This document shows, piece after piece, positions 1 through 64,000 of a stretch of DNA of 64,000 bases (positions are counted from its first letter, which is position 1; the number at the start of each line of letters is the position of its first letter). Origin of the DNA: an uncultured beta proteobacterium (GTDB lineage Bacteria > Pseudomonadota > Gammaproteobacteria > Burkholderiales > Burkholderiaceae_C); the NCBI GenBank assembly GCA_903828235.1, contig CAIKLM010000045.1:1-64000 (forward strand), given 5' to 3'. The notes under the pieces were generated by a model. That model was not told the origin of the DNA, did no database searches, and saw only the letters and a list, made by a program, of their open reading frames with translations. The translations under genes and the position numbers were made by a program.

Positions 1-217
1 ATCTCCGGCGCGGCTTGCGGGGCCGTCGGGCCGGCGCCTCGGCGGCGCTGGCGAACAGCGCCTCCCGCGAGGGCGCCTCGGTGGCCTCGACGAGCTCGCC
101 CGGCGTGGGCGCAGGGACCTCGGCCGCCGCCTTGCGCGGCGCACGCCGCCGCTTGATCGGCGCGGCGGCCTCGGGGGGATCGGGCAGCGGGGTGTCGGCG
201 TCGTCGGCAGGGGTCAT
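1..217 (-). CDS. rluB: Probable 23S rRNA pseudouridine synthase RluB, N-terminal fragment (cut by window edge)
   Basis: Only the first 72 codons are inside the window and the frame stays open to the edge. The visible part is low-complexity: an acidic Asp/Pro/Ala start, a [12 protein letters not shown] basic patch, then Ala/Glu/Pro-rich sequence ending in RRPRKPRRR. No catalytic domain is visible. The RluB call rests on position: in many Burkholderiales scpB is followed by rluB, whose N-terminus is a long basic, disordered extension. Its ATG overlaps the scpB stop codon (ATGA, 214-217), so the two are translationally coupled. The family isomerises a uridine in helix 89 of 23S rRNA. Another basic-tailed protein is possible. 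Confidence 0.6.
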
Positions 218-993
218 GGGCGGTCGGCGTCCGGTTCGGCGTCGGGTTCGACACCGGGTTCGGTGGGCGGGGCTGGGCTTTCGGGAACGGGGGCGGGAGT
301 GGGTTCGGCGGCGGGTTCGGGCGACGCTGCGGCCGGCGCCTCGGGGTCGCCGGCCGCGGCCGGCGGTGCGGCCGGCTCGGCCGCCTCGTCGAGCGGCAAG
401 GTGGCCTGGGGCTCGCCCAGCAGGCCGGGCTCGCCGGCCTCGCCAAGGCCGGACAGCGCGTTTGCCGCAAGCTCCAGGCCGCTGCCCGCCTCCAGCGGGG
501 GCAGCTGGTCGAGGCTGGCCAGGCCCAGGTCGTCGAGGAACTGCCGGGTGGTCGCGTACAGCGCCGGGCGACCCGGTGCCTCGCGGTAGCCGATGGCGTC
601 GATCCAGCCGCGGTCCTCGAGCTGCTTGATGATGTGGCTGCTGACGGTGACGCCGCGGATGTCCTCGATGTCGCCCCGGGTCACCGGCTGGCGGTAGGCC
701 ACGATGGCCAGCGTCTCCATCGCGGCGCGCGAATACTTCGGCGGCTTCTCGGGGTGCAGGCGGTCGAGGTACTGCCGCATCTCGGGCCGGCTCTGGAATC
801 GCCAGCCGCTGGCCAGGGCCACGAGTTCGACGCCGCGGTCCTCCCAGTCGCGGGCCAGCGCGTCGAGCAGCTGCCGCAGGGTGTCGGGGCCGATCTGGCC
901 ATCGAACAGCGCGCGCATCTCCGATAGCGTCATCGGTGCGCTGGCGCAGATGAGCGCGGTTTCGAGGACGCGCTGGGCCTCGGCGGTGTTCAT
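214..993 (-). CDS. scpB: SMC-Scp complex subunit ScpB
   Basis: 259 residues. ScpB forms the kleisin-associated subunit of the SMC-ScpA-ScpB condensin-like complex that compacts and segregates the chromosome. Residues 1-170 hold the two winged-helix domains; stretches such as [20 protein letters not shown] and [20 protein letters not shown] are characteristic of the family. The last roughly 85 residues are a Pro/Ala/Glu-rich acidic tail not needed for the fold. ScpA is not adjacent here. The gene follows rluD after 223 bp and overlaps the next gene by ATGA. I see no strong Shine-Dalgarno before the ATG at 993. Confidence 0.93.
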
Positions 994-1050
994 GGACGGC
1001 GCAAGGTTCTGGAGGCGCCCTTCTGGGCAGGCCTTTGAAGGATGTCGATG

Positions 1051-1069
1051 CGCCTGCGGGCGGCAGGCG
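1051..1069. other. Hairpin in the rluD-scpB gap
   Basis: The 223-bp gap 994-1216 contains a 7-bp perfect stem (CGCCTGC / GCAGGCG) around a 5-nt loop. Neither strand has a T-run after it, so it is not a typical intrinsic terminator. It could end or stabilise the rluD message. Nothing else in the gap looks like a gene. Confidence 0.35.
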
Positions 1070-1216
1070 GACGCTCAGCGGGGGTTGAACGGCGGCTCGA
1101 CGGTTCGAGGGCTCCGTGGAGCGCCGCGTGGGCTGCCCAACGGGGGCAGCGGCTCGTTCATCTGGACTTGCTGGGGTTGCCCGGCGGCGGCTGTGCCTGC
1201 TGCGCCGGTGCACACA

Positions 1217-2230
1217 TTATTGTAGACGCAGAGCGGCCCAGGCCGCGCCGAAGTCGTCGGGCGGCTCGCAGCGGAAGGCCAGCGCGCGGCCATCCACCGG
1301 GTGCCGCAGGGCCAGCTCGAAGGCGTGCAGGGCCTGGCGCCGCAGCCCCAGCGCCGGGCGGCCGCCGTACAGCGCGTCGGCCACCAGGGGAAGCCCGCGG
1401 TAGGCCGCATGCACGCGGATCTGGTGGGTGCGGCCGCTGTGCAGCGTGCAGCGCAGGCCGACGAAGCCGGCTGCGGCCACCTCGACCTCGAAGTCGGTGC
1501 GCGCCGGCCGGCCCGTGGCCACGACGGCCATGCGCAGGCGCGAGACGGGGTCGCGCCCGATCGGCGCATCGACGCTGAAGGCCTGGGGCGGGACCACGCC
1601 GCGGTCCGGCGCAGCGATGGCGCGATAGCGTCGCTGCACCTCGCGGGCGGCGATCGCGCGCACCAGCGCCGTCACCGCCGGCAGGGTCTTGCCCACCATC
1701 ATCACGCCCGAGGTGTCCTTGTCGAGCCGGTGGACGATGCCCGCGCGCGGCAGCGCGGCGGCGCCGGCGTGGTGCGCCAGCAGGCCGTTGAGCAGGGTGC
1801 CCTGCCAGTGCCCGGGCGCCGGGTGCACCACCAGGCCCGCCGGCTTGTCGAGCACGAGCAGGTGCTCGTCCTCGTGCAACACGGCCAGAGTCATGGGCTG
1901 GGGGCGGAAGGCACGGCTCTCGTCGGTGGGCACCAGGCCGAGCTCCAGGGCCTGGCCCGCCCTCACCCGCTGCGAGGAGGCCTTGGCCACCACGCCGTCC
2001 ACCCGCACGTGGCCGGCCTCGAGCAGGCGCTGCAGGTGGCTGCGCGAGAACTCCGGCGCCAGCGCCACCAGCACCTTGTCGAGCCGCTGACCGTGCTGGC
2101 CGCCGTCGACGCGGCCGTGGCGCCACTCGACGGGTTTGTCGTCGCCGGCAGCGTCGACACCGGGTTCGTCGTCGTCGATGTCGCTGGCCGGGGCCTGCGG
2201 GGGCGGCTCCTTATACTCGTCGGCTTTCAT
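1217..2230 (-). CDS. rluD: RluD-family 23S rRNA pseudouridine synthase
   Basis: 337 residues. The family converts uridines (1911, 1915 and 1917 in E. coli 23S rRNA helix 69) to pseudouridine. An acidic N-terminal extension (residues 1-35) precedes an S4 RNA-binding domain (about 47-110) and the RluA-type catalytic domain (about 115-325). The catalytic motif HRLDKDTSG is present at 167-175, with Asp170 as the expected nucleophile, and GRTHQIRVH lies further downstream. The start at 2230 is 15 bp from the bamD start on the other strand. The divergent rluD/bamD pair is conserved in Betaproteobacteria. Confidence 0.94.
   Translation of the reverse strand: MKADEYKEPPPQAPASDIDDDEPGVDAAGDDKPVEWRHGRVDGGQHGQRLDKVLVALAPEFSRSHLQRLLEAGHVRVDGVVAKASSQRVRAGQALELGLVPTDESRAFRPQPMTLAVLHEDEHLLVLDKPAGLVVHPAPGHWQGTLLNGLLAHHAGAAALPRAGIVHRLDKDTSGVMMVGKTLPAVTALVRAIAAREVQRRYRAIAAPDRGVVPPQAFSVDAPIGRDPVSRLRMAVVATGRPARTDFEVEVAAAGFVGLRCTLHSGRTHQIRVHAAYRGLPLVADALYGGRPALGLRRQALHAFELALRHPVDGRALAFRCEPPDDFGAAWAALRLQ
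2212..2217 (+). promoter_or_regulatory. Possible -10 element for bamD
   Basis: TATACT lies 28 bp before the bamD ATG, inside the first codons of rluD on the opposite strand. There is only 15 bp between the two start codons, so each promoter must overlap the neighbouring gene. I see no good -35 at 16-18 bp spacing. Confidence 0.3.
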
Positions 2231-2245
2231 CCGCCCCTTTGCCCC

Positions 2246-3058
2246 ATGTCCCTGGCGTTCCCGTCACTGCTGTCCTGGAAGGCCGCGATTGTGGTCCTTG
2301 CGGCCCTGCTCGCAGGCTGCGACACCGCGCCCAAGCAGGAAGGCGCCCCGGCCGCGGTGGCCGAGCGCCTGTACCGCGAGGCGCGGGGCGACATGGAGTC
2401 CGGGGCCTACGACCGTGCCGTGCAGACCCTGGCCCGCATCGAGGGTCTGGCGGCGGGCTCCCTGCTGGCGCAGCAGGCCCTGCTGGACATGGCCTATGCC
2501 AACTGGAAGCGCGGCGAACAGGCCAGCGCGCTGACGACCATCGACCGCTTTATCCGCCTGAACCCCAGCAGCCCGGCGCTGGACTACGCCTACCACCTGA
2601 AGGGCGTGATCAACTTCAACGACAACCTGGGCTTCATCGGACGTCTGGCCAACCAAGACATCTCCGAGCGCGACCAGCGCGCGGCGCGCGACGCCTGGCA
2701 GGCCTTCAAGCAGTTGGTCGACCAGTTCCCGCAGTCGCGCTACACACCCGACGCCCGGCTGCGCATGAACCACATCCTGCACACACTGGCAGCCCACGAG
2801 GTGCACGTGGCGCGCTACTACTTCCGCCGCGGCGCCTACCTGGCGGCGGCCAACCGGGCGCAGACCGCCGTCACCGAGTTCCAGCAGGCACCGGCTGCCG
2901 AAGAAGCGCTCTTCATCATGGTCCAGAGCTACGAGAAGCTGCAGATCACCGAGCTGCGCGACGCGGCCGAGCGCGTGCTGAAGCAGAACTTCCCGGACAG
3001 CGATTTCCTGCGCCGTGGCTTCGCCGCGCGCGAGCGCCCCTGGTGGAAGCTCTGGTAG
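2246..3058 (+). CDS. bamD: Outer membrane assembly lipoprotein BamD
   Basis: 270 residues. BamD is the essential lipoprotein partner of BamA in the outer-membrane beta-barrel assembly machine. A signal sequence with a lipobox (LLAGC, lipidated Cys25) is followed by TPR-like helical repeats; segments such as YDRAVQTLARIE, AYHLKGVINFNDNLGFIGR and QFPQSRYTPDARLRM are typical of ComL/BamD. The length is normal for the family. The ATG at 2246 is the only start that keeps an intact signal peptide. Its stop is 7 bp from the convergent helicase stop. Confidence 0.95.
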   Translation: MSLAFPSLLSWKAAIVVLAALLAGCDTAPKQEGAPAAVAERLYREARGDMESGAYDRAVQTLARIEGLAAGSLLAQQALLDMAYANWKRGEQASALTTIDRFIRLNPSSPALDYAYHLKGVINFNDNLGFIGRLANQDISERDQRAARDAWQAFKQLVDQFPQSRYTPDARLRMNHILHTLAAHEVHVARYYFRRGAYLAAANRAQTAVTEFQQAPAAEEALFIMVQSYEKLQITELRDAAERVLKQNFPDSDFLRRGFAARERPWWKLW

Positions 3059-3065
3059 CCGCCGC

Positions 3066-5018
3066 TCAGTGCGCTGCGGCCAGCACGCGCAGCCATGCCA
3101 GCGCCTCGTCCTCCTCGGCCAGTGCCGCCATCGGCGGCAGGGCCGCCAGCAGGCGGCGGCCGTAGCGCATCTGGGCCACGCGGGGATCGCACAGCACCAG
3201 CAGGCCGCGGTCGGTCTCGGTCCGGATCAGCCGCCCGGCGCCTTGCTTCAGCGACACCGCCGCCTCTGCCACGAAGTAGTCGTCGAAGGGGTTTCGGCCG
3301 GCCTCGCGCAGCTGCCTGACACGCGCCTCGACCAGCGGATCGCCCGGCGGCGGGAACGGCAGCTTGTCGATCAGCACGCACTGCAGCGCGTCCCCGGGCA
3401 TGTCGATGCCCTCCCAGAAGCTGGCCGAGCCGATCAGCACCGCGCCGCGGCCGTCGCCGTAGCGCTGCAGCAGCGCCCGGCGCGGCTCGCTGCCCTGGAC
3501 CATCAGCGCCAGCTCCGGCGCCGCGGCGGCCACCGCCTCGGCCACCTGCGGCAGCGCCCGCAACGTGGTCGTGAGCACGAAGGTGCGGCCACCCAGCGCG
3601 CGGGCCAGCCGGCCGGCCAGCGCGCCCACCGCCGCCGGATGGGCGGCCGCGTTGGGCAGCGGGAAGCGGCGCGGCACCCACACGCGGGCGTTCGCGGCGT
3701 AGTCGAAGGGGCTGCCCACGCGCAGCGTGGCGGCGTCCTCGAGCCCGGCGCGCCGCGTGAACCAGCTCAGGGAGTCGTCGTCGCCCAGCGTGGCCGAGGT
3801 GAAGATCCAGGCCTTGGGCGCGGCGGCACGCTGGCCCTGGATCAGCTCGCGGATGTCCAGCGGCGACTCCACCAGCCGTGCCTGGTGCGGCGTCAGGTCG
3901 ACCCAGCGCACCTGCCCGGGCTCGGCGGCCTCGCCGAAGCGGGCGGCCAGCGCCGCCAGCGAACGCGCGCGCTGTTCCAGGCGGGGAAAGTCGGGCGCGG
4001 TCTCGACCACGTCGGCGATCGCGTCGGCCAGTTCGCGCGCGGCCTCGGCCAGGGCGGGCAGCACGTGGGCCAGGGCCTGGTCGCAGTCCTCCCAGCGGCG
4101 CTTGACCGTGCCGCGCACCTCGCGCAGCGGCCCCGCCGCGGCCAGGCGCAGGTCGCGCGCGCTGCGCTCCAGCGCGGCCTGCAGGTCGGCCCAGGGCCGC
4201 AGGCCGCGGGCATGCTGCAGCCCGGCGGCCAGCGCGTCGCGGGCGAGCTCCACCGCCACGCCGGTGGCCAGCTGCGTGCCGAGGAACTGCACCCCGGCCT
4301 CGACGAGCTGGTGCGCCTCGTCGAACACCGCGGCGTCCACCGTGGGCAGCAGCTCGGCCACGCCGCTGTCGCGCAGGGCCAGGTCGGCGAAGAACAGGTG
4401 GTGGTTGACCACCACGACGTCGGCGGCCATGGCCTCGCGACGGGCCTGCATGACGTGGCAGGCGCGGTGCTCGGGACAGTCCGTGCCCAGGCAGTTGTCG
4501 CGGGTGCTGGTCACCAGCGGGATCACCGGCGAACGCTCGCCCAGGCCCTCGACCTCGGCGAGGTCGCCGCTGGCCGTGCCCTGGGCCCACGCGGCCACCC
4601 GCTGCAGCGCGCGCACGGCCAGGCGGTCGGGCAGTTGCGCACCGGCCTGCGCCTGCTGCAGCCGCCAGCGGCACAGGTAGCTGGCGCGGCCCTTCAGCAG
4701 CGCCAGGCGAAGCGGCAGCGACAGCACCTCGCACAGGCGCGGCAGGTCGCGCAGGAAGAGCTGGTCCTGCAGGCTCTTCGTGGCCGTGCTGACCAGCGCG
4801 CGGCGGCCGCTCAGCAGCAGCGGCACCAGGTAGGCGAAGGTCTTGCCGACGCCGGTGCCGGCCTCGGCGACCAGGGCCTGACGGGCTTGCAGCGCCTCGG
4901 CGATGCGGCTGGCCAGCAGGTCCTGCTGCGGGCGCGGCATGAAGCCGGGCACCGCGCGGGCCAGGGGCCCGTCGACCGAGAAGGCCTGCTCGACGGCGCG
5001 GGCGAGATCGTCGTTCAG
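3066..5018 (-). CDS. DinG/YoaA-type ATP-dependent DNA helicase (XPD-like, Fe-S)
   Basis: About 650 residues, superfamily 2 5'-3' helicase of the DinG/YoaA group, expected to unwind R-loops, D-loops or damaged DNA. Visible motifs are Walker A (AEAGTGVGKT), the DEAH box (VFDEAHQL), the Cys set of an Fe-S domain (YLC, then NCLGTDCPEHRAC), GSASFWEGIDMPG, and motif VI QGAGRLIRTETDRG. The first conventional start is GTG at 4952, but the frame continues upstream to a CTG at 5018. There GGAG stands 5 nt before CTG, the codon overlaps the stop of the preceding gene (CTGA), and the extra residues (NDDLARAVEQAFSVDGPLAR) resemble the N-termini of homologues as I remember them. I therefore prefer 5018. 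GTG 4952 has no Shine-Dalgarno. Confidence 0.88.
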   Translation of the reverse strand: MNDDLARAVEQAFSVDGPLARAVPGFMPRPQQDLLASRIAEALQARQALVAEAGTGVGKTFAYLVPLLLSGRRALVSTATKSLQDQLFLRDLPRLCEVLSLPLRLALLKGRASYLCRWRLQQAQAGAQLPDRLAVRALQRVAAWAQGTASGDLAEVEGLGERSPVIPLVTSTRDNCLGTDCPEHRACHVMQARREAMAADVVVVNHHLFFADLALRDSGVAELLPTVDAAVFDEAHQLVEAGVQFLGTQLATGVAVELARDALAAGLQHARGLRPWADLQAALERSARDLRLAAAGPLREVRGTVKRRWEDCDQALAHVLPALAEAARELADAIADVVETAPDFPRLEQRARSLAALAARFGEAAEPGQVRWVDLTPHQARLVESPLDIRELIQGQRAAAPKAWIFTSATLGDDDSLSWFTRRAGLEDAATLRVGSPFDYAANARVWVPRRFPLPNAAAHPAAVGALAGRLARALGGRTFVLTTTLRALPQVAEAVAAAAPELALMVQGSEPRRALLQRYGDGRGAVLIGSASFWEGIDMPGDALQCVLIDKLPFPPPGDPLVEARVRQLREAGRNPFDDYFVAEAAVSLKQGAGRLIRTETDRGLLVLCDPRVAQMRYGRRLLAALPPMAALAEEDEALAWLRVLAAAH

Positions 5019-5215
5019 GCCGGCTCCGGGGGTTCGAGCTCGGCCTCAAGCCGCGCGATCTGGTCGCGCAGCGCGAGGCGACGCTTCTTCAGCCGGCGCA
5101 GCGCCAGCTCGTCGAGCAGGCCGCCCGGGCTGGCGTCGATGAGGTCGTCGAGGTCGGCGTGTTCGATGCGCAACTCGATCAGGCGGCGCGTGGGGGAATG
5201 CAGGTTCTGGTCCAT
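5015..5215 (-). CDS. YdcH/DUF465-family small protein
   Basis: 66 residues starting MDQNLHSPTRRLIELRIEH. The pattern of a short helical hairpin with HADLDDLID followed by LRRLKKRRLALRDQIARLE is typical of the YdcH/DUF465 family, whose function is unknown. It is the upstream gene of the helicase, with its TGA inside the helicase's likely CTG start. The start at 5215 was chosen because longer versions of the frame run into the promoter region shared with the phosphatase gene. Confidence 0.8.
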   Translation of the reverse strand: MDQNLHSPTRRLIELRIEHADLDDLIDASPGGLLDELALRRLKKRRLALRDQIARLEAELEPPEPA

Positions 5216-5256
5216 CGCTTCGCACGGTTTGCCCGTGCCGGCGCGCGGGCGGAGTT

Positions 5257-5262
5257 TATATT
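5257..5262 (+). promoter_or_regulatory. Possible -10 element for the PP2C gene (leaderless)
   Basis: TATATT lies only 8 bp before the phosphatase ATG. A start site 7-8 bp downstream would put transcription at or beside the ATG, and no Shine-Dalgarno precedes it. No convincing -35 is visible. A leaderless transcript is inferred. Confidence 0.35.
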
Positions 5263-5270
5263 CACCCACC

Positions 5271-6038
5271 ATGGCCATCACGACCGTTCCGTTCCGCATC
5301 AGCGCCGCCACCGGCCTGCACCGCGGGGACCGCGCCTACCAGCAGGACCAGGTCGAGGTCATCCCCCACCCGCGCAACAAGGGCTCGGCGTTGGCGCTGG
5401 TGGCCGACGGCATGGGCGGCAAGAGCGGTGGCCGCAAGGCCGCCGACCAGGTGCTGCTGACGGCGCGCCAGATCTACGAGCGCTTCGCGCCGCTCGAGGA
5501 CGATCCCTCCGACATGCTCAAGCAGGTGGTGACCGAGTCGCACCTGATGATCAAGCTCACGGCCATCACCTCCGAGGAAGAGCCGCACAGCACCATCGCG
5601 GCCTTTCACGTGGGCCCCGACATGAAGGCCCACGTCATCCACGCCGGCGACTCGCGCGTCTACCACTTCCGCGGTGCCGAGATGATGCGCCGCACGATCG
5701 ACCACAGCTTCGTGCAGCGCCTGATCGACGAGGGCAAGATCAGCGAGGAGGCCGCGAACTCGCACCCGCAGAGCAACCTGCTCACCGGCTGCCTGGGCAC
5801 GCACGCCGATCCCCCGATCACCCTGTGGCCGGTCGGCGCGCTCGAGTTCGGCGACAGCCTGCTCGCCTGCTCAGACGGCCTGTGGCACTACTTCACGCCC
5901 AAGGAGATCGGCGCCATCCTGCACGCGCTGCCGCCGCGCGAGGCCAGCGAGATGCTGATCGGCAAGGCGCGCCAGCGGGCGCGCGGCGGCGGCGACAACC
6001 TGTCGGTCGCGCTGGCGCGCTTCGACCCCCTGCAATAG
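5271..6038 (+). CDS. PP2C-type serine/threonine protein phosphatase
   Basis: 255 residues, a single PP2C catalytic domain with no membrane segment. It should dephosphorylate Ser/Thr phosphoproteins using two Mn/Mg ions. Metal-binding and family motifs are visible in order: GDRAYQQDQ, LVADGMGGKSGG, HAGDSRVYHFRG, LACSDGLWHYF and GDNLSVAL. Bacterial members usually pair with a Hanks-type kinase, but none is in this window. The ATG at 5271 has no Shine-Dalgarno. The stop is 7 bp from the convergent gene at 6046. Confidence 0.92.
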   Translation: MAITTVPFRISAATGLHRGDRAYQQDQVEVIPHPRNKGSALALVADGMGGKSGGRKAADQVLLTARQIYERFAPLEDDPSDMLKQVVTESHLMIKLTAITSEEEPHSTIAAFHVGPDMKAHVIHAGDSRVYHFRGAEMMRRTIDHSFVQRLIDEGKISEEAANSHPQSNLLTGCLGTHADPPITLWPVGALEFGDSLLACSDGLWHYFTPKEIGAILHALPPREASEMLIGKARQRARGGGDNLSVALARFDPLQ

Positions 6039-6045
6039 GGCCGCG

Positions 6046-6663
6046 TCAGCGCGGCGGCTGCGAAGCGGCGGCGCCCGGGCGCGGCAGCGTGTCGGGCTGC
6101 CTGCCCTGGCGTTGCAGCTGTTCAGCCTGGCGGGCGCGGCGTTCCTGGATGCGGGCCTCGGCGGCCTCGGCGCGGCGTTGTGCCCGACGCAGGCTCTCGG
6201 CGCGGCGGGCGGCTTCCGCCGCGTCGTCGCTGCGGGAGGTGGGCGACGTGGCCGCCTCGCTCGGCCGTGGCGACGGGCGCGACGCGGCCGGCACCACCGG
6301 CGCCGCGACCGCTGCAGGCTCGCTGGCCGCCGGCGGACGTTGCCCCAGCGACTGCTGCTTGCGCGCCACCGCGGCGCGGCGTTCGTCTGCCCGGCGCTGG
6401 CGCTCGGCCTCGTCCAGGCGCAGTTCGGCTTCCCGCAGCGGCGCCAGTGCCGCGCGGCGCTCGGCCTGCGCGCGTTCGAGGCAGGCGTTCACCGCGAAGC
6501 GCCCGGCGCAGGCGCGCTCGGCGGCCTCGAAGCGCTGCTCCAGGGCCTTGCGCTCGGCCGCCAGCCACTGGCGCTCGCCCGCGTCGGGCTGCCCGGGCTC
6601 CGCCAGGGCCGGGCCCGCCAAGGCCAGGCCCAGCGCCAGGTGAAGCAGCGTTGCCGTCTTCAC
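6046..6663 (-). CDS. Exported coiled-coil protein of unknown function
   Basis: 205 residues. A clear signal peptide (MKTATLLHLALGLALAGPALA, cleavage before EPG) is followed by a charged, Ala/Arg/Glu-rich region with long heptad-like helices (about 25-115 and 150-185) and a Ser/Pro/Ala linker between them. Two Cys are present near residues 45-53 (AERACAGRF, VNACLERA). Similar small exported coiled-coil proteins occur downstream of zapE in other Burkholderiales, but I recognise no function. The start is GTG at 6663, 8 bp after the zapE stop, with GAGG placed 6 nt upstream. Confidence 0.75.
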   Translation of the reverse strand: MKTATLLHLALGLALAGPALAEPGQPDAGERQWLAAERKALEQRFEAAERACAGRFAVNACLERAQAERRAALAPLREAELRLDEAERQRRADERRAAVARKQQSLGQRPPAASEPAAVAAPVVPAASRPSPRPSEAATSPTSRSDDAAEAARRAESLRRAQRRAEAAEARIQERRARQAEQLQRQGRQPDTLPRPGAAASQPPR

Positions 6664-6671
6664 GCACGCCC

Positions 6672-7772
6672 TCAGGTGAGCGAGGTGTCCACCGTGCGGC
6701 GCTGCTCGGCCAGGTACTCGGCCGACTGCATCTCGGCCAGCCGCGAGACGGTGCGGGGGAACTCGTGCGCCAGGGGGCCTTCGGTGTAGAGCTGCTCGGG
6801 CGGCACGGCCGTGGACAGGATCAGCTTGACGCGGCGGTCGTACAGGACGTCGACCAGCCAGGTGAAGCGGCGCGCCTCGCTGGCCAGCCGCGGCGGCATC
6901 TGCGGCACGTTGGACAGCAGCACCGTGTGGAAGCGGCTGGCCAGCTCGAGGTAGTCGTTCTGCGAGCGCGGCCCTCCGCACAGCGTGCGGAAGTCGAACC
7001 ACACCACGCCGCCGGCGCGGCGGACACCCCGGATCTCGCGATGCTCGATGTTCAGCACGGGCGGCTCGTCCCGGGCCTCGCGCAGGCTCTCGAAGGCCTC
7101 CTCCAGCGCGGCGTCGGCCTCGGGGCCGAGCGGCGTGTGCAGCATGGGCAGCGTCTGCAGCGTGCGGCGGCGGTAGTCGGTGCCGGCGTCGACGTTGACG
7201 ACCTCCAGCTTCGCCTTCAACAGCTCGATGGCCGGCAGGATGCGATCGCGGTGCAGGCCGTTGGGATACAGGTCGTCGGGGTGGAAGTTGCTGGTGGCGA
7301 CGATGCTCACACGGTTGGCGAACAGCGCGTCGAGCAGTCGGTGCAGGATCATCGCGTCGGTCACGTCGGCCACGTGGAACTCGTCGAAGCAGATGAGCCG
7401 GAAGCGGCGCGCGATGCGGCGGCCGAGCTCGTCGAGCGGATCGGCCGTGCCCTTGAGCTCCTGCAGCTCGCGGTGCACCTCGCGCATGAACTCGTGGAAG
7501 TGCAGCCGCGTCTTGCGCGTCAGGGGCACCGCCTGGAAGAAGCAGTCCATCAGGAAGCTCTTGCCGCGCCCGACCCCGCCCCACATGTACACCCCGCGCG
7601 GAATGGGCGGCCGCACGATGAGCTTGGCGAGCGCGTTGCCGCGGCGCGCCTTGTAGTCGGCCCACTCGCGCTCGCAGCGCGACAGCGCCGCCACGGCGTG
7701 CAGCTGCGCCTCGTCGGCGCGGTAGCCGCGCTCGGCGAGCTGGCGGCGATAGAGCTGCTCGACGGAACTCAT
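6672..7772 (-). CDS. zapE: Cell division protein ZapE (AFG1-like ATPase)
   Basis: 366 residues. ZapE is an AFG1/LACE1-family P-loop ATPase; in E. coli it associates with the Z-ring and is needed for division under stress. Walker A is WGGVGRGKS (residues 64-72) and Walker B is LICFDEFHVAD (Asp130-Glu131). The arginine-rich C-terminal half is typical. It overlaps the upstream diguanylate cyclase gene by ATGA (7769-7772), so expression is coupled to the lpdA operon. A location beside the 2-oxoglutarate dehydrogenase genes is common in Burkholderiales. Confidence 0.94.
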   Translation of the reverse strand: MSSVEQLYRRQLAERGYRADEAQLHAVAALSRCEREWADYKARRGNALAKLIVRPPIPRGVYMWGGVGRGKSFLMDCFFQAVPLTRKTRLHFHEFMREVHRELQELKGTADPLDELGRRIARRFRLICFDEFHVADVTDAMILHRLLDALFANRVSIVATSNFHPDDLYPNGLHRDRILPAIELLKAKLEVVNVDAGTDYRRRTLQTLPMLHTPLGPEADAALEEAFESLREARDEPPVLNIEHREIRGVRRAGGVVWFDFRTLCGGPRSQNDYLELASRFHTVLLSNVPQMPPRLASEARRFTWLVDVLYDRRVKLILSTAVPPEQLYTEGPLAHEFPRTVSRLAEMQSAEYLAEQRRTVDTSLT

Positions 7773-9418
7773 GGCGGGGCATCCGGGCCGGCGCCGCCGG
7801 GCAGGTCGCAGGCGACGCGGTCGCGTCCCTGGTGCTTGGCCTCGTAGAGCAGCCGGTCGGCACGCTGCAGCGCATCGGCCAGCGGTTCGTCAGGCGCCGG
7901 CTGCACGGCGCCCAGGCTGACCGTGACGCGCAGCCCCGGAGCGATGGCCGACCAGTCGTGCGCCGCCACCACCTCGCGCATGCGCTCCAGCACGCCGGCG
8001 GCAGCGCCCACGCCCAGCTCCTGCAGCAGCAGCGCGAACTCCTCGCCGCCGTGCCGGGCCAGCAGGTCGCGCGGCCGCAGCGCCGCGCCGAGGCAGCGCG
8101 CCAGCTCGCGAAGCACGCGGTCGCCGGTGGCATGGCCATGGCGGTCGTTGATGGCCTTGAAGTGGTCGACGTCGATCAGGGCCAGCACGCGGCCGGCTCG
8201 CCCTTCGCCCAGGCGCTGCAGTTCCGCCTCGAAGCCGCGGCGGTTGAACAGCTCGGTCAGCGGGTCGGTGGCCGCGAGCGCGCTCATGCGCGCCACGCCC
8301 TCGGCCAGGCCCTGGTTCTGGGCCCTCAGGCGCTGGTTCTCGACCACGGCGTCCAGGGCCGACAGGCGGGCCAGCGAACCCTCGAGGCGCGTCTCGACGG
8401 CCGCCACGAGCACGGCGCGCGCGCGCTGGTGAAAGCGCTTGTGCAGAGCCAGCGCCTCCTCGGGGCGCCCCATCAGCTCCGCGATCTCCGAGCGCAGCTG
8501 CAGGTGCAGGCTGCGGCGGGACTGCGACAGCGCCGTGTCGGCCAGCGCGGCGGCGTGCTGCGCGGCCTCCCGGGCGCGGTCCGGTTCGCCCAGGGCGAGG
8601 CGGGCCTTGGCGAGGTCGACCCACAACGAGGACAGCAGCACCGCCGGCAGCGCTGGCGACCCGTCGAGCACGCGCTGCAGCACCGCGGCGGCCTCGGCGG
8701 GGCGGCCCGCGGCGGCGTGGACGGCCGCCGTCACATGGGCCAGCCGCCAGTGGCCGCGCGGGGCGTCCAGGGCGGCCACCGCGGGCTCCAGCAGCGCCAG
8801 CTCGCGCTCCATGCGCTGCGCCAGCCCGACGGCCGAGGCCGGATCCTCGTCTTCGATCAGGCGGCGGTGTTCGTTGGCCACCACCAGCCAGTTGGTGCGC
8901 AGGGTCACCACCTGGCCCGGCTCGCCCTCGGCCTCGGCGATGACGAGCGCCCGCTCGTAGGCCAGCAGCGCCGGGGCGGTAAGGCCCATGCCGTACAGGG
9001 TGGCGGCCATGCTGCCGAGCAGCGCGCGCACGGCGCCCTCGCGGTGCACCTCGGGCAGGCGTCGCTCCATCTCGCCCAGCGCGTCCAGCGCCTGGGCCAG
9101 CTGGTCGCCCCGCGCCTGCTCCATGGCCAGTTGGCCCCAGGCCACGCACTCCCGCTCGGCATCGCCCAGTTGTTGCGCGGCCTGTGCGGACTCCTGCGTC
9201 CAGCGCAGGGCGTCCTCGGCGCGCGAGAGGTTGGAGCAGGCCCGCCCGACGCACAGCGCCGCGTCGCTGGCCGCCCCCCAGTCGCCGCGGTCGCGGGCAC
9301 CCCGGAACAGGGCCGGGCCCTCGGCCACGACGCTCTCGAAGCGCGAAGCCGCGAGCGCGGCCTGCAGCGCCCCGACCTCGGGCGCCTGGGGCCGTGGTGC
9401 GGGCGCTGCGTCGCTCAC
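7769..9418 (-). CDS. Diguanylate cyclase with N-terminal TPR-like sensor region
   Basis: 549 residues, no membrane segment. Residues 1-345 are Ala/Leu-rich helical repeats resembling TPRs, about 345-385 is a probable coiled coil (SALDAVVENQRLRAQNQGL), and the GGDEF domain follows. The active-site motif is GGEEF at 457-461, so cyclase activity is expected. An RxxD inhibitory site (RPRD, 448-451) stands exactly five residues before it, so product feedback is likely. No EAL domain is present. The GTG start at 9418 lies 1 bp after the lpdA stop and the end overlaps zapE by 4 bp. The gene is thus embedded in the 2-oxoglutarate dehydrogenase operon. Confidence 0.92.
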   Translation of the reverse strand: MSDAAPAPRPQAPEVGALQAALAASRFESVVAEGPALFRGARDRGDWGAASDAALCVGRACSNLSRAEDALRWTQESAQAAQQLGDAERECVAWGQLAMEQARGDQLAQALDALGEMERRLPEVHREGAVRALLGSMAATLYGMGLTAPALLAYERALVIAEAEGEPGQVVTLRTNWLVVANEHRRLIEDEDPASAVGLAQRMERELALLEPAVAALDAPRGHWRLAHVTAAVHAAAGRPAEAAAVLQRVLDGSPALPAVLLSSLWVDLAKARLALGEPDRAREAAQHAAALADTALSQSRRSLHLQLRSEIAELMGRPEEALALHKRFHQRARAVLVAAVETRLEGSLARLSALDAVVENQRLRAQNQGLAEGVARMSALAATDPLTELFNRRGFEAELQRLGEGRAGRVLALIDVDHFKAINDRHGHATGDRVLRELARCLGAALRPRDLLARHGGEEFALLLQELGVGAAAGVLERMREVVAAHDWSAIAPGLRVTVSLGAVQPAPDEPLADALQRADRLLYEAKHQGRDRVACDLPGGAGPDAPP

Positions 9419-9419
9419 G

Positions 9420-10841
9420 TCAGAAGTTGAGCGTGCGCTTGTCCACCGCGAGCGCGGCTTCCTTGGTGGCCTCGGACAGCGAGGGGTGCGCGTGGCAGAT
9501 GCGGGCGATGTCCTCGCTGCTGGCCTTGAACTCCATCGCCACCACGGCCTCGGCGATGAGCTCGCTGGCCATCGGGCCGACGATGTGCACGCCCAGGATC
9601 TCGTCGGTCGCGGCGTCGGCCAGGAACTTCACCATGCCGGTGGTGTCCCCCAGGGCGCGCGCGCGGCCGTTGGCCATGAAGGGGAAGGTGCCGGCCTTGT
9701 AGGCCGCGCCGCGGGCCTTGAGCTGCTGCTCGGTCTCGCCGACCCAGGCGATCTCGGGGCTCGTGTAGATGACCCAGGGGATGGTGTTGAAGTTGACGTG
9801 ACCGTGCTGGCCCGCGATGCGCTCGGCCACCGCGACGCCCTCCTCCTCGGCCTTGTGCGCGAGCATGGGGCCGCGCACCACGTCGCCCACGGCCCACACG
9901 CCGGGCAGGCTGGTGCGGCACTCGGCGTCGACGACGATGGCGCCGCGCTCGTCCAGCTTCAGGCCCACCGCCTCGGCGTTCAGGCCCGTGGTGTTGGGCA
10001 CGCGGCCGATGCTGACGACCAGCTTGTCCACGGCCAGCGTGCGGGCCTCGCCCTTGGCATCGGTGTAGGCGACGCTGACGCCGGCCTTGCCGACCTTGAC
10101 CTCGCCGACCTTCACGGCCAGCTCGATCTTCAGGCCCTGCCTGACGAAGGCCTTGTGCGCCTCCTTGGCGATCTGCTCGTCCACCGCGCCCAGGAAGGTG
10201 GGCAGGCCCTCGAGCACCGTCACCTCGGCGCCCAGGCGCCGCCACACCGAGCCCATCTCCAGGCCGATGACGCCGGCCCCGATCAGGCCCAGCGTCTTCG
10301 GAACGCCGCCGATGCGCAGCGCGCCGTCGTTGCTGAGCACCTTGTCCTCGTCGAAGGGCACGCCGGGCAGCGCGCGGGCGTTGCTGCCCGTGGCGACGAC
10401 GACGTGCCGCGCCAGCAGCGACTCGCCGTTGACCGCCACCTCCCAGCCGCCCTCGGCCGCCTTCACGAAGGAGCCGCGGCCGTGGAAGAAGCTGACCTTG
10501 TTCTTCTTGAACAGGTACAGGATGCCCTCGTTGTTCTGCTTCACGACGGCGTCCTTGCGGGCGAGCATCTTCTTCACGTCGATGCTCAGGTCCTTCAGGC
10601 CGATGCCGTGGTCGGCGAAGTGGTGTGCCGCGTGCTCGTAGTGCTCCGAGCTCTGCAGCAACGCCTTGCTCGGGATGCAGCCGACGTTGGTGCAGGTGCC
10701 GCCCGGCGCGGGGCCGCCCTTGTCGTTCTTCCACTCGTCGATGCAGGCGGTGTTCAGGTCCAGCTGAGCCGCGCGGATGGCGGCGATGTAGCCGCCGGGG
10801 CCGCCGCCGATGACGACGACGTCGAATTGCTTGCTGCTCAT
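9420..10841 (-). CDS. lpdA: Dihydrolipoyl dehydrogenase (E3)
   Basis: 473 residues, a FAD-dependent disulfide oxidoreductase that reoxidises dihydrolipoamide with NAD+. It is the E3 component of the 2-oxoglutarate dehydrogenase complex and possibly others. The FAD dinucleotide fold (VVVIGGGPGGYIAAI, residue 8 on), the redox disulfide CTNVGC, the NAD fold (LIGAGVIGLEMGSVW) and the C-terminal His-Glu pair in HAHPSLSE are all visible. The ATG at 10841 has GAGG 8 nt upstream. The gene lies 10 bp after odhB. Confidence 0.97.
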   Translation of the reverse strand: MSSKQFDVVVIGGGPGGYIAAIRAAQLDLNTACIDEWKNDKGGPAPGGTCTNVGCIPSKALLQSSEHYEHAAHHFADHGIGLKDLSIDVKKMLARKDAVVKQNNEGILYLFKKNKVSFFHGRGSFVKAAEGGWEVAVNGESLLARHVVVATGSNARALPGVPFDEDKVLSNDGALRIGGVPKTLGLIGAGVIGLEMGSVWRRLGAEVTVLEGLPTFLGAVDEQIAKEAHKAFVRQGLKIELAVKVGEVKVGKAGVSVAYTDAKGEARTLAVDKLVVSIGRVPNTTGLNAEAVGLKLDERGAIVVDAECRTSLPGVWAVGDVVRGPMLAHKAEEEGVAVAERIAGQHGHVNFNTIPWVIYTSPEIAWVGETEQQLKARGAAYKAGTFPFMANGRARALGDTTGMVKFLADAATDEILGVHIVGPMASELIAEAVVAMEFKASSEDIARICHAHPSLSEATKEAALAVDKRTLNF

Positions 10842-10851
10842 CGTGGCGACC

Positions 10852-12111
<1,260 letters not shown>

Positions 12112-12190
12112 GGGTCTATCTCAATGTGATGTTTGTGGTGTGCCGGGGGTTGGCCAAGCGGCCGCCGCGGCACCGGCTCTGCCGGGCCGC

Positions 12191-12219
12191 CGGCGGCGCC
12201 CCCTCGAGGGGGCGCGCCG
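12191..12219. repeat. Long palindrome between sucA and odhB
   Basis: A perfect 20-bp palindrome, GCGCCCCCTCGAGGGGGCGC (12196-12215), is flanked by a further CGGC/GCCG pairing with one bulged base. It lies inside the sucA-odhB gap, with no T-run on either strand. It looks like the GC-rich intergenic repeats common in Burkholderiales. It could slow polymerase or protect the upstream mRNA end. Confidence 0.6.
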
Positions 12220-12239
12220 CAGGCGCTCCGGGGGTGGGC

Positions 12240-15107
12240 CTATTTCGTCAGGACGAAGCCCTTGAGCTTGCCGAAGGCCTGATCGAGCAGCGCCTTCTGC
12301 TGCTCCTGGTGCAGGTGGCTGTAGCCCACCGCGGGCGAGGCGCTGGCGGGGCGGCCGGCGTAGCCGAGCTTCTGGCCTTCGGACATGTTCTCGTGCACGT
12401 AGTGCTGCACGAAGAACCAGGCGCCCTGGTTCTGCGGCTCGTCCTGGCACCACACCACCTCGGTGGCGTTGGGGAAACGCTTCATCTCGGCCGCGAAGGC
12501 CTTGTGCGGGAACGGGTAGAGCTGCTCCACGCGGATGATGGCCACGTCCCAGGCCTTCTTCTCGTCGCGCTTCTTGATCAGGTCGTACGCCACCTTGCCC
12601 GAGCAGCAGATGACGCGCCGCACCTTCTCGCCCTCGACCTCGGCGCGCTGCGGCCCGATGACGGTGCGGAACTCGCCCTTGGTGAACTCCACCAGCGGGC
12701 TGGTGGCGTCCTTGGCACGCAGCAGGCTCTTGGGCGTGAAGATGATCAGCGGCTTGCGGAACTGCCGCACCATCTGCCTGCGCAGCAGGTGGAAGATCTG
12801 GCTGGCGCTCGTGGGCTGCACGATCTGCATGTTGTTGTCGGCCGCCAGCTGCATGAAGCGCTCCAGGCGGGCGCTGCTGTGTTCGGGGCCCTGGCCCTCG
12901 TAGCCGTGGGGCAGCATCAGCGTCAGGCCGTTCACGCGGCCCCACTTCACCTCGCCGGAGGCGATGAACTGGTCGATGACGACCTGCGCGCCGTTGGCGA
13001 AGTCGCCGAACTGCGCTTCCCAGATCGTCAGCGTGTTGGGCTCTGCGGCGGAGTAGCCGTACTCGAAGCCCAGCACCGCCTCTTCCGAGAGGATGGAGTC
13101 GATGACGGTGAACGGCGCCTGGTTGTCGGCCACGTTCTGCAGCGGGATGTAGGTGCCGGTGTCCCACTTCTCGCGGTTCTGGTCGTGCAGCACGGCGTGG
13201 CGGTGCACGAAGGTGCCGCGCCCGCAGTCCTCGCCGCTCAGGCGCACGGCGTAGCCGCTGGCCACCAGCGACGCATAGGCCAGCGTCTCGCCCATGCCCC
13301 AGTCGACGTTGATCTCGCCACGGCCCATGGCGGCGCGGTCGGCGATGACCTTCTCCACCAGGGGGTGCAGCTTGAAGTTGCCCGGGATGGTGGTGATCTT
13401 CTCGGCCAGGCGCTTGATCTCGGCCAGCGGCAGCGCGGTGTCGGCGGCGTCCGTCCACTTCTTGCCGAGGAACGGCGCCCAGTCGACCGCGTACTTGCTC
13501 TTGAAGTTGGTGAGCACCGGGTCCACGGTGTGGCGGCCCTCGTCCATGGCGGCGCGGTACGCCTTGACCATGCCGTCGGGGCTGTTGGGGCCCTCGGCCT
13601 GCAGCACGCCCTGCGTCACCAGCTTGTCGCCGTAGAGCTTGCGCGTGCCGGGGTGCTGGCCGATCTTCTTGTACATCAGCGGCTGGGTCAGCGACGGCGT
13701 GTCCTGCTCGTTGTGGCCCAGCTTGCGGAAGCAGACGATGTCGACCACCACGTCCTTGTTGAACTTCTGGCGGTAGTCCATGGCCAGGCGGGTGCACCAG
13801 ACCACGGCCTCGGGGTCGTCGCCGTTCACGTGCAGCACCGGGGCCTCGATCATCTTGACCACGTCGGAGCAGTACAGCGTGCTGCGACTGTCACGCGGGT
13901 CGCTGGTGGTGAAGCCGATCTGGTTGTTCACCACCAGGTGCACGGTGCCGCCGGTGTAGTAGCCGCGCGTCTGCGCCAGCGCCAGCGTCTCCATCACCAC
14001 GCCCTGGCCGGCAAAGGCCGCGTCACCGTGCACCAGCACGGGCAGGACCTGGTCGCCTTCCTTGTCGCCACGGCGGTCCATGCGCGCCTTCACCGAGCCC
14101 TCGACCACCGGGTTGACGATCTCCAGGTGGCTGGGGTTGAAGGCCAGGCTCAGGTGCACGGCGCCGCCGGGGGTGCTGATGTCGGAGCTGAAGCCCTGGT
14201 GGTACTTCACGTCGCCGGCCGGCAGGTCTTCCTTGGCGGTGTGGTCGAACTCGGCGAACAGGTCCTTGGGCATCTTGCCCAGGGTGTTGACGAGCACGTT
14301 CAGCCGGCCGCGGTGGGCCATGCCGATGACGATCTCCTGCACGCCCACCGCGCCGGCGCGCTGCACCAGCTCGTCCATGCTGGCGATGAAGCTCTCGCCC
14401 CCTTCCAGGCTGAAGCGCTTCTGGCCCACGTACTTGGTGTGCAGGTAGCGCTCCAGACCCTCGGCGGCGGTCAGCCGGTCGAGGATGTGCTTCTTCTCGT
14501 CGGGGGTGAAGGTGGGGGTGCTGCGCACGCTCTCGAGCCGCTCCTGCCACCAGCGCTTCTCGGTCGGATCGGTGCAGTGCATGAACTCGGCGCCGATCGT
14601 GCCGCAGTAGGTCTGGCGCAGCGCCTGCACGATCTCGCGCAGCGTCATGTGCTCGGACTTCGAGAAGTACGTGTTCGCGGCCGAGAACGTGATGTCCAGG
14701 TCCGACTCGGTCAGGTCGTAGAACGACGGCTCAAGCTCGGGGATGCGTGGGCGCTCGGTGCGCTTGAGCGGGTCGAGGTCGGCCCAGCGGCTGCCGAGGA
14801 AGCGGTAGGCCGCGATCAGGCTCTGCACGTGCACCTGCTTCCGGGCCACGGCCAGATCGGCCTCGGAGGCCTTCAGCGCGAAGGCGTTGGCCTTGGCGCG
14901 CTGCGCAAAGCTCTCGATGACGGGCGCGTGGGCTACGTCGCGGCTGCTGCTGCCGTCGACGGCGGGCACGTGCTGCAGGTTGTCGAAGTAGGCGCGCCAG
15001 TTGTCGGGCACGCTGCCGGGGTTGTCGAGGTAGGCCTCGTACAACTCCTCCACGTAGGGCGCGTTGCCCCCGAACAGGTAGGAGTTGAGCCGGTACTGCT
15101 GCATCAT
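12240..15107 (-). CDS. sucA: 2-oxoglutarate dehydrogenase E1 component
   Basis: 955 residues, thiamine-diphosphate-dependent, decarboxylates 2-oxoglutarate in the TCA cycle. The N-terminal E1 signature (NSYLFGGNAPYVEELYEAY), the ThDP region (MAHRGRLNVLVNTLGK and GDAAFAGQGVV), and the C-terminal transketolase-like domain (GEDCGRGTFVHRHAVLHDQ) are all visible. The ATG at 15107 is chosen because AAGGTGAG lies about 7 nt upstream; an in-frame start further up would enter the hairpin-bearing leader. It is the first gene of the sucA-odhB-lpdA-DGC-zapE operon. Also known as odhA. Confidence 0.97.
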   Translation of the reverse strand: MMQQYRLNSYLFGGNAPYVEELYEAYLDNPGSVPDNWRAYFDNLQHVPAVDGSSSRDVAHAPVIESFAQRAKANAFALKASEADLAVARKQVHVQSLIAAYRFLGSRWADLDPLKRTERPRIPELEPSFYDLTESDLDITFSAANTYFSKSEHMTLREIVQALRQTYCGTIGAEFMHCTDPTEKRWWQERLESVRSTPTFTPDEKKHILDRLTAAEGLERYLHTKYVGQKRFSLEGGESFIASMDELVQRAGAVGVQEIVIGMAHRGRLNVLVNTLGKMPKDLFAEFDHTAKEDLPAGDVKYHQGFSSDISTPGGAVHLSLAFNPSHLEIVNPVVEGSVKARMDRRGDKEGDQVLPVLVHGDAAFAGQGVVMETLALAQTRGYYTGGTVHLVVNNQIGFTTSDPRDSRSTLYCSDVVKMIEAPVLHVNGDDPEAVVWCTRLAMDYRQKFNKDVVVDIVCFRKLGHNEQDTPSLTQPLMYKKIGQHPGTRKLYGDKLVTQGVLQAEGPNSPDGMVKAYRAAMDEGRHTVDPVLTNFKSKYAVDWAPFLGKKWTDAADTALPLAEIKRLAEKITTIPGNFKLHPLVEKVIADRAAMGRGEINVDWGMGETLAYASLVASGYAVRLSGEDCGRGTFVHRHAVLHDQNREKWDTGTYIPLQNVADNQAPFTVIDSILSEEAVLGFEYGYSAAEPNTLTIWEAQFGDFANGAQVVIDQFIASGEVKWGRVNGLTLMLPHGYEGQGPEHSSARLERFMQLAADNNMQIVQPTSASQIFHLLRRQMVRQFRKPLIIFTPKSLLRAKDATSPLVEFTKGEFRTVIGPQRAEVEGEKVRRVICCSGKVAYDLIKKRDEKKAWDVAIIRVEQLYPFPHKAFAAEMKRFPNATEVVWCQDEPQNQGAWFFVQHYVHENMSEGQKLGYAGRPASASPAVGYSHLHQEQQKALLDQAFGKLKGFVLTK

Positions 15108-15202
15108 CGTTCGCTCACCTTTCACCCCGGTTTCCAGGGCTGCTGATGGGTTGATCAACCTTCCGCGTCCCGGCTTCACCGGTTGGCGGATTAGCGACCC
15201 GT

Positions 15203-15229
15203 CTTGCCGGCTGTCTCGGTGCCGGCAAG
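15203..15229. promoter_or_regulatory. Inverted repeat in the sucA leader
   Basis: A perfect 9-bp inverted repeat, CTTGCCGGC and GCCGGCAAG, is separated by 9 nt and lies about 100 bp before the sucA ATG. The gap 15108-15377 otherwise holds no gene. It could be an operator or an RNA hairpin in the sucA leader. There is no T-run, so it is unlikely to be a terminator. Confidence 0.4.
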
Positions 15230-15377
15230 GGGACGGGAAGGACCTTCTGTATCTGGGACCGGCACTCTAACACCGCGTGGCGGCCGCCTCGTGCTCGTCG
15301 TAGGGCCGGATTAGACGCCCGCGCACCCCTCAATTTCCTGACAAGCCGGGCGCCGCCGCGGCCAGACTGCGCGCGCC

Positions 15378-15722
15378 ATGGGCCCCCGCATCATCCACCT
15401 GCACCCCGCTGCACCGACCAAGCCGGCCACGGGGGCGGCCTGCAACGGCTGCGGCGTGTGCTGCGCCGCCGAGCCCTGCCCGCTGGGCATGCTGCTGTCG
15501 CGCCGCCGCCGCGGCGCCTGCGCGGCCCTGGAGTGGCACGCGGCCGACGCCCGCTACCGCTGCGGCGCCCTGGCCGCGCCCGCGCGCTGGTTGCCCTGGC
15601 TGCCGGCGCCGCTGGCCCGGGGCCTGGCCGGGCGCTGGATCGCCGCCGGAAGGGGCTGCGACGCCGATCTCGAGCCGCAGGCCGCGGGCCCGGCCTCCGG
15701 GCAGTCCCCGGGCCAGCCCTGA
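15378..15722 (+). CDS. Small Cys-cluster protein (YkgJ-like), unknown function
   Basis: 114 residues. The N-terminal third contains ACNGCGVCCAAEPCPLGM, a CxxCxxCC...C arrangement resembling the zinc- or iron-binding cluster of YkgJ-type proteins. More Cys follow (GACAAL, YRCGAL, GRGCDADL), giving eight in all. The rest is basic and aromatic, with an Ala/Pro/Gly tail. Similar short proteins are common in Burkholderiales; no reaction is known to me. It is transcribed away from sucA and lies 58 bp before the binding-protein gene. Confidence 0.7.
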   Translation: MGPRIIHLHPAAPTKPATGAACNGCGVCCAAEPCPLGMLLSRRRRGACAALEWHAADARYRCGALAAPARWLPWLPAPLARGLAGRWIAAGRGCDADLEPQAAGPASGQSPGQP

Positions 15723-15780
15723 GGGCCCGGGCCGCGGTGGCGGCCTAGCATCGGGCTCCCCGATCCTGCCCCGCCCTGCC

Positions 15781-17373
15781 ATGCCGACAAGCCCTTCCCG
15801 GACCCCGCGCGCCCTGCTCGCCGCCGCCCTGTTCGCCACCGCACTGCTGGCCGCCCCGCTGCAGGCGCAGACGCTGCGCTGGGCCGCCCAGAACGACATC
15901 CTGACGCTGGACCCGCACTCGCAGAACCACGCCACCACCAGCGCCATCCTGATGCACGCCTACGAGGGCCTGGTGCGCTACGGCGCCCAGTACCAGGTGG
16001 AGCCCGCGCTGGCCACCCAGTGGACCTTCACCAACCCCACCACGCTGCGCTTCCAGTTGCGCAAGGGCGTGAAGTTCCACGACGGCACGCCGTTCACGGC
16101 CGACGACGTGGTGTTCAGCTTCAACCGCATCCGCCAGCCCCAGGGCACGATGCAGATCTACGTGACCGGCGTCAACGAGGTGAGGAAGGTCGACGACCAC
16201 ACCGTCGACATGATCCTGGCCGCGCCGAACCCCACGCTGCTGCGCAACCTGGTCGACTTCCGCATCATGAGCCGGACCTGGGCGGAAAAGAACAACACCG
16301 CGCGCGTGCAGGACTACAAGGCCAAGGAGGAGAACTTCGCCTCGCGCAACGTGATGGGCACGGGCCCCTACCGCATCCTCAGCTGGCAGCCCGAGCAGCG
16401 CATCATGATGGCGCGCCACGAGGGCTGGTGGGACAAGCCCACCAGCAACGTGCAGCAGGTGGTCTACACGCCCATCAAGGCCGAGGCCACCCGCGTGGCC
16501 GCGCTGCTGGCCGGCGACGTGGACATGCTCACCGACGTGCCGGTGCAGGACCTCGAGCGCCTGTCCAAGGACAAGCGCCTGAAGGTCGTCAACGGCCCCG
16601 AGGTGCGCACCATCTTCCTGGCGCCCGACATGGGCAGCCCCGAGCTGCGGCACGCCAGCGTCAAGGGCCGCAACCCCTTCGCCGACAAGCGGGTGCGCCA
16701 GGCCCTGAGCCTGGCCATCGACCGCGTCGCCATCCAGCGCAGCATCATGCGCGGGCAGAGCCTGCCGGCGGCGCTGATCGTGGCGCCGGGCGTCAACGGC
16801 TGGTCGAAGGAGCTCGACACGCCCGCCAAGCCCGACCTCGCCCGCGCGCAGGCCCTGCTGAAGGAGGCCGGCTACCCCGACGGCTTCGAGGTGCGGCTGA
16901 ACTGCCCCAACAACCGCTACGTCAACGACGAGAAGATCTGCCAGGCCGTGGTGGCGATGTGGGCGCGCATCGGCGTGAAGGCGCAGCTGGCCAGCGAGAA
17001 CATGGCCACGTTCATCCAGAAGGTGCAGAACTTCGACAGCAGCCTGTACCTGCTGGGCTGGGGCGTGGCGAACTACGACGCCCAGTACAGCCTGCAGAGC
17101 CTCGTGCGCACGCGCACCAGCGGCGCCGACGGCAACTTCAACTTCAGCAGGGTCTCCGACCCCGCGCTCGACCGCCTGATCGACGCGATGAAGAGCGACA
17201 CCAACGAGGCCCGGCGCAACGGCCTGCTGCGCGACGCGCTGGTGCGCGTGCGCGACGAGACGCTGCTGATCCCGCTGCACCACCAGATCCGGCCCTGGGT
17301 GATGAAGGCGGGCGTGACCACCGTGCACCGCTCCGACGACCGGCCGGAGGCGCGCTTCACCAGCGTGCGCTGA
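15781..17373 (+). CDS. ABC transporter substrate-binding protein, family 5 (dipeptide/oligopeptide type)
   Basis: 530 residues. A signal peptide (residues 1-29, ending AAPLQA) precedes a full SBP_bac_5 domain. Typical segments are LRWAAQNDILTLDPHSQN, GLVRYGAQYQVEPALATQW, VKFHDGTPFTADDVVFSFNRI and VRQALSLAIDRVAI. The protein should bind peptides or related solutes in the periplasm. No permease or ATPase genes are adjacent, so it is an orphan component here and the substrate cannot be named. The stop is 27 bp from the convergent amidohydrolase. Confidence 0.9.
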   Translation: MPTSPSRTPRALLAAALFATALLAAPLQAQTLRWAAQNDILTLDPHSQNHATTSAILMHAYEGLVRYGAQYQVEPALATQWTFTNPTTLRFQLRKGVKFHDGTPFTADDVVFSFNRIRQPQGTMQIYVTGVNEVRKVDDHTVDMILAAPNPTLLRNLVDFRIMSRTWAEKNNTARVQDYKAKEENFASRNVMGTGPYRILSWQPEQRIMMARHEGWWDKPTSNVQQVVYTPIKAEATRVAALLAGDVDMLTDVPVQDLERLSKDKRLKVVNGPEVRTIFLAPDMGSPELRHASVKGRNPFADKRVRQALSLAIDRVAIQRSIMRGQSLPAALIVAPGVNGWSKELDTPAKPDLARAQALLKEAGYPDGFEVRLNCPNNRYVNDEKICQAVVAMWARIGVKAQLASENMATFIQKVQNFDSSLYLLGWGVANYDAQYSLQSLVRTRTSGADGNFNFSRVSDPALDRLIDAMKSDTNEARRNGLLRDALVRVRDETLLIPLHHQIRPWVMKAGVTTVHRSDDRPEARFTSVR

Positions 17374-17400
17374 GGCCCGGTCGCTCGGGCGCCGCCGCGC

Positions 17401-18630
17401 TCAGTGGCGGCGCACGACGCGGCCGCCCTGCATCAGCAGCCGGATGCCCTGCGCGGGCTCGGCCAGCGGCGAGAGGTCGGTCGTGGGGTCGCCGTCGACC
17501 ACCAGCAGGTCGGCGAAGGCACCCGGCACCAGTTGGCCGATCTCGCGCTCGCGGCCCATCAGGCGGGCGGCCACGATGGTGGCCGACTGCAGCACCTCCA
17601 CCGGCGGCTGCACGGCAACTCGGATCGTGAACTCGCCGCTTTGCCGGTCGTGCATGCGGCCCAGCAGGTCGGTGCCGAAGACCACCGGCACGCCCTCGGC
17701 GCGGGCCATCGCCAGCGCCCGAAGACCCTGGCTCCTGACGACCTCGAGCTTGTCGAGCATGGCGCGGCTCCAGCCCAGGCGCTCGCCCTCCTCGGCCAGC
17801 GCCACGTAGGTGGACAGCGTGGGCACGAGCCAGGCGCCGTGGCGCTTCATCTCGCGCAGCGTGGCCTCGTCGACCAGGTTGCCGTGCTCGATGCTGCGCA
17901 CGCCGGCCTGCACCGCGCGCGTCACGGCGCGCGGCGAGTAGGCGTGGGCCAGCGCATACAGGTTGGCGGCCTCGGCCTCCTCGACGGCGGCGCGCAGTTC
18001 CTCCGGGCTGAACTGCGTGCCATCGATGGGGTCGGTGGGGCTGGAGACGCCGCCGCCGGCCATGATCTTGATGTGGTTGGCGCCGTTGCGCACCTGCTCG
18101 CGCACGGCGCGGCGCACCTCGCCCACGCCGTCGGCGATGGCGCCCATCAGGCCCAGGCCGGCGCAGCTGCAGAACATCGAGGCCTGCACGCCCTTGGGCC
18201 GCATGTCGGCGTGACCGCCGGTCTGGCTGATGGGGCGGCCGGCGATGGCCAGGCGCGGGCCCTCGTACAGGCCGCGGGCCTGCGCCTCCTGAAGGCCGAA
18301 GTCGGCGCCGGCGGCGTCGCGTACGCTGGTGAAGCCGCGGTGCAGCATGCCCCGCATCACCTGCGCCGACTCGGCGCTCAGCAGCGAGGGCGGGTGCAGC
18401 GCCAGGCCCGCGAGGTCGTGCGAGACGGCGGTGACGTGCACGTGCGCGTCGATCAGACCGGGCAGCACCACCCGGCCGGCGCAGTCGATGCGCTCGGCAT
18501 CGTCGACCACGATGGGTTCCTGCGTGACGTGGGCGATGCGCTCGCCCTCGACGACGATGGTGGTGCCCGGCCGCAGGGTGCCGCTGGCGCTGTCGAACAG
18601 CGTGGCCCGCTCCAGGGCCTGGCGCTTCAT
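17401..18630 (-). CDS. Amidohydrolase-superfamily metal-dependent hydrolase (imidazolonepropionase/prolidase-like)
   Basis: 409 residues with no signal peptide. The metal-binding HxH motif is at His63/His65 (LIDAHVHV). A possible metal-bridging Lys occurs in HIKIMAGGG, later His ligands in HAYSPRAV and SIEHGNLV, and the catalytic Asp in FGTDLLG. Family members hydrolyse cyclic amides, dipeptides or carbamates; the substrate is not evident. The ATG at 18630 overlaps the stop of the preceding lipoprotein gene by 4 bp, so it is the last gene of the etfBA transcription unit. Confidence 0.88.
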   Translation of the reverse strand: MKRQALERATLFDSASGTLRPGTTIVVEGERIAHVTQEPIVVDDAERIDCAGRVVLPGLIDAHVHVTAVSHDLAGLALHPPSLLSAESAQVMRGMLHRGFTSVRDAAGADFGLQEAQARGLYEGPRLAIAGRPISQTGGHADMRPKGVQASMFCSCAGLGLMGAIADGVGEVRRAVREQVRNGANHIKIMAGGGVSSPTDPIDGTQFSPEELRAAVEEAEAANLYALAHAYSPRAVTRAVQAGVRSIEHGNLVDEATLREMKRHGAWLVPTLSTYVALAEEGERLGWSRAMLDKLEVVRSQGLRALAMARAEGVPVVFGTDLLGRMHDRQSGEFTIRVAVQPPVEVLQSATIVAARLMGREREIGQLVPGAFADLLVVDGDPTTDLSPLAEPAQGIRLLMQGGRVVRRH

Positions 18631-18905
18631 GGCCGGGCGGGGGCCGACGCGGCCGAGGCCGCCGGCTCGGCGGGCCTGGCGGTCTCGGGCCGGGGCAAGC
18701 GGCCGCTGGCACCCACGTCGACGCGCACGTTGCCGGTGCCGACGCTGACGCCACCGCTCACGCGGCCGTCGGAGCTGCCGCTGACGCCGACGCTGCCCAC
18801 GCCGGGCAGCGGCACGCTGATGCCCACGCCGACACCGACGCCGGCACAACCCGCCAGCCACAGGGCCAGCGGCGCGAGGAACCATCCCAGGGGCAGGCGC
18901 TTCAT
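18627..18905 (-). CDS. Small Gly/Val-repeat lipoprotein, unknown function
   Basis: 92 residues. The lipobox LAGC (Cys20) follows a short signal sequence starting MKRLPLGWF. The mature part is a Gly/Val/Ser pseudo-repeat (GVGVGVG, then GVGSVGVSGSSDGRVSGGVS) and ends in a Pro/Ala/Glu tail. I recognise no family. Composition suggests a surface- or periplasm-exposed, unfolded or beta-rich chain. It lies 10 bp after the nitronate monooxygenase stop and overlaps the amidohydrolase by ATGA. Confidence 0.65.
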   Translation of the reverse strand: MKRLPLGWFLAPLALWLAGCAGVGVGVGISVPLPGVGSVGVSGSSDGRVSGGVSVGTGNVRVDVGASGRLPRPETARPAEPAASAASAPARP

Positions 18906-18915
18906 GCGCCGCAGC

Positions 18916-19902
18916 CTACTGCGCGGCGACGGCCGGCACAAGCGGCAGCGACAGCCGCCCGCGCGCCTCGTGGTACTCGCGCTCCAGGCGCGCCACCAGC
19001 TCCGCCGCGGGCAGCACGGCCTTGACGGCGCCGATGCCCTGGCCGCAGCCCCAGATGTCCTTCCAGGCCTTCTTGGCGCTGTCGCCGCCGCCGAAGTTCA
19101 TCTTGCTGGGGTCGCTCTCGGGCAGGTTGTCGGGGTCCAGCCCGGCCGCGCGGACGCTGGGCTTGAGGTAGTTGCCGTGCACCCCGGTGAACAGGCTCGA
19201 GTACACGATGTCGTCGGAGTTGCTGTCGACGATGCACTGCTTGTAGGCGTCGGAGGCGCGCGCCTCCTCGGTGGCGATGAAGGCGCTGCCGATGTAGGCG
19301 AAGTCGGCCCCCATGGCCTGCGCGGCCAGCACGCCACCGCCGGTGGCGATGGAACCCGACAGCGCCAGCGGGCCGTCGAACCACTCGCGGATTTCCTGCA
19401 CCAGCGCGAACGGGCTCTTGGTGCCGGCGTGGCCGCCCGCGCCGGCGGCCACGGCGATCAGCCCGTCGGCCCCCTTGTCGATGGCCTTGCGCGCGAAGAA
19501 GTCGTTGATGATGTCGTGCAGCACCACCCCGCCCCAGGCGTGCACGGCCTCGTTGACGTCGGTGCGCGCGCCCAGGCTGGTGATGACGATCGGCACCTTG
19601 TAGCGGGCGCAGACCTCCATGTCGTGCTCGAGCCGGTCGTTGCTCTTGTGCACGATCTGGTTGATGGCGAACGGCGCTGCCGGCCGCCCGGGGTGGGCGC
19701 GGTTCCATGCCGCCAGGCCCTCGGTGATCTCGTGCAGCCACTCGTCGAGCTGCGAGGCCGGCCGCGCGTTGAGCGCCGGCATGCTGCCCACCACGCCGGC
19801 GCAGCACTGCGCGATCACCAGCTTCGGGTTGCTGATGATGAACAGCGGCGCACCGATGATCGGCAGCGGCAGGTGCGCCAGCGCCCCGGGAAGATTCGCC
19901 AT
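18916..19902 (-). CDS. Nitronate monooxygenase (2-nitropropane dioxygenase family)
   Basis: 328 residues, an FMN-dependent TIM-barrel enzyme. The N-terminus LPLPIIGAPLFIISNPKLV, the middle GADGLIAVAAGAGGHAGT and the FMN-phosphate region LSGSIATGGGVLAAQAMGADFAYIGSAFI are typical. It may oxidise nitronates or act as an NAD(P)H-dependent reductase; the family is often over-named. The ATG shares its A with the acyl-CoA dehydrogenase stop (TGATG), so translation is coupled to that gene. Confidence 0.9.
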   Translation of the reverse strand: MANLPGALAHLPLPIIGAPLFIISNPKLVIAQCCAGVVGSMPALNARPASQLDEWLHEITEGLAAWNRAHPGRPAAPFAINQIVHKSNDRLEHDMEVCARYKVPIVITSLGARTDVNEAVHAWGGVVLHDIINDFFARKAIDKGADGLIAVAAGAGGHAGTKSPFALVQEIREWFDGPLALSGSIATGGGVLAAQAMGADFAYIGSAFIATEEARASDAYKQCIVDSNSDDIVYSSLFTGVHGNYLKPSVRAAGLDPDNLPESDPSKMNFGGGDSAKKAWKDIWGCGQGIGAVKAVLPAAELVARLEREYHEARGRLSLPLVPAVAAQ

Positions 19903-21677
19903 CAGAAGGACTCCAGGGCCATCGCGGTGACGGCCTCGCCACCCTCGACGATGCTGTCGCGCAGCGCCGGGGCTTGGTTGAGAAGGTGCTCGCCGAAGAA
20001 GCGCGCGGTGGCGATCTTGGCCTGCATGAACGCGGGGTCCTCGCCGGCGGCCAGCGCGTCTTCCGCGGCCATCAGCGCGCGGGCCATCTGCCAGCCGGCG
20101 ACGGCCAGGCCGGCAAGCTTCAGGTAGGGCACGCTGCCCGCGTACACCGTGTTGGGGTGGGCCTTGGTGTGGCCGGCGACGAAGCCCACCACCTCGACGA
20201 AGGCCTTGCGCGCCGCGGCCAGGCGGCGCGCCATGGCGCGGCAGGCGGCGCTGTCGCGCGCGGCCAGTTCGCCCTCGGTGGCCTCGATGCGGTCGGCGAT
20301 GGCCAGCGCCACGCGGCCACCGTCGCGCGCCGTCTTGCGGCCCACCAGGTCGTTGGCCTGGATCGCCGTCGTGCCCTCGTAGATGGACAGGATCTTGGCG
20401 TCGCGCAGGTACTGCGCCGCGCCGGTCTCCTCGACGAAGCCCATGCCGCCGTGCACCTGCACGCCCAGCGAGGCCACGTCGAGCGCCATCTCGGTCGACA
20501 GGCCCTTGATCAGCGGCACCAGGAACTCGTAGAAGGCCTGGTTCTGCGCCCGCGTCTCGGCGTCGGGGTGGGCGTGCGCAGCGTCGAAGGCACTGGCGCC
20601 CACCAGCGCCATGGCGCGGCAGCCCTCGGTCCAGGCGCGCATCGTCATCAGCATGCGCCGCACGTCGGGGTGGTGGATGATGGGGGCGGCCTGTGCCAGG
20701 CTGCCGTCGACGGGGCGGCTCTGCACGCGGTCGCGCGCATGCTGCACGGCCTTCTGGTAGGCGCGCTCGGCCAGCGCGATGCCCTGCACGCCCACGCCGT
20801 AGCGCGCGGCGTTCATCATGATGAACATGTACTCGAGGCCGCGGTTCTCCTGGCCCACCAGCTCGGCCACCGCGCCGCCGTGGTCGCCGTACTGCAGCAC
20901 CGCCGTGGGGCTGGCCTTGATGCCCAGCTTGTGCTCCAGGCTCACGCAGTGCACGTCGTTGCGCGTGCCGTCGGGCAGGACCTTGGGGCAGATGAACAGG
21001 CTGATGCCCTTGACGCCCTCGGGAGCGCCCACCACGCGCGCCAGCACGAGGTGGACGATGTTGTCCGCCATGTCGTGCTCGCCCCAGGTGATGTAGATCT
21101 TGGTGCCGAAGAGCCTGTAGCTGCCGTCGGGCTGCGGCTCGGCGCGCGTGCGCACCAGGCTCAGGTCGGAGCCCGCCTGCGGCTCGGTGAGGTTCATCGT
21201 GCCGGTCCAGGAGCCGTCGATGAGCCGGGGCAGGTACTGCGCCTGCTGCTCGGGCGTGCCGGCGGTCAGCAGGGCCTCGACGGCGCCGTCGGTCAGCAGC
21301 GGGCACAGCGCGAAGCTCATGTTGGCGCTGTTGACCATCTCGCTGCAGGCGGCGTGGATGAGCTTGGGCAGGCCCTGGCCGCCGAAGGCCTCGGGGTGCT
21401 GCAGGCCCTGCCAGCCGCCCTCGGCGTACTGGCGGAAGGCCTCCTTGAAGCCGGGCGTGGCGTGCACCACGCCGTTCTTCAGGAACGACGGGTTGCGGTC
21501 GCCTTCCCAGTTCAGCGGCGCGATCACGCCCTCGGCGAGCTTGGCGCTCTCCTCCAGCACGGCCGCGGCGGTGTCCAGGCCGTGGTCCTCGTGGCCGGGC
21601 AGCGTGGCCACGGCCTCGATGCCGGCCAGCGCCTTCATGACGAACAGCATGTCCTTGACGGGGGCGCGGTAGCTCAT
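19902..21677 (-). CDS. Acyl-CoA dehydrogenase, long DmdC/FadE-like type
   Basis: 591 residues, longer than the 380-residue short-type enzymes because of an extra C-terminal domain. FAD- and substrate-binding segments are visible: MNLTEPQAGSDLSLVRTRA, FGTKIYITWGEHDMADN, YGVGVQGIALAERAYQKA, and VHGGMGFVEETGAAQYLRDAKILSIYEGTTAIQA. Electrons should pass to ETF, encoded just upstream. The chain length of the substrate cannot be told. The gene lies 34 bp after etfA. Confidence 0.93.
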   Translation of the reverse strand: MSYRAPVKDMLFVMKALAGIEAVATLPGHEDHGLDTAAAVLEESAKLAEGVIAPLNWEGDRNPSFLKNGVVHATPGFKEAFRQYAEGGWQGLQHPEAFGGQGLPKLIHAACSEMVNSANMSFALCPLLTDGAVEALLTAGTPEQQAQYLPRLIDGSWTGTMNLTEPQAGSDLSLVRTRAEPQPDGSYRLFGTKIYITWGEHDMADNIVHLVLARVVGAPEGVKGISLFICPKVLPDGTRNDVHCVSLEHKLGIKASPTAVLQYGDHGGAVAELVGQENRGLEYMFIMMNAARYGVGVQGIALAERAYQKAVQHARDRVQSRPVDGSLAQAAPIIHHPDVRRMLMTMRAWTEGCRAMALVGASAFDAAHAHPDAETRAQNQAFYEFLVPLIKGLSTEMALDVASLGVQVHGGMGFVEETGAAQYLRDAKILSIYEGTTAIQANDLVGRKTARDGGRVALAIADRIEATEGELAARDSAACRAMARRLAAARKAFVEVVGFVAGHTKAHPNTVYAGSVPYLKLAGLAVAGWQMARALMAAEDALAAGEDPAFMQAKIATARFFGEHLLNQAPALRDSIVEGGEAVTAMALESF

Positions 21678-21711
21678 CGCGGTCTCCTGGTGGGGCGTCG
21701 GCGGGGCGCGG

Positions 21712-22644
21712 TCAGAGGCTGGCGACCAGCTCGGGCACGGCGGCGAAGAGGTCGGCCTCCAGGCCGTAGTCGGCCACGCTGAAGATCGGCGCCTCCGGGT
21801 CCTTGTTGATGGCCACGATGACCTTGCTGTCCTTCATGCCGGCCAGGTGCTGGATGGCGCCGCTGATGCCGGCCGCGATGTACAGCGTGGGCGCGACGAT
21901 CTTGCCCGTCTGGCCCACCTGCCAGTCGTTGGGCGCGTAGCCGGCGTCCACCGCGGCGCGGCTGGCGCCGAGCGCGGCGCCGAGCTTGTCGGCCAGCGGC
22001 GTGAGCACGGCGTTGAACTGGTCGCTGCTGCCCAGGGCCCGGCCACCGCTGACGATGATCTTGGCCGCCGTGAGCTCGGGGCGGTCGCTCTTGGCGATCT
22101 CGCTGCCCAGGAACGCGCTCTTGCCGGCATCGGCCACCGCGGCCACGGTCTGCACCGCCGCGCCGCCGCCGGTGGCGGCCGCGGGGTCGAAGCCGGTGGT
22201 GCGCACGGTGATCACCTTCACCGCATCGGTGCTCTGCACCGTGGCGATGGCGTTGCCGGCGTAGATGGGGCGTTCGAAGGTGTCGGGTGCGAGCACCTTG
22301 GTGGCATCGGAGATCTGGGCCACGTCGAGCAGCGCGGCCACGCGCGGCGCCACGTTCTTGCCCGCGGCCGTGGCCGCGAACAGGATGTGGCTGTAGCCGG
22401 AAGCGACGGCCAGCACCTGCGCGGCGACGTTCTCGGCCAGCCCATGGTCGAGGTGCGGCGCATCGGCGTGCAGCACCTTGGACACGCCGGCAATGTGCGC
22501 CGCCGCGGCGGCCGCGCCTGCGGCGCCGGTGCCGGCCACCAGCACGTGCACGTCGCCGTCGCAGGCCAGCGCGGCCGCGACGGTGTTGAGGGTGCCGCCC
22601 TTGAGCGACGCGTTGTCGTGTTCAGCAACCACCAGAGCAGCCAT
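21712..22644 (-). CDS. etfA: Electron transfer flavoprotein subunit alpha
   Basis: 310 residues. It carries the FAD that accepts electrons from acyl-CoA dehydrogenases and passes them to ETF-quinone oxidoreductase. The C-terminal FAD domain shows [40 protein letters not shown] and [20 protein letters not shown]. It starts 2 bp after etfB. The ATG at 22644 gives the usual [11 protein letters not shown] start. Confidence 0.97.
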
Positions 22645-22646
22645 GG

Positions 22647-23396
22647 TCAGATCACCTTCGCTTCGTTCTTCAGCCTGGCCACCAGCGTGGCCACGTCGGG
22701 CACCTTCACGCCGGCGCCGCGCTTGGGCGGCTCCGACACCTTCAGCGTCAGGATGCGCGGCGCGACGTCCACGCCCAGGTCCGCCGGCTTGAGGGTCTCC
22801 AGCGGCTTCTTCTTGGCCTTCATGATGTTGGGCAGCGTCACGTAGCGCGGCTCGTTCAGGCGCAGGTCGGTGGTCACCACCGCGGGCAGCGTGATGCGCA
22901 GCGTCTCCAGGCCGCCGTCGACCTCGCGCGTGACGGTGGCCGCGCCGTCGGCGACCTCGACCTTGCTCGCGAAGGTGGCCTGCGGCAGGCCGGCCAGCGC
23001 GGCCAGCATCTGCCCGGTCTGGTTGCAGTCGTCGTCGATGGCCTGCTTGCCCAGGATCACGAGGCCGGGCTGCTCCTTGTCGACCAGCGCCTTCAGCAGC
23101 TTGGCCACCGCCAGCGGCTGCAGCTCGGCATCGGTCTCGACGAGGATGGCGCGGTCGGCGCCGATGGCCATGGCCGTGCGCAGCGTCTCCTGGCACTGCG
23201 CCACGCCGCACGACACCGCCACGATCTCGGTGACGGCGCCCTTCTCCTTCAGGCGCACGGCCTCCTCGACGGCGATCTCGTCGAAGGGGTTCATGCTCAT
23301 CTTGACGTTGGCGATGTCCACGCCCGTGCCGTCGGACTTGACGCGCACCTTGACGTTGTAGTCGACCACCCGCTTGACCGGGACCAGCACCTTCAT
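22647..23396 (-). CDS. etfB: Electron transfer flavoprotein subunit beta
   Basis: 249 residues, the AMP-binding ETF subunit. It has the standard start [20 protein letters not shown], the [13 protein letters not shown] motif and the signature region [34 protein letters not shown] lies 8 nt before the ATG at 23396. It is the first gene of the etfB-etfA-acyl-CoA dehydrogenase-nitronate monooxygenase-lipoprotein-amidohydrolase unit, with two palindromes in its promoter region. Confidence 0.97.
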
Positions 23397-23463
23397 GCCT
23401 GCATCTCCTTGGGGACTGTGAGCCTGCGCCTGCGGCCTGCCCCACGGGCGGCCGGCGACTGCA

Positions 23464-23481
23464 ATTGACGTTAACGTCAAT
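23464..23481. promoter_or_regulatory. Perfect 18-bp palindromic operator before etfB
   Basis: ATTGACGTTAACGTCAAT is fully palindromic. It begins at the expected transcription start of the etfB promoter, a classic repressor position. Its ACGTTAACGT core resembles the operators described for LiuR-type MerR regulators of branched-chain and fatty-acid catabolism. That match is from memory, and the regulator is not in this window. Confidence 0.7.
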
Positions 23482-23487
23482 CGCGGC

Positions 23488-23493
23488 ATTCTA
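23488..23493 (-). promoter_or_regulatory. -10 element of the etfB promoter
   Basis: Read on the minus strand, TAGAAT matches the sigma-70 -10 box at five of six positions. The best upstream match at 17-bp spacing is only GGCTTG. The -10 is immediately followed by the 18-bp palindrome and lies about 92 bp before the etfB ATG. Confidence 0.5.
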
Positions 23494-23529
23494 GGCGGCG
23501 GGGATGCGCGCAAGCCCCGCCCGGGCCAC

Positions 23530-23553
23530 AAAATAGAACGATCGTACTATTTT
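23530..23553. promoter_or_regulatory. TetR-type 24-bp palindrome upstream of etfB, over the MFS stop codon
   Basis: Arms AAAATAG and CTATTTT flank a central ACGATCGT. Only the A/A pair at 23537/23546 breaks the symmetry. The sequence type fits TetR-family operators. It lies 134-157 bp before etfB and contains the stop codon of the MFS gene, which ends here. No tetR gene is in the window. Confidence 0.55.
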
Positions 23554-24860
23554 CCGGCGACCGGCTGTCCCGCAAGCGCCGCGGCCTGGCCGCGCGCGAC
23601 GTCGATGCGGCGCAGCAGCACCAGCCCGACAACGAAGAACAGGCCCGTGCTGGCGATGCCCAGACGGTGATTGCCCCCGGTCAGCCAGGTCACCACGCCG
23701 TAGGTGATGGGCCCGACGATGGCCGAGGCGCGCGTGGCGAAGATCCACAGGCCGTAGAACTCGGCCAAACGGTCCGGCGGCGCGAACAGCCCGGCCAGCG
23801 CGCGGCCGGCGCTCTGGCTCGAACCCATGCACAGCCCGGCCAACACGGCCGCCACCCAGAAAGGCCCGGGCGTGGTCGCGGCCAGCGCCAGCAGCGTCAT
23901 CAGCACCCAGCCCCACAGCGTCAGGCCCAGGGCCTTGCGATGGCCGATGCGGTCCTGCCCATAGCCGAACGCGAAGGCGCCCGCAGCCGACGCGATGTTG
24001 ACGAGGAAGATCAGCATCATCGTCTGCGTCTGCTTGAAGCCCAGCACCTCCTCGGCGTAGATGGCCGCCAGCGCGATGACCACCGAGATGCCCGCTTGGT
24101 AGAAGACGGCACAGGCCAGCAGCCAGCGGAAGTCCTCGTAGCGGCGCGCCTCGCGCCAGGTATGGCCCAGCCGCTGCAGGGCCGTCGCCGTGGCACCCGA
24201 CACGGTGGCCGGCTGCGGCACCGCCCGCTCCTTGAGCAGCACGAAGGTGGCCAGCGAGGCCAGCGCGTAGACCACCGCGGTGATCAGCATGGTCACCGGC
24301 ACGAAGTGCGTGGCGGGCAGGCCCTGGCCCTGCGCCCAGATCACGTAGCCCAGGCTCAGGCCGAGGGTGAGCATGCCGCCGAAATAGCCCAGGCTCCAGC
24401 CCCAGCCCGAGACGCGGCCCAGGGCTTCGCGCCGCGCGAGCTCGGGCAGGAACGCGGCGGTGAGCTGCTCGCCGATGGAGTAGCAGAAGTTCGAGACGAC
24501 GATGGCCGCCACCGCGAGCCACAGGTCGCCGCGGCCCACGCCCGCCAGCGCCGCGGTGGCGACCACGCAGCCGATGGTGGTGGCCACGAGCAGCAGCTTC
24601 TTGGCCGCGCGCGCATCAGCCCAGGCGCCCAGCACCGGCGTGGCCAGCATCACGAGCGCGTTGCTCAGGCCGAGGATGAGCGTCCAGGCCAGGGTGCCCC
24701 AGTCGGCCCCGTCGGCCACCACGCCCACGAAGTAGGCGTTGAAGACCGCGGTGAGCACGACGGTCGTGTAGCCCGAGTTGGCGAAGTCGTACATCGCCCA
24801 GCCGAACACCTCTCGGCGGGCGACGCCGCGGTTCAGGGCTTGAGGGTCGAACAGCGGCAT
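23547..24860 (-). CDS. UMF1-family MFS transporter
   Basis: 437 residues, about 12 membrane segments. The N-terminal EVFGWAMYDFANSGYTTVVL is the signature of the UMF1/Atg22-like MFS family, and the loop AYFVGVVADGADWGTLAW is typical. Substrates of bacterial members are poorly defined. A start at 24860 (MPLFDPQALNRG) is chosen because longer frames enter tRNA-Leu; GGAG lies about 8 nt upstream. It sits 48 bp after tRNA-Leu on the same strand and may share its transcript. Confidence 0.88.
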   Translation of the reverse strand: MPLFDPQALNRGVARREVFGWAMYDFANSGYTTVVLTAVFNAYFVGVVADGADWGTLAWTLILGLSNALVMLATPVLGAWADARAAKKLLLVATTIGCVVATAALAGVGRGDLWLAVAAIVVSNFCYSIGEQLTAAFLPELARREALGRVSGWGWSLGYFGGMLTLGLSLGYVIWAQGQGLPATHFVPVTMLITAVVYALASLATFVLLKERAVPQPATVSGATATALQRLGHTWREARRYEDFRWLLACAVFYQAGISVVIALAAIYAEEVLGFKQTQTMMLIFLVNIASAAGAFAFGYGQDRIGHRKALGLTLWGWVLMTLLALAATTPGPFWVAAVLAGLCMGSSQSAGRALAGLFAPPDRLAEFYGLWIFATRASAIVGPITYGVVTWLTGGNHRLGIASTGLFFVVGLVLLRRIDVARGQAAALAGQPVAGK

Positions 24861-24908
24861 CGTGTCGTCTCCGGCATGCGCCGCGGTGCAGCGCCTGGGA
24901 CGTGATGA

Positions 24909-24995
24909 TGGTGCCCGGAGCGGGACTCGAACCCGCATGCTCTTGCGAGCTAGGGGTTTTAAGCCCCCTGCGTCTGCCGATTTCGCCATCCGGGC
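24909..24995 (-). tRNA. tRNA-Leu (anticodon TAA)
   Basis: The minus strand folds into an 87-nt class II tRNA with acceptor GCCCGGA/TCCGGGC, a long variable arm, anticodon loop CTTAAAA (anticodon TAA), T-arm GCGGGTTCGAGTCCCGC and encoded CCA. It reads UUA/UUG codons. It is the third tRNA of a Gly-Cys-Leu group. Confidence 0.95.
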
Positions 24996-25021
24996 GGCGG
25001 GCGCGGGCGCGGCTGATAGGG

Positions 25022-25095
25022 TGGAGGCGCGACCGGGAGTCGAACCCGGCTAGACGGATTTGCAATCCGTTGCATAACCGCTTTGCTATCGCGCC
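25022..25095 (-). tRNA. tRNA-Cys (anticodon GCA)
   Basis: A 74-nt tRNA on the minus strand: acceptor GGCGCGA/TCGCGCC, anticodon loop TTGCAAA (anticodon GCA), T-arm CCGGGTTCGACTCCCGG and encoded CCA. It lies 26 bp upstream of tRNA-Leu in the same direction. Confidence 0.95.
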
Positions 25096-25120
25096 AGGGA
25101 TAGCTGGCTTGGCATTCTCA

Positions 25121-25150
25121 GCCAAAAAGAAGGGAAGCCGAAGCTTCCCT
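25121..25150 (-). terminator. Intrinsic terminator between tRNA-Gly and tRNA-Cys
   Basis: On the minus strand an 8-bp stem (AGGGAAGC / GCTTCCCT) with a TTCG tetraloop is followed by TCTTTTT. It stands 13 nt after tRNA-Gly. tRNA-Cys and tRNA-Leu therefore need readthrough or their own promoter. Confidence 0.8.
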
Positions 25151-25162
25151 GTCTTTGAAATC

Positions 25163-25238
25163 TGGAGCGGGATAAGAGGCTCGAACTCTCGACCTATACC
25201 TTGGCAAGGTATCGCTCTACCAACTGAGCTAATCCCGC
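25163..25238 (-). tRNA. tRNA-Gly (anticodon GCC)
   Basis: A 76-nt tRNA on the minus strand: acceptor GCGGGAT, D-arm TAGCTCAGTTGGTAGAGC, anticodon loop TTGCCAA (anticodon GCC), T-arm GAGTTCGAGCCTC and encoded CCA. It is preceded by a good promoter at 25301-25330. Confidence 0.95.
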
Positions 25239-25300
25239 GGGGGTCTCACTGTCTCGACGCTGTTCAGATCGCTTGCCGTGTCGACCGCGTCGAGCCTCGC

Positions 25301-25330
25301 AGTATAGCGTTGTCTTGAGCGCCGTTGCAA
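25301..25330 (-). promoter_or_regulatory. Sigma-70-type promoter of tRNA-Gly
   Basis: On the minus strand, -35 TTGCAA (25325-25330) and -10 TATACT (25301-25306) are separated by 18 bp. The expected start is near 25294, about 56 nt before the tRNA. It lies just behind the lon stop codon. Confidence 0.65.
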
Positions 25331-25363
25331 GAACCCCGGCGCTCGACGCAACGCCCCGCCACC

Positions 25364-27799
<2,436 letters not shown>

Positions 27800-27824
27800 G
27801 GGGATGACCTTTCGTGTCAGGCCC

Positions 27825-27852
27825 AGTTGGGGCCCGCGAGCGGCGTTGCAAG
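27825..27852 (-). promoter_or_regulatory. Sigma-32 (heat-shock) type promoter of lon
   Basis: On the minus strand, CTTGCAA (27846-27852), 13 bp, then CCCCAACT (27825-27832) closely matches the sigma-32 consensus CTTGAAA-N13-CCCCATNT. The expected start is about 20 nt before the lon ATG. lon is a classic RpoH target, which supports the call. Confidence 0.7.
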
Positions 27853-27853
27853 G

Positions 27854-27878
27854 GCCGCGGCCGCCGGCAGGCCGCGGC
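27854..27878. other. GC-rich hairpin between clpX and lon
   Basis: A perfect 9-bp stem (GCCGCGGCC / GGCCGCGGC) with a 7-nt loop stands directly upstream of the lon heat-shock promoter. It has no T-run and could mark the 3' end of the clpPX message. Confidence 0.4.
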
Positions 27879-27889
27879 GCCGGCGACGC

Positions 27890-29161
27890 TCAGGCGCTCG
27901 CCTTCTTTTCGCGGTAGACGAGCAGCGGCTTGGCGCCCTCGTCGACGATGTGCTCGTCGATCACCACCTTGGCCACGCCGTCCAGCGTGGGCAGCTCGAA
28001 CATGGTGTCGATGAGCGAGTGCTCCAGGATCGAGCGCAGGCCGCGCGCGCCGGTCTTGCGGGCCAGCGCCTTCCTGGCGATGGCCGTCAGCGCCGACGGG
28101 CGCACCTCGAGCTCCACGCCGTCCATGGCGAACAGCTTCTGGTACTGCTTGACCAGCGCGTTCTTGGGCTCGGTGAGGATCTGCACCATGGCGTCGACCG
28201 TGAGCTCGCCCAGCGTGGCCACCACCGGCAACCGGCCCACCAGCTCGGGAATGAGGCCGAACTTGATGAGGTCCTCGGGCTCGACGTCGCGGAACAGGTC
28301 GGCGGCGCGCTTCTCGGTCTTGCTGTGCACGCTGGCGCCGAAGCCGATGCCCGACTTCTCGGTGCGGTTCTGGATCACCTTCTCCAGGCCGTCGAAGGCG
28401 CCGCCGCAGATGAACAGGATGTTCGTCGTGTCTATCTGCAGGAAGTCCTGGTTCGGGTGCTTGCGCCCGCCCTGCGGCGGCACGCTGGCCATGGTGCCTT
28501 CCACCAGCTTCAGCAGCGCCTGCTGCACGCCCTCGCCCGAGACGTCGCGCGTGATGCTGGGGTTGTCGGCCTTGCGCGAGATCTTGTCGATCTCGTCGAT
28601 GTAGACGATGCCGCGCTGCGCCCGCTCGACGTCGTAGTTGCAGTTCTGCAGCAGCTTCTGGATGATGTTCTCGACGTCCTCGCCCACGTAGCCCGCCTCG
28701 GTGAGCGTGGTGGCGTCGGCGATGACGAAGGGCACGTTCAGCAGGCGGGCCAGCGTCTGCGCCAGCAGCGTCTTGCCGCTGCCGGTGGGCCCGATGAGCA
28801 GGATGTTGCTCTTGCTCAGCTCGATGTCGTCCTTGCCGCCGGCGCTGCCCATGTGGCGCAGCCGCTTGTAGTGGTTGTAGACGGCGACCGACAGCGTGCG
28901 CTTGGCGACGTCCTGCCCGATCACGTACTGGTCGAGGCTGGCCTTGATCTCGCCGGGCACGGGTAGGTCGCCCTTGGCCGGCTTCGGCGAGGCGCCCTCG
29001 GCGGGCACCTCGTCGCGGATGATGTCGTTGCAGAGCTCGATGCACTCGTCGCAGATGAAGACCGAAGGCCCTGCGATGAGCTTCTTGACCTCGTGCTGGC
29101 TCTTGCCGCAGAAGCTGCAGTACAGAACCTTCTCGCCGGTGGAGCCCTTCTTGTCGGCCAT
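27890..29161 (-). CDS. clpX: ATP-dependent Clp protease ATP-binding subunit ClpX
   Basis: 423 residues, the hexameric unfoldase that feeds ClpP. The N-terminal zinc domain has [11 protein letters not shown]...CDEC (residues 15-41). Walker A is [12 protein letters not shown], followed by the GYVGEDV pore loop and Walker B YIDEIDKI. The ClpP-docking IGF loop is seen in SGIGFGASV. The ATG at 29161 ([11 protein letters not shown]) is preferred over an upstream in-frame start that would add an atypical Pro-rich stretch. It lies 158 bp after clpP, with a terminator between. Confidence 0.97.
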
Positions 29162-29244
29162 GGCTGCGGGTGTGGGTGCGGGATGGGGTGCGCGGGACGG
29201 TCCGCAGCCCATCATAGACGAACGGGACGGCCGTCGACGGCAAT

Positions 29245-29269
29245 GAAAAGAGCCCCGATCCGGGGCTCT
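29245..29269 (-). terminator. Intrinsic terminator between clpP and clpX
   Basis: On the minus strand a 9-bp stem (AGAGCCCCG / CGGGGCTCT) with a 3-nt loop is followed by TTTC. The T-run is short, so termination may be partial and set the clpP:clpX ratio. Confidence 0.6.
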
Positions 29270-29319
29270 CCAGGGGCATCGGCCGCTTCGGCGTCAGGCC
29301 GGCGTCGGCCGCAGGGGGG

Positions 29320-29928
29320 TCAGGCGCGCTTCTCGAGCACCTGGTCGATCAGCCCGTAGTCCAGCGCCTCGGCCGGATTCATCCAGCGGTCGCGCTCCAT
29401 GTCGGCGGCGATGCGCTCCACGGGCTGGCCGGTGCGCTCGGCGTAGATGCGGTTGAGTTGCTCGCGCGTCTTGATGATCTCGCGCGCCGCGATCTCGATG
29501 TCGGTGGCCTGGCCCTGGGCGCCGCCCGAGGGCTGGTGGATCATGACCCGGCTGTTGGGCAGCGCGAAGCGCTTGCCCTTGGTGCCCGCCATCAGCAGGA
29601 AGCTGCCCATGCTGGCGGCCATGCCCATGCACAGCGTGCTGACGTCGGGCTTGATGAAGTTCATCGTGTCGTAGATCGACAGGCCGGCGCTGACGCTGCC
29701 CCCGGGCGAGTTGATGTACAGGAAGATGTCCTTGTCCGGGTTCTCGCTCTCCAGGAACAGCATCTGCGCCACCACCAGGTTGGCGGTGGCGTCGTTCACC
29801 GGCCCCACCAGGAACACGATGCGCTCGCGCAGAAGCCGGCTGTAGATGTCGTAGGCGCGCTCGCCGCGGCCGGACTGCTCGATGACGATGGGCACCATGC
29901 CCAGCGCTGTGGTTTCCTGCATGCTCAT
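29320..29928 (-). CDS. clpP: ATP-dependent Clp protease proteolytic subunit ClpP
   Basis: 202 residues, a self-compartmentalised serine protease. The catalytic triad is visible: Ser106 in [10 protein letters not shown], His131 in [10 protein letters not shown] and Asp180 in ADMERDRWM. The hydrophobic N-terminal loop and [12 protein letters not shown] are standard. It starts 23 bp after tig. Confidence 0.98.
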
Positions 29929-29951
29929 CGGGGGTGGCTCCAGCGGCGCGG

Positions 29952-31262
29952 TCAGGACGCCGTCATCAGTTCGTCGAACGGTAGCACCTTGTCGATCACC
30001 TTCGCCTGGCCGAGCACGAACTCGGAGACGTTGTTCTCGATCACGACGGCTTCCACCTCGGCCATGCGCTGGCGGTCACCCAGGTACCAGCGCATCACCT
30101 CGGCCGGCTTCTCGTAGCTCTGGCTCAACTCCTCGATGTGCTTCTGGAGCTGCTCGGGCTTGGCCTGCAGGCCGTTGGCCCGCACCAGCTCGGCCACCAC
30201 CAGGCCCAGGCGCACGCGGCGCTCGGCCTGCTCCTTGAAGTTCTCGGCGGGGATCGGCAGCTTGTCGGCGTCCTTGAAGCCGCGCTCCTTGAGGTTGGCG
30301 CGCATCTGGTCCACCAGCCGGTCGCTCTCGGCGGCCACCAGCGCGTTGGGGATGTCCAGCGTGGCCGTGCGGGCCAGCAGGTCCATCACGGCGCCCTTGT
30401 TGCGGGCCTGCACGCGGAACTTCACCTCGCGCTCGAGGTTCTTCTTCACGTCGGCGCGCAGCGCCTCGACCGAGCCTTCCTTGATGCCCAGCGCCTTGGC
30501 CAGGGCGTCGTCGACCGCCGGCAGGTGGCCGGCCTCGATCTTCTTGACGGTGACGAGGAAGTCGGCCTCCTTGCCGGCCACCTCCTGGCCCTGGTAGTCG
30601 GCCGGGAACTGCAGCGGGAAGGTCTTGCTCTCGCCGGCCTTCATGCCGCGCACCGCCTCGTCGAACTGCGCCAGCATCTGGCCTTCGCCGACGATGAACT
30701 GGAAGTCGCTGGCCTGGCCGCCGGAGAAGGGCTCGCCGTCGATCTTGCCCTCGAAGTCGATCGTGACGCGGTCTCCCTCGGCCGCGCCCTCGGCGGCGGC
30801 GCGCAGGCCGAAGGTGCGGCGCTGCTTGCGCAGGATCTCGATGGTGCGGTCGATCGCGGCCTCGGTCACCTCGGTGGACACGCGCTCCAGCTCGGCGGCC
30901 GACAGGTCGCCGAGCTGCACCTCGGGATAGACCTCGAAGGTGGCGTCGAAGGCCAGCGAGCCCTCGGGCGCCTTGTCGTTCTGGGTGATGCGCGGTGCGC
31001 CGGCCACGCGCAGCTGCGCCTCGCGGGTGGCCTGGTCGAACAGCTGGCCGACCTTGTCGTTGACCACCTCGTACTGCACGCTGTAGCCGTAGCGCTGGGC
31101 GACCACGCTCATCGGCACCTTGCCGGGGCGGAAGCCGTCGGCCTTGACGGTGCGGGCCAGCTTCTTCAGGCGCGTCTCGACCTCGCCGTTGATGGTGGTG
31201 GCGGGCAGCGTCAGCGTGATGCGGCGCTCGAGCTTCTCTAGGGTTTCGACTTGCACGGCCAT
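29952..31262 (-). CDS. tig: Trigger factor
   Basis: 436 residues, a ribosome-associated chaperone and prolyl isomerase that meets nascent chains. The N-terminal ribosome-binding domain contains the signature [12 protein letters not shown]. The FKBP-like domain spans about 150-245 ([20 protein letters not shown]), and the helical C-terminal arms follow. The ATG at 31262 gives the canonical [14 protein letters not shown] start. It lies 42 bp after tRNA-Leu on the same strand and heads tig-clpP-clpX-lon. Confidence 0.97.
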
Positions 31263-31304
31263 GGCGGGTCTCGAAGAGGCGTGGAATGGGGACAGCGGGC
31301 GGCG

Positions 31305-31391
31305 TGGTGCGCGGGGTCGGACTCGAACCGACACGCCCGTGAAGGCGTCAGGACCTAAACCTGGTGCGTCTACCGATTTCGCCACCCGCGC
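31305..31391 (-). tRNA. tRNA-Leu (anticodon TAG)
   Basis: An 87-nt class II tRNA on the minus strand: acceptor GCGCGGG/CCCGCGC, anticodon loop TTTAGGT (anticodon TAG), long variable arm, T-arm TCGGTTCGAGTCCGA and encoded CCA. It decodes CUA, the codon used twice in the leuA leader peptide in this window. Confidence 0.95.
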
Positions 31392-31444
31392 AGGTGCTTG
31401 GCCTGGATCCGGGCGGACGGCCCCGAACCCAGGCGAAGCCCACG

Positions 31445-31450
31445 ATTTTA
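31445..31450 (-). promoter_or_regulatory. Possible -10 element before tRNA-Leu/tig
   Basis: TAAAAT on the minus strand overlaps the stop codon of the RND permease gene and lies 54 bp before tRNA-Leu. No clear -35 accompanies it. It would drive tRNA-Leu and possibly tig. Confidence 0.4.
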
Positions 31451-34400
31451 GCCCGCTCGCGCCGCCGCTTCCGCCGGCGCGCCCGGCGCGGGCTCGCGCC
31501 GGATGCGGAACCAGGCCGCGTACATCGCCGGCAGCGCCAGCAAGGTCAGTGCCGTGGCGACGATGAGGCCGCCCATGATGGCCACCGCCATCGGGCCCCA
31601 GAACACGCTGCGGCTGAGCGGGATCATCGCCAGCACCGCCGCGGCCGCGGTCAGCACGATGGGCCGGAAGCGCCGCACCGCCGCCTCCACGATGGCGTCC
31701 CAGGCGGCCACGCCGGCGCGGCGGTCCTGCTCGATCTGGTCGATCAGGATCACCGAGTTGCGCATGATCATCCCCATCAGCGCGATCACGCCCAGCAGCG
31801 CGACGAAGCCGAACGGCCGGTTCAGCAGCAGCAGCGCGGCGGCCACGCCGGCGATGCCCATGGGCCCGGTGAGGAACACCAGCATCGCCCGGCTGAAGCT
31901 CTGCAGCTGCAGCATCAGCAGCGTGAAGATGATGAACAGCATGATGGGCACGCCGGCGGCGATCGAGCCCTGGCCCTTGCTGCTTTCCTCCACCGCGCCG
32001 GCGATCTGGATCTTGTAGCCCGGCGGCATGCGCTCGGCCAGCTTCTGCAGCTCGGGCCAGACCTGGAACGTCACGGTGGGACCCTGCACGCCCTCCACCA
32101 CGTCGCCCTGCACGGTGACGGCGTAGTCGCGGCCTTCGCGCCACAGCACGCCGGGCTCCCAGGCGAAGCCGACCTTGGCCACCTGCGTCAGCGGCACGCT
32201 GCGCCCGCTGGCGGTGGGCAGGTAGGCGTTGCCGAGGTCGGTGATGGCCTTTCGCTCCTCCAGCGGCTGGCGCAGCACGATGTCGATCAGGCGGTCGCCC
32301 TCGCGGTACTGGCCGATGGTCGTGCCCGACAGGATGGTGCGCGAGGCCAGGGCGATGGACTGGCTGGTGACGCCCAGCGCACGCGCCTTGTCCTGGTCGA
32401 TCTCCAGCCGCAGCACCTTGATCTGCTCGTTCCAGTTGTCGTTGACGCCACGCATGCTGGGGTTGGCGCGCAGGATCTCCTTGGCCTGGTCGGCCCAGGC
32501 CCGCACCTTGTCCGCCTCGGGGCCGACGACGCGGAACTGCACCGGGTACGGCACGGGCGGCCCGTTGGGCAGCAGCTTCACGCGGCCGCGGACCTCGGGG
32601 AACTCGGCCGCCAACAGCGCCGGCAGCCGCACGCGCAGTTCCTCGCGCTCGGCCAGGCCCTTGGGCAGCACGATGGCCTGGCTGACGTTGGCCTGGGGGA
32701 ACACCTGGTCCAGAGGCAGGTAGAAGCGCGGCACGCCCGAGCCCACCCAGGTGGTGACGGTGGCCACGCCCGGCTCCTTCATCATGCGCGCCTCGAAGCG
32801 GCGGGCAATCTCGTCGGTCTGCTGGATGGTGCTGCCCTCGGGCAGCCACAGGTCCACCAGCACCTCGGGCCGGCTGCTGTCGGGGAAGAACTGCTGCTGC
32901 ACCTTGCCCATGCCGGCGATGCCCAGGCCGAAGATGCCCAGGGTCAGCCCGATGGTGATCCAGCGGTGCTGCACGCACCAATCCACGACGCGCCGGAAGC
33001 GGCTGTAGAAGGGGGTATCGAACAGCTCGTGCGCCTCGCCTGCCGCCTTGGGCCGGTTGCGCAGCATCCGCCAGCCCAGGTAGGGCACGAAGTACACCGA
33101 GACCACCCACGAGATCACCAGCGCCGCCGAGGTGACGGCGAAGATCGCGAAGGTGTACTCGCCGGTCACGCTCTTGGCCAGGCCGATGGGCAGGAAGCCG
33201 GCCGCGGTGATGAGCGTGCCGGTGAGCATGGGCATGGCCACCAGGTCGTAGGTGAAGGTGGCGGCGCGGGCGCGGTCGTAGCCCTCCTCCAGCTTGCGCA
33301 CCATCATCTCCACGGCAATGATGGCGTCGTCGACCAACAAGCCCAGCGCGATGATCAGGCTGCCCAGGCTGATCTTGTGCAGCCCGACGCCCCAGTAGAA
33401 CATCGTCACGAAGGTGATCGCCAGCACCAGCGGGATCGTGATCGCCACCACGAGGCCGGGCCAGATGTCGATGCGCAGCGGCCGGGTGTGCAGGCCCAGG
33501 CTGATGAAGCTCACGGCCAGCACGATGACGATGGCCTCGATCAGCACCTTGACGAACTCATTGACCGAGCGGCTCACGGCCGCGGGCTGGTCTTGCACCC
33601 GCTCGATGCTCACCCCCACGGGCAGGTCGGCCTGGATGCCTTCCACAGCCCGGCCCAGCGCCTTGCCCAGCGCGATGATGTCGCCGCCCTTGGCCATGCT
33701 CACGCCGAGGGCGACGACCTCGTGGCCCTGGTGGCGCACCTTCACCGACGGCGGGTCGACGTAGTCGCGCCGCACCTCGGCGATGTCCGACAGTTTGATG
33801 GTGCTGCCCGCGCCCGTGACCGGGTTGACGGCCCGGATCGGGAATCTCCGCAGCTCGTCCACCGAGTTGAACTGGCCCGCCACCCGCACCTGCAGGTTCT
33901 CGCTGCCGGCGTTGAGCACGCCGGCACCCTCGACCGCGTTCTGCGAGCCGAGCTGCGCGATCACCTGGTTCATGTCCAGGCCCAGCTGCGCCAGCCGCTT
34001 CTGCGAGATCTCGACGAACAGCTTCTCGGCCTGAGCGCCGAAGATCTCCACCTTGGCCACGTCGGGCACGCGCAGCAACTGCTGCCGCACGCGCTCGGCG
34101 AAGCGGCGCGTCTCCTCGCGGCTGAAGCCGTCGGAGCGCAGCGCGAAGATGCTGCCGTAGACGTCGCCGAAGTCGTCGTTGAACACCGGGCCGATCACGC
34201 CGGCCGGCAGCGTGTGGCGGATGTCGCCCACGCGCTTGCGCGCCTGGTACCAGCTGTTGGGAACCTCCTTCGGCGGCGAGCTGTCCTTCAGCTGCAGGAT
34301 GGTCAGGCTCTCGCCGGGCTTGGCGTAGCTGCGGATGACGTCGGCGTGCGGCACCTCCTGCAGCGCCTTCTCGATCTTGTCGGTCACCTGCTCGGCCATC

Positions 34401-34612
34401 TGCTGCGCGCTGGCGCCGGGCCAGAAGGCCTGCACGACCATGGCCCGGAAGGTGAACGGCGGGTCCTCGTCCTGGCCGAGCTGGAAGTAGGCCGCGAAGC
34501 CCAGCACCATCAACACCACCATGAGGTAGCGCGTGAGGGCCGGGTGATCGAGCGCCCAGCGCGAGATGTTGAAGCGCGAGGGCGTGGCGCCGGTGGTGGC
34601 GGTGTCGTGCAT
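31448..34612 (-). CDS. RND efflux transporter permease
   Basis: 1054 residues with 12 membrane segments and two large periplasmic domains, the AcrB/HAE-type trimeric proton-driven pump. Typical stretches are LGQDEDPPFTFRAMVVQAFW, the TM4 region LIIALGLLVDDAIIAVEMM with charged residues for proton relay, and TM10-12 (LLGVIALMGMIMRNSVILIDQIEQD). The partner adaptor is 19 bp upstream. No outer-membrane channel gene is adjacent. The substrate cannot be predicted. Confidence 0.95.
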   Translation of the reverse strand: MHDTATTGATPSRFNISRWALDHPALTRYLMVVLMVLGFAAYFQLGQDEDPPFTFRAMVVQAFWPGASAQQMAEQVTDKIEKALQEVPHADVIRSYAKPGESLTILQLKDSSPPKEVPNSWYQARKRVGDIRHTLPAGVIGPVFNDDFGDVYGSIFALRSDGFSREETRRFAERVRQQLLRVPDVAKVEIFGAQAEKLFVEISQKRLAQLGLDMNQVIAQLGSQNAVEGAGVLNAGSENLQVRVAGQFNSVDELRRFPIRAVNPVTGAGSTIKLSDIAEVRRDYVDPPSVKVRHQGHEVVALGVSMAKGGDIIALGKALGRAVEGIQADLPVGVSIERVQDQPAAVSRSVNEFVKVLIEAIVIVLAVSFISLGLHTRPLRIDIWPGLVVAITIPLVLAITFVTMFYWGVGLHKISLGSLIIALGLLVDDAIIAVEMMVRKLEEGYDRARAATFTYDLVAMPMLTGTLITAAGFLPIGLAKSVTGEYTFAIFAVTSAALVISWVVSVYFVPYLGWRMLRNRPKAAGEAHELFDTPFYSRFRRVVDWCVQHRWITIGLTLGIFGLGIAGMGKVQQQFFPDSSRPEVLVDLWLPEGSTIQQTDEIARRFEARMMKEPGVATVTTWVGSGVPRFYLPLDQVFPQANVSQAIVLPKGLAEREELRVRLPALLAAEFPEVRGRVKLLPNGPPVPYPVQFRVVGPEADKVRAWADQAKEILRANPSMRGVNDNWNEQIKVLRLEIDQDKARALGVTSQSIALASRTILSGTTIGQYREGDRLIDIVLRQPLEERKAITDLGNAYLPTASGRSVPLTQVAKVGFAWEPGVLWREGRDYAVTVQGDVVEGVQGPTVTFQVWPELQKLAERMPPGYKIQIAGAVEESSKGQGSIAAGVPIMLFIIFTLLMLQLQSFSRAMLVFLTGPMGIAGVAAALLLLNRPFGFVALLGVIALMGMIMRNSVILIDQIEQDRRAGVAAWDAIVEAAVRRFRPIVLTAAAAVLAMIPLSRSVFWGPMAVAIMGGLIVATALTLLALPAMYAAWFRIRREPAPGAPAEAAARAG

Positions 34613-34631
34613 GGCGGTGCTCGCGGTGGCT

Positions 34632-35759
34632 TCAGCGGCTGGCGGCGGGCTGGGCCGGCGCCACTGGGGCTTCTTCGAACAGCTTCACCTTCTGCCCGGG
34701 CGTCAGCGTGTGCACGCCGGCGGTCACCACGCGCTGGCCCGGCTGCAGGCCGCCGGCCACCATCACCGAGTTGCCGTCGGCGCCGGCCACGACGATGGGC
34801 TGCACCTGCACCGTCATGCTCGCCGGGTCCAGCACCCACACGGCCGTCTGGCCTTGCTGGCGCATCACGGCGGTCAGGGGCAGGCGCGCGGCAGCGTCGC
34901 GCCGCGGCAGCTCGAGCAGCACCGTCATGGTCTGGCCCAGCTGCACCGGGGCGGCGCCGATGTCGGCACGCACGAGGAAGGTCCGCGTCACGGGATCGGC
35001 CGCCGCGGCCACCTCGCGCACGGTGGCGGGCAACGCCGCCGACTGGGCCCAGGGGCGCACGCGCAGCGCGCTGCTGCGTCCGAGCAGGGCCCGGATGCCG
35101 GCCACGGCGTCTTCCGGCACCGAGAACGCCACGTCGCGGGGCCCGTCGTGGGCGACGCGCAGCACGGGCGTGCCGGCGGCGAGCACGGCGCCCACCTCGG
35201 CCTCGGTGGTGGTGACGACGCCGGCGGCCGGCGCCGTCAGCACGGCGTAGCTGGCCAGGTTGCCCTGCGCCTCGGCTTGCGCGCGCGCCTGGTCGAGCTG
35301 CGCGCGCTGGGCCTTGAGTCCGCTCTCCCGGCGCTCGAGCTCCATCGCGCTGATGAAGCCCTGGGCGCGCAGCTCCTCGTAGCGCTTGAAGTCGGCGGCG
35401 GCGAAGTCGAGGCTGGCCTGCGCCGCGCGCAGCGCAGCCTGCGCCGCGTCCTGCTGCAGCTTCAGGTCGGCGGGGTCGAGTTGCGCCAGCGCCTGGCCGG
35501 CGCGCACCCGCTGGCCCACCTCGGCGGGCCGCGCCACCAGCTTGCCGGCCACGCGGAAGCCCAGGCGCGACTCCGTGCGCGCCCGCACCTCGCCGGCGTA
35601 CTCCTGCACGCCACCGGCGGCGTCGGGTGCCACGGTCATCACGCGGACGGCGCGCACCGGCTCGGGCGGCGCAGGCTTGGGCGAGCAGGCCGCCATCCAC
35701 AGGGCGGCAGGCAGCAGGACGAGGGGCAGCAGGTGGGTGCGGCTGGGCATGGCGGGCAA
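34632..35759 (-). CDS. RND efflux periplasmic adaptor (membrane-fusion lipoprotein)
   Basis: 375 residues. A signal sequence with lipobox MAAC (Cys25) is followed by the biotinyl-lipoyl half-motifs (RLGFRVAGKLVARPAEVGQRVRAGQALAQL and LTAPAAGVVTTTEAEVGAVLAAG), a helical hairpin between them, and beta-barrel domains. It links the RND permease to an outer-membrane channel. A TetR-type operator lies 119 bp upstream. A second Met at codon 4 is an alternative start. Confidence 0.94.
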   Translation of the reverse strand: MPAMPSRTHLLPLVLLPAALWMAACSPKPAPPEPVRAVRVMTVAPDAAGGVQEYAGEVRARTESRLGFRVAGKLVARPAEVGQRVRAGQALAQLDPADLKLQQDAAQAALRAAQASLDFAAADFKRYEELRAQGFISAMELERRESGLKAQRAQLDQARAQAEAQGNLASYAVLTAPAAGVVTTTEAEVGAVLAAGTPVLRVAHDGPRDVAFSVPEDAVAGIRALLGRSSALRVRPWAQSAALPATVREVAAAADPVTRTFLVRADIGAAPVQLGQTMTVLLELPRRDAAARLPLTAVMRQQGQTAVWVLDPASMTVQVQPIVVAGADGNSVMVAGGLQPGQRVVTAGVHTLTPGQKVKLFEEAPVAPAQPAASR

Positions 35760-35877
35760 CCTGGGCGCGCCGGATGGCGGCGCCGGTGGAGAGACTGGGT
35801 TCGGGGGCGGAAACCAGGGCGCGGCGGCCCTGGAGGGGTTCGGCTTCGGACGTGGTGTGCTCGGGTCGACGAGCGCA

Positions 35878-35901
35878 ATTACTGACTGACTGGTCAGTAA
35901 T
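35878..35901. promoter_or_regulatory. TetR-type operator between the RND pair and hpnC
   Basis: Perfect 9-bp arms ATTACTGAC and GTCAGTAAT are separated by 6 bp. TGACTGAC...GGTCAGT is a common form of TetR-family efflux-repressor operators. The region 35760-35971 holds no gene. No tetR gene is in the window, so the regulator acts in trans. Confidence 0.65.
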
Positions 35902-35957
35902 GTAGAAGTGCGGCCCGGCCGCTGTCAATCACCCGGCTTGCACGTCGCGGCACAGCC

Positions 35958-35963
35958 CACAAT
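35958..35963 (+). promoter_or_regulatory. Possible -10 element of hpnC
   Basis: CACAAT lies 8 bp before the GTG start of hpnC, with GGCTTG 17 bp upstream as a weak -35. No Shine-Dalgarno precedes the GTG, so a leaderless transcript is possible. Confidence 0.3.
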
Positions 35964-35971
35964 CCGCCGCC

Positions 35972-36802
35972 GTGAGCGTCGACCACTACGAGAACTTCCC
36001 CGTCGCCTCGGTGCTGTGCCCGCCGGCGCTGCGGCCGCCGATCACGGCGATCTACCACTTCGCGCGCACCGCCGACGACATCGCCGACGAAGGCGACGCC
36101 TCCACCGAGAGCCGCCTGGCCGACCTGGACCACTACCGGCGCGACCTCATGGCCGTGGCCACGGGCCAGGCGCACTCGGCCCGCTGGGCGCGTGTGTTCG
36201 CACCGCTGGCCGAGCAGATCCGGCGCCACGCGCTGCCGGTGCCGCTGCTGGCCGACCTGCTGGACGCCTTCGCGCAGGACACGCGCAACCCGCTCTACCC
36301 CGACCGCGCCGCCCTGCTCGACTACTGCCGCCGCTCGGCCGACCCCATCGGCCGGCTGCTGCTGCACCTGTACGGCATCAGCGACGCGCAGGCCCTGCGC
36401 CGCTCGGACGCCATCTGCAGTGCGCTGCAGCTCATCAACTTCTGGCAGGACCTCAGCGTCGACGGCCCGCGCGGGCGCCACTACGTGCCCGAGTCCGACC
36501 GCGCCGCCCACGGCGTGCCGCTCGCCGACCTGGCCGCCTGCCGCGACAGCCCGGCGGCGCGCGGGCTGGTGCGCGAGCTCTGCGCCTGGGCCCGCGACCT
36601 GATGCACGAGGGCGCACCGCTGACCCGCCAGGTGCCCGGCCGCGCCGGATGGGAGTTGCGGCTCGTCGTGCAGGGCGGGCTGCGCATTCTTGAGAAAATC
36701 GCCGCGATGGATCACGCCGCCCTGCTCCGCCGGCCCACCGTGGGCGCCGCCGACGCGCCGCTGCTGCTGTGGCGGGCGTTGCTGGCCGGGGCCGCGCGAT
36801 GA
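35972..36802 (+). CDS. hpnC: Hydroxysqualene synthase HpnC
   Basis: 276 residues, squalene/phytoene-synthase fold. In the HpnCDE route HpnC converts presqualene diphosphate to hydroxysqualene. The first Asp-rich motif is FARTADDIADEGD, and LLLHLYG and NFWQDLSVDGPRGRHYVP form the second region. The start is GTG at 35972; MSVDHYENFPVASVLCPPAL is the standard N-terminus. The stop overlaps hpnD (ATGA). Confidence 0.94.
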   Translation: MSVDHYENFPVASVLCPPALRPPITAIYHFARTADDIADEGDASTESRLADLDHYRRDLMAVATGQAHSARWARVFAPLAEQIRRHALPVPLLADLLDAFAQDTRNPLYPDRAALLDYCRRSADPIGRLLLHLYGISDAQALRRSDAICSALQLINFWQDLSVDGPRGRHYVPESDRAAHGVPLADLAACRDSPAARGLVRELCAWARDLMHEGAPLTRQVPGRAGWELRLVVQGGLRILEKIAAMDHAALLRRPTVGAADAPLLLWRALLAGAAR

Positions 36803-37677
36803 GCCCGGCCGCGCCGGGCAGCACGCCCGCGTCGCCCGAGCAGTACGTGCAGGACAAGGCCGCCGGCAGCGGCTCGAGCTTCTACTACGCGTTCCTGTTC
36901 CTGCCGCCACCGCGCCGCGCGGCAATCACGGCCTTCTACGCCTTCTGCCGCGAGGTCGACGACGTCGTCGACGAGACCAGCGACGCCGGGGTCGCCGCCA
37001 GCAAGCTGGCCTGGTGGCGCCGCGAGGTGGCCGAGGCCTACGCCGGCCGCCCCACCCACCCGGTGACACGGGCGCTGATGCCGCTGGCGCCGCGCTTCGG
37101 CATCGAGGCCGCCCACCTCGACGCCGTGATCGACGGCTGCGAGATCGACCTGCAGCAGACCCGCTTCCTCGACTACGCCGGCCTGCAGCGGTATTGCCAC
37201 CTCGTCGCCGGCGTGGTGGGCGAGGTGGCGGCCGGCATCTTCGGCCGCACCGAGGCGGACACGCTGCGCTACGCCCACCGGCTGGGGCTGGCCATGCAGC
37301 TGACGAACATCATCCGCGACGTCGGCGACGACGCGCGCCGCGGCCGCATCTACCTGCCCGTGGACGAGCTGCAGCGCTTCGACGTCAAGGCCCACGAGCT
37401 GCTCAAGCGCGAGGCGCCCTGGGGCTACAGCGAGCGCTTCACGGCGCTGATGCGCTTCCAGGCCGAGCGCGCGCACGCCACCTTCGACGAGGCCCTGGCC
37501 CTGCTGCCCGAGGCCGACCGCGTGGCGCAGAAGCCCGGGCTCATGATGGCCAACATCTACCGCCGGCTGCTGCGCGAGATCGAGGCGCAGGGCTTCCAGG
37601 TGCTGCACCAGCGCACCTCGCTGACGCCGCTGAAGAAGCTCTGGATCGCGGCGTGCACGCACGTGCGCGGCCGCTGA
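36799..37677 (+). CDS. hpnD: Presqualene diphosphate synthase HpnD
   Basis: 292 residues, squalene/phytoene-synthase family. It condenses two farnesyl diphosphates to presqualene diphosphate. The Asp-rich motifs are FCREVDDVVDE (about residues 48-58) and LTNIIRDVGDDARRGRIYLP. SSFYYAFLFLPPPRRAAI is characteristic of HpnD. It overlaps hpnC by 4 bp and precedes hpnE by 14 bp. Confidence 0.95.
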   Translation: MSPAAPGSTPASPEQYVQDKAAGSGSSFYYAFLFLPPPRRAAITAFYAFCREVDDVVDETSDAGVAASKLAWWRREVAEAYAGRPTHPVTRALMPLAPRFGIEAAHLDAVIDGCEIDLQQTRFLDYAGLQRYCHLVAGVVGEVAAGIFGRTEADTLRYAHRLGLAMQLTNIIRDVGDDARRGRIYLPVDELQRFDVKAHELLKREAPWGYSERFTALMRFQAERAHATFDEALALLPEADRVAQKPGLMMANIYRRLLREIEAQGFQVLHQRTSLTPLKKLWIAACTHVRGR

Positions 37678-37691
37678 GCCTGCAGTCGGCG

Positions 37692-39011
37692 ATGACCGCT
37701 CGACGCCTCGCGGTGGTGGGCGCGGGCTGGGCCGGGCTGGCCGCCGCGGTGCGCGGCGTGCTCGCCGGCTGGCAGGTGACGCTGTTCGAGATGGCACCCG
37801 CGGCGGGCGGCCGCGCGCGCTCGCTCGCCGCCGACGCCGACGGCACCCGCCTGGACAACGGCCAGCACATCCTCATCGGCGCCTACCGCCGCACGCTCGA
37901 CCTGATGGCCGCGGTGGGCGCAGACCCAGCGCGGCTGCTGCACCGCCAGCCGCTGGAACTGCGCTACCCCGACGGCGCCGGCCTGCGTCTGCCGCCGGGC
38001 CCGGCCTGGCTGGTCTTCGGCGTGGGCGTGGCGGGCGCGCGGGGCTGGAGCACCCGCGACAAGCTCGCGCTGATGGCGGCGGCCGGCCGCTGGATGCTGG
38101 CCGGCTTCCGATGTGCGCCCGGCCTGTCGGTCGACGCGCTGTGCCGCGGCCTGCCGCCGGCCGTGCGGCAGCGCCTGATCGACCCGCTGTGCGTGGCCGC
38201 GCTGAACACCCCGGCGCACGAGGCCAGCGCGGCGGTGTTCCTGCGCGTGCTGCGCGACTCGCTGTTCTCGGGGCCGGGCTCGTCGGACCTGCTGCTGCCC
38301 CGCGCGCCGCTGGCCGCGCTGCTGCCCGAGCCGGCCGTGGCCTGGCTGCACGGGCGCGGCGCCGCCGTGCACACCGGCCGGCGCGTGGCGAGGCTGGACG
38401 CTGCCGCCACCGGCTGGGCGGTCGACGGCGAAGCCTTCGACGCCGTGGTGCTGGCCGCCAGCGCGGCAGAGTCGGCGCGGCTGGCCGCGCCGCACGCGGC
38501 CTCCTGGGCGGCCCGGGCGGCGGGTTTCGGCTACGAGCCCATCGTGACGGTCATCGTCGACGCGCCGGGCCTGCGCCTGCCGGCGCCCATGATGGCGCTG
38601 CAGGACGGCGCGCAGGCGCCGGCGCAGTTCGTGTTCGACCACGCGGCGCTCGGCGGGCCGGCGGGGCAGCTGGCCTTCGTGATCAGTGGCGCCGCGCCCT
38701 GGGTGGCGCAGGGCCTGGAGGCCACGGCCGCCGCCACGCTGCAGCAGGCGGCCCGGGCCTTCGGCGGCACCGGCTGGCCAGCCGCCGCGCGGGTGCGGCG
38801 CACGCTGGCCGAGAAGCGCGCCACCTTCCGCTGCGTGCCCGGGCTGGACCGGCCGCCGGCCGCGATCGCCCCTGGGCTGGTGGCGGCGGGCGACTTCCTG
38901 GAGGGCCCCTATCCCGCCACGCTCGAGGGGGCGGTGCGCAGCGGCGAGGACGCGGTCAGGGCCCTGGCGGCCTGGTGGCCGGCGACTGCGGCGGTGCGCC
39001 CGGCGGAGTGA
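37692..39011 (+). CDS. hpnE: Hydroxysqualene dehydroxylase HpnE
   Basis: 439 residues, a FAD-dependent amine-oxidase-like protein that reduces hydroxysqualene to squalene. The FAD motif VVGAGWAGLAAAVRGVLAG is at residue 8, followed by GGRARSL, DNGQHILIGAYR and a C-terminal LVAAGDFLEGPYPATLEGAVRSG typical of the family. The last 56 bp overlap the convergent TIGR03790-family gene. No squalene-hopene cyclase gene is in the window. Confidence 0.94.
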   Translation: MTARRLAVVGAGWAGLAAAVRGVLAGWQVTLFEMAPAAGGRARSLAADADGTRLDNGQHILIGAYRRTLDLMAAVGADPARLLHRQPLELRYPDGAGLRLPPGPAWLVFGVGVAGARGWSTRDKLALMAAAGRWMLAGFRCAPGLSVDALCRGLPPAVRQRLIDPLCVAALNTPAHEASAAVFLRVLRDSLFSGPGSSDLLLPRAPLAALLPEPAVAWLHGRGAAVHTGRRVARLDAAATGWAVDGEAFDAVVLAASAAESARLAAPHAASWAARAAGFGYEPIVTVIVDAPGLRLPAPMMALQDGAQAPAQFVFDHAALGGPAGQLAFVISGAAPWVAQGLEATAAATLQQAARAFGGTGWPAAARVRRTLAEKRATFRCVPGLDRPPAAIAPGLVAAGDFLEGPYPATLEGAVRSGEDAVRALAAWWPATAAVRPAE

Positions 39012-40197
39012 CCGGCGGCGTCACCGGCGCAGCGAAAGGGGCCGCCAGCGGCTCGCCGATGAACAGGCTCTGCTGCGGCCAGGCGACGCTGCGCCAGTAG
39101 GCCTCGAGCGCGGTCGCGCCCTGCAGGTAGTGCCCCATCAGCACCTGCGGGTGCGGGAACTTCTGCAGGTGGTTGCACGGCTCGCTGACGGCGCCGTGAC
39201 TGGCCGTCGCGCCCGAGGCGATCCATTCCATCGCCGTGGCCTGGCCGTGGGCGCCGAGCAGGTCACCGCCCCAGGAGGTGAGGTGATCGCCCAGGCCGCC
39301 CGGCAACCACTGCGGAGGCGGCTGCAGCGGCAACTGCTCGCTGCCGGTGATGGCGATCAGCAGGCGACGCGCCCCCGGCAGGGCCTGGGTGGCCGGCGCC
39401 TCCAGCCAGACCACGCCTCGGCCGGCCGCCAGCGGCCCCGGCGGATACAGGTGCGTGCGAACCTGGCGCGCGGCGTCCGGCCCGTCGAGCAGCAGCACCA
39501 GGGCTGGCGGGTCGGGCGGGCGCACCAGGCTGCCGTCGGCGGCCACGCCGCGGTCGATCAGCGACCGGGCCGCCTGCACCGAGGGCGCGGCCAGCAGCAT
39601 CGATGGGCGCCAGCCGGGCTCCTGCAGCGGCCGGTGCGAGGCCGAGTTGAACCAGCCCGACGTGCGCGACCGCGCGCAGCCGTTGGCGCACAGCCCGAGG
39701 TCCAGGCCCAGCGCCAGCGCACCGGTGATGGCGTTGCAGGCCACCGCATAAGGCGCCACCCAGGCCAGCACCAGGGCCTGCGTGCGCGGCCCGAAGTGCG
39801 CCTCGATGGCCCGGCGCAGGGCCTCGAACTCGGCAGGCTCCAGGGCGGCCCGGCGAGGCAGTTCCACGTTCAGCACCTGATCGGGCCGCAGCCCGCGGGC
39901 GCGCACGTAGTGCTCGCCCACGGCCACCGAGTACGGATCGGCCGTGTTCACGACCAGGCCGACGTCGGCGGCGGTGAGCCGGCCGCGCAGCCGCGGCACG
40001 CCGATCCAGCGCCGCGGCGGCGGCGCCTGGACGCCCGAGGCCGGCGCGGCCGATGGCGGCGTCGGCTCCGGACGCGCCTCCGTCGGCGTCGGCGTGGCGG
40101 CTTCCGCCGCGGCGCAGGCCGCCGCCCACGCGACGGCAGGCACCAGGGCCCTGCCGCGGCGGATCAGATCCCGGATTGCAGCCTGCATTTTTGCCAT
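38956..40197 (-). CDS. TIGR03790-family exported protein, unknown function
   Basis: 413 residues. A probable signal sequence (residues 1-34, AWAAACAAAEA) is followed by a Pro-rich linker and a domain typical of TIGR03790: LVVNTADPYSVAVGEHYVRARG, LNVELPRRAALEPAEF, LVLAWVAPYAVACNAITGA, and the C-terminal FPHPQVLMGHYLQGATALEAYW. The function is unknown. A Pro/Thr-rich tail of about 30 residues lies in the region that overlaps hpnE. The ATG sits in the centre of a palindrome that may control the divergent IclR gene. Confidence 0.82.
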   Translation of the reverse strand: MAKMQAAIRDLIRRGRALVPAVAWAAACAAAEAATPTPTEARPEPTPPSAAPASGVQAPPPRRWIGVPRLRGRLTAADVGLVVNTADPYSVAVGEHYVRARGLRPDQVLNVELPRRAALEPAEFEALRRAIEAHFGPRTQALVLAWVAPYAVACNAITGALALGLDLGLCANGCARSRTSGWFNSASHRPLQEPGWRPSMLLAAPSVQAARSLIDRGVAADGSLVRPPDPPALVLLLDGPDAARQVRTHLYPPGPLAAGRGVVWLEAPATQALPGARRLLIAITGSEQLPLQPPPQWLPGGLGDHLTSWGGDLLGAHGQATAMEWIASGATASHGAVSEPCNHLQKFPHPQVLMGHYLQGATALEAYWRSVAWPQQSLFIGEPLAAPFAAPVTPPVTPPGAPPQSPATRPPGP

Positions 40198-40203
40198 GCA
40201 AAA
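40189..40203. promoter_or_regulatory. Palindrome between the TIGR03790 gene and iclR-type gene
   Basis: TTTTGCCATGCAAAA has perfect 6-bp arms around CAT, which is the start codon of the minus-strand gene. It lies 24 bp before the IclR ATG. Position and symmetry suggest autoregulation by the IclR protein. This is inferred. Confidence 0.45.
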
Positions 40204-40226
40204 TTCAGGGAAATCACCGGGCCTCC

Positions 40227-40994
40227 ATGACCGCCGCCACCCCGTCGACCCCCACCATCCAGGTTCTCGAGCGCGCCTTCTCGCTGCTGGATCTGCTGGC
40301 TGCCTCCGACGAACCCCTGACGCTGAAGCAGATCAGCGAACGCAGCGGGCTGCACCCGTCGACGGCCCACCGCATCCTCAACGACCTCACCATCGGGCGC
40401 TTCGTCGAGCGCCCGCAAGCCGGCAGCTACCGCCTGGGCATGCGGCTGCTCGAGCTGGGCAACGCCGTCAAGGAACGGCTCGATGTGCGCGAGGCAGCCC
40501 TGGCGCCGATGCGCGAACTGCACAAGCTGACGCACCAGGCGGTGAACCTGTCGCTGCGGCAGGGCGACGAGATCGTCTACATCGAGCGCGCCTACAGCGA
40601 GCGCTCCGGCATGCAGGTGGTGCGCGCCGTCGGCGGCCGCGCCCCGCTGCACCTGACCTCGGTGGGCAAGCTGTTCCTGGCGCACGACGATCCTGCCCGC
40701 GTGCGCGCCTACGCCGCGCGCACCGGGCTGGCGGGCCACACGCGCAACAGCATCACCGAACTCGGCAAGCTCGAGCGCGAGCTGTCGCAGGTGCGGGCCA
40801 CCGGCATCGCGCGCGACGACGAGGAACTCGAGCTCGGCGTGCGCTGCATTGCCGCCGGCATCCACGACGACCAGGGCCGCCTGATTGCCGGCCTGTCGAT
40901 CTCGGCGCCGACCGACCGGCTCGATGAAGGCTGGGTGGAACGCGTGCGAAGCACGGCGCGGCAGATCTCCGACGCCCTCGGCTACCGTCTCTAG
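40227..40994 (+). CDS. IclR-family transcriptional regulator
   Basis: 255 residues. The N-terminal winged helix-turn-helix (VLERAFSLLDLLAASDEPLTLKQISERSGLHPST, about 12-75) precedes the C-terminal effector domain (about 85-250). Typical segments are VNLSLRQGDEIVYIERAYS, PLHLTSVGKLFLA and RCIAAGIHDDQGRLIAGLSIS. The effector and targets are unknown. Its TAG stop overlaps the convergent PBP7 stop within one CTAG. Confidence 0.93.
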   Translation: MTAATPSTPTIQVLERAFSLLDLLAASDEPLTLKQISERSGLHPSTAHRILNDLTIGRFVERPQAGSYRLGMRLLELGNAVKERLDVREAALAPMRELHKLTHQAVNLSLRQGDEIVYIERAYSERSGMQVVRAVGGRAPLHLTSVGKLFLAHDDPARVRAYAARTGLAGHTRNSITELGKLERELSQVRATGIARDDEELELGVRCIAAGIHDDQGRLIAGLSISAPTDRLDEGWVERVRSTARQISDALGYRL

Positions 40995-42250
40995 TTGGTG
41001 GCGCTCTGCGGCGCGCGTTCCGCGATCGGCAGCGGCAGCGCCGGCACCTGCACCCAGGGCTTGGCCGGGTCGATGACCGGCATCGGAACGCTGAGCTTGG
41101 GGGCCGGCGTCCAGGGCGCCACGGCGGGCAGGCTGGGAAGCGCGCCGACCGGGGGCGATTGCACCGCCGGCAAGGGCGGCTGAGGCGCCACGGGCTCGGG
41201 CAGCGGCGCGGCGCGGCGGCCGAACACGGGCAGCAGCGACTGCTCGGACACCCACTTGCGCAGGCGCTCGGCGTCGCCGATGCGCGAGTAGCGGCCCGCC
41301 GAATCGAGCAGCACCATGATGAGCTGGCGGCCGGCGAGTTCGGCCTGCATCACCACGCAGCGGCCGGCGGCCGAGATGAAGCCGGTCTTCTGCAGGCCGA
41401 TGCCCCACTCGGGGTTGTGAACCAGGCCGTTCGTGTTGCGGAACTCCACGGGCCGCGGCTTCGGGCCCACGGGGATCACCGCACCCAGCGAGGTCGAGAG
41501 ATCGCGGATCACCGGGTGCTCCGACGCGGCCCGGACGAGGCGGGCCAGATCGACGGCGCTGCTGCGGTTGTCGGCCGACAGCCCGGTGGGCTCGACGTAG
41601 CGGGTGTCGGACATGCCGAGTTCGGCCGCCTTGCGGTTCATCGCGCCGACGAACGCCCCCAGGCCGCCGGGATAGGTGCGGCCCAGCGCGTGCGCGGCAC
41701 GGTTCTCCGAGGACATCAGCGACAGGTGCATCAACTCGCCGCGGCTCAGCCGGGTGCCGGGGCGCAGGGCCGAGCGCACGCGGCTGCCCACGGTGCCGCG
41801 GACGTCCTCTTGCGAGACCTCGAGCGGTTCGTCCAGAGACAGCCCCGCATCCACGACGACCAGGGCCGTCATCAGCTTGGTGATGGAGGCGATCGGGAGC
41901 ACCGCCTCGGGGTTCTTGCTGAACAGGACCTCGTCGGTCTGCTTGTCGATGACCAGCGCGACACTGGACTTCAGGTCGAGCGGATCGGCGGTCTCGTGCA
42001 GCCCCGTGATCTGGCCGACCGACGGCGCACGCCGCACCGGGGCCCGGGCCTTGCTGCGCGGCGTGGCCTTGCGAGCCGCCGGCGGGCGCGCCTTGGGCTT
42101 GGCCTTGCTCTTGGCGGCCGCCGCCGGCTTGGCCTTGTTGGCCGAGGCGGCGTTGTTTGCGTCGGCCGGCTGCGAGAAGGACGCCGCCAGCGCCACCACC
42201 ATCAAGCCCAGGGCAGCCCGGATCGGCGAACAAAATCGTTTCAGACCCAT
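40991..42250 (-). CDS. pbpG: D-alanyl-D-alanine endopeptidase (PBP7-like)
   Basis: 419 residues, a low-molecular-weight penicillin-binding protein that cleaves peptidoglycan cross-links in the periplasm. A signal peptide (about 1-31) and a Lys/Ala-rich linker (35-75) precede the S11 peptidase domain. The three active-site motifs are SITK (Ser122-Lys125), SEN (181-183) and KTG (288-290). A Pro-rich C-terminal tail from about 340 is unusual in length. GGAG stands 6 nt before the ATG. Confidence 0.93.
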   Translation of the reverse strand: MGLKRFCSPIRAALGLMVVALAASFSQPADANNAASANKAKPAAAAKSKAKPKARPPAARKATPRSKARAPVRRAPSVGQITGLHETADPLDLKSSVALVIDKQTDEVLFSKNPEAVLPIASITKLMTALVVVDAGLSLDEPLEVSQEDVRGTVGSRVRSALRPGTRLSRGELMHLSLMSSENRAAHALGRTYPGGLGAFVGAMNRKAAELGMSDTRYVEPTGLSADNRSSAVDLARLVRAASEHPVIRDLSTSLGAVIPVGPKPRPVEFRNTNGLVHNPEWGIGLQKTGFISAAGRCVVMQAELAGRQLIMVLLDSAGRYSRIGDAERLRKWVSEQSLLPVFGRRAAPLPEPVAPQPPLPAVQSPPVGALPSLPAVAPWTPAPKLSVPMPVIDPAKPWVQVPALPLPIAERAPQSATN

Positions 42251-42275
42251 GAATGCTCCTGGCCCAATGGCGATC

Positions 42276-42281
42276 AGTGTA
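42276..42281 (-). promoter_or_regulatory. Possible -10 element of pbpG
   Basis: TACACT on the minus strand lies 25 bp before the ATG. TTGATA occurs upstream but 24 bp away, too far for a standard pair. The 126-bp gap to leuA holds no gene. Confidence 0.35.
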
Positions 42282-42376
42282 GTCGACGCCCGAAAACGCG
42301 CGCAATATCAATTGCTTGCATGCGTTTCCTCAAGTGTCGTCTCTACGGGAGAACCCGGATGCGAGGGCCTCGGGCG

Positions 42377-43918
42377 TCAGCCCTGCGCCGCCACGCGCTC
42401 GGCCTTGCTGTGCAGCTTGTTCAGCGCCGACAGGTAGGCCTTGGCAGAGGCGACGACGATGTCCGGGTCGGCCCCCACCCCGTTGACCACGCGGCCGCCG
42501 TGCTGCAGCCGCACGGTGACCTCGCCCTGCGATTCTGTGGAACCGCTGGTGATGGCATTCACCGAATACAGCACCATCTCGGCACCACTGTTCACCTTCG
42601 ACTCGATCGCCTTGAGGCTGGCGTCGACCGGACCGTTGCCGTCGCTGTCGGCGTGGAGTTCGACGCCGCCGGCGGCAAAGGCGACCCGCGCGTGGGGACG
42701 CTCGCCGGTCTCGCTGCGCTGGGCGAGCGATAGAAGACGGTAGTGCTCCTGCTCGGCCGTGACGCTCTCGTCGCTGACCAGCGCGATGATGTCCTCGTCG
42801 AAGATCTCGGCCTTGCGGTCGGCCAGGTCCTTGAAGCGCATGAAGGCGGCGTTGACCTCGGCCTCGGACTCCATCTCGATGCCGAGGTCCTGAAGCCGCT
42901 GCTTGAAGGCATTGCGGCCGCTGAGCTTGCCCAGCACGATCTTGTTGGCGGCCCAGCCGACGTCCTCGGCGCGCATGATCTCGTAGGTGTCGCGCGCCTT
43001 GAGCACGCCGTCCTGGTGGATGCCGCTGGCGTGCGCGAAGGCGTTGGCGCCGACGACCGCCTTGTTGGGCTGCACGACGAAGCCGGTGGTCTGGCTGACC
43101 ATGCGGCTGGCCGGCACGATCTGCGTGGTGTCGATGCCGATGTCGAGGCCGAAGTAGTCGCGCCGCGTCCGCACGGCCATGACGATCTCCTCGAGGCTGC
43201 AGTTGCCGGCGCGCTCGCCCAGGCCGTTGATCGTGCACTCCACCTGCCGGGCACCGCCGATCTTCACGCCGGCCAGCGAGTTGGCCACCGCCATGCCCAG
43301 GTCGTTGTGGCAGTGCACGCTCCAGATCGCGCGGCCGCTGTTGGGGATGCGCTCGCGCAGCGTGCGGATGAACTCGCCGTACAGCTCGGGCACGGCGTAG
43401 CCCACGGTGTCGGGGATGTTGATCGTGGTGGCGCCCTCGGCGATCACGGCCTCGAGCACGCGGCACAGGAAGTCGGGGTCGCTGCGGTAGCCGTCCTCGG
43501 GGCTGAACTCGATGTCGTCGCAGTGCTGCCGCGCGAAGCGCACCGACAGCTTCGCCTGCTCGAGCACCTGCTCGCGCGTCATGCGCAGTTTCTTCTCCAT
43601 GTGCAGCTCGCTGGTGGCGATGAAGGTGTGGATGCGCGAGCGGGCCGCGCCCTTCAGCGCCTCGGCGGCGCGCCCGATGTCGCGGTCGTTGGCGCGCGCC
43701 AGCGAGCACACGGTGCTGTCCTTGATGGCCTGCGCGATGGCGCGCACCGCCTCGAAGTCGCCGTTGCTGCTGGCGGCGAAGCCGGCCTCGATGACGTCGA
43801 CCTTCAGCCGCTCGAGCTGCCGCGCGATGCGCAGCTTCTCGTCGCGCGTCATCGAGGCGCCGGGGCTCTGCTCGCCGTCGCGCAGCGTGGTGTCGAAGAT
43901 GATGAGCTTGTCGGTCAT
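42377..43918 (-). CDS. leuA: 2-isopropylmalate synthase
   Basis: 513 residues, catalyses the first committed step of leucine synthesis (acetyl-CoA + 2-oxoisovalerate). The catalytic TIM barrel shows [19 protein letters not shown], the metal-binding [15 protein letters not shown], and [11 protein letters not shown]. The C-terminal regulatory domain for leucine feedback is present (about 390-510, [21 protein letters not shown]). AAAGG lies 7 nt before the ATG. It is preceded by a leader peptide and terminator. Confidence 0.97.
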
Positions 43919-43970
43919 GGTCGTGCCTTTGCGTCGGGTTTCGGGGCGCACGCAGCTTCGGGGAGGGGAT

Positions 43971-44010
43971 CAAAGACAAACGGCCCGCTGCTGTGCGCTG
44001 GCGGGCCGTT
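43971..44010 (-). terminator. leuA attenuator terminator
   Basis: On the minus strand a perfect 10-bp stem AACGGCCCGC / GCGGGCCGTT with a 12-nt loop is followed by TGTCTTTG. It lies after the leader peptide and 52 bp before the leuA ATG. The T-run is interrupted, suggesting leaky termination. Confidence 0.7.
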
Positions 44011-44058
44011 GATCGGGGAAGACGGGGCGGTCGTTCGGGTGTGGACGGTCGCGTTCGA

Positions 44059-44115
44059 TCAGGGCAGCCGCAGCGCGGTGCCTAGCTCTAGCGACGGAAT
44101 CCGGGTCGAAGACAT
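44059..44115 (-). CDS. leuL: leuA leader peptide
   Basis: An 18-codon ORF reading MSSTRIPSLELGTALRLP. It has four Leu in the last ten residues, and the first two are CTA, a rare codon in this high-G+C genome. It ends 48 bp before the terminator hairpin upstream of leuA. The segment GCGCTGCGG (44068-44076) can pair with the 5' arm and loop of that terminator (CAGCGC and CCG). A ribosome stalled at CTA would leave this segment free, and one at the stop codon would cover it. This matches classic attenuation; the gene name is by analogy. Confidence 0.68.
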   Translation of the reverse strand: MSSTRIPSLELGTALRLP

Positions 44116-44121
44116 GCAGGG

Positions 44122-44127
44122 AATGTA
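44122..44127 (-). promoter_or_regulatory. Possible -10 element before the leuA leader
   Basis: TACATT on the minus strand ends 6 bp before the leader ATG. If used, transcription would start at or near the ATG. Read-through from pssA is the alternative source of leuA mRNA. Confidence 0.35.
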
Positions 44128-44148
44128 GCACGCGCGCGGCATCGCGCC

Positions 44149-44973
44149 TCAGGGGTGCAGGCCCTTCTCGTCGGGCTCGTCGGTGGACAGCGCCACCACG
44201 CTGGCGTGCCGGCCCTTGAACTTGCGCCAGGCGTACACGGCGTAGCCCGACAGCGCGTACAGGCAGAAGATGCCGAACAGCACCTTGGGCGGGTCCAGCG
44301 CCACCAGCGCGATCACCAGCATCACCGCGATGAGCACCGCGAACGGCACCGTGCGCCGCCCGCCCCAGACCTTGAAGCTGTAGAACGGCGCGTTGGTGAC
44401 CATCGACAGGCCCGCGTACAGCGTGATGGCGAAGGCCGACCACTCCAGCCAGTCGATGCGGCTGACGCCCTTGAAGCCCGAGTCGTCCATGACCCAGATG
44501 AAGCCGATCACCAGCGCCGCCGCGGCCGGGCTGGGCAGTCCCTGGAAGAAGCGCTTGTCGACGACGCCGATGTTGACGTTGAAGCGCGCCAGGCGAAGTG
44601 CCGCGCCGGCGATGTACACGAAGGCCGGGATCCAGCCCAGGCGCCCCAGGTCCTGCAGCGCCCACTGGTACATGATCAGCGCCGGCGCGGCCCCGAAGGC
44701 CACCATGTCCGACAGGCTGTCCATCTGCTCGCCGAACGCGCTCTGCGAGTTCGTCATGCGCGCGACGCGGCCGTCGAGGCTGTCGAGCACCGCGGCCACG
44801 AAGATGGCGATGCAGGCGGCCTCGAAGCGGCCGTTGATGGCCATCACGATGCCGTAGAACGCCGAGAACAGCGCCGCCAGCGTGATCGCGTTGGGCAGCA
44901 CGTAGATGCCGCGCCGGCGCGGCGGCACCGGTGCAGTGTCTTCGTCGGGCGGGAGGTTGGGGTCGTCGCTCAC
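44149..44973 (-). CDS. pssA: CDP-diacylglycerol-serine O-phosphatidyltransferase
   Basis: 274 residues, an integral membrane enzyme that makes phosphatidylserine. The CDP-alcohol phosphatidyltransferase motif is visible in DSLDGRVARMTNSQSAFGEQ followed by MDSLSDMVAFG. Six to eight membrane segments follow YVLPNAITLAALFSAFYGI. The GTG start at 44973 was chosen as the only start before the first membrane segment with the usual short polar N-terminus. It lies 43 bp after ilvC; pssA in an ilv-leu cluster is common in Betaproteobacteria. Confidence 0.95.
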   Translation of the reverse strand: MSDDPNLPPDEDTAPVPPRRRGIYVLPNAITLAALFSAFYGIVMAINGRFEAACIAIFVAAVLDSLDGRVARMTNSQSAFGEQMDSLSDMVAFGAAPALIMYQWALQDLGRLGWIPAFVYIAGAALRLARFNVNIGVVDKRFFQGLPSPAAAALVIGFIWVMDDSGFKGVSRIDWLEWSAFAITLYAGLSMVTNAPFYSFKVWGGRRTVPFAVLIAVMLVIALVALDPPKVLFGIFCLYALSGYAVYAWRKFKGRHASVVALSTDEPDEKGLHP

Positions 44974-45016
44974 GGGGCCCGAGGATAGCGCCCCGGCAGG
45001 GCCCGGGGCGCGCCGA

Positions 45017-46565
<1,549 letters not shown>

Positions 46566-46640
46566 GGTGGATGTCCTGACCACGCGCTCTTCAGGCTTCG
46601 GGGCGGTAACCCCGGGCCCTTGGCCACGCGGCATCGGGTG

Positions 46641-46664
46641 GAAAACGGGCCGGCGGCCGGCCCG
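46641..46664 (-). terminator. Terminator-like hairpin between ilvB and ilvN
   Basis: On the minus strand an 8-bp stem CGGGCCGG / CCGGCCCG with a 3-nt loop is followed by TTTTCC. It stands inside the operon and may cause partial termination or define the 3' end of an ilvB-only message. Confidence 0.5.
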
Positions 46665-46682
46665 CGGGAAAGCTCGCGCGGA

Positions 46683-48485
46683 CTACAGGTCTTCCGAGCC
46701 CAGCAGCATCTCGGTGATGCCCTTGCCCGCCTGGACCATGGGCCAGACGTTCTCGGTGGGGTCGGTGCGCACGTCGAGGAACACGGTGCGGTCCTTGAGG
46801 CGGATGGCCTCGCGAAGCGCCGGCTCCACGTCGGAAGGCTTCTCGACCAGCAAGCCCACGTGCCCGTAGGCCTCGGCGAGCTTGACGAAGTCGGGCAGCG
46901 CGTCCATGTAGCTGTGCGAGTAGCGGCCGCCGTAGTCCAGCTGCTGCCACTGGCGCACCATGCCCAGGTAGCGGTTGTTCAGCGAGACGATCTTCACCGG
47001 CGTGCGGTACTGCTGGCAGGTCGACAGCTCCTGGATGCACATCTGGATGCTGCCTTCGCCGGTGATGCAGAAGACATCGCTGTCGGGCTTGGCGAGCTTG
47101 ATGCCCATCGCGTAGGGCAGGCCCACGCCCATGGTGCCCAGGCCGCCGGAATTGATCCAGCGGCGCGGCTCGTCGAAGCGGTAGAACTGCGCCGCCCACA
47201 TCTGGTGCTGGCCGACGTCGCTGGTGATGTAGGCGTCGCGGTCCTTGGTCAGCTGCCAGAGCTTGTCGACCACCATCTGGGGCTTGATGACCTCGTCGCT
47301 GTGCTTGTAGGCCAGGCAGTCGCGCTTGCGCCACTCGTTGATCTGGCCCCACCAGGCGTTGAGCGCCGCGGCGTCGGGGCGGGAGTCCTGGGCCGAACGG
47401 GCCTCGCGGATCTGCGCGATCAGTTCGACCAGAACCTCCTTGACGTCGCCGACGATGGGTACGTCGACCTTCACGCGCTTGCTGATGCTGCTCGGGTCGA
47501 TGTCGACGTGGATGATCTTGCGCTCGTTCTGCGCGAAGTGCTTGGGGTTGCCGATGACGCGGTCGTCGAAGCGCGCCCCCACGGCCAGCAGCACGTCGCA
47601 GTGCTGCATGGTCATGTTGGCCTCGTACGTGCCGTGCATGCCCAGCATGCCCAGGAACTTGGGGTCGGAGGCGCGGATCGCGCCCAGGCCCATCAGCGTG
47701 TTGGTGCAGGGGTAGCCGAGCAGGTCGGCCAGTTCGCGCAGCTCGGCGCTGGCGTTGCCCAGGATGACGCCGCCGCCGGTGTAGACGTAGGGCCGCTTGG
47801 CGCCCAGCAGCAACTGCACGGCCTTGCGGATCTGGCCGCCGTGGCCCTTGCGCACCGGGTTGTAGGAGCGCATCTCGACCTTCTCGGGGTACTCGAAGCG
47901 CGCGGTCTTGAGCGACACGTCCTTCGGCACGTCCACCACCACCGGGCCGGGGCGGCCGGTGCGGGCGATGTGGAAGGCCTTCTTCATCGTCAGCGCCAGG
48001 TCGCGCACGTCCTTGACGAGGAAGTTGTGCTTGACGATGGGCCGCGTGATGCCGACCGTGTCGCACTCCTGGAAGGCGTCCAGCCCGATGGCGGGCGTGG
48101 GCACCTGCCCGGTGATGATCACCATCGGGATCGAGTCCATGTAGGCCGTCGCGATGCCGGTGATGGCGTTCGTGACCCCAGGGCCCGAGGTGACCAGCGC
48201 CACGCCGACCTCGCCAGTGGCGCGGGCGTAGCCGTCGGCGGCGTGGATGGCGGCCTGTTCGTGGCGCACCAGCACATGCTCGATGGTGTCCTGCTTGTAC
48301 AGGGCATCGTAGATGTACAGCACCGCCCCGCCGGGGTAGCCCCAGAGGAACTTGACGTTCTCGGCCTGCAGGCAGCGGACGAGGATCTCGGAGCCGTTGA
48401 TCTCGGCGCCGGGTGCTTGGGGGGAAGGGGGAGAAGACGGTTGTGCCAGGGCGGCACGCTTGACTTCCGCGGCAGACAGATCCAT
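46683..48485 (-). CDS. ilvB: Acetolactate synthase large (catalytic) subunit
   Basis: 600 residues, thiamine-diphosphate enzyme forming acetolactate or acetohydroxybutyrate. Typical segments are the catalytic Glu region LVRHEQAAIHAADGYARATG, the FAD region, and the ThDP motif GEGSIQMCIQELSTCQQYRTPVKIVSLNN. The ATG at 48485 (MDLSAAEVKRAA) has AGAGG 6 nt upstream. A second in-frame ATG at 48521 also has AGAGG, 7 nt upstream, and would add 12 residues. The first gene of ilvB-ilvN-ilvC-pssA-leuA. Confidence 0.97.
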   Translation of the reverse strand: MDLSAAEVKRAALAQPSSPPSPQAPGAEINGSEILVRCLQAENVKFLWGYPGGAVLYIYDALYKQDTIEHVLVRHEQAAIHAADGYARATGEVGVALVTSGPGVTNAITGIATAYMDSIPMVIITGQVPTPAIGLDAFQECDTVGITRPIVKHNFLVKDVRDLALTMKKAFHIARTGRPGPVVVDVPKDVSLKTARFEYPEKVEMRSYNPVRKGHGGQIRKAVQLLLGAKRPYVYTGGGVILGNASAELRELADLLGYPCTNTLMGLGAIRASDPKFLGMLGMHGTYEANMTMQHCDVLLAVGARFDDRVIGNPKHFAQNERKIIHVDIDPSSISKRVKVDVPIVGDVKEVLVELIAQIREARSAQDSRPDAAALNAWWGQINEWRKRDCLAYKHSDEVIKPQMVVDKLWQLTKDRDAYITSDVGQHQMWAAQFYRFDEPRRWINSGGLGTMGVGLPYAMGIKLAKPDSDVFCITGEGSIQMCIQELSTCQQYRTPVKIVSLNNRYLGMVRQWQQLDYGGRYSHSYMDALPDFVKLAEAYGHVGLLVEKPSDVEPALREAIRLKDRTVFLDVRTDPTENVWPMVQAGKGITEMLLGSEDL

Positions 48486-48674
48486 GTTGAACCTCTGAGG
48501 TTTTCTCTGACGAAAATCCATCGGTGCACCTCTTCGCGCCCTCGTGAGGCGGATGTGGTGCCTGCGCGGTCTGGAGGGGGCCTGGGTAGGCCTTCGAGAC
48601 CTGGTGCGCCCCGCCGGATGACCGCTGGCCTGCCGGGCGGGTGCGCACCTCAAAGAACGTTGTGCGAGCCCACG

Positions 48675-48680
48675 ATTATG
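48675..48680 (-). promoter_or_regulatory. Possible -10 element of ilvB
   Basis: CATAAT on the minus strand, about 190 bp before the ilvB start, implies a long leader. No good -35 is visible. Confidence 0.35.
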
Positions 48681-48734
48681 CACCGCGAGCGGGTCCGGGC
48701 CCGGGGTCGCAGCGTGCGCTCACCGGGCTCTGGC

Positions 48735-48740
48735 CATAAT
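48735..48740 (+). promoter_or_regulatory. Possible -10 element of the sigma-factor operon
   Basis: CATAAT lies 47 bp before the TTG start of the sigma-factor gene. The -35 region has no clear match. Confidence 0.35.
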
Positions 48741-48787
48741 CCGACCGCCCTGCTGTTGGGCGCACCGGGTTTCACACCCCACCGCTG

Positions 48788-49357
48788 TTGGCCACCGACC
48801 AGGAACTCGCCGACTTCCTGCAAAGCGTCGAGCGACGTGCCTTCAAGCGCACCGTCTACGCGGTGCGGGACGACGACGCCGCCCTCGACATCGTGCAGGA
48901 CGCGATGATCCGCCTCGCGGAAAGCTACGCCGACCGCCCGGCGGCCGAACTGCCGCTGCTGTTCCAGCGCATCCTGACCAACGCGACGATGGACTGGTTC
49001 CGCCGCGAGCGGGTGCGCTCCGCCGTGGTGCGCCCCCTGAGCGAGTTCGAGGGCGACCCCGAGGGCGAGGGGGACTTCGACCTGCTGGAGTCGCTGCACC
49101 TGGTCGACGATACGCTGGGTACTGAAAGCGCCTCGGATGCGGCGTACCGCACGCAACTGCTGGGCCTGATCGAGACGGCGCTCGGGGAACTGCCGGCGCG
49201 TCAACGGGAGGCCTTCCTGCTGCGTTACTGTGAGGAATTCGACGTGGCCGAGACCGCCGCGGTGATGGGTTGTTCCGAGGGCAGCGTGAAGACACACTGC
49301 TCCCGGGCCGTCCAGGCACTGGCCAAGGCCCTGCACGACAAGGGAGTCCGACGATGA
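48788..49357 (+). CDS. ECF-like RNA polymerase sigma factor
   Basis: 189 residues. Region 2 (about 10-75) contains FKRTVYAVRDDDAALDIVQDAMIRL. Region 4 (about 130-180) contains LPARQREAFLLRYCEEFDVAETAAVMGCSEGSVKTHCSRA. The start is TTG at 48788 (MATDQELADFLQSVERRA), the N-terminus expected for this Burkholderiales group. The stop overlaps the next gene by ATGA. Signals and target promoters are unknown; the coupled membrane gene may encode its regulator. Confidence 0.9.
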   Translation: MATDQELADFLQSVERRAFKRTVYAVRDDDAALDIVQDAMIRLAESYADRPAAELPLLFQRILTNATMDWFRRERVRSAVVRPLSEFEGDPEGEGDFDLLESLHLVDDTLGTESASDAAYRTQLLGLIETALGELPARQREAFLLRYCEEFDVAETAAVMGCSEGSVKTHCSRAVQALAKALHDKGVRR

Positions 49358-49833
49358 GCCGACTGCGCCCCGACAGCGACGCGCTGGAGGCCCGCCTGGC
49401 CGCGCGCCTGGCGGGCGCGCTGGCCATCGCCCAGGCCTCGCTGCCGGCCGACACCGCCGAGCGGCTGCGCTTCGCCCGCCAGACGGCACTGGATCGCGCC
49501 CGCCAAGCCCGCGCCGCGGCCCGGCCCGTGGCCGCGACACCCAAGCTGGCGGGCGGCCCGCTGGCCGGGGCGGCGGGTCGCGGGTCTGTCGGCCTGGGCG
49601 GCCTGCCCTTCGGTTCCCCGGTGGCGTGGTGGCAGCGCGCGGCGGCCCTGTTGCCGCTGGTGGTGCTGGTGGCCGGCCTCGTGGGCATCGAGCAGTGGGC
49701 CACGCAGGAGCAGATCGCCGTGGCCGCCGACATCGACGCCAACCTGCTGGCCGACGACCTGCCTCCCGAGGCCTACGCCGATCCCGGCTTCGCCGAGTTC
49801 CTCTTGCACGAGCCCCCGTCGCAGGCGCAGTGA
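49354..49833 (+). CDS. DUF3619-family single-pass membrane protein (possible anti-sigma)
   Basis: 159 residues. A helical cytoplasmic-side region (1-90, LEARLAARLAGALAIAQASL) is followed by one membrane segment (about 93-113, AAALLPLVVLVAGLVG) and an acidic C-terminal tail (DIDANLLADDLPPEAYAD). The family has no established function. Overlap with the sigma gene (ATGA) and one-pass topology are like known anti-sigma factors. That role is inferred only. Confidence 0.8.
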   Translation: MSRLRPDSDALEARLAARLAGALAIAQASLPADTAERLRFARQTALDRARQARAAARPVAATPKLAGGPLAGAAGRGSVGLGGLPFGSPVAWWQRAAALLPLVVLVAGLVGIEQWATQEQIAVAADIDANLLADDLPPEAYADPGFAEFLLHEPPSQAQ

Positions 49834-50570
49834 TGACCGGTTCGCCCTTCCTCGCCAGCATGGTGCGAAGCGCCCGCCTCGCCCTGTTGGCCGGGATGGC
49901 GGCGGCCGAGCTGGCCTGCACGACGCCGGCACTGGCCTCCGATCGGCTGGCTTGGGCGCGGCTCAGTCCTGCCCAGCAGCAGGTGCTGGCCCCGCTGCAG
50001 GCTGACTGGGCCACGCTCAGCGCCGATCGCCAGGCCAAGTGGCTGGAGGTCGCGTCGCGCGTGCCCACCATGAGTGCGGCCGAGCGCCAACGCCTCAACG
50101 AGCGCATGGCCGAGTGGGTGCGCATGACGCCCGATCAGCGGCGCACGGCCCGGCTCCAGTTCCAGGAGGTTCGCCGCGTCCCCGCAGAGGACCGCCAGGC
50201 AGCCTGGAAGGCCTACCAGGCCCTGCCCGAGGCCGAGCGGCAGCGGCTGGCGCAGCAGAGGGCCGGCCAGGTGGGCGTGCCTGCTGCGAAATCGGCCTCG
50301 GCGTCCAGGGCCAAGTCCAACGTGGTGCAATCCGCGCCAGCCGGCCCCAAGCGTGCTGCCGCCCCTGCGCTTCAGCAGGCGCGAACGGGCGCCACCACCT
50401 CGCCGATGAACCGCCCTCCCCTGCCCCCCGCCAGCATCCAGCACGGCCTGCCCAAGATCGCGGCCACGCCGGGCTTCGTCGACCCCGCGACCCTGCTGCC
50501 GCTGCGCGGACCCCAGGGCGCGGCGGTGGCCGTGGAGAGCGAGCCGGCCGCGTCGGCCGCGGAGTCTTGA
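49833..50570 (+). CDS. DUF3106-family exported protein
   Basis: 245 residues. A signal sequence (about 1-35, ending PALA) precedes a repeated Trp/Gln/Arg-rich segment: LSPAQQQVLAPLQADWATLS, then MSAAERQRLNERMAEWVRMTPDQRR and LPEAERQRLAQQR. The C-terminal half is Ala/Pro/Ser-rich and disordered. The function is unknown. Its ATG shares its A with the upstream stop (TGATG), so it is coupled to the DUF3619 gene. Confidence 0.8.
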   Translation: MTGSPFLASMVRSARLALLAGMAAAELACTTPALASDRLAWARLSPAQQQVLAPLQADWATLSADRQAKWLEVASRVPTMSAAERQRLNERMAEWVRMTPDQRRTARLQFQEVRRVPAEDRQAAWKAYQALPEAERQRLAQQRAGQVGVPAAKSASASRAKSNVVQSAPAGPKRAAAPALQQARTGATTSPMNRPPLPPASIQHGLPKIAATPGFVDPATLLPLRGPQGAAVAVESEPAASAAES

Positions 50571-51112
50571 ACTCCGCCGCGAACCCGGGCGGCGCCGTCG
50601 GGGCGCCCACACCCGGCGTGGTGCGCCGCCTCGCCGCCTTCCTGTACGAGGGTGTGCTGGTCTTCGGCATCGTCGCGCTCGCCGGCCTGGCCTATGGCCT
50701 GGCCACGCAGCAGCGGCACGCCCTCGTGGGCTCGGCTGGCCTGCAGGCCTTCCTGTTCGGCGTGCTGGGGCTGTACTTCGTGATCTCCTGGGTGCGCAGC
50801 GGCCAGACGCTGGCCATGCTCACCTGGCACCTGCGCCTGGTCACCGTCGATGGCCACCCGCTGCGCCCGCTGCGCGCGGTGGCGCGCTACGTGCTGGCCT
50901 GGGCGTGGGTCCTGCCCGGGCTGGGCCTGGCGCAGCTGGCTGGGCTGAAGGGCGGGGGCCCCGTGACGGCGGCCCTGTTGGGCTGGGTGCTGTTCTACGC
51001 CGCCCTGTCGCGCCTGCACCCTGACCGGCAGTTCCTGCACGACGCCCTGTGCCGCACGCGCCTGATCACCTGGTACCCGCCCCACCGCGCGCGCAGCGCG
51101 CCAGCCCCATGA
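50567..51112 (+). CDS. RDD-family membrane protein
   Basis: 181 residues with four predicted membrane segments. The RDD motif region is [21 protein letters not shown], followed by [15 protein letters not shown] and [19 protein letters not shown]. Function is unknown; some RDD proteins act as Na+/H+ antiporters or lipoprotein-linked factors. The start is TTG at 50567, overlapping the DUF3106 stop (TTGA). GGAG lies only 2 nt upstream, so coupling is the likelier route to translation. Confidence 0.8.
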
Positions 51113-51702
51113 ACGACACCCGGCCCCTGAGCATCTGCGTGTACTGCGGCTCGCGGCACGGCGCGCAGGCCGAGTACGCTGTTGCTGCGCGCGCGCTGGG
51201 CACGGCCATCGGCCAGCGCGGCTGGCAGCTGGTGTACGGTGGCGGCCGGGTGGGCCTCATGGGCGAGGTGGCCGACGCCACGCTGGCCGCCGGCGGGCGC
51301 GTGGTGGGCGTCATCCCCGAGAGCCTGCAGAAGCTCGAGGTCGGTCACACCGGCCTGAGCGAGCTGCACGTGGTACCCACGATGCACGTGCGCAAGCAGC
51401 TGATGGCCGAGCGCGCCGATGCCTTCATCGCGCTGCCGGGGGGCATCGGCACCCTCGAGGAGCTGTACGAGGTGTGGACCTGGCGGCAGCTGAAGTACCA
51501 CGACAACCCCATCGGGCTGCTCGACACGGCCGGCTACTGGCAGCCGCTGCTGCGCTTCATGGACCACACCGTGGCGGAAGGCTTCCTGGGCGCGGCGATG
51601 CGCGATCTGGTGCTGGTGGGCGACGAGCCCGTCGCCCTGCTCGATCGCGTGGCCGCGGCGGCGCGGGCAGCGCGCGGCGGCGACGACTACTCGAAGGTCT
51701 GA
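51109..51702 (+). CDS. LOG-family protein (TIGR00730, cytokinin riboside monophosphate phosphoribohydrolase-like)
   Basis: 197 residues, Rossmann-like. The nucleotide-binding motif is [17 protein letters not shown] and the LOG signature is [21 protein letters not shown] (PGGxGTxxE). Family members hydrolyse nucleoside 5'-monophosphates to base and ribose phosphate. It overlaps the RDD gene by ATGA and ends 7 bp before the convergent PII stop. Confidence 0.93.
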
Positions 51703-51709
51703 GCCGGCG

Positions 51710-52084
<375 letters not shown>

Positions 52085-53809
52085 TTAAGCACGGAACCTC
52101 GACGTGATGGGATAGCGCCAGTCTCTCCCGAATCCGCGATGGGTGATGCGGATGCCCACCGGGGCCTGGCGCCGCTTGTACTCGGCCAGCTTGATCAGCC
52201 GCGTCACGCGCTCGACGTCGGCGCGCGCGTGGCCGCCGGCGACGATCTCCTCGATCGAGCGGTCGTCCTCCATGTACTGCGCGAGGATGTCGTCCAGCAC
52301 CTCGTAGGGCGGCAGGCTGTCCTGGTCGGTCTGGTCGGGGCGCAGCTCGGCCGAGGGTGGCCGCGTGATGATGCGTTCGGGGATGACCGGCCCCACGGTG
52401 CCGTCGGCTCGCCGCGTCGGCTGGCGGTTCCTCCACTCGGCCAGGCGGTAGACCAGGGTCTTGGCGACGTCCTTGATGACGGCAAAGCCGCCGGCCATGT
52501 CGCCGTACAGCGTGCAGTAGCCGGTGGCCATCTCGCTCTTGTTGCCGGTGGTCAGCACGATGGCGCCGGTCTTGTTGCTGAGCGCCATCAGCAGCGTGCC
52601 GCGGATGCGGGCCTGGAGGTTCTCCTCCGTCGTGTCGTCCGCCAGGCCGGCGAACTGCGGCGCCAGCCCGGCGCGGAAGGCCTCGAACATCGGCTCGATG
52701 GCGATCTCGTCGTAGCGCACGCCCAGGCGCGAGGCCATGTCGCGCGCATCGAGCCAGGAGATGTCGGCCGTGTAGCGGCTGGGCATCATGACGGCGCGCA
52801 CCTTCTCGGAACCCAGGGCATCCACCGCCACGGCCAGCACCAGCGCGGAGTCGATGCCGCCGGACAGGCCGATGATCGCGCCGGGGAAGCCGTTCTTGCC
52901 CAGGTAGTCGCGCACCCCCAGCACCAGCGCCTGCCAGGCCTGCGCCTCCGGCTCGGGCAGCGGCTCCACCGGCCCGGCCACGGAGCCGTCGGCCGCGATG
53001 TCGGCCAGCAGCAGCGCCGGCTCGAAGCTGGCGGCGCGCGCGCCGACGCGGCCCTGCGCGTCGAGCACGAACGACGCGCCGTCGAACACCACCTCGTCCT
53101 GCCCGCCCACCAGGTGCGAGAACAGCAGCGGGCAGCCCGTGGCGCGCGCACGCTCGGCCATGCGCTCCTCGCGCTCGCCGGCCTTGCCGAGGTGGAAGGG
53201 GCTGGCGTTGAGCACGCACAGCAGTTCGGCGCCGGCCTCGCGCGCGGCGCGGCCGGGCTCGTCGAACCAGGCGTCCTCGCAGATGAGCACCCCGAAGCGG
53301 CGGCCGCCGGCCTCGAAGACCAGCGGCGGCAGGCCGGCGTCGCGCCCGCTGGCGAAGTAGCGGCGCTCGTCGAACACCTGGTAGTTGGGCAGTTCCCGCT
53401 TCGCGTAGGTGCCGGCCACGCGCCCGCCCTGCAGCACCGAGGCCGCGTTGTGGCGCTCGGCCACGGCCACCGATCGCGTGCGCCAGCCGCCGCGCTCGCT
53501 GGCCGCCTGGGGATGCCCGACGACCACGCTCAGTCCGCGGCAGTCGGCCAGTCGTTCGGCCAGCGCCTGCAGCACGCGGGCGCTCTCGGCCAGGAAGGCC
53601 GGGCGCAGCAGCAGGTCCTCGGGCGGGTAGCCGGTCAGCGCCAGCTCGGGCGTCAACACCAGGGCCGCGCCCTGGGCATGGGCTGCGCGCGCGGCGGCCT
53701 CGATCAGCCTTGCGTTACCGTCCAGATCACCGACCGTCGCATTGACCTGCGCCAGCGCCACCCGCACCGGGGCCGCGGCCGACTCGACGGAAGACGCAAC
53801 GATGGACAT
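52085..53809 (-). CDS. nadE: Glutamine-dependent NAD+ synthetase
   Basis: 574 residues. The N-terminal nitrilase-type amidase (about 15-270) has Glu55 in TPELALTGY, Lys in AKRELPNYQVFDERRYF and the catalytic Cys in FGVLICEDAWFDEPG. The C-terminal ATP-pyrophosphatase domain has SGGIDSALVLAVAV. It amidates deamido-NAD using glutamine. The ATG at 53809 overlaps the divergent GNAT start by 8 bp; GTG at 53767 or 53761 would avoid this. Confidence 0.95.
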   Translation of the reverse strand: MSIVASSVESAAAPVRVALAQVNATVGDLDGNARLIEAAARAAHAQGAALVLTPELALTGYPPEDLLLRPAFLAESARVLQALAERLADCRGLSVVVGHPQAASERGGWRTRSVAVAERHNAASVLQGGRVAGTYAKRELPNYQVFDERRYFASGRDAGLPPLVFEAGGRRFGVLICEDAWFDEPGRAAREAGAELLCVLNASPFHLGKAGEREERMAERARATGCPLLFSHLVGGQDEVVFDGASFVLDAQGRVGARAASFEPALLLADIAADGSVAGPVEPLPEPEAQAWQALVLGVRDYLGKNGFPGAIIGLSGGIDSALVLAVAVDALGSEKVRAVMMPSRYTADISWLDARDMASRLGVRYDEIAIEPMFEAFRAGLAPQFAGLADDTTEENLQARIRGTLLMALSNKTGAIVLTTGNKSEMATGYCTLYGDMAGGFAVIKDVAKTLVYRLAEWRNRQPTRRADGTVGPVIPERIITRPPSAELRPDQTDQDSLPPYEVLDDILAQYMEDDRSIEEIVAGGHARADVERVTRLIKLAEYKRRQAPVGIRITHRGFGRDWRYPITSRFRA

Positions 53810-55013
53810 GTCGATCGACCTCGGAAAAGATGCGGCGGATTATTGCGCCCGGGTCTGCGACGACCCCTGCACGGTCGACGCCGACGCCTGGAACGCGCTG
53901 CTGGCCGCGCAAACCAACCCCACGCCGTTCATGCGGCACGAGGTCCTCGCCGCGCTGCACGCCAGCGGCAGCGCGGTGCCGGGCACGGGCTGGACGCCGA
54001 GCTTCCTGCTGCTGGAGCGCGAGGGCGCGCTGGCGGCCGCGGTGGCGCTGTACGCCAAGACGCACAGCTACGGCGAGTACGTGTTCGACTGGGCCTGGGC
54101 CGAGGCCTACGCGCGCCACGGCCTGCGCTACTACCCCAAGCTGCTGGGCGCCGTGCCCTTCACGCCCGTGCCGGGCACCCGGCTGCTGGCCCGCGACGCC
54201 GCCGCGCGCCAGGCCCTGGTGCGGGCCCTGCAGGCGCTGCTGGCCCGCAACCCCAGGCTGTCGTCGGCGCACCTGCTGTTCGTCGACGAGGCCGACCGCG
54301 CCGCGCTGCAGGCCGAGGGCTGGATGCTGCGCCAGGGCGTGCAGTTCCACTGGACGCAGGACTCTGCCGACCCCGCGCCGGACTTCGCCGCGCTGCTGGC
54401 ACGGCTGCAGCGCGACAAGCGCAAGAAGATCCAGCAGGAGCGACGCCGCGTCGCCGAGCAGGGCATCGTCTTCAGCGTCCACGAGGGTGCGGCCATCACC
54501 CCGGCGCTGTGGGACTTCTTCCACCACTGCTACACGCTCACCTACGCGGCGCACCACAGCACGCCCTACCTGACACGCGACTTCTTCGCGCGCATGGCCG
54601 CCACGATGCCCGGGCACTGGCTGATGTTCGCGGCGCGCCGGGGCAGCGAGGCGGGAGAGCCCATCGCCGCCTCGCTGATCGCCATCGACCGACCCCGGGG
54701 CGTGGCCTGGGGCCGGTACTGGGGCGCCACCGAGGCGGTGAGCTGCCTGCACTTCGAGGCCTGCTACTACCAGCCGCTGGCCTGGTGCCTGGCCCAGGGC
54801 TTCGTGCGCTTCGAGGGCGGCGCCCAGGGCGAGCACAAGATGGCCCGCGGCCTGCTGCCCGTGGCGACGCACTCGGCCCACTGGCTGCGCGACCCGCGCT
54901 TCGCCGACGCGGTGGCGGACTTCCTGCAGCGCGAGGGCGGCGGCGTGGCCGCCTACGTCGACGAACTGCGCGAGCGCAACCCGTTCAAGGCGACGCCGCC
55001 CGGCGCCGCCTGA
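53802..55013 (+). CDS. GNAT/FemAB-like N-acyltransferase (DUF482 type)
   Basis: 403 residues with the pattern of the DUF482/peptidogalycan-biosynthesis-type acyltransferases: DADAWNALLAAQTNPTPFMR, HSYGEYVFDWAWAEAYARHG, a Lys/Arg-rich ARLQRDKRKKIQQERRRV, then FFHHCYTLTYAAHHSTPYLT and the C-terminal GAQGEHKMARGLLPVATHSA. The substrate is unknown. The ATG at 53802 is 8 bp inside the divergent nadE start. It ends 7 bp before the ppa stop. Confidence 0.88.
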   Translation: MDMSIDLGKDAADYCARVCDDPCTVDADAWNALLAAQTNPTPFMRHEVLAALHASGSAVPGTGWTPSFLLLEREGALAAAVALYAKTHSYGEYVFDWAWAEAYARHGLRYYPKLLGAVPFTPVPGTRLLARDAAARQALVRALQALLARNPRLSSAHLLFVDEADRAALQAEGWMLRQGVQFHWTQDSADPAPDFAALLARLQRDKRKKIQQERRRVAEQGIVFSVHEGAAITPALWDFFHHCYTLTYAAHHSTPYLTRDFFARMAATMPGHWLMFAARRGSEAGEPIAASLIAIDRPRGVAWGRYWGATEAVSCLHFEACYYQPLAWCLAQGFVRFEGGAQGEHKMARGLLPVATHSAHWLRDPRFADAVADFLQREGGGVAAYVDELRERNPFKATPPGAA

Positions 55014-55020
55014 GGAGCCG

Positions 55021-55560
55021 TCAGCCGGCGTGGCTGCGGTCGTAGTTGGCGATGCCGGCCGTCACCTCGGCCTTCGCGGCCTCAGGGCCTTCCCAGCCGA
55101 GCACCTTGACCCACTTGCCGGGTTCGAGGTCCTTGTAGTGCTCGAAGAAGTGCTGGATGGTCCGCAGCCGCATCGGGTTGAGGTCCTCGGGCTTCTGCCA
55201 CTGCGTGTAGATCGACAGGATCTTGTCGATGGGCACCGCCAGCAGCTTGTTGTCGCCGCCGGCCTCGTCGTCCATCTTGAGCATGCCCAGCGGGCGGCAG
55301 GTGACCACCACGCCCGGGATCAGCGGCACGGGCGTGATCACCAGCACGTCCACCGGGTCGCCGTCATCGGCCAGCGTGTCGGGGATGTAGCCGTAGTTGC
55401 ACGGGTAGTGCATCGCCGTGCTCATGAAGCGGTCCACGAACAGCGCGCCGGACTCGTGGTCGACCTCGTACTTGATCGGGTCGCCGTTCATCGGGATCTC
55501 GATGATCACGTTGAACTCGTCGGGCGCCTTGGCGCCGGGGGTCACGTTGTGCAGGCTCAT
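55021..55560 (-). CDS. ppa: Inorganic pyrophosphatase (soluble, family I)
   Basis: 179 residues. Mg-dependent hydrolysis of pyrophosphate in the cytoplasm. The family I signature [10 protein letters not shown] is present, with [16 protein letters not shown] and YNYGYIP-like [13 protein letters not shown] around the active site. It is divergent from the membrane pyrophosphatase gene. The ATG at 55560 lacks an obvious Shine-Dalgarno. Confidence 0.97.
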
Positions 55561-55601
55561 GGTGCGTTCGTGTGAAGGGTGGGAAACCGCTGGCCCAGCG
55601 C

Positions 55602-55613
55602 TGGCCTAGGCCA
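55602..55613. other. Palindrome in the ppa leader
   Basis: TGGCCTAGGCCA is a perfect 12-bp palindrome about 42 bp before the ppa ATG and downstream of its likely -10. It could be an operator. The gap 55561-55828 otherwise holds only promoter signals. Confidence 0.35.
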
Positions 55614-55622
55614 AACCCTGAG

Positions 55623-55628
55623 ATTCTA
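55623..55628 (-). promoter_or_regulatory. -10 element of ppa
   Basis: TAGAAT on the minus strand, 62 bp before the ATG, with no strong -35. It is identical to the etfB -10. Confidence 0.4.
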
Positions 55629-55828
55629 GGTGTCGCCCTTGCCCACCCCTGACGACGGCCGACCGCGGGCCCGCGCCCCTTGGCAAACCCGGGAATGAGG
55701 CTGCCGGCTCGCGCGCTAGCATGCCCACGCTCTTTCTGAGGCCGAGCGGTACCGGCATATCGACACGGGCCGTCGGCTTGCAGAGACCGACCACCAACGC
55801 ATCGAGACGAGAAGAAGGAGACCGTTCC

Positions 55829-58024
55829 ATGTCGACCCAGATGGCGCTCTACGTGGCGCTGGCGTGCGGGCTGGCCGCCGTCGTGTACGGGTTCTGGCAA
55901 CGCAGCTGGATCCTGTCGCAGGACGCGGGCAACGCACGCATGCAGGAGATCGCCGGTGCCGTGCAGCAGGGCGCGGCCGCGTACCTGGCCCGGCAGTACA
56001 AGACCATCGCGATCGTCGGCGTGGTGCTGGCGGTGCTGATCCTCGTGTTCCTGGGCGTGAAGACGGCGGTGGGCTTCGTGCTCGGCGCCGTGCTGTCGGG
56101 CGCCTGCGGCTTCATCGGCATGAACATCTCGGTGCGCGCCAACGTGCGCACCGCGCAGGCGGCCACCCGCGGCATCGGCCCGGCGCTGGACGTCGCCTTC
56201 AAGGGCGGCGCCATCACCGGCATGCTGGTGGTGGGCCTGGGCCTGATCGGCGTGGTGCTGTTCTTCTGGTGGGTGGCCGGCACGGCCGCGCCCACCGAAG
56301 GCACGCTGTCGGCGGTGCTGAAGCCGCTGCTGGGCGTGGCCTTCGGCTCCAGCCTGATCAGCATCTTCGCGCGGCTGGGCGGCGGCATCTTCACCAAGGG
56401 CGCCGACGTCGGCGCCGACCTGGTGGGCAAGGTCGAGGCCGGCATCCCGGAAGACGACCCGCGCAACCCGGCCGTGATCGCCGACAACGTGGGCGACAAC
56501 GTCGGCGACTGCGCCGGCATGGCGGCCGACCTGTTCGAGACCTACGTCGTGACGCTGATCGCCACGATGGCGCTGGGTGCCATCGTCATCGGCGGCGCCG
56601 CCGCGATGACCGGCGTGACCTACCCGCTGGTGCTGGGCGGCGTGAGCATCATCGCGTCGATCATCGGCTGCTTCTTCGTCAAGGCCAAGCCGGGCATGAC
56701 CAACGTGATGCCGGCGCTGTACAAGGGCCTGGCGGTGTCGGGCGTGCTGAGCCTCATCGCGTTCTTCTTCGTCACGCAGGCGATGTTCCCGCAGGCCATC
56801 GACATCGGCGGCAAGAGCGTCGGCGCCATGGGCCTGTGGCTGTGCTGCCTGGTGGGCCTGGTGCTCACCGCGGCCATGGTGTGGATCACCGAGTACTACA
56901 CCGGCACGCAGTACAAGCCGGTGCAGCACGTGGCGCAGGCCAGCACCACCGGCCACGGCACGAACATCATCGCCGGCCTGGGCGTCAGCATGAAGAGCAC
57001 GGCCTGGCCGGTGATCTTCGTGTGCCTGTCGATCTACGCGGCGTACGCGCTGGCCGGCCTGTACGGCATCGCCATCGCCGCCACCAGCATGCTGAGCATG
57101 GCCGGCATCGTGGTGGCGCTCGACGCCTACGGCCCCATCACCGACAACGCCGGCGGCATCGCCGAGATGGCCGAGCTGCCCAGCAGCGTGCGCGACATCA
57201 CCGACCCGCTGGACGCCGTGGGCAACACCACGAAGGCGGTGACCAAGGGCTACGCCATCGGCTCGGCCGGCCTGGCGGCGCTGGTGCTGTTCGCCGACTA
57301 CACGCACGCGCTCGAGGCGCGCGGCATGCTGGTGACCTTCGACCTGAGCAACCACCAGGTGATCGTGGGGCTGTTCATCGGCGGCTTGATCCCCTACCTC
57401 TTCGGCGCGATGGCGATGGAGGCCGTGGGCCGCGCCGCCGGCAGCGTGGTGGTGGAGGTGCGGCGCCAGTTCGCCGACGGCCAGATCATGGCCGGCAAGC
57501 GCACGCCCGATTACAGCGCGGCGGTCGACATGCTCACCACCGCGGCCATCAAGGAGATGATGATCCCGTCGCTGCTGCCGGTGGTCGTGCCCATCCTGGT
57601 GGGCCTGATCCTCGGGCCGGCCGCGCTGGGCGGCCTGCTGATGGGCACCATCATCACGGGCCTGTTCGTCGCCATCAGCATGTGCACCGGCGGTGGCGCC
57701 TGGGACAACGCCAAGAAGCTGATCGAGGAAGGCTTCACCGACGCCAACGGCACGCTGCACAAGAAGGGCGGCGACACGCACAAGGCGGCCGTGACGGGCG
57801 ACACCGTGGGCGACCCCTACAAGGACACCGCCGGCCCGGCCGTGAACCCGCTGATCAAGATCATCAACCTGGTGGCGCTGCTGATCGTGCCGCTGCTGCC
57901 GATGAGCGCGGCCACCAAGCCGGCGGCCTCGCATGCCGCACCGGCGGCTGCGACGGCACCGGCCGCCGCGCAGCCGGCGGCCATGCCGGCCGCCCCGGCG
58001 GCGTCGCCGGCGGCCTCGAAGTAG
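55829..58024 (+). CDS. hppA: Membrane-bound proton-pumping pyrophosphatase
   Basis: 731 residues, about 16 membrane segments. It couples pyrophosphate hydrolysis to H+ export. The PPi-binding motif [21 protein letters not shown] is at about 194, followed by [18 protein letters not shown]. Lys469 in [15 protein letters not shown] is the residue that marks K+-independent H+-pumping members. An Ala/Pro-rich tail of about 40 residues follows the last membrane segment. AAGGAG lies 9 nt before the ATG. Confidence 0.97.
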
Positions 58025-60139
<2,115 letters not shown>

Positions 60140-60171
60140 ACGCTGCGGGCGGGACTGGCCTCGCACATAGC

Positions 60172-60203
60172 AAAAAGCCCGGCACCTTGCGGCACCGGGC
60201 TTT
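60172..60203 (-). terminator. Bidirectional-type terminator between fadH and tRNA-Pro
   Basis: A 9-bp stem AAAGCCCGG / CCGGGCTTT with a 12-nt loop. The minus-strand side continues as TTTTTGC, best suited to tRNA-Pro; the plus side has TTTCGC and could also end fadH. Confidence 0.75.
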
Positions 60204-60213
60204 CGCTGTTCAA

Positions 60214-60290
60214 TGGTCGGGGTGGCGGGATTCGAACTCGCGACCCCTTGCACCCCATGCAAGTGCGCTACCAGGCTGCGCTACACCCCG
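60214..60290 (-). tRNA. tRNA-Pro (anticodon GGG)
   Basis: A 77-nt tRNA on the minus strand: acceptor CGGGGTG/CACCCCG, anticodon loop ATGGGGT (anticodon GGG), T-arm GCGAGTTCGAATCCCGC with one mismatch, and encoded CCA. It reads CCC/CCU. Confidence 0.95.
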
Positions 60291-60302
60291 ACGAAGCCTG
60301 TG

Positions 60303-60308
60303 AGTATA
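60303..60308 (-). promoter_or_regulatory. -10 element of tRNA-Pro
   Basis: TATACT on the minus strand lies 12 bp before the tRNA 5' end, as expected for a tRNA promoter with a very short leader. The -35 overlaps the end of the MerR gene and is weak. Confidence 0.5.
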
Positions 60309-60330
60309 GCCCGAGAACGAGCCGCCCCTC

Positions 60331-60858
60331 TCAGGAGCCGAGCAGGTCGCGGATCGACAACAGTTCGGTGCGCAGCGCCCTGGCGTCCGCCGCGTTCAGG
60401 CCCTGGGCAGACACGGTGACCGGCGCCGCTGGCGCGCCCTCGGCGTCCGACAACGGCGCAGCCGACAGGGGCAGGTGGGTGCGGTCCGCCGTGGGGTGCA
60501 TCAGCAGCATCGCTGCCGCGCCTTCGATGATCGATTCGCCGGGCGGCGGGGCGTCGCCGTCGAGGCCGTCGGGGTCGGGCAGCGCGGCCCCGGCGCGCGG
60601 CGGCGCCACGTCGGCCAGCCGGTTGCGCGCGCCGCTGATCGTGAAACCCTGGTCGTACAGCAGTTCGCGGATGCGGCGGATCAGCAGCACCTCGTGGTGC
60701 TGGTAGTAGCGGCGGTTGCCGCGGCGCTTCATGGGCTTGAGTTGCGTGAACTCCTGTTCCCAATAGCGCAGCACGTAGGGCTTCACCCCGCACAACTCGC
60801 TCACCTCACCGATCGTGAAGTAGCGCTTGGCCGGTATGGCGGGGAGCGGTTTCTCCAT
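60331..60858 (-). CDS. MerR-family transcriptional regulator
   Basis: 175 residues. The N-terminal MerR winged helix (about 10-80) reads YFTIGEVSELCGVKPYVLRYWEQEF, then RRYYQHHEVLLIRRIRELLYDQG. The C-terminal part is Ala/Pro-rich, with no metal-binding Cys, so this is not a metal sensor of the usual type. MEKPLP at 60858 is preferred; a TTG at 60867 would add three residues. It follows ihfA in the conserved pheS-pheT-ihfA-merR order. Confidence 0.9.
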   Translation of the reverse strand: MEKPLPAIPAKRYFTIGEVSELCGVKPYVLRYWEQEFTQLKPMKRRGNRRYYQHHEVLLIRRIRELLYDQGFTISGARNRLADVAPPRAGAALPDPDGLDGDAPPPGESIIEGAAAMLLMHPTADRTHLPLSAAPLSDAEGAPAAPVTVSAQGLNAADARALRTELLSIRDLLGS

Positions 60859-60892
60859 TGAAATCAATGGGATCGGTAGGGAAACCTAGACT

Positions 60893-61282
60893 CTACTCGA
60901 AGTCCCCTTCGACTGGGGTGTCACCTTGCACGATCGACTTCAGCTTGTGGCTGGCGTGGAAGGTGACGACGTTGCGCGCCTTGATGGGAATGCTCTCGCC
61001 GGTGCGCGGATTGCGCCCCGGGCGCGGCGCCTTGCGTCGGATGTTGAAGTTGCCGAAGCCCGAGAGCTTGACGTCGCGGCCGTCGACCAACGTGCCGTGC
61101 ACGATGTCGAAGAAGGCTTCCACCATGTCCTTGCTCTCGCGCTTGTTCAGGCCCAGGCGGTCGAACAGCAGCTCGGCCAGCTCGGCCTTGGTGAGCGTGG
61201 GCGTCTCGATGGACGGCAGGATGACGCGGCCGTCCGCGGCGTCGTCGCCGTCTTCTGCGTCCTTGCGGGGTTCTCTGCTCAT
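60893..61282 (-). CDS. ihfA: Integration host factor subunit alpha
   Basis: 129 residues. Nucleoid protein that bends DNA as a heterodimer with IhfB. The IHF/HU fold shows [32 protein letters not shown] and the DNA-binding arm [23 protein letters not shown]. An acidic N-terminal extension of about 28 residues precedes the domain and is longer than in E. coli. It lies 11 bp after pheT. Confidence 0.95.
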
Positions 61283-61293
61283 GGGGCGGGTCC

Positions 61294-63759
61294 TCAGGCT
61301 CGCAGACGGGCGCCGAAGGCGGCCGCCGCGCGGGCGACCGCGGCCTGCACCGCAGCGTCGATGCGATCGTCGGTCAGGGTGTGGTCGAAGTCCAGCAGTT
61401 CCAGGCGGATCGCCAGGCTGCGCTCGTCCGCCGCCAGGCCGGCGGTGGCCCCGTCGCGGGAGCCGGGCTTCCAGACGTCGAACAGCGTCGCGCCCCGGAT
61501 CAGCCCGGCCGGATCGGCCCGCAGCGCGGCCACCAGCGCATCGTGGGCGACGCCGTCGCGCACCACCAGCGCCACGTCGCGCGACACGGGCTGCTGGCGC
61601 GAGATGGCCGCGAACACCGGTACCTCGCGGGCGAGCACCGCGTCGAGTTCCAGCTCGAACAGCAGCGGCGGGTGCGGCAGCTCGTAGGCCTGGCGCCAGC
61701 GCGGGTGCAGCTCGCCCACGTGGCCGACGACGCGGTCGCCCAGGCGCACGGCGGCGCAGCGCCCCGGATGCAGCGCCGGGTGCGCGGCGGGTTCGAAGCG
61801 CACCGTTGCGGGGGCCAGCAGCGCCTCGAGATCGCCCTTCGCGTCGAAGAAGTCGACGCCCCGCTCGGGCACCCCCCACTGCGCCGGCGCCACCGGACCG
61901 TAGGCCAGCGCGGCCACCCGCATCGGCTGATCGACGCCTGCCACGTTCAGCGGGCCATCGGCGGCGCCCGGGGCCTTGCGGTACACCCGGCCGATCTCGA
62001 ACAGCTGGGCACGCGTGATCTTGCGCGCCAGGTTCTGGCGCAACATCTGCACCAGGCTGCCGACGAGGCTGGAGCGCATCACCGCCAGCGGCGCCGCGAT
62101 GGGGTTGAGCACCCGGATCGGATCGGCGTTGCCGGCGAGCTCGCGCTCCCAGCGCTCCTCGACAAACGAGAAGCCGATGGTTTCCTGGTAGCCGAGTGCG
62201 GCCAGCGCGTGGCGCACGTCGTGCGCCGAGCGGCGGCCCTCGCGGCGCACGCGCGCCTGCGCCGGCGCCACGGTGGGCGTGGCCGGCAGCTTGTCGTAGC
62301 CGACGACGCGGGCGACCTCCTCGATCAGGTCTTCCTCGATGGCGAGGTCGAAGCGCCAGCTCGGCGGCGTCACCGTGATCGTGCCCTCGTCCTCGCCCTT
62401 CCCCTCGGCGAAGGCCAGGCCCAGGCGGCGGAAGACGTCGGCGCACTGCGCCTGCGTCACCGGCATGCCGATGACCTTGGCCGCGCGCGCCACGCGCAGC
62501 ACCACGGGCGGGCGCGCGGGCAGCGCCAGGGTCTGGTCGTCGATGGGGCCGACCACGGTGTCGGGCGTGCCGCAGATGTCGAGCACCAGCTGCGTGATGC
62601 GCTCGATGTGCTCCACCGTGAGCGCCGGGTCCACGCCGCGCTCGAAGCGGTGCCCGGCGTCGGTGCTGAAGCCGTAGCGCCGCGAGCGGCCCTGCACGGC
62701 CTCGGGCCACCAGAAGGCGGCCTCGACGTAGATGTTCACCGTGCCGTCGCCCACCGCGGTGGCGTCGCCGCCCATGATGCCGGCGAGCGATTCGACCGCG
62801 TGGTCATCGGCGATCACGCCGACCTGATCGTCCAGCTCGACGGTGTTGCCATTGAGCAGCTTGAGCTGCTCGCCCGCGCGGCCCCAGCGCACGACGAGGC
62901 CGCCGTGGATCTTGTCGAGGTCGAAGATGTGCGAGGGGCGGCCGACCTCGAACATCACGTAGTTGGAGATGTCCACCAGCGCGCTGACGCTGCGTTGGCC
63001 GCAGCGCGCCAGGCGATCCACCATCCACGCGGGTGTCTTGGCCTGCGGGTTCACGCCCAGCACGACGCGGCCCGAGAAGCGACCGCACAGGTCGGCCGCC
63101 TCCACGCGCACCGGCAGCCGGCGCTCGGTGCGCGGCGCCACCGGCGGGATGGCCGGGGGCTTCAGCGGCGCGCCGGTGAGGGCGGCCACCTCGCGCGCCA
63201 CGCCGTAGACGCTGAGGCCGTGCGCCAGGTTGGGCGTGAGCTTCAGCGTGAAGATCGTGTCGTCGAGCCCGAGGTGCTCGCGCAGGTCGGTGCCCACCGG
63301 CGCGTCGGCGGCCAGTTCGAGCAGGCCGCCGTGGTCGTCGGACAGCTTCAGCTCGCGCGCCGAGCACAGCATGCCGAAGCTTTCCACGCCGCGCAGCTTG
63401 CCGACGCCGATCTTGAAGGGCTTGCCGCTTCCTCCATCGCTCAAGGCCGGCGGCAGCTCGGCGCCCACCACCGCCAGCGGCACCTTGATGCCGGCGCGCG
63501 CGTTGGGCGCGCCGCAGACGATCTGCAGCGGGCCGTCCTTCGAGAACGCACCGGCAGCCACCGTGCACACGCGCAGCCGGTCGGCCTGCGGGTGCTGCTC
63601 GGCGGTCAGGATCTCGGCGACGACGACGCCGGTGAAGGGAGGCGCCACGGGGCGCAGCTCCTCGACCTCCATGCCGGACATCGTCAGCAGGTCGGCCAGG
63701 GCCTGCGTGGCCAGGGGCGGGTCGCAGAACTCGCGCAGCCAGGACTCGGGGAATTGCAT
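61294..63759 (-). CDS. pheT: Phenylalanine-tRNA ligase beta subunit
   Basis: 821 residues. Charges tRNA-Phe with the alpha subunit. Domains in order: N-terminal, tRNA-binding EMAP-like (about 39-150), B3/B4 editing, B5, synthetase-core-like, and C-terminal FDX-ACB anticodon-binding domain (about 725-820, [20 protein letters not shown]). The start [14 protein letters not shown] is standard. It lies 18 bp after pheS. Confidence 0.97.
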
Positions 63760-63777
63760 CTTGGATCTCGGGGCGGG

Positions 63778-64000
<223 letters not shown>

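Follow-up and report, generated by a model that had tools for sequence, protein, structure and literature searches.

The attenuator of the enterobacterial leu operon (leuL) is presumably what Rfam describes as Leu_leader, and attenuators in proteobacteria were reportedly surveyed by Vitreschak et al. in 2004. According to excerpts of the sources cited here and below, the leu leader peptide of E. coli has 28 residues, four of them Leu (PMC6123439), and the leu leader of S. typhimurium contains three CUA codons, whose replacement by CUG lowered sensitivity (PMC1183508). Trans roles have been reported for both the RNA and the peptide of S. meliloti rnTrpL (PMC7298713), and leaderless transcripts of B. 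cenocepacia are immediately preceded by a TA-rich promoter motif (PMC4603805). Among the matches listed by our literature search, none dealt with a leuA leader of Betaproteobacteria; the term leuA is absent from the main texts of PMC2965389, PMC8632094 and PMC4603805, and the term isopropylmalate from those of PMC4603805 and PMC11109978. An earlier mention is possible, since PMC6123439 cites Vitreschak et al. 2004 for leaders in various Gram-negatives.

The window analysed here is a stretch of 64,000 nucleotides from an uncultured beta proteobacterium with a genome of about 4.5 Mb. The original prediction placed a classic leuA attenuator with a Leu leader peptide in the gap between pssA and leuA, where an extended -10 element, a leader ORF, a hairpin and a T-rich tail follow one another on the minus strand (Table 1). 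The conserved ORF, its CTA codons, the terminator and a covarying antiterminator bear this out, and we consider it very probable that the element is a ribosome-mediated transcription attenuator that would make leuA respond to leucine. This reading rests on comparison (the parts, their conservation, their covariation and the promoter spacing); transcription start, translation, kinetics and leucine response we infer.

Table 1. Features of the leuA leader region and its neighbours, in coordinates of the window.
Feature	Position	Strand	Basis
Gene order ilvB-ilvH-ilvC-pssA-leuA		-	ORFs; names assigned by inspection, HMM test for leuA
pssA-like gene, upstream of leuA	44149..44973	-	ORF; name from the original prediction; used as tblastn query
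Extended -10 element TGCTACATT (hexamer TACATT 44127-44122)	44122..44130	-	sequence; TG in 133/136 family leaders
Leader ORF, 18 codons and stop, MSSTRIPSLELGTALRLP*	44059..44115	-	sequence; start predicted at ATG or within 1-2 nt
Regulatory codons CTA GAG CTA	44083..44091	-	sequence and CTA enrichment in family leaders
Antiterminator 5' strand GCGCTGCGGCTGCCCTGATCG, sharing nucleotides with the final codons and stop of the leader	44056..44076	-	fold; covariation in relatives
Antiterminator 3' strand CGATCAACGGCCCGCCAGCGC, spanning the 5' arm of the terminator and half its loop	43995..44015	-	fold; alignment
Intrinsic terminator hairpin (5' arm 44010-44001, loop 44000-43989, 3' arm 43988-43979)	43979..44010	-	sequence; family alignment
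T-rich tail TGTCTTTG after the stem	43971..43978	-	sequence; at least 4 T in 8 nt in 132/136 family elements
leuA, 2-isopropylmalate synthase, 513 aa, presumed regulated gene	42377..43918	-	NF002087, 905.8 bits (cutoff 729)
tRNA-Leu(TAG), reads CTA	31305..31391	-	tRNA scan of the window

The tRNA-Leu(TAG) gene said to lie in the same window is indeed there, although its presence says little; a tRNA cluster Leu(TAA)-Cys-Gly occupies 24909-25238 on the minus strand. By eye, no attenuator was seen before ilvB. In an Rfam scan of the window at the gathering score, the SucA RNA motif (RF01070; 15112-15197, minus strand, 71.3 bits, gathering score 40) was the sole match besides tRNAs. Leu_leader gave no gathering-score match in the window and was not among the three matches of the region at E<=10. 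Two candidate families were tried and rejected: Bp2_287 (RF02424) exceeded its cut-off in 0 of 100 genomes of the order, its listed matches (12/100 genomes) lying at none of the leuA places, and BjrC68 (RF02353) matched weakly everywhere (34/37 genomes of the genus and 9/14 control genomes), with no score above the cut-off, and the places listed for it include no leuA leader.

Regions upstream of leuA were collected from genomes of the same genus, the same family and the same order and from the best 80 of 587 named loci; with identical last 150 nt merged and loci with less than 150 nt upstream dropped, there were 288 unique loci (an earlier step omitted four loci and six duplicates). The family set comprises 208 loci, 142 from the genome sample and 66 from named records assigned by a LeuA identity of 83-90%, and the relatives recognised by LeuA identity have records named Rubrivivax, Piscinibacter, Ideonella, Hydrogenophaga, Acidovorax, Limnohabitans and Polaromonas. 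To be called, a leader ORF needed 12-50 codons, three or more of them for Leu, and a TANNNT hexamer 5-9 nt upstream of its start codon (ATG or GTG). Such a leader is present in 134 of the 141 family leuA loci with pssA less than 600 nt upstream (87/91 for genome-sample and 47/50 for named-record loci), the seven loci without it having gaps of 8-110 nt; one doubtful leader (L279), which begins before the pssA stop, was kept in the family set. When the pssA-leuA gap was aligned across relatives, the check proposed at the outset, the ORF, the CTA codons, the terminator and the antiterminator pairing were all found to be kept in the family, and the lack of conservation that would tell against an attenuator was not found. 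A leader ORF with codons for the end product, Leu, is conserved ahead of leuA, and its translation is predicted.

The family leaders are mostly 16-24 residues long, with N-termini that vary widely among relatives and with CTA codons mostly interspersed with other codons. An 18-residue Leu peptide was indeed located on the minus strand of the window between pssA and leuA, and its Leu codons read CTA, CTA, CTG, CTG. The rarity attributed to the first two agrees with the counts: CTA makes up 2/4 Leu codons in this leader and 271/646 in the 136 family leaders, versus 1/157 in leuA, pssA, ilvC, ilvH and ilvB of the window. At least one CTA occurs in 134 of the 136 leaders, two being without it. As a control codon CTA has a precedent, because the leu leader of S. 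typhimurium used CUA (PMC1183508). Given this enrichment in leaders and the folding of the 191-nt region of the window, which is better than that of 197 of 200 shuffles, the parts seen in the window exceed chance.

Upstream of the ORF, the extended -10 element of the window ends 6 nt before the leader ATG. While a hexamer 5-9 nt from the start was part of the calling criterion for leaders, this does not hold for the TG, which 133 of the 136 family leaders show when their hexamers are superimposed, or for the clustering of hexamer ends at 6-7 nt from the start codon (126/136); among other ATG or GTG triplets of the same regions, 15 of 3860 had a hexamer at such a distance. No -35 signal was seen in the 136 leaders aligned in this way. 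A simple promoter and terminator scanner, whose loop limit is 8 nt and whose promoter rule needs a -35 element, listed neither feature at the window locus. With 6-7 nt between the -10 element and the start codon, transcription should begin at the start codon itself, which would leave the leader without a Shine-Dalgarno sequence. The leader mRNA is thus probably leaderless, to judge by this spacing, an arrangement that is plausible in this order because leaderless transcripts are found in B. cenocepacia (PMC4603805). It is also probable that leuA has its own promoter ahead of the leader, beside possible read-through from pssA. The mid-operon position originally assigned to the attenuator therefore has to be qualified: it does lie behind pssA, but with a conserved extended -10 element and a probable promoter of its own, mid-operon is at best half the story.

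An intrinsic terminator, at which termination is predicted, lies between the leader ORF and leuA. The stem expected after the leader, AACGGCCCGC / GCGGGCCGTT, is a perfect 10 bp with a 12-nt loop and runs directly into the T-rich tail. Family hairpins after the leader stop have a median of eight G-C pairs, followed by at least 4 T in 8 nt in 132/136 cases and at least 6 T in 95/136. The alignment and covariance model were built from 42 of 80 non-redundant elements, in which 95.7% of the terminator pair cells are standard; the invariant columns of the family alignment lie in the hairpin arms, and within the window's genus the terminator loops resemble one another in sequence as well. The pairing proposed between GCGCTGCGG in the leader and the 5' arm and loop of the terminator was recovered (the partner sequence being CCGC-CAGCGC), and the antiterminator fold of the window adds GCC/GGC and TGATCG/CGATCA pairs to it.

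Pairing between the 5' arm of the terminator and the part of the leader around CGGG holds in 88.9% of cells of the 42 aligned elements. For terminator and antiterminator alike, the share paired and the covariation score lie above all 500 shuffles and all slides, whereas the antiterminator has only three further pair types, fewer than the average of 4.1 after shuffling; its outermost pair is unpaired in 18/42 rows. The base before the leader CGGG and that after the terminator GCCCG combine as A-T in 44, G-C in 32, G-T in 11 and A-C in one of the 88 loci with A or G, the other 48 of 136 having a different base there or no motif (28/136, the window's own locus included, are without an NCGGG motif), and the split between A/G and T/C may follow clades, so the covariation cells are not independent events. 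Duplexes between each leader and its own 5' arm average -15.28 kcal/mol, compared with -14.52 (sd 0.14) when partners were swapped between loci, the cognate value being unreached in 200 swaps, and with -13.43 (sd 0.27) in 50 shuffles of the leader.

The dependence of these structures on the ribosome was modelled on the assumption that RNA is free from 14 nt past the start of the A-site codon. If the first CTA occupies the A site, the partial transcript of the window forms the antiterminator at -30.0 kcal/mol, and with the ribosome at the second CTA a shorter one at -21.2 kcal/mol, while with the ribosome at the stop codon no antiterminator is obtained and the terminator forms. The same outcome had been foreseen in the original prediction, in which a ribosome stalled at the first CTA leaves GCGCTGCGG free and one at the stop covers it. 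In 130 of the 136 leaders, those with fewer than 4 T or without CTA being excluded, at least half of the terminator 5' arm is sequestered at 119 loci with the ribosome at the first CTA, at 97 with it at the last CTA and at 21 with it at the stop. The corresponding figures with shuffled upstream sequence are 88, 89 and 20, so a large part of the contrast comes from geometry alone, and the first CTA is the only position at which sequence makes a clear further contribution. When the full leader is folded, the terminator still wins even if the ribosome stands at the first CTA (-34.9 kcal/mol, versus -30.0 for the antiterminator of the partial transcript), so that antitermination would have to be kinetic; in the window the antiterminator is also predicted without a ribosome, before the 3' arm is made. 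Folding prediction and covariation support a mutually exclusive antiterminator dependent on ribosome position.

In the mechanism we propose, RNA polymerase would start at the leader's own ATG from the extended -10 promoter, and ribosomes would bind the bare 5' end of the leader RNA, a leaderless initiation suggested by the spacing. With charged tRNA-Leu(UAG) plentiful, the ribosome would pass the CTA codons and reach the stop, where it would cover the leader tail (GCGG...TGATCG) and block the antiterminator; the 10-bp hairpin would then form and transcription would halt before leuA. With leucine short, the ribosome would wait at the first CTA, leaving the tail free to pair with CGATCA and the hairpin 5' arm before the 3' arm is made, and polymerase would read into leuA. 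The enzyme would probably be made only when leucine runs short, and many relatives possess this putative switch.

The covariance model gave 104 strong matches (E<=1e-6) in 103 of 120 family genomes, which include some sources of training sequences. Eighty-six matches were placed on the contig of leuA, 54 of them within 300 nt upstream of the gene and 32 at 1.4-2.6 kb upstream; two others lie on another contig than leuA and 16 are unplaced, the coordinates of leuA being absent from the listing. Ten weak matches (E above 1e-6) were fetched, nine without isopropylmalate synthase as the longest next ORF and one (L364) a leuA leader. In L363, the one case scanned among the 32 distant ones, the intervening gene encodes a second-type isopropylmalate synthase (NF002991, TIGR00970; 866.9 bits, cutoff 455), and four further fetched elements outside the 32 (L355, L367, L368, L370) precede a protein with the same start. 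The attenuator element can sit ahead of the second-type gene. The leuA loci that are not within 600 nt behind pssA had been considered as a negative control that has lost the leader (2/67 with leader), a use that was abandoned, since a second-type gene ends at most 450 nt upstream in 64 of the 67 and the element stands 1.4-2.6 kb upstream in 32 of the 86 placed matches. For the three exceptions, the standard call gives a leader at L145 and L307, and a looser rule gives one at L150. One genome (G104) carries two copies of the attenuator (C77:111319-111447 and C12:550-674, the latter L355), one before leuA and one before the type-2 gene.

These placements also bear on an alternative, that the hairpin is a plain terminator of the pssA operon, with an unrelated leuA promoter and an incidental ORF. 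It would be nothing unusual for a terminator to stand between pssA and leuA, and the invariant alignment columns lie in the hairpin arms. However, in the 136 family leaders the -10 element is upstream of the hairpin (by the calling rule), so leuA transcripts must cross it; the CTA enrichment, the promoter-ATG spacing and the leader-terminator covariation would be left unexplained, and in 32 of the 86 placed matches the element is 1.4-2.6 kb away from leuA, while fetched cases stand before a second-type isopropylmalate synthase. We regard this explanation as very improbable. A role in trans for the terminated leader RNA or its peptide, in the style of S. meliloti trpL and with attenuation secondary, would fit the similarity of loop sequences within the window's genus and the fact that rnTrpL is itself a leaderless terminated leader (PMC7298713), but it too appears very improbable when peptide N-termini differ so widely and the conserved features are those required in cis. 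Least credible, indeed close to excluded in our judgement, is that the element works as a riboswitch with a ligand or falls into some other RNA family already known: Bp2_287 matches weakly over its full length on the opposite strand (12.9 bits, E 0.85) and BjrC68 matches the terminator half of the element in one relative, L005 (25.5 bits, E 0.011), yet both scores are below the gathering score (70 and 39, respectively), and what is conserved is an ORF carrying Leu codons. Two other sub-gathering matches were obtained in the Rfam scan of ten relatives.

Other Burkholderiales families also have a Leu leader, probably leaderless, before many leuA genes; it was called in 58 of 80 leuA loci and in 54 of 77 after the removal of L049, which is the end of pssA, and of L318, L319 and L328, which entered through the leader pattern itself; the counts for promoter, hairpin, fold and tail pairing given below (n=58) still contain these four. 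In this group the -10 element ends 6-9 nt before the ATG, TTGC stands 20-23 nt upstream of the hexamer, the extended -10 is found in only 2/58 and CTA accounts for 34 of 420 Leu codons. The ORF mostly ends in LLLR..R (49/58, by a loose motif), and the first 15 nt past its stop are 41-56% C and 5-7% G. The downstream stretch folds with a mean z of -1.2 (31/58 below -1), and an RNAalifold consensus of the 58 leaders gave no structure. After the best hairpin, at least 4 T in 8 nt are found in 24/58, versus 132/136 in the window's family, and at least 6 T in 4/58 versus 95/136; a T-tract terminator is present in L172 and L174. The leader tail folds no better than its dinucleotide shuffles do (mean z 0.05), and at least four G-C pairs can form in the tail of 45 of the 49 leaders with an LLR-type end, compared with 57% of synonymous resamples, 9/58 having been set aside first.

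A pattern of 18 fixed bases derived for these leaders had 38 matches in 36 of 150 genomes of the order (three for the reversed control); 22 stand no more than 400 nt ahead of a gene for isopropylmalate synthase (leuA in 21 cases, type-2-like in one), and among the 37 that were classified a further five precede type-2-like genes and ten fall inside frames of more than 300 codons. In a class-wide sample of 369, the pattern had no match, a result of little weight for Burkholderiales, to which only four of the 369 belong. Leaders of the ...LLLR..R kind were also observed ahead of type-2-like isopropylmalate synthase genes of other families (L321, L322, L323, L330, L331, L336), and by eye a motif like CACAATTCG recurs after the C-rich stretch in L036, L038, L044, L173, L175, L207, L217 and L221.

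The leader of the other families is perhaps the same kind of sensor with another output, for which Rho is a candidate. A wider picture is possible, which we hold tentatively and at a little under an even chance: throughout much of Burkholderiales a leaderless Leu leader would precede the gene for the enzyme that opens leucine synthesis, whichever type of isopropylmalate synthase it is; the ...LLLR..R version found in many other families, with its possible tail mini-hairpin, its C-rich and G-poor stretch and a second hairpin mostly with a weak U-tract or none, would act by Rho or translation instead of an intrinsic terminator; and at this single regulatory site both the type of promoter and the mode of termination would set the Rubrivivax/Comamonadaceae lineage apart from its sisters. 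Such a pair of architectures at the same locus in one order, with a strong intrinsic terminator or with a weak one or none, would make it testable how attenuators switch termination mechanism while sensor peptide and place are kept.

The kind of mechanism is already known, whereas the lineage, the probable leaderless start and the contrast with sister families probably are new. For Betaproteobacteria the element would represent an instance of amino-acid attenuation that is conserved widely, without a gathering-score Rfam match, probably leaderless and with an antiterminator that overlaps the stop codon. It differs from the actinobacterial LEU element before leuA, a pseudoknot in which Leu codons pair with the leuA Shine-Dalgarno box (PMC1262725, in excerpts that name no terminator), in having an intrinsic terminator. 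With the uORF attenuator of Corynebacterium ilvB-II (PMC10272879, PMC11109978), likened here by description, it shares branched-chain codons in a uORF and the choice between antiterminator and terminator, although gene and organism are different. In S. meliloti trpL the RNA begins with the leader ATG and a terminator follows the ORF (PMC7298713), an arrangement that is predicted here too, but that leader, from an alphaproteobacterium, is a Trp leader and the present one a Leu leader. Like enterobacterial leuL, which attenuates leuABCD, the element has a short Leu leader peptide with CUA control codons; unlike it, the family leaders are mostly 16-24 residues long and predicted to be leaderless, their CTA codons are mostly interspersed, and the antiterminator would be formed from the leader tail and the stop codon.
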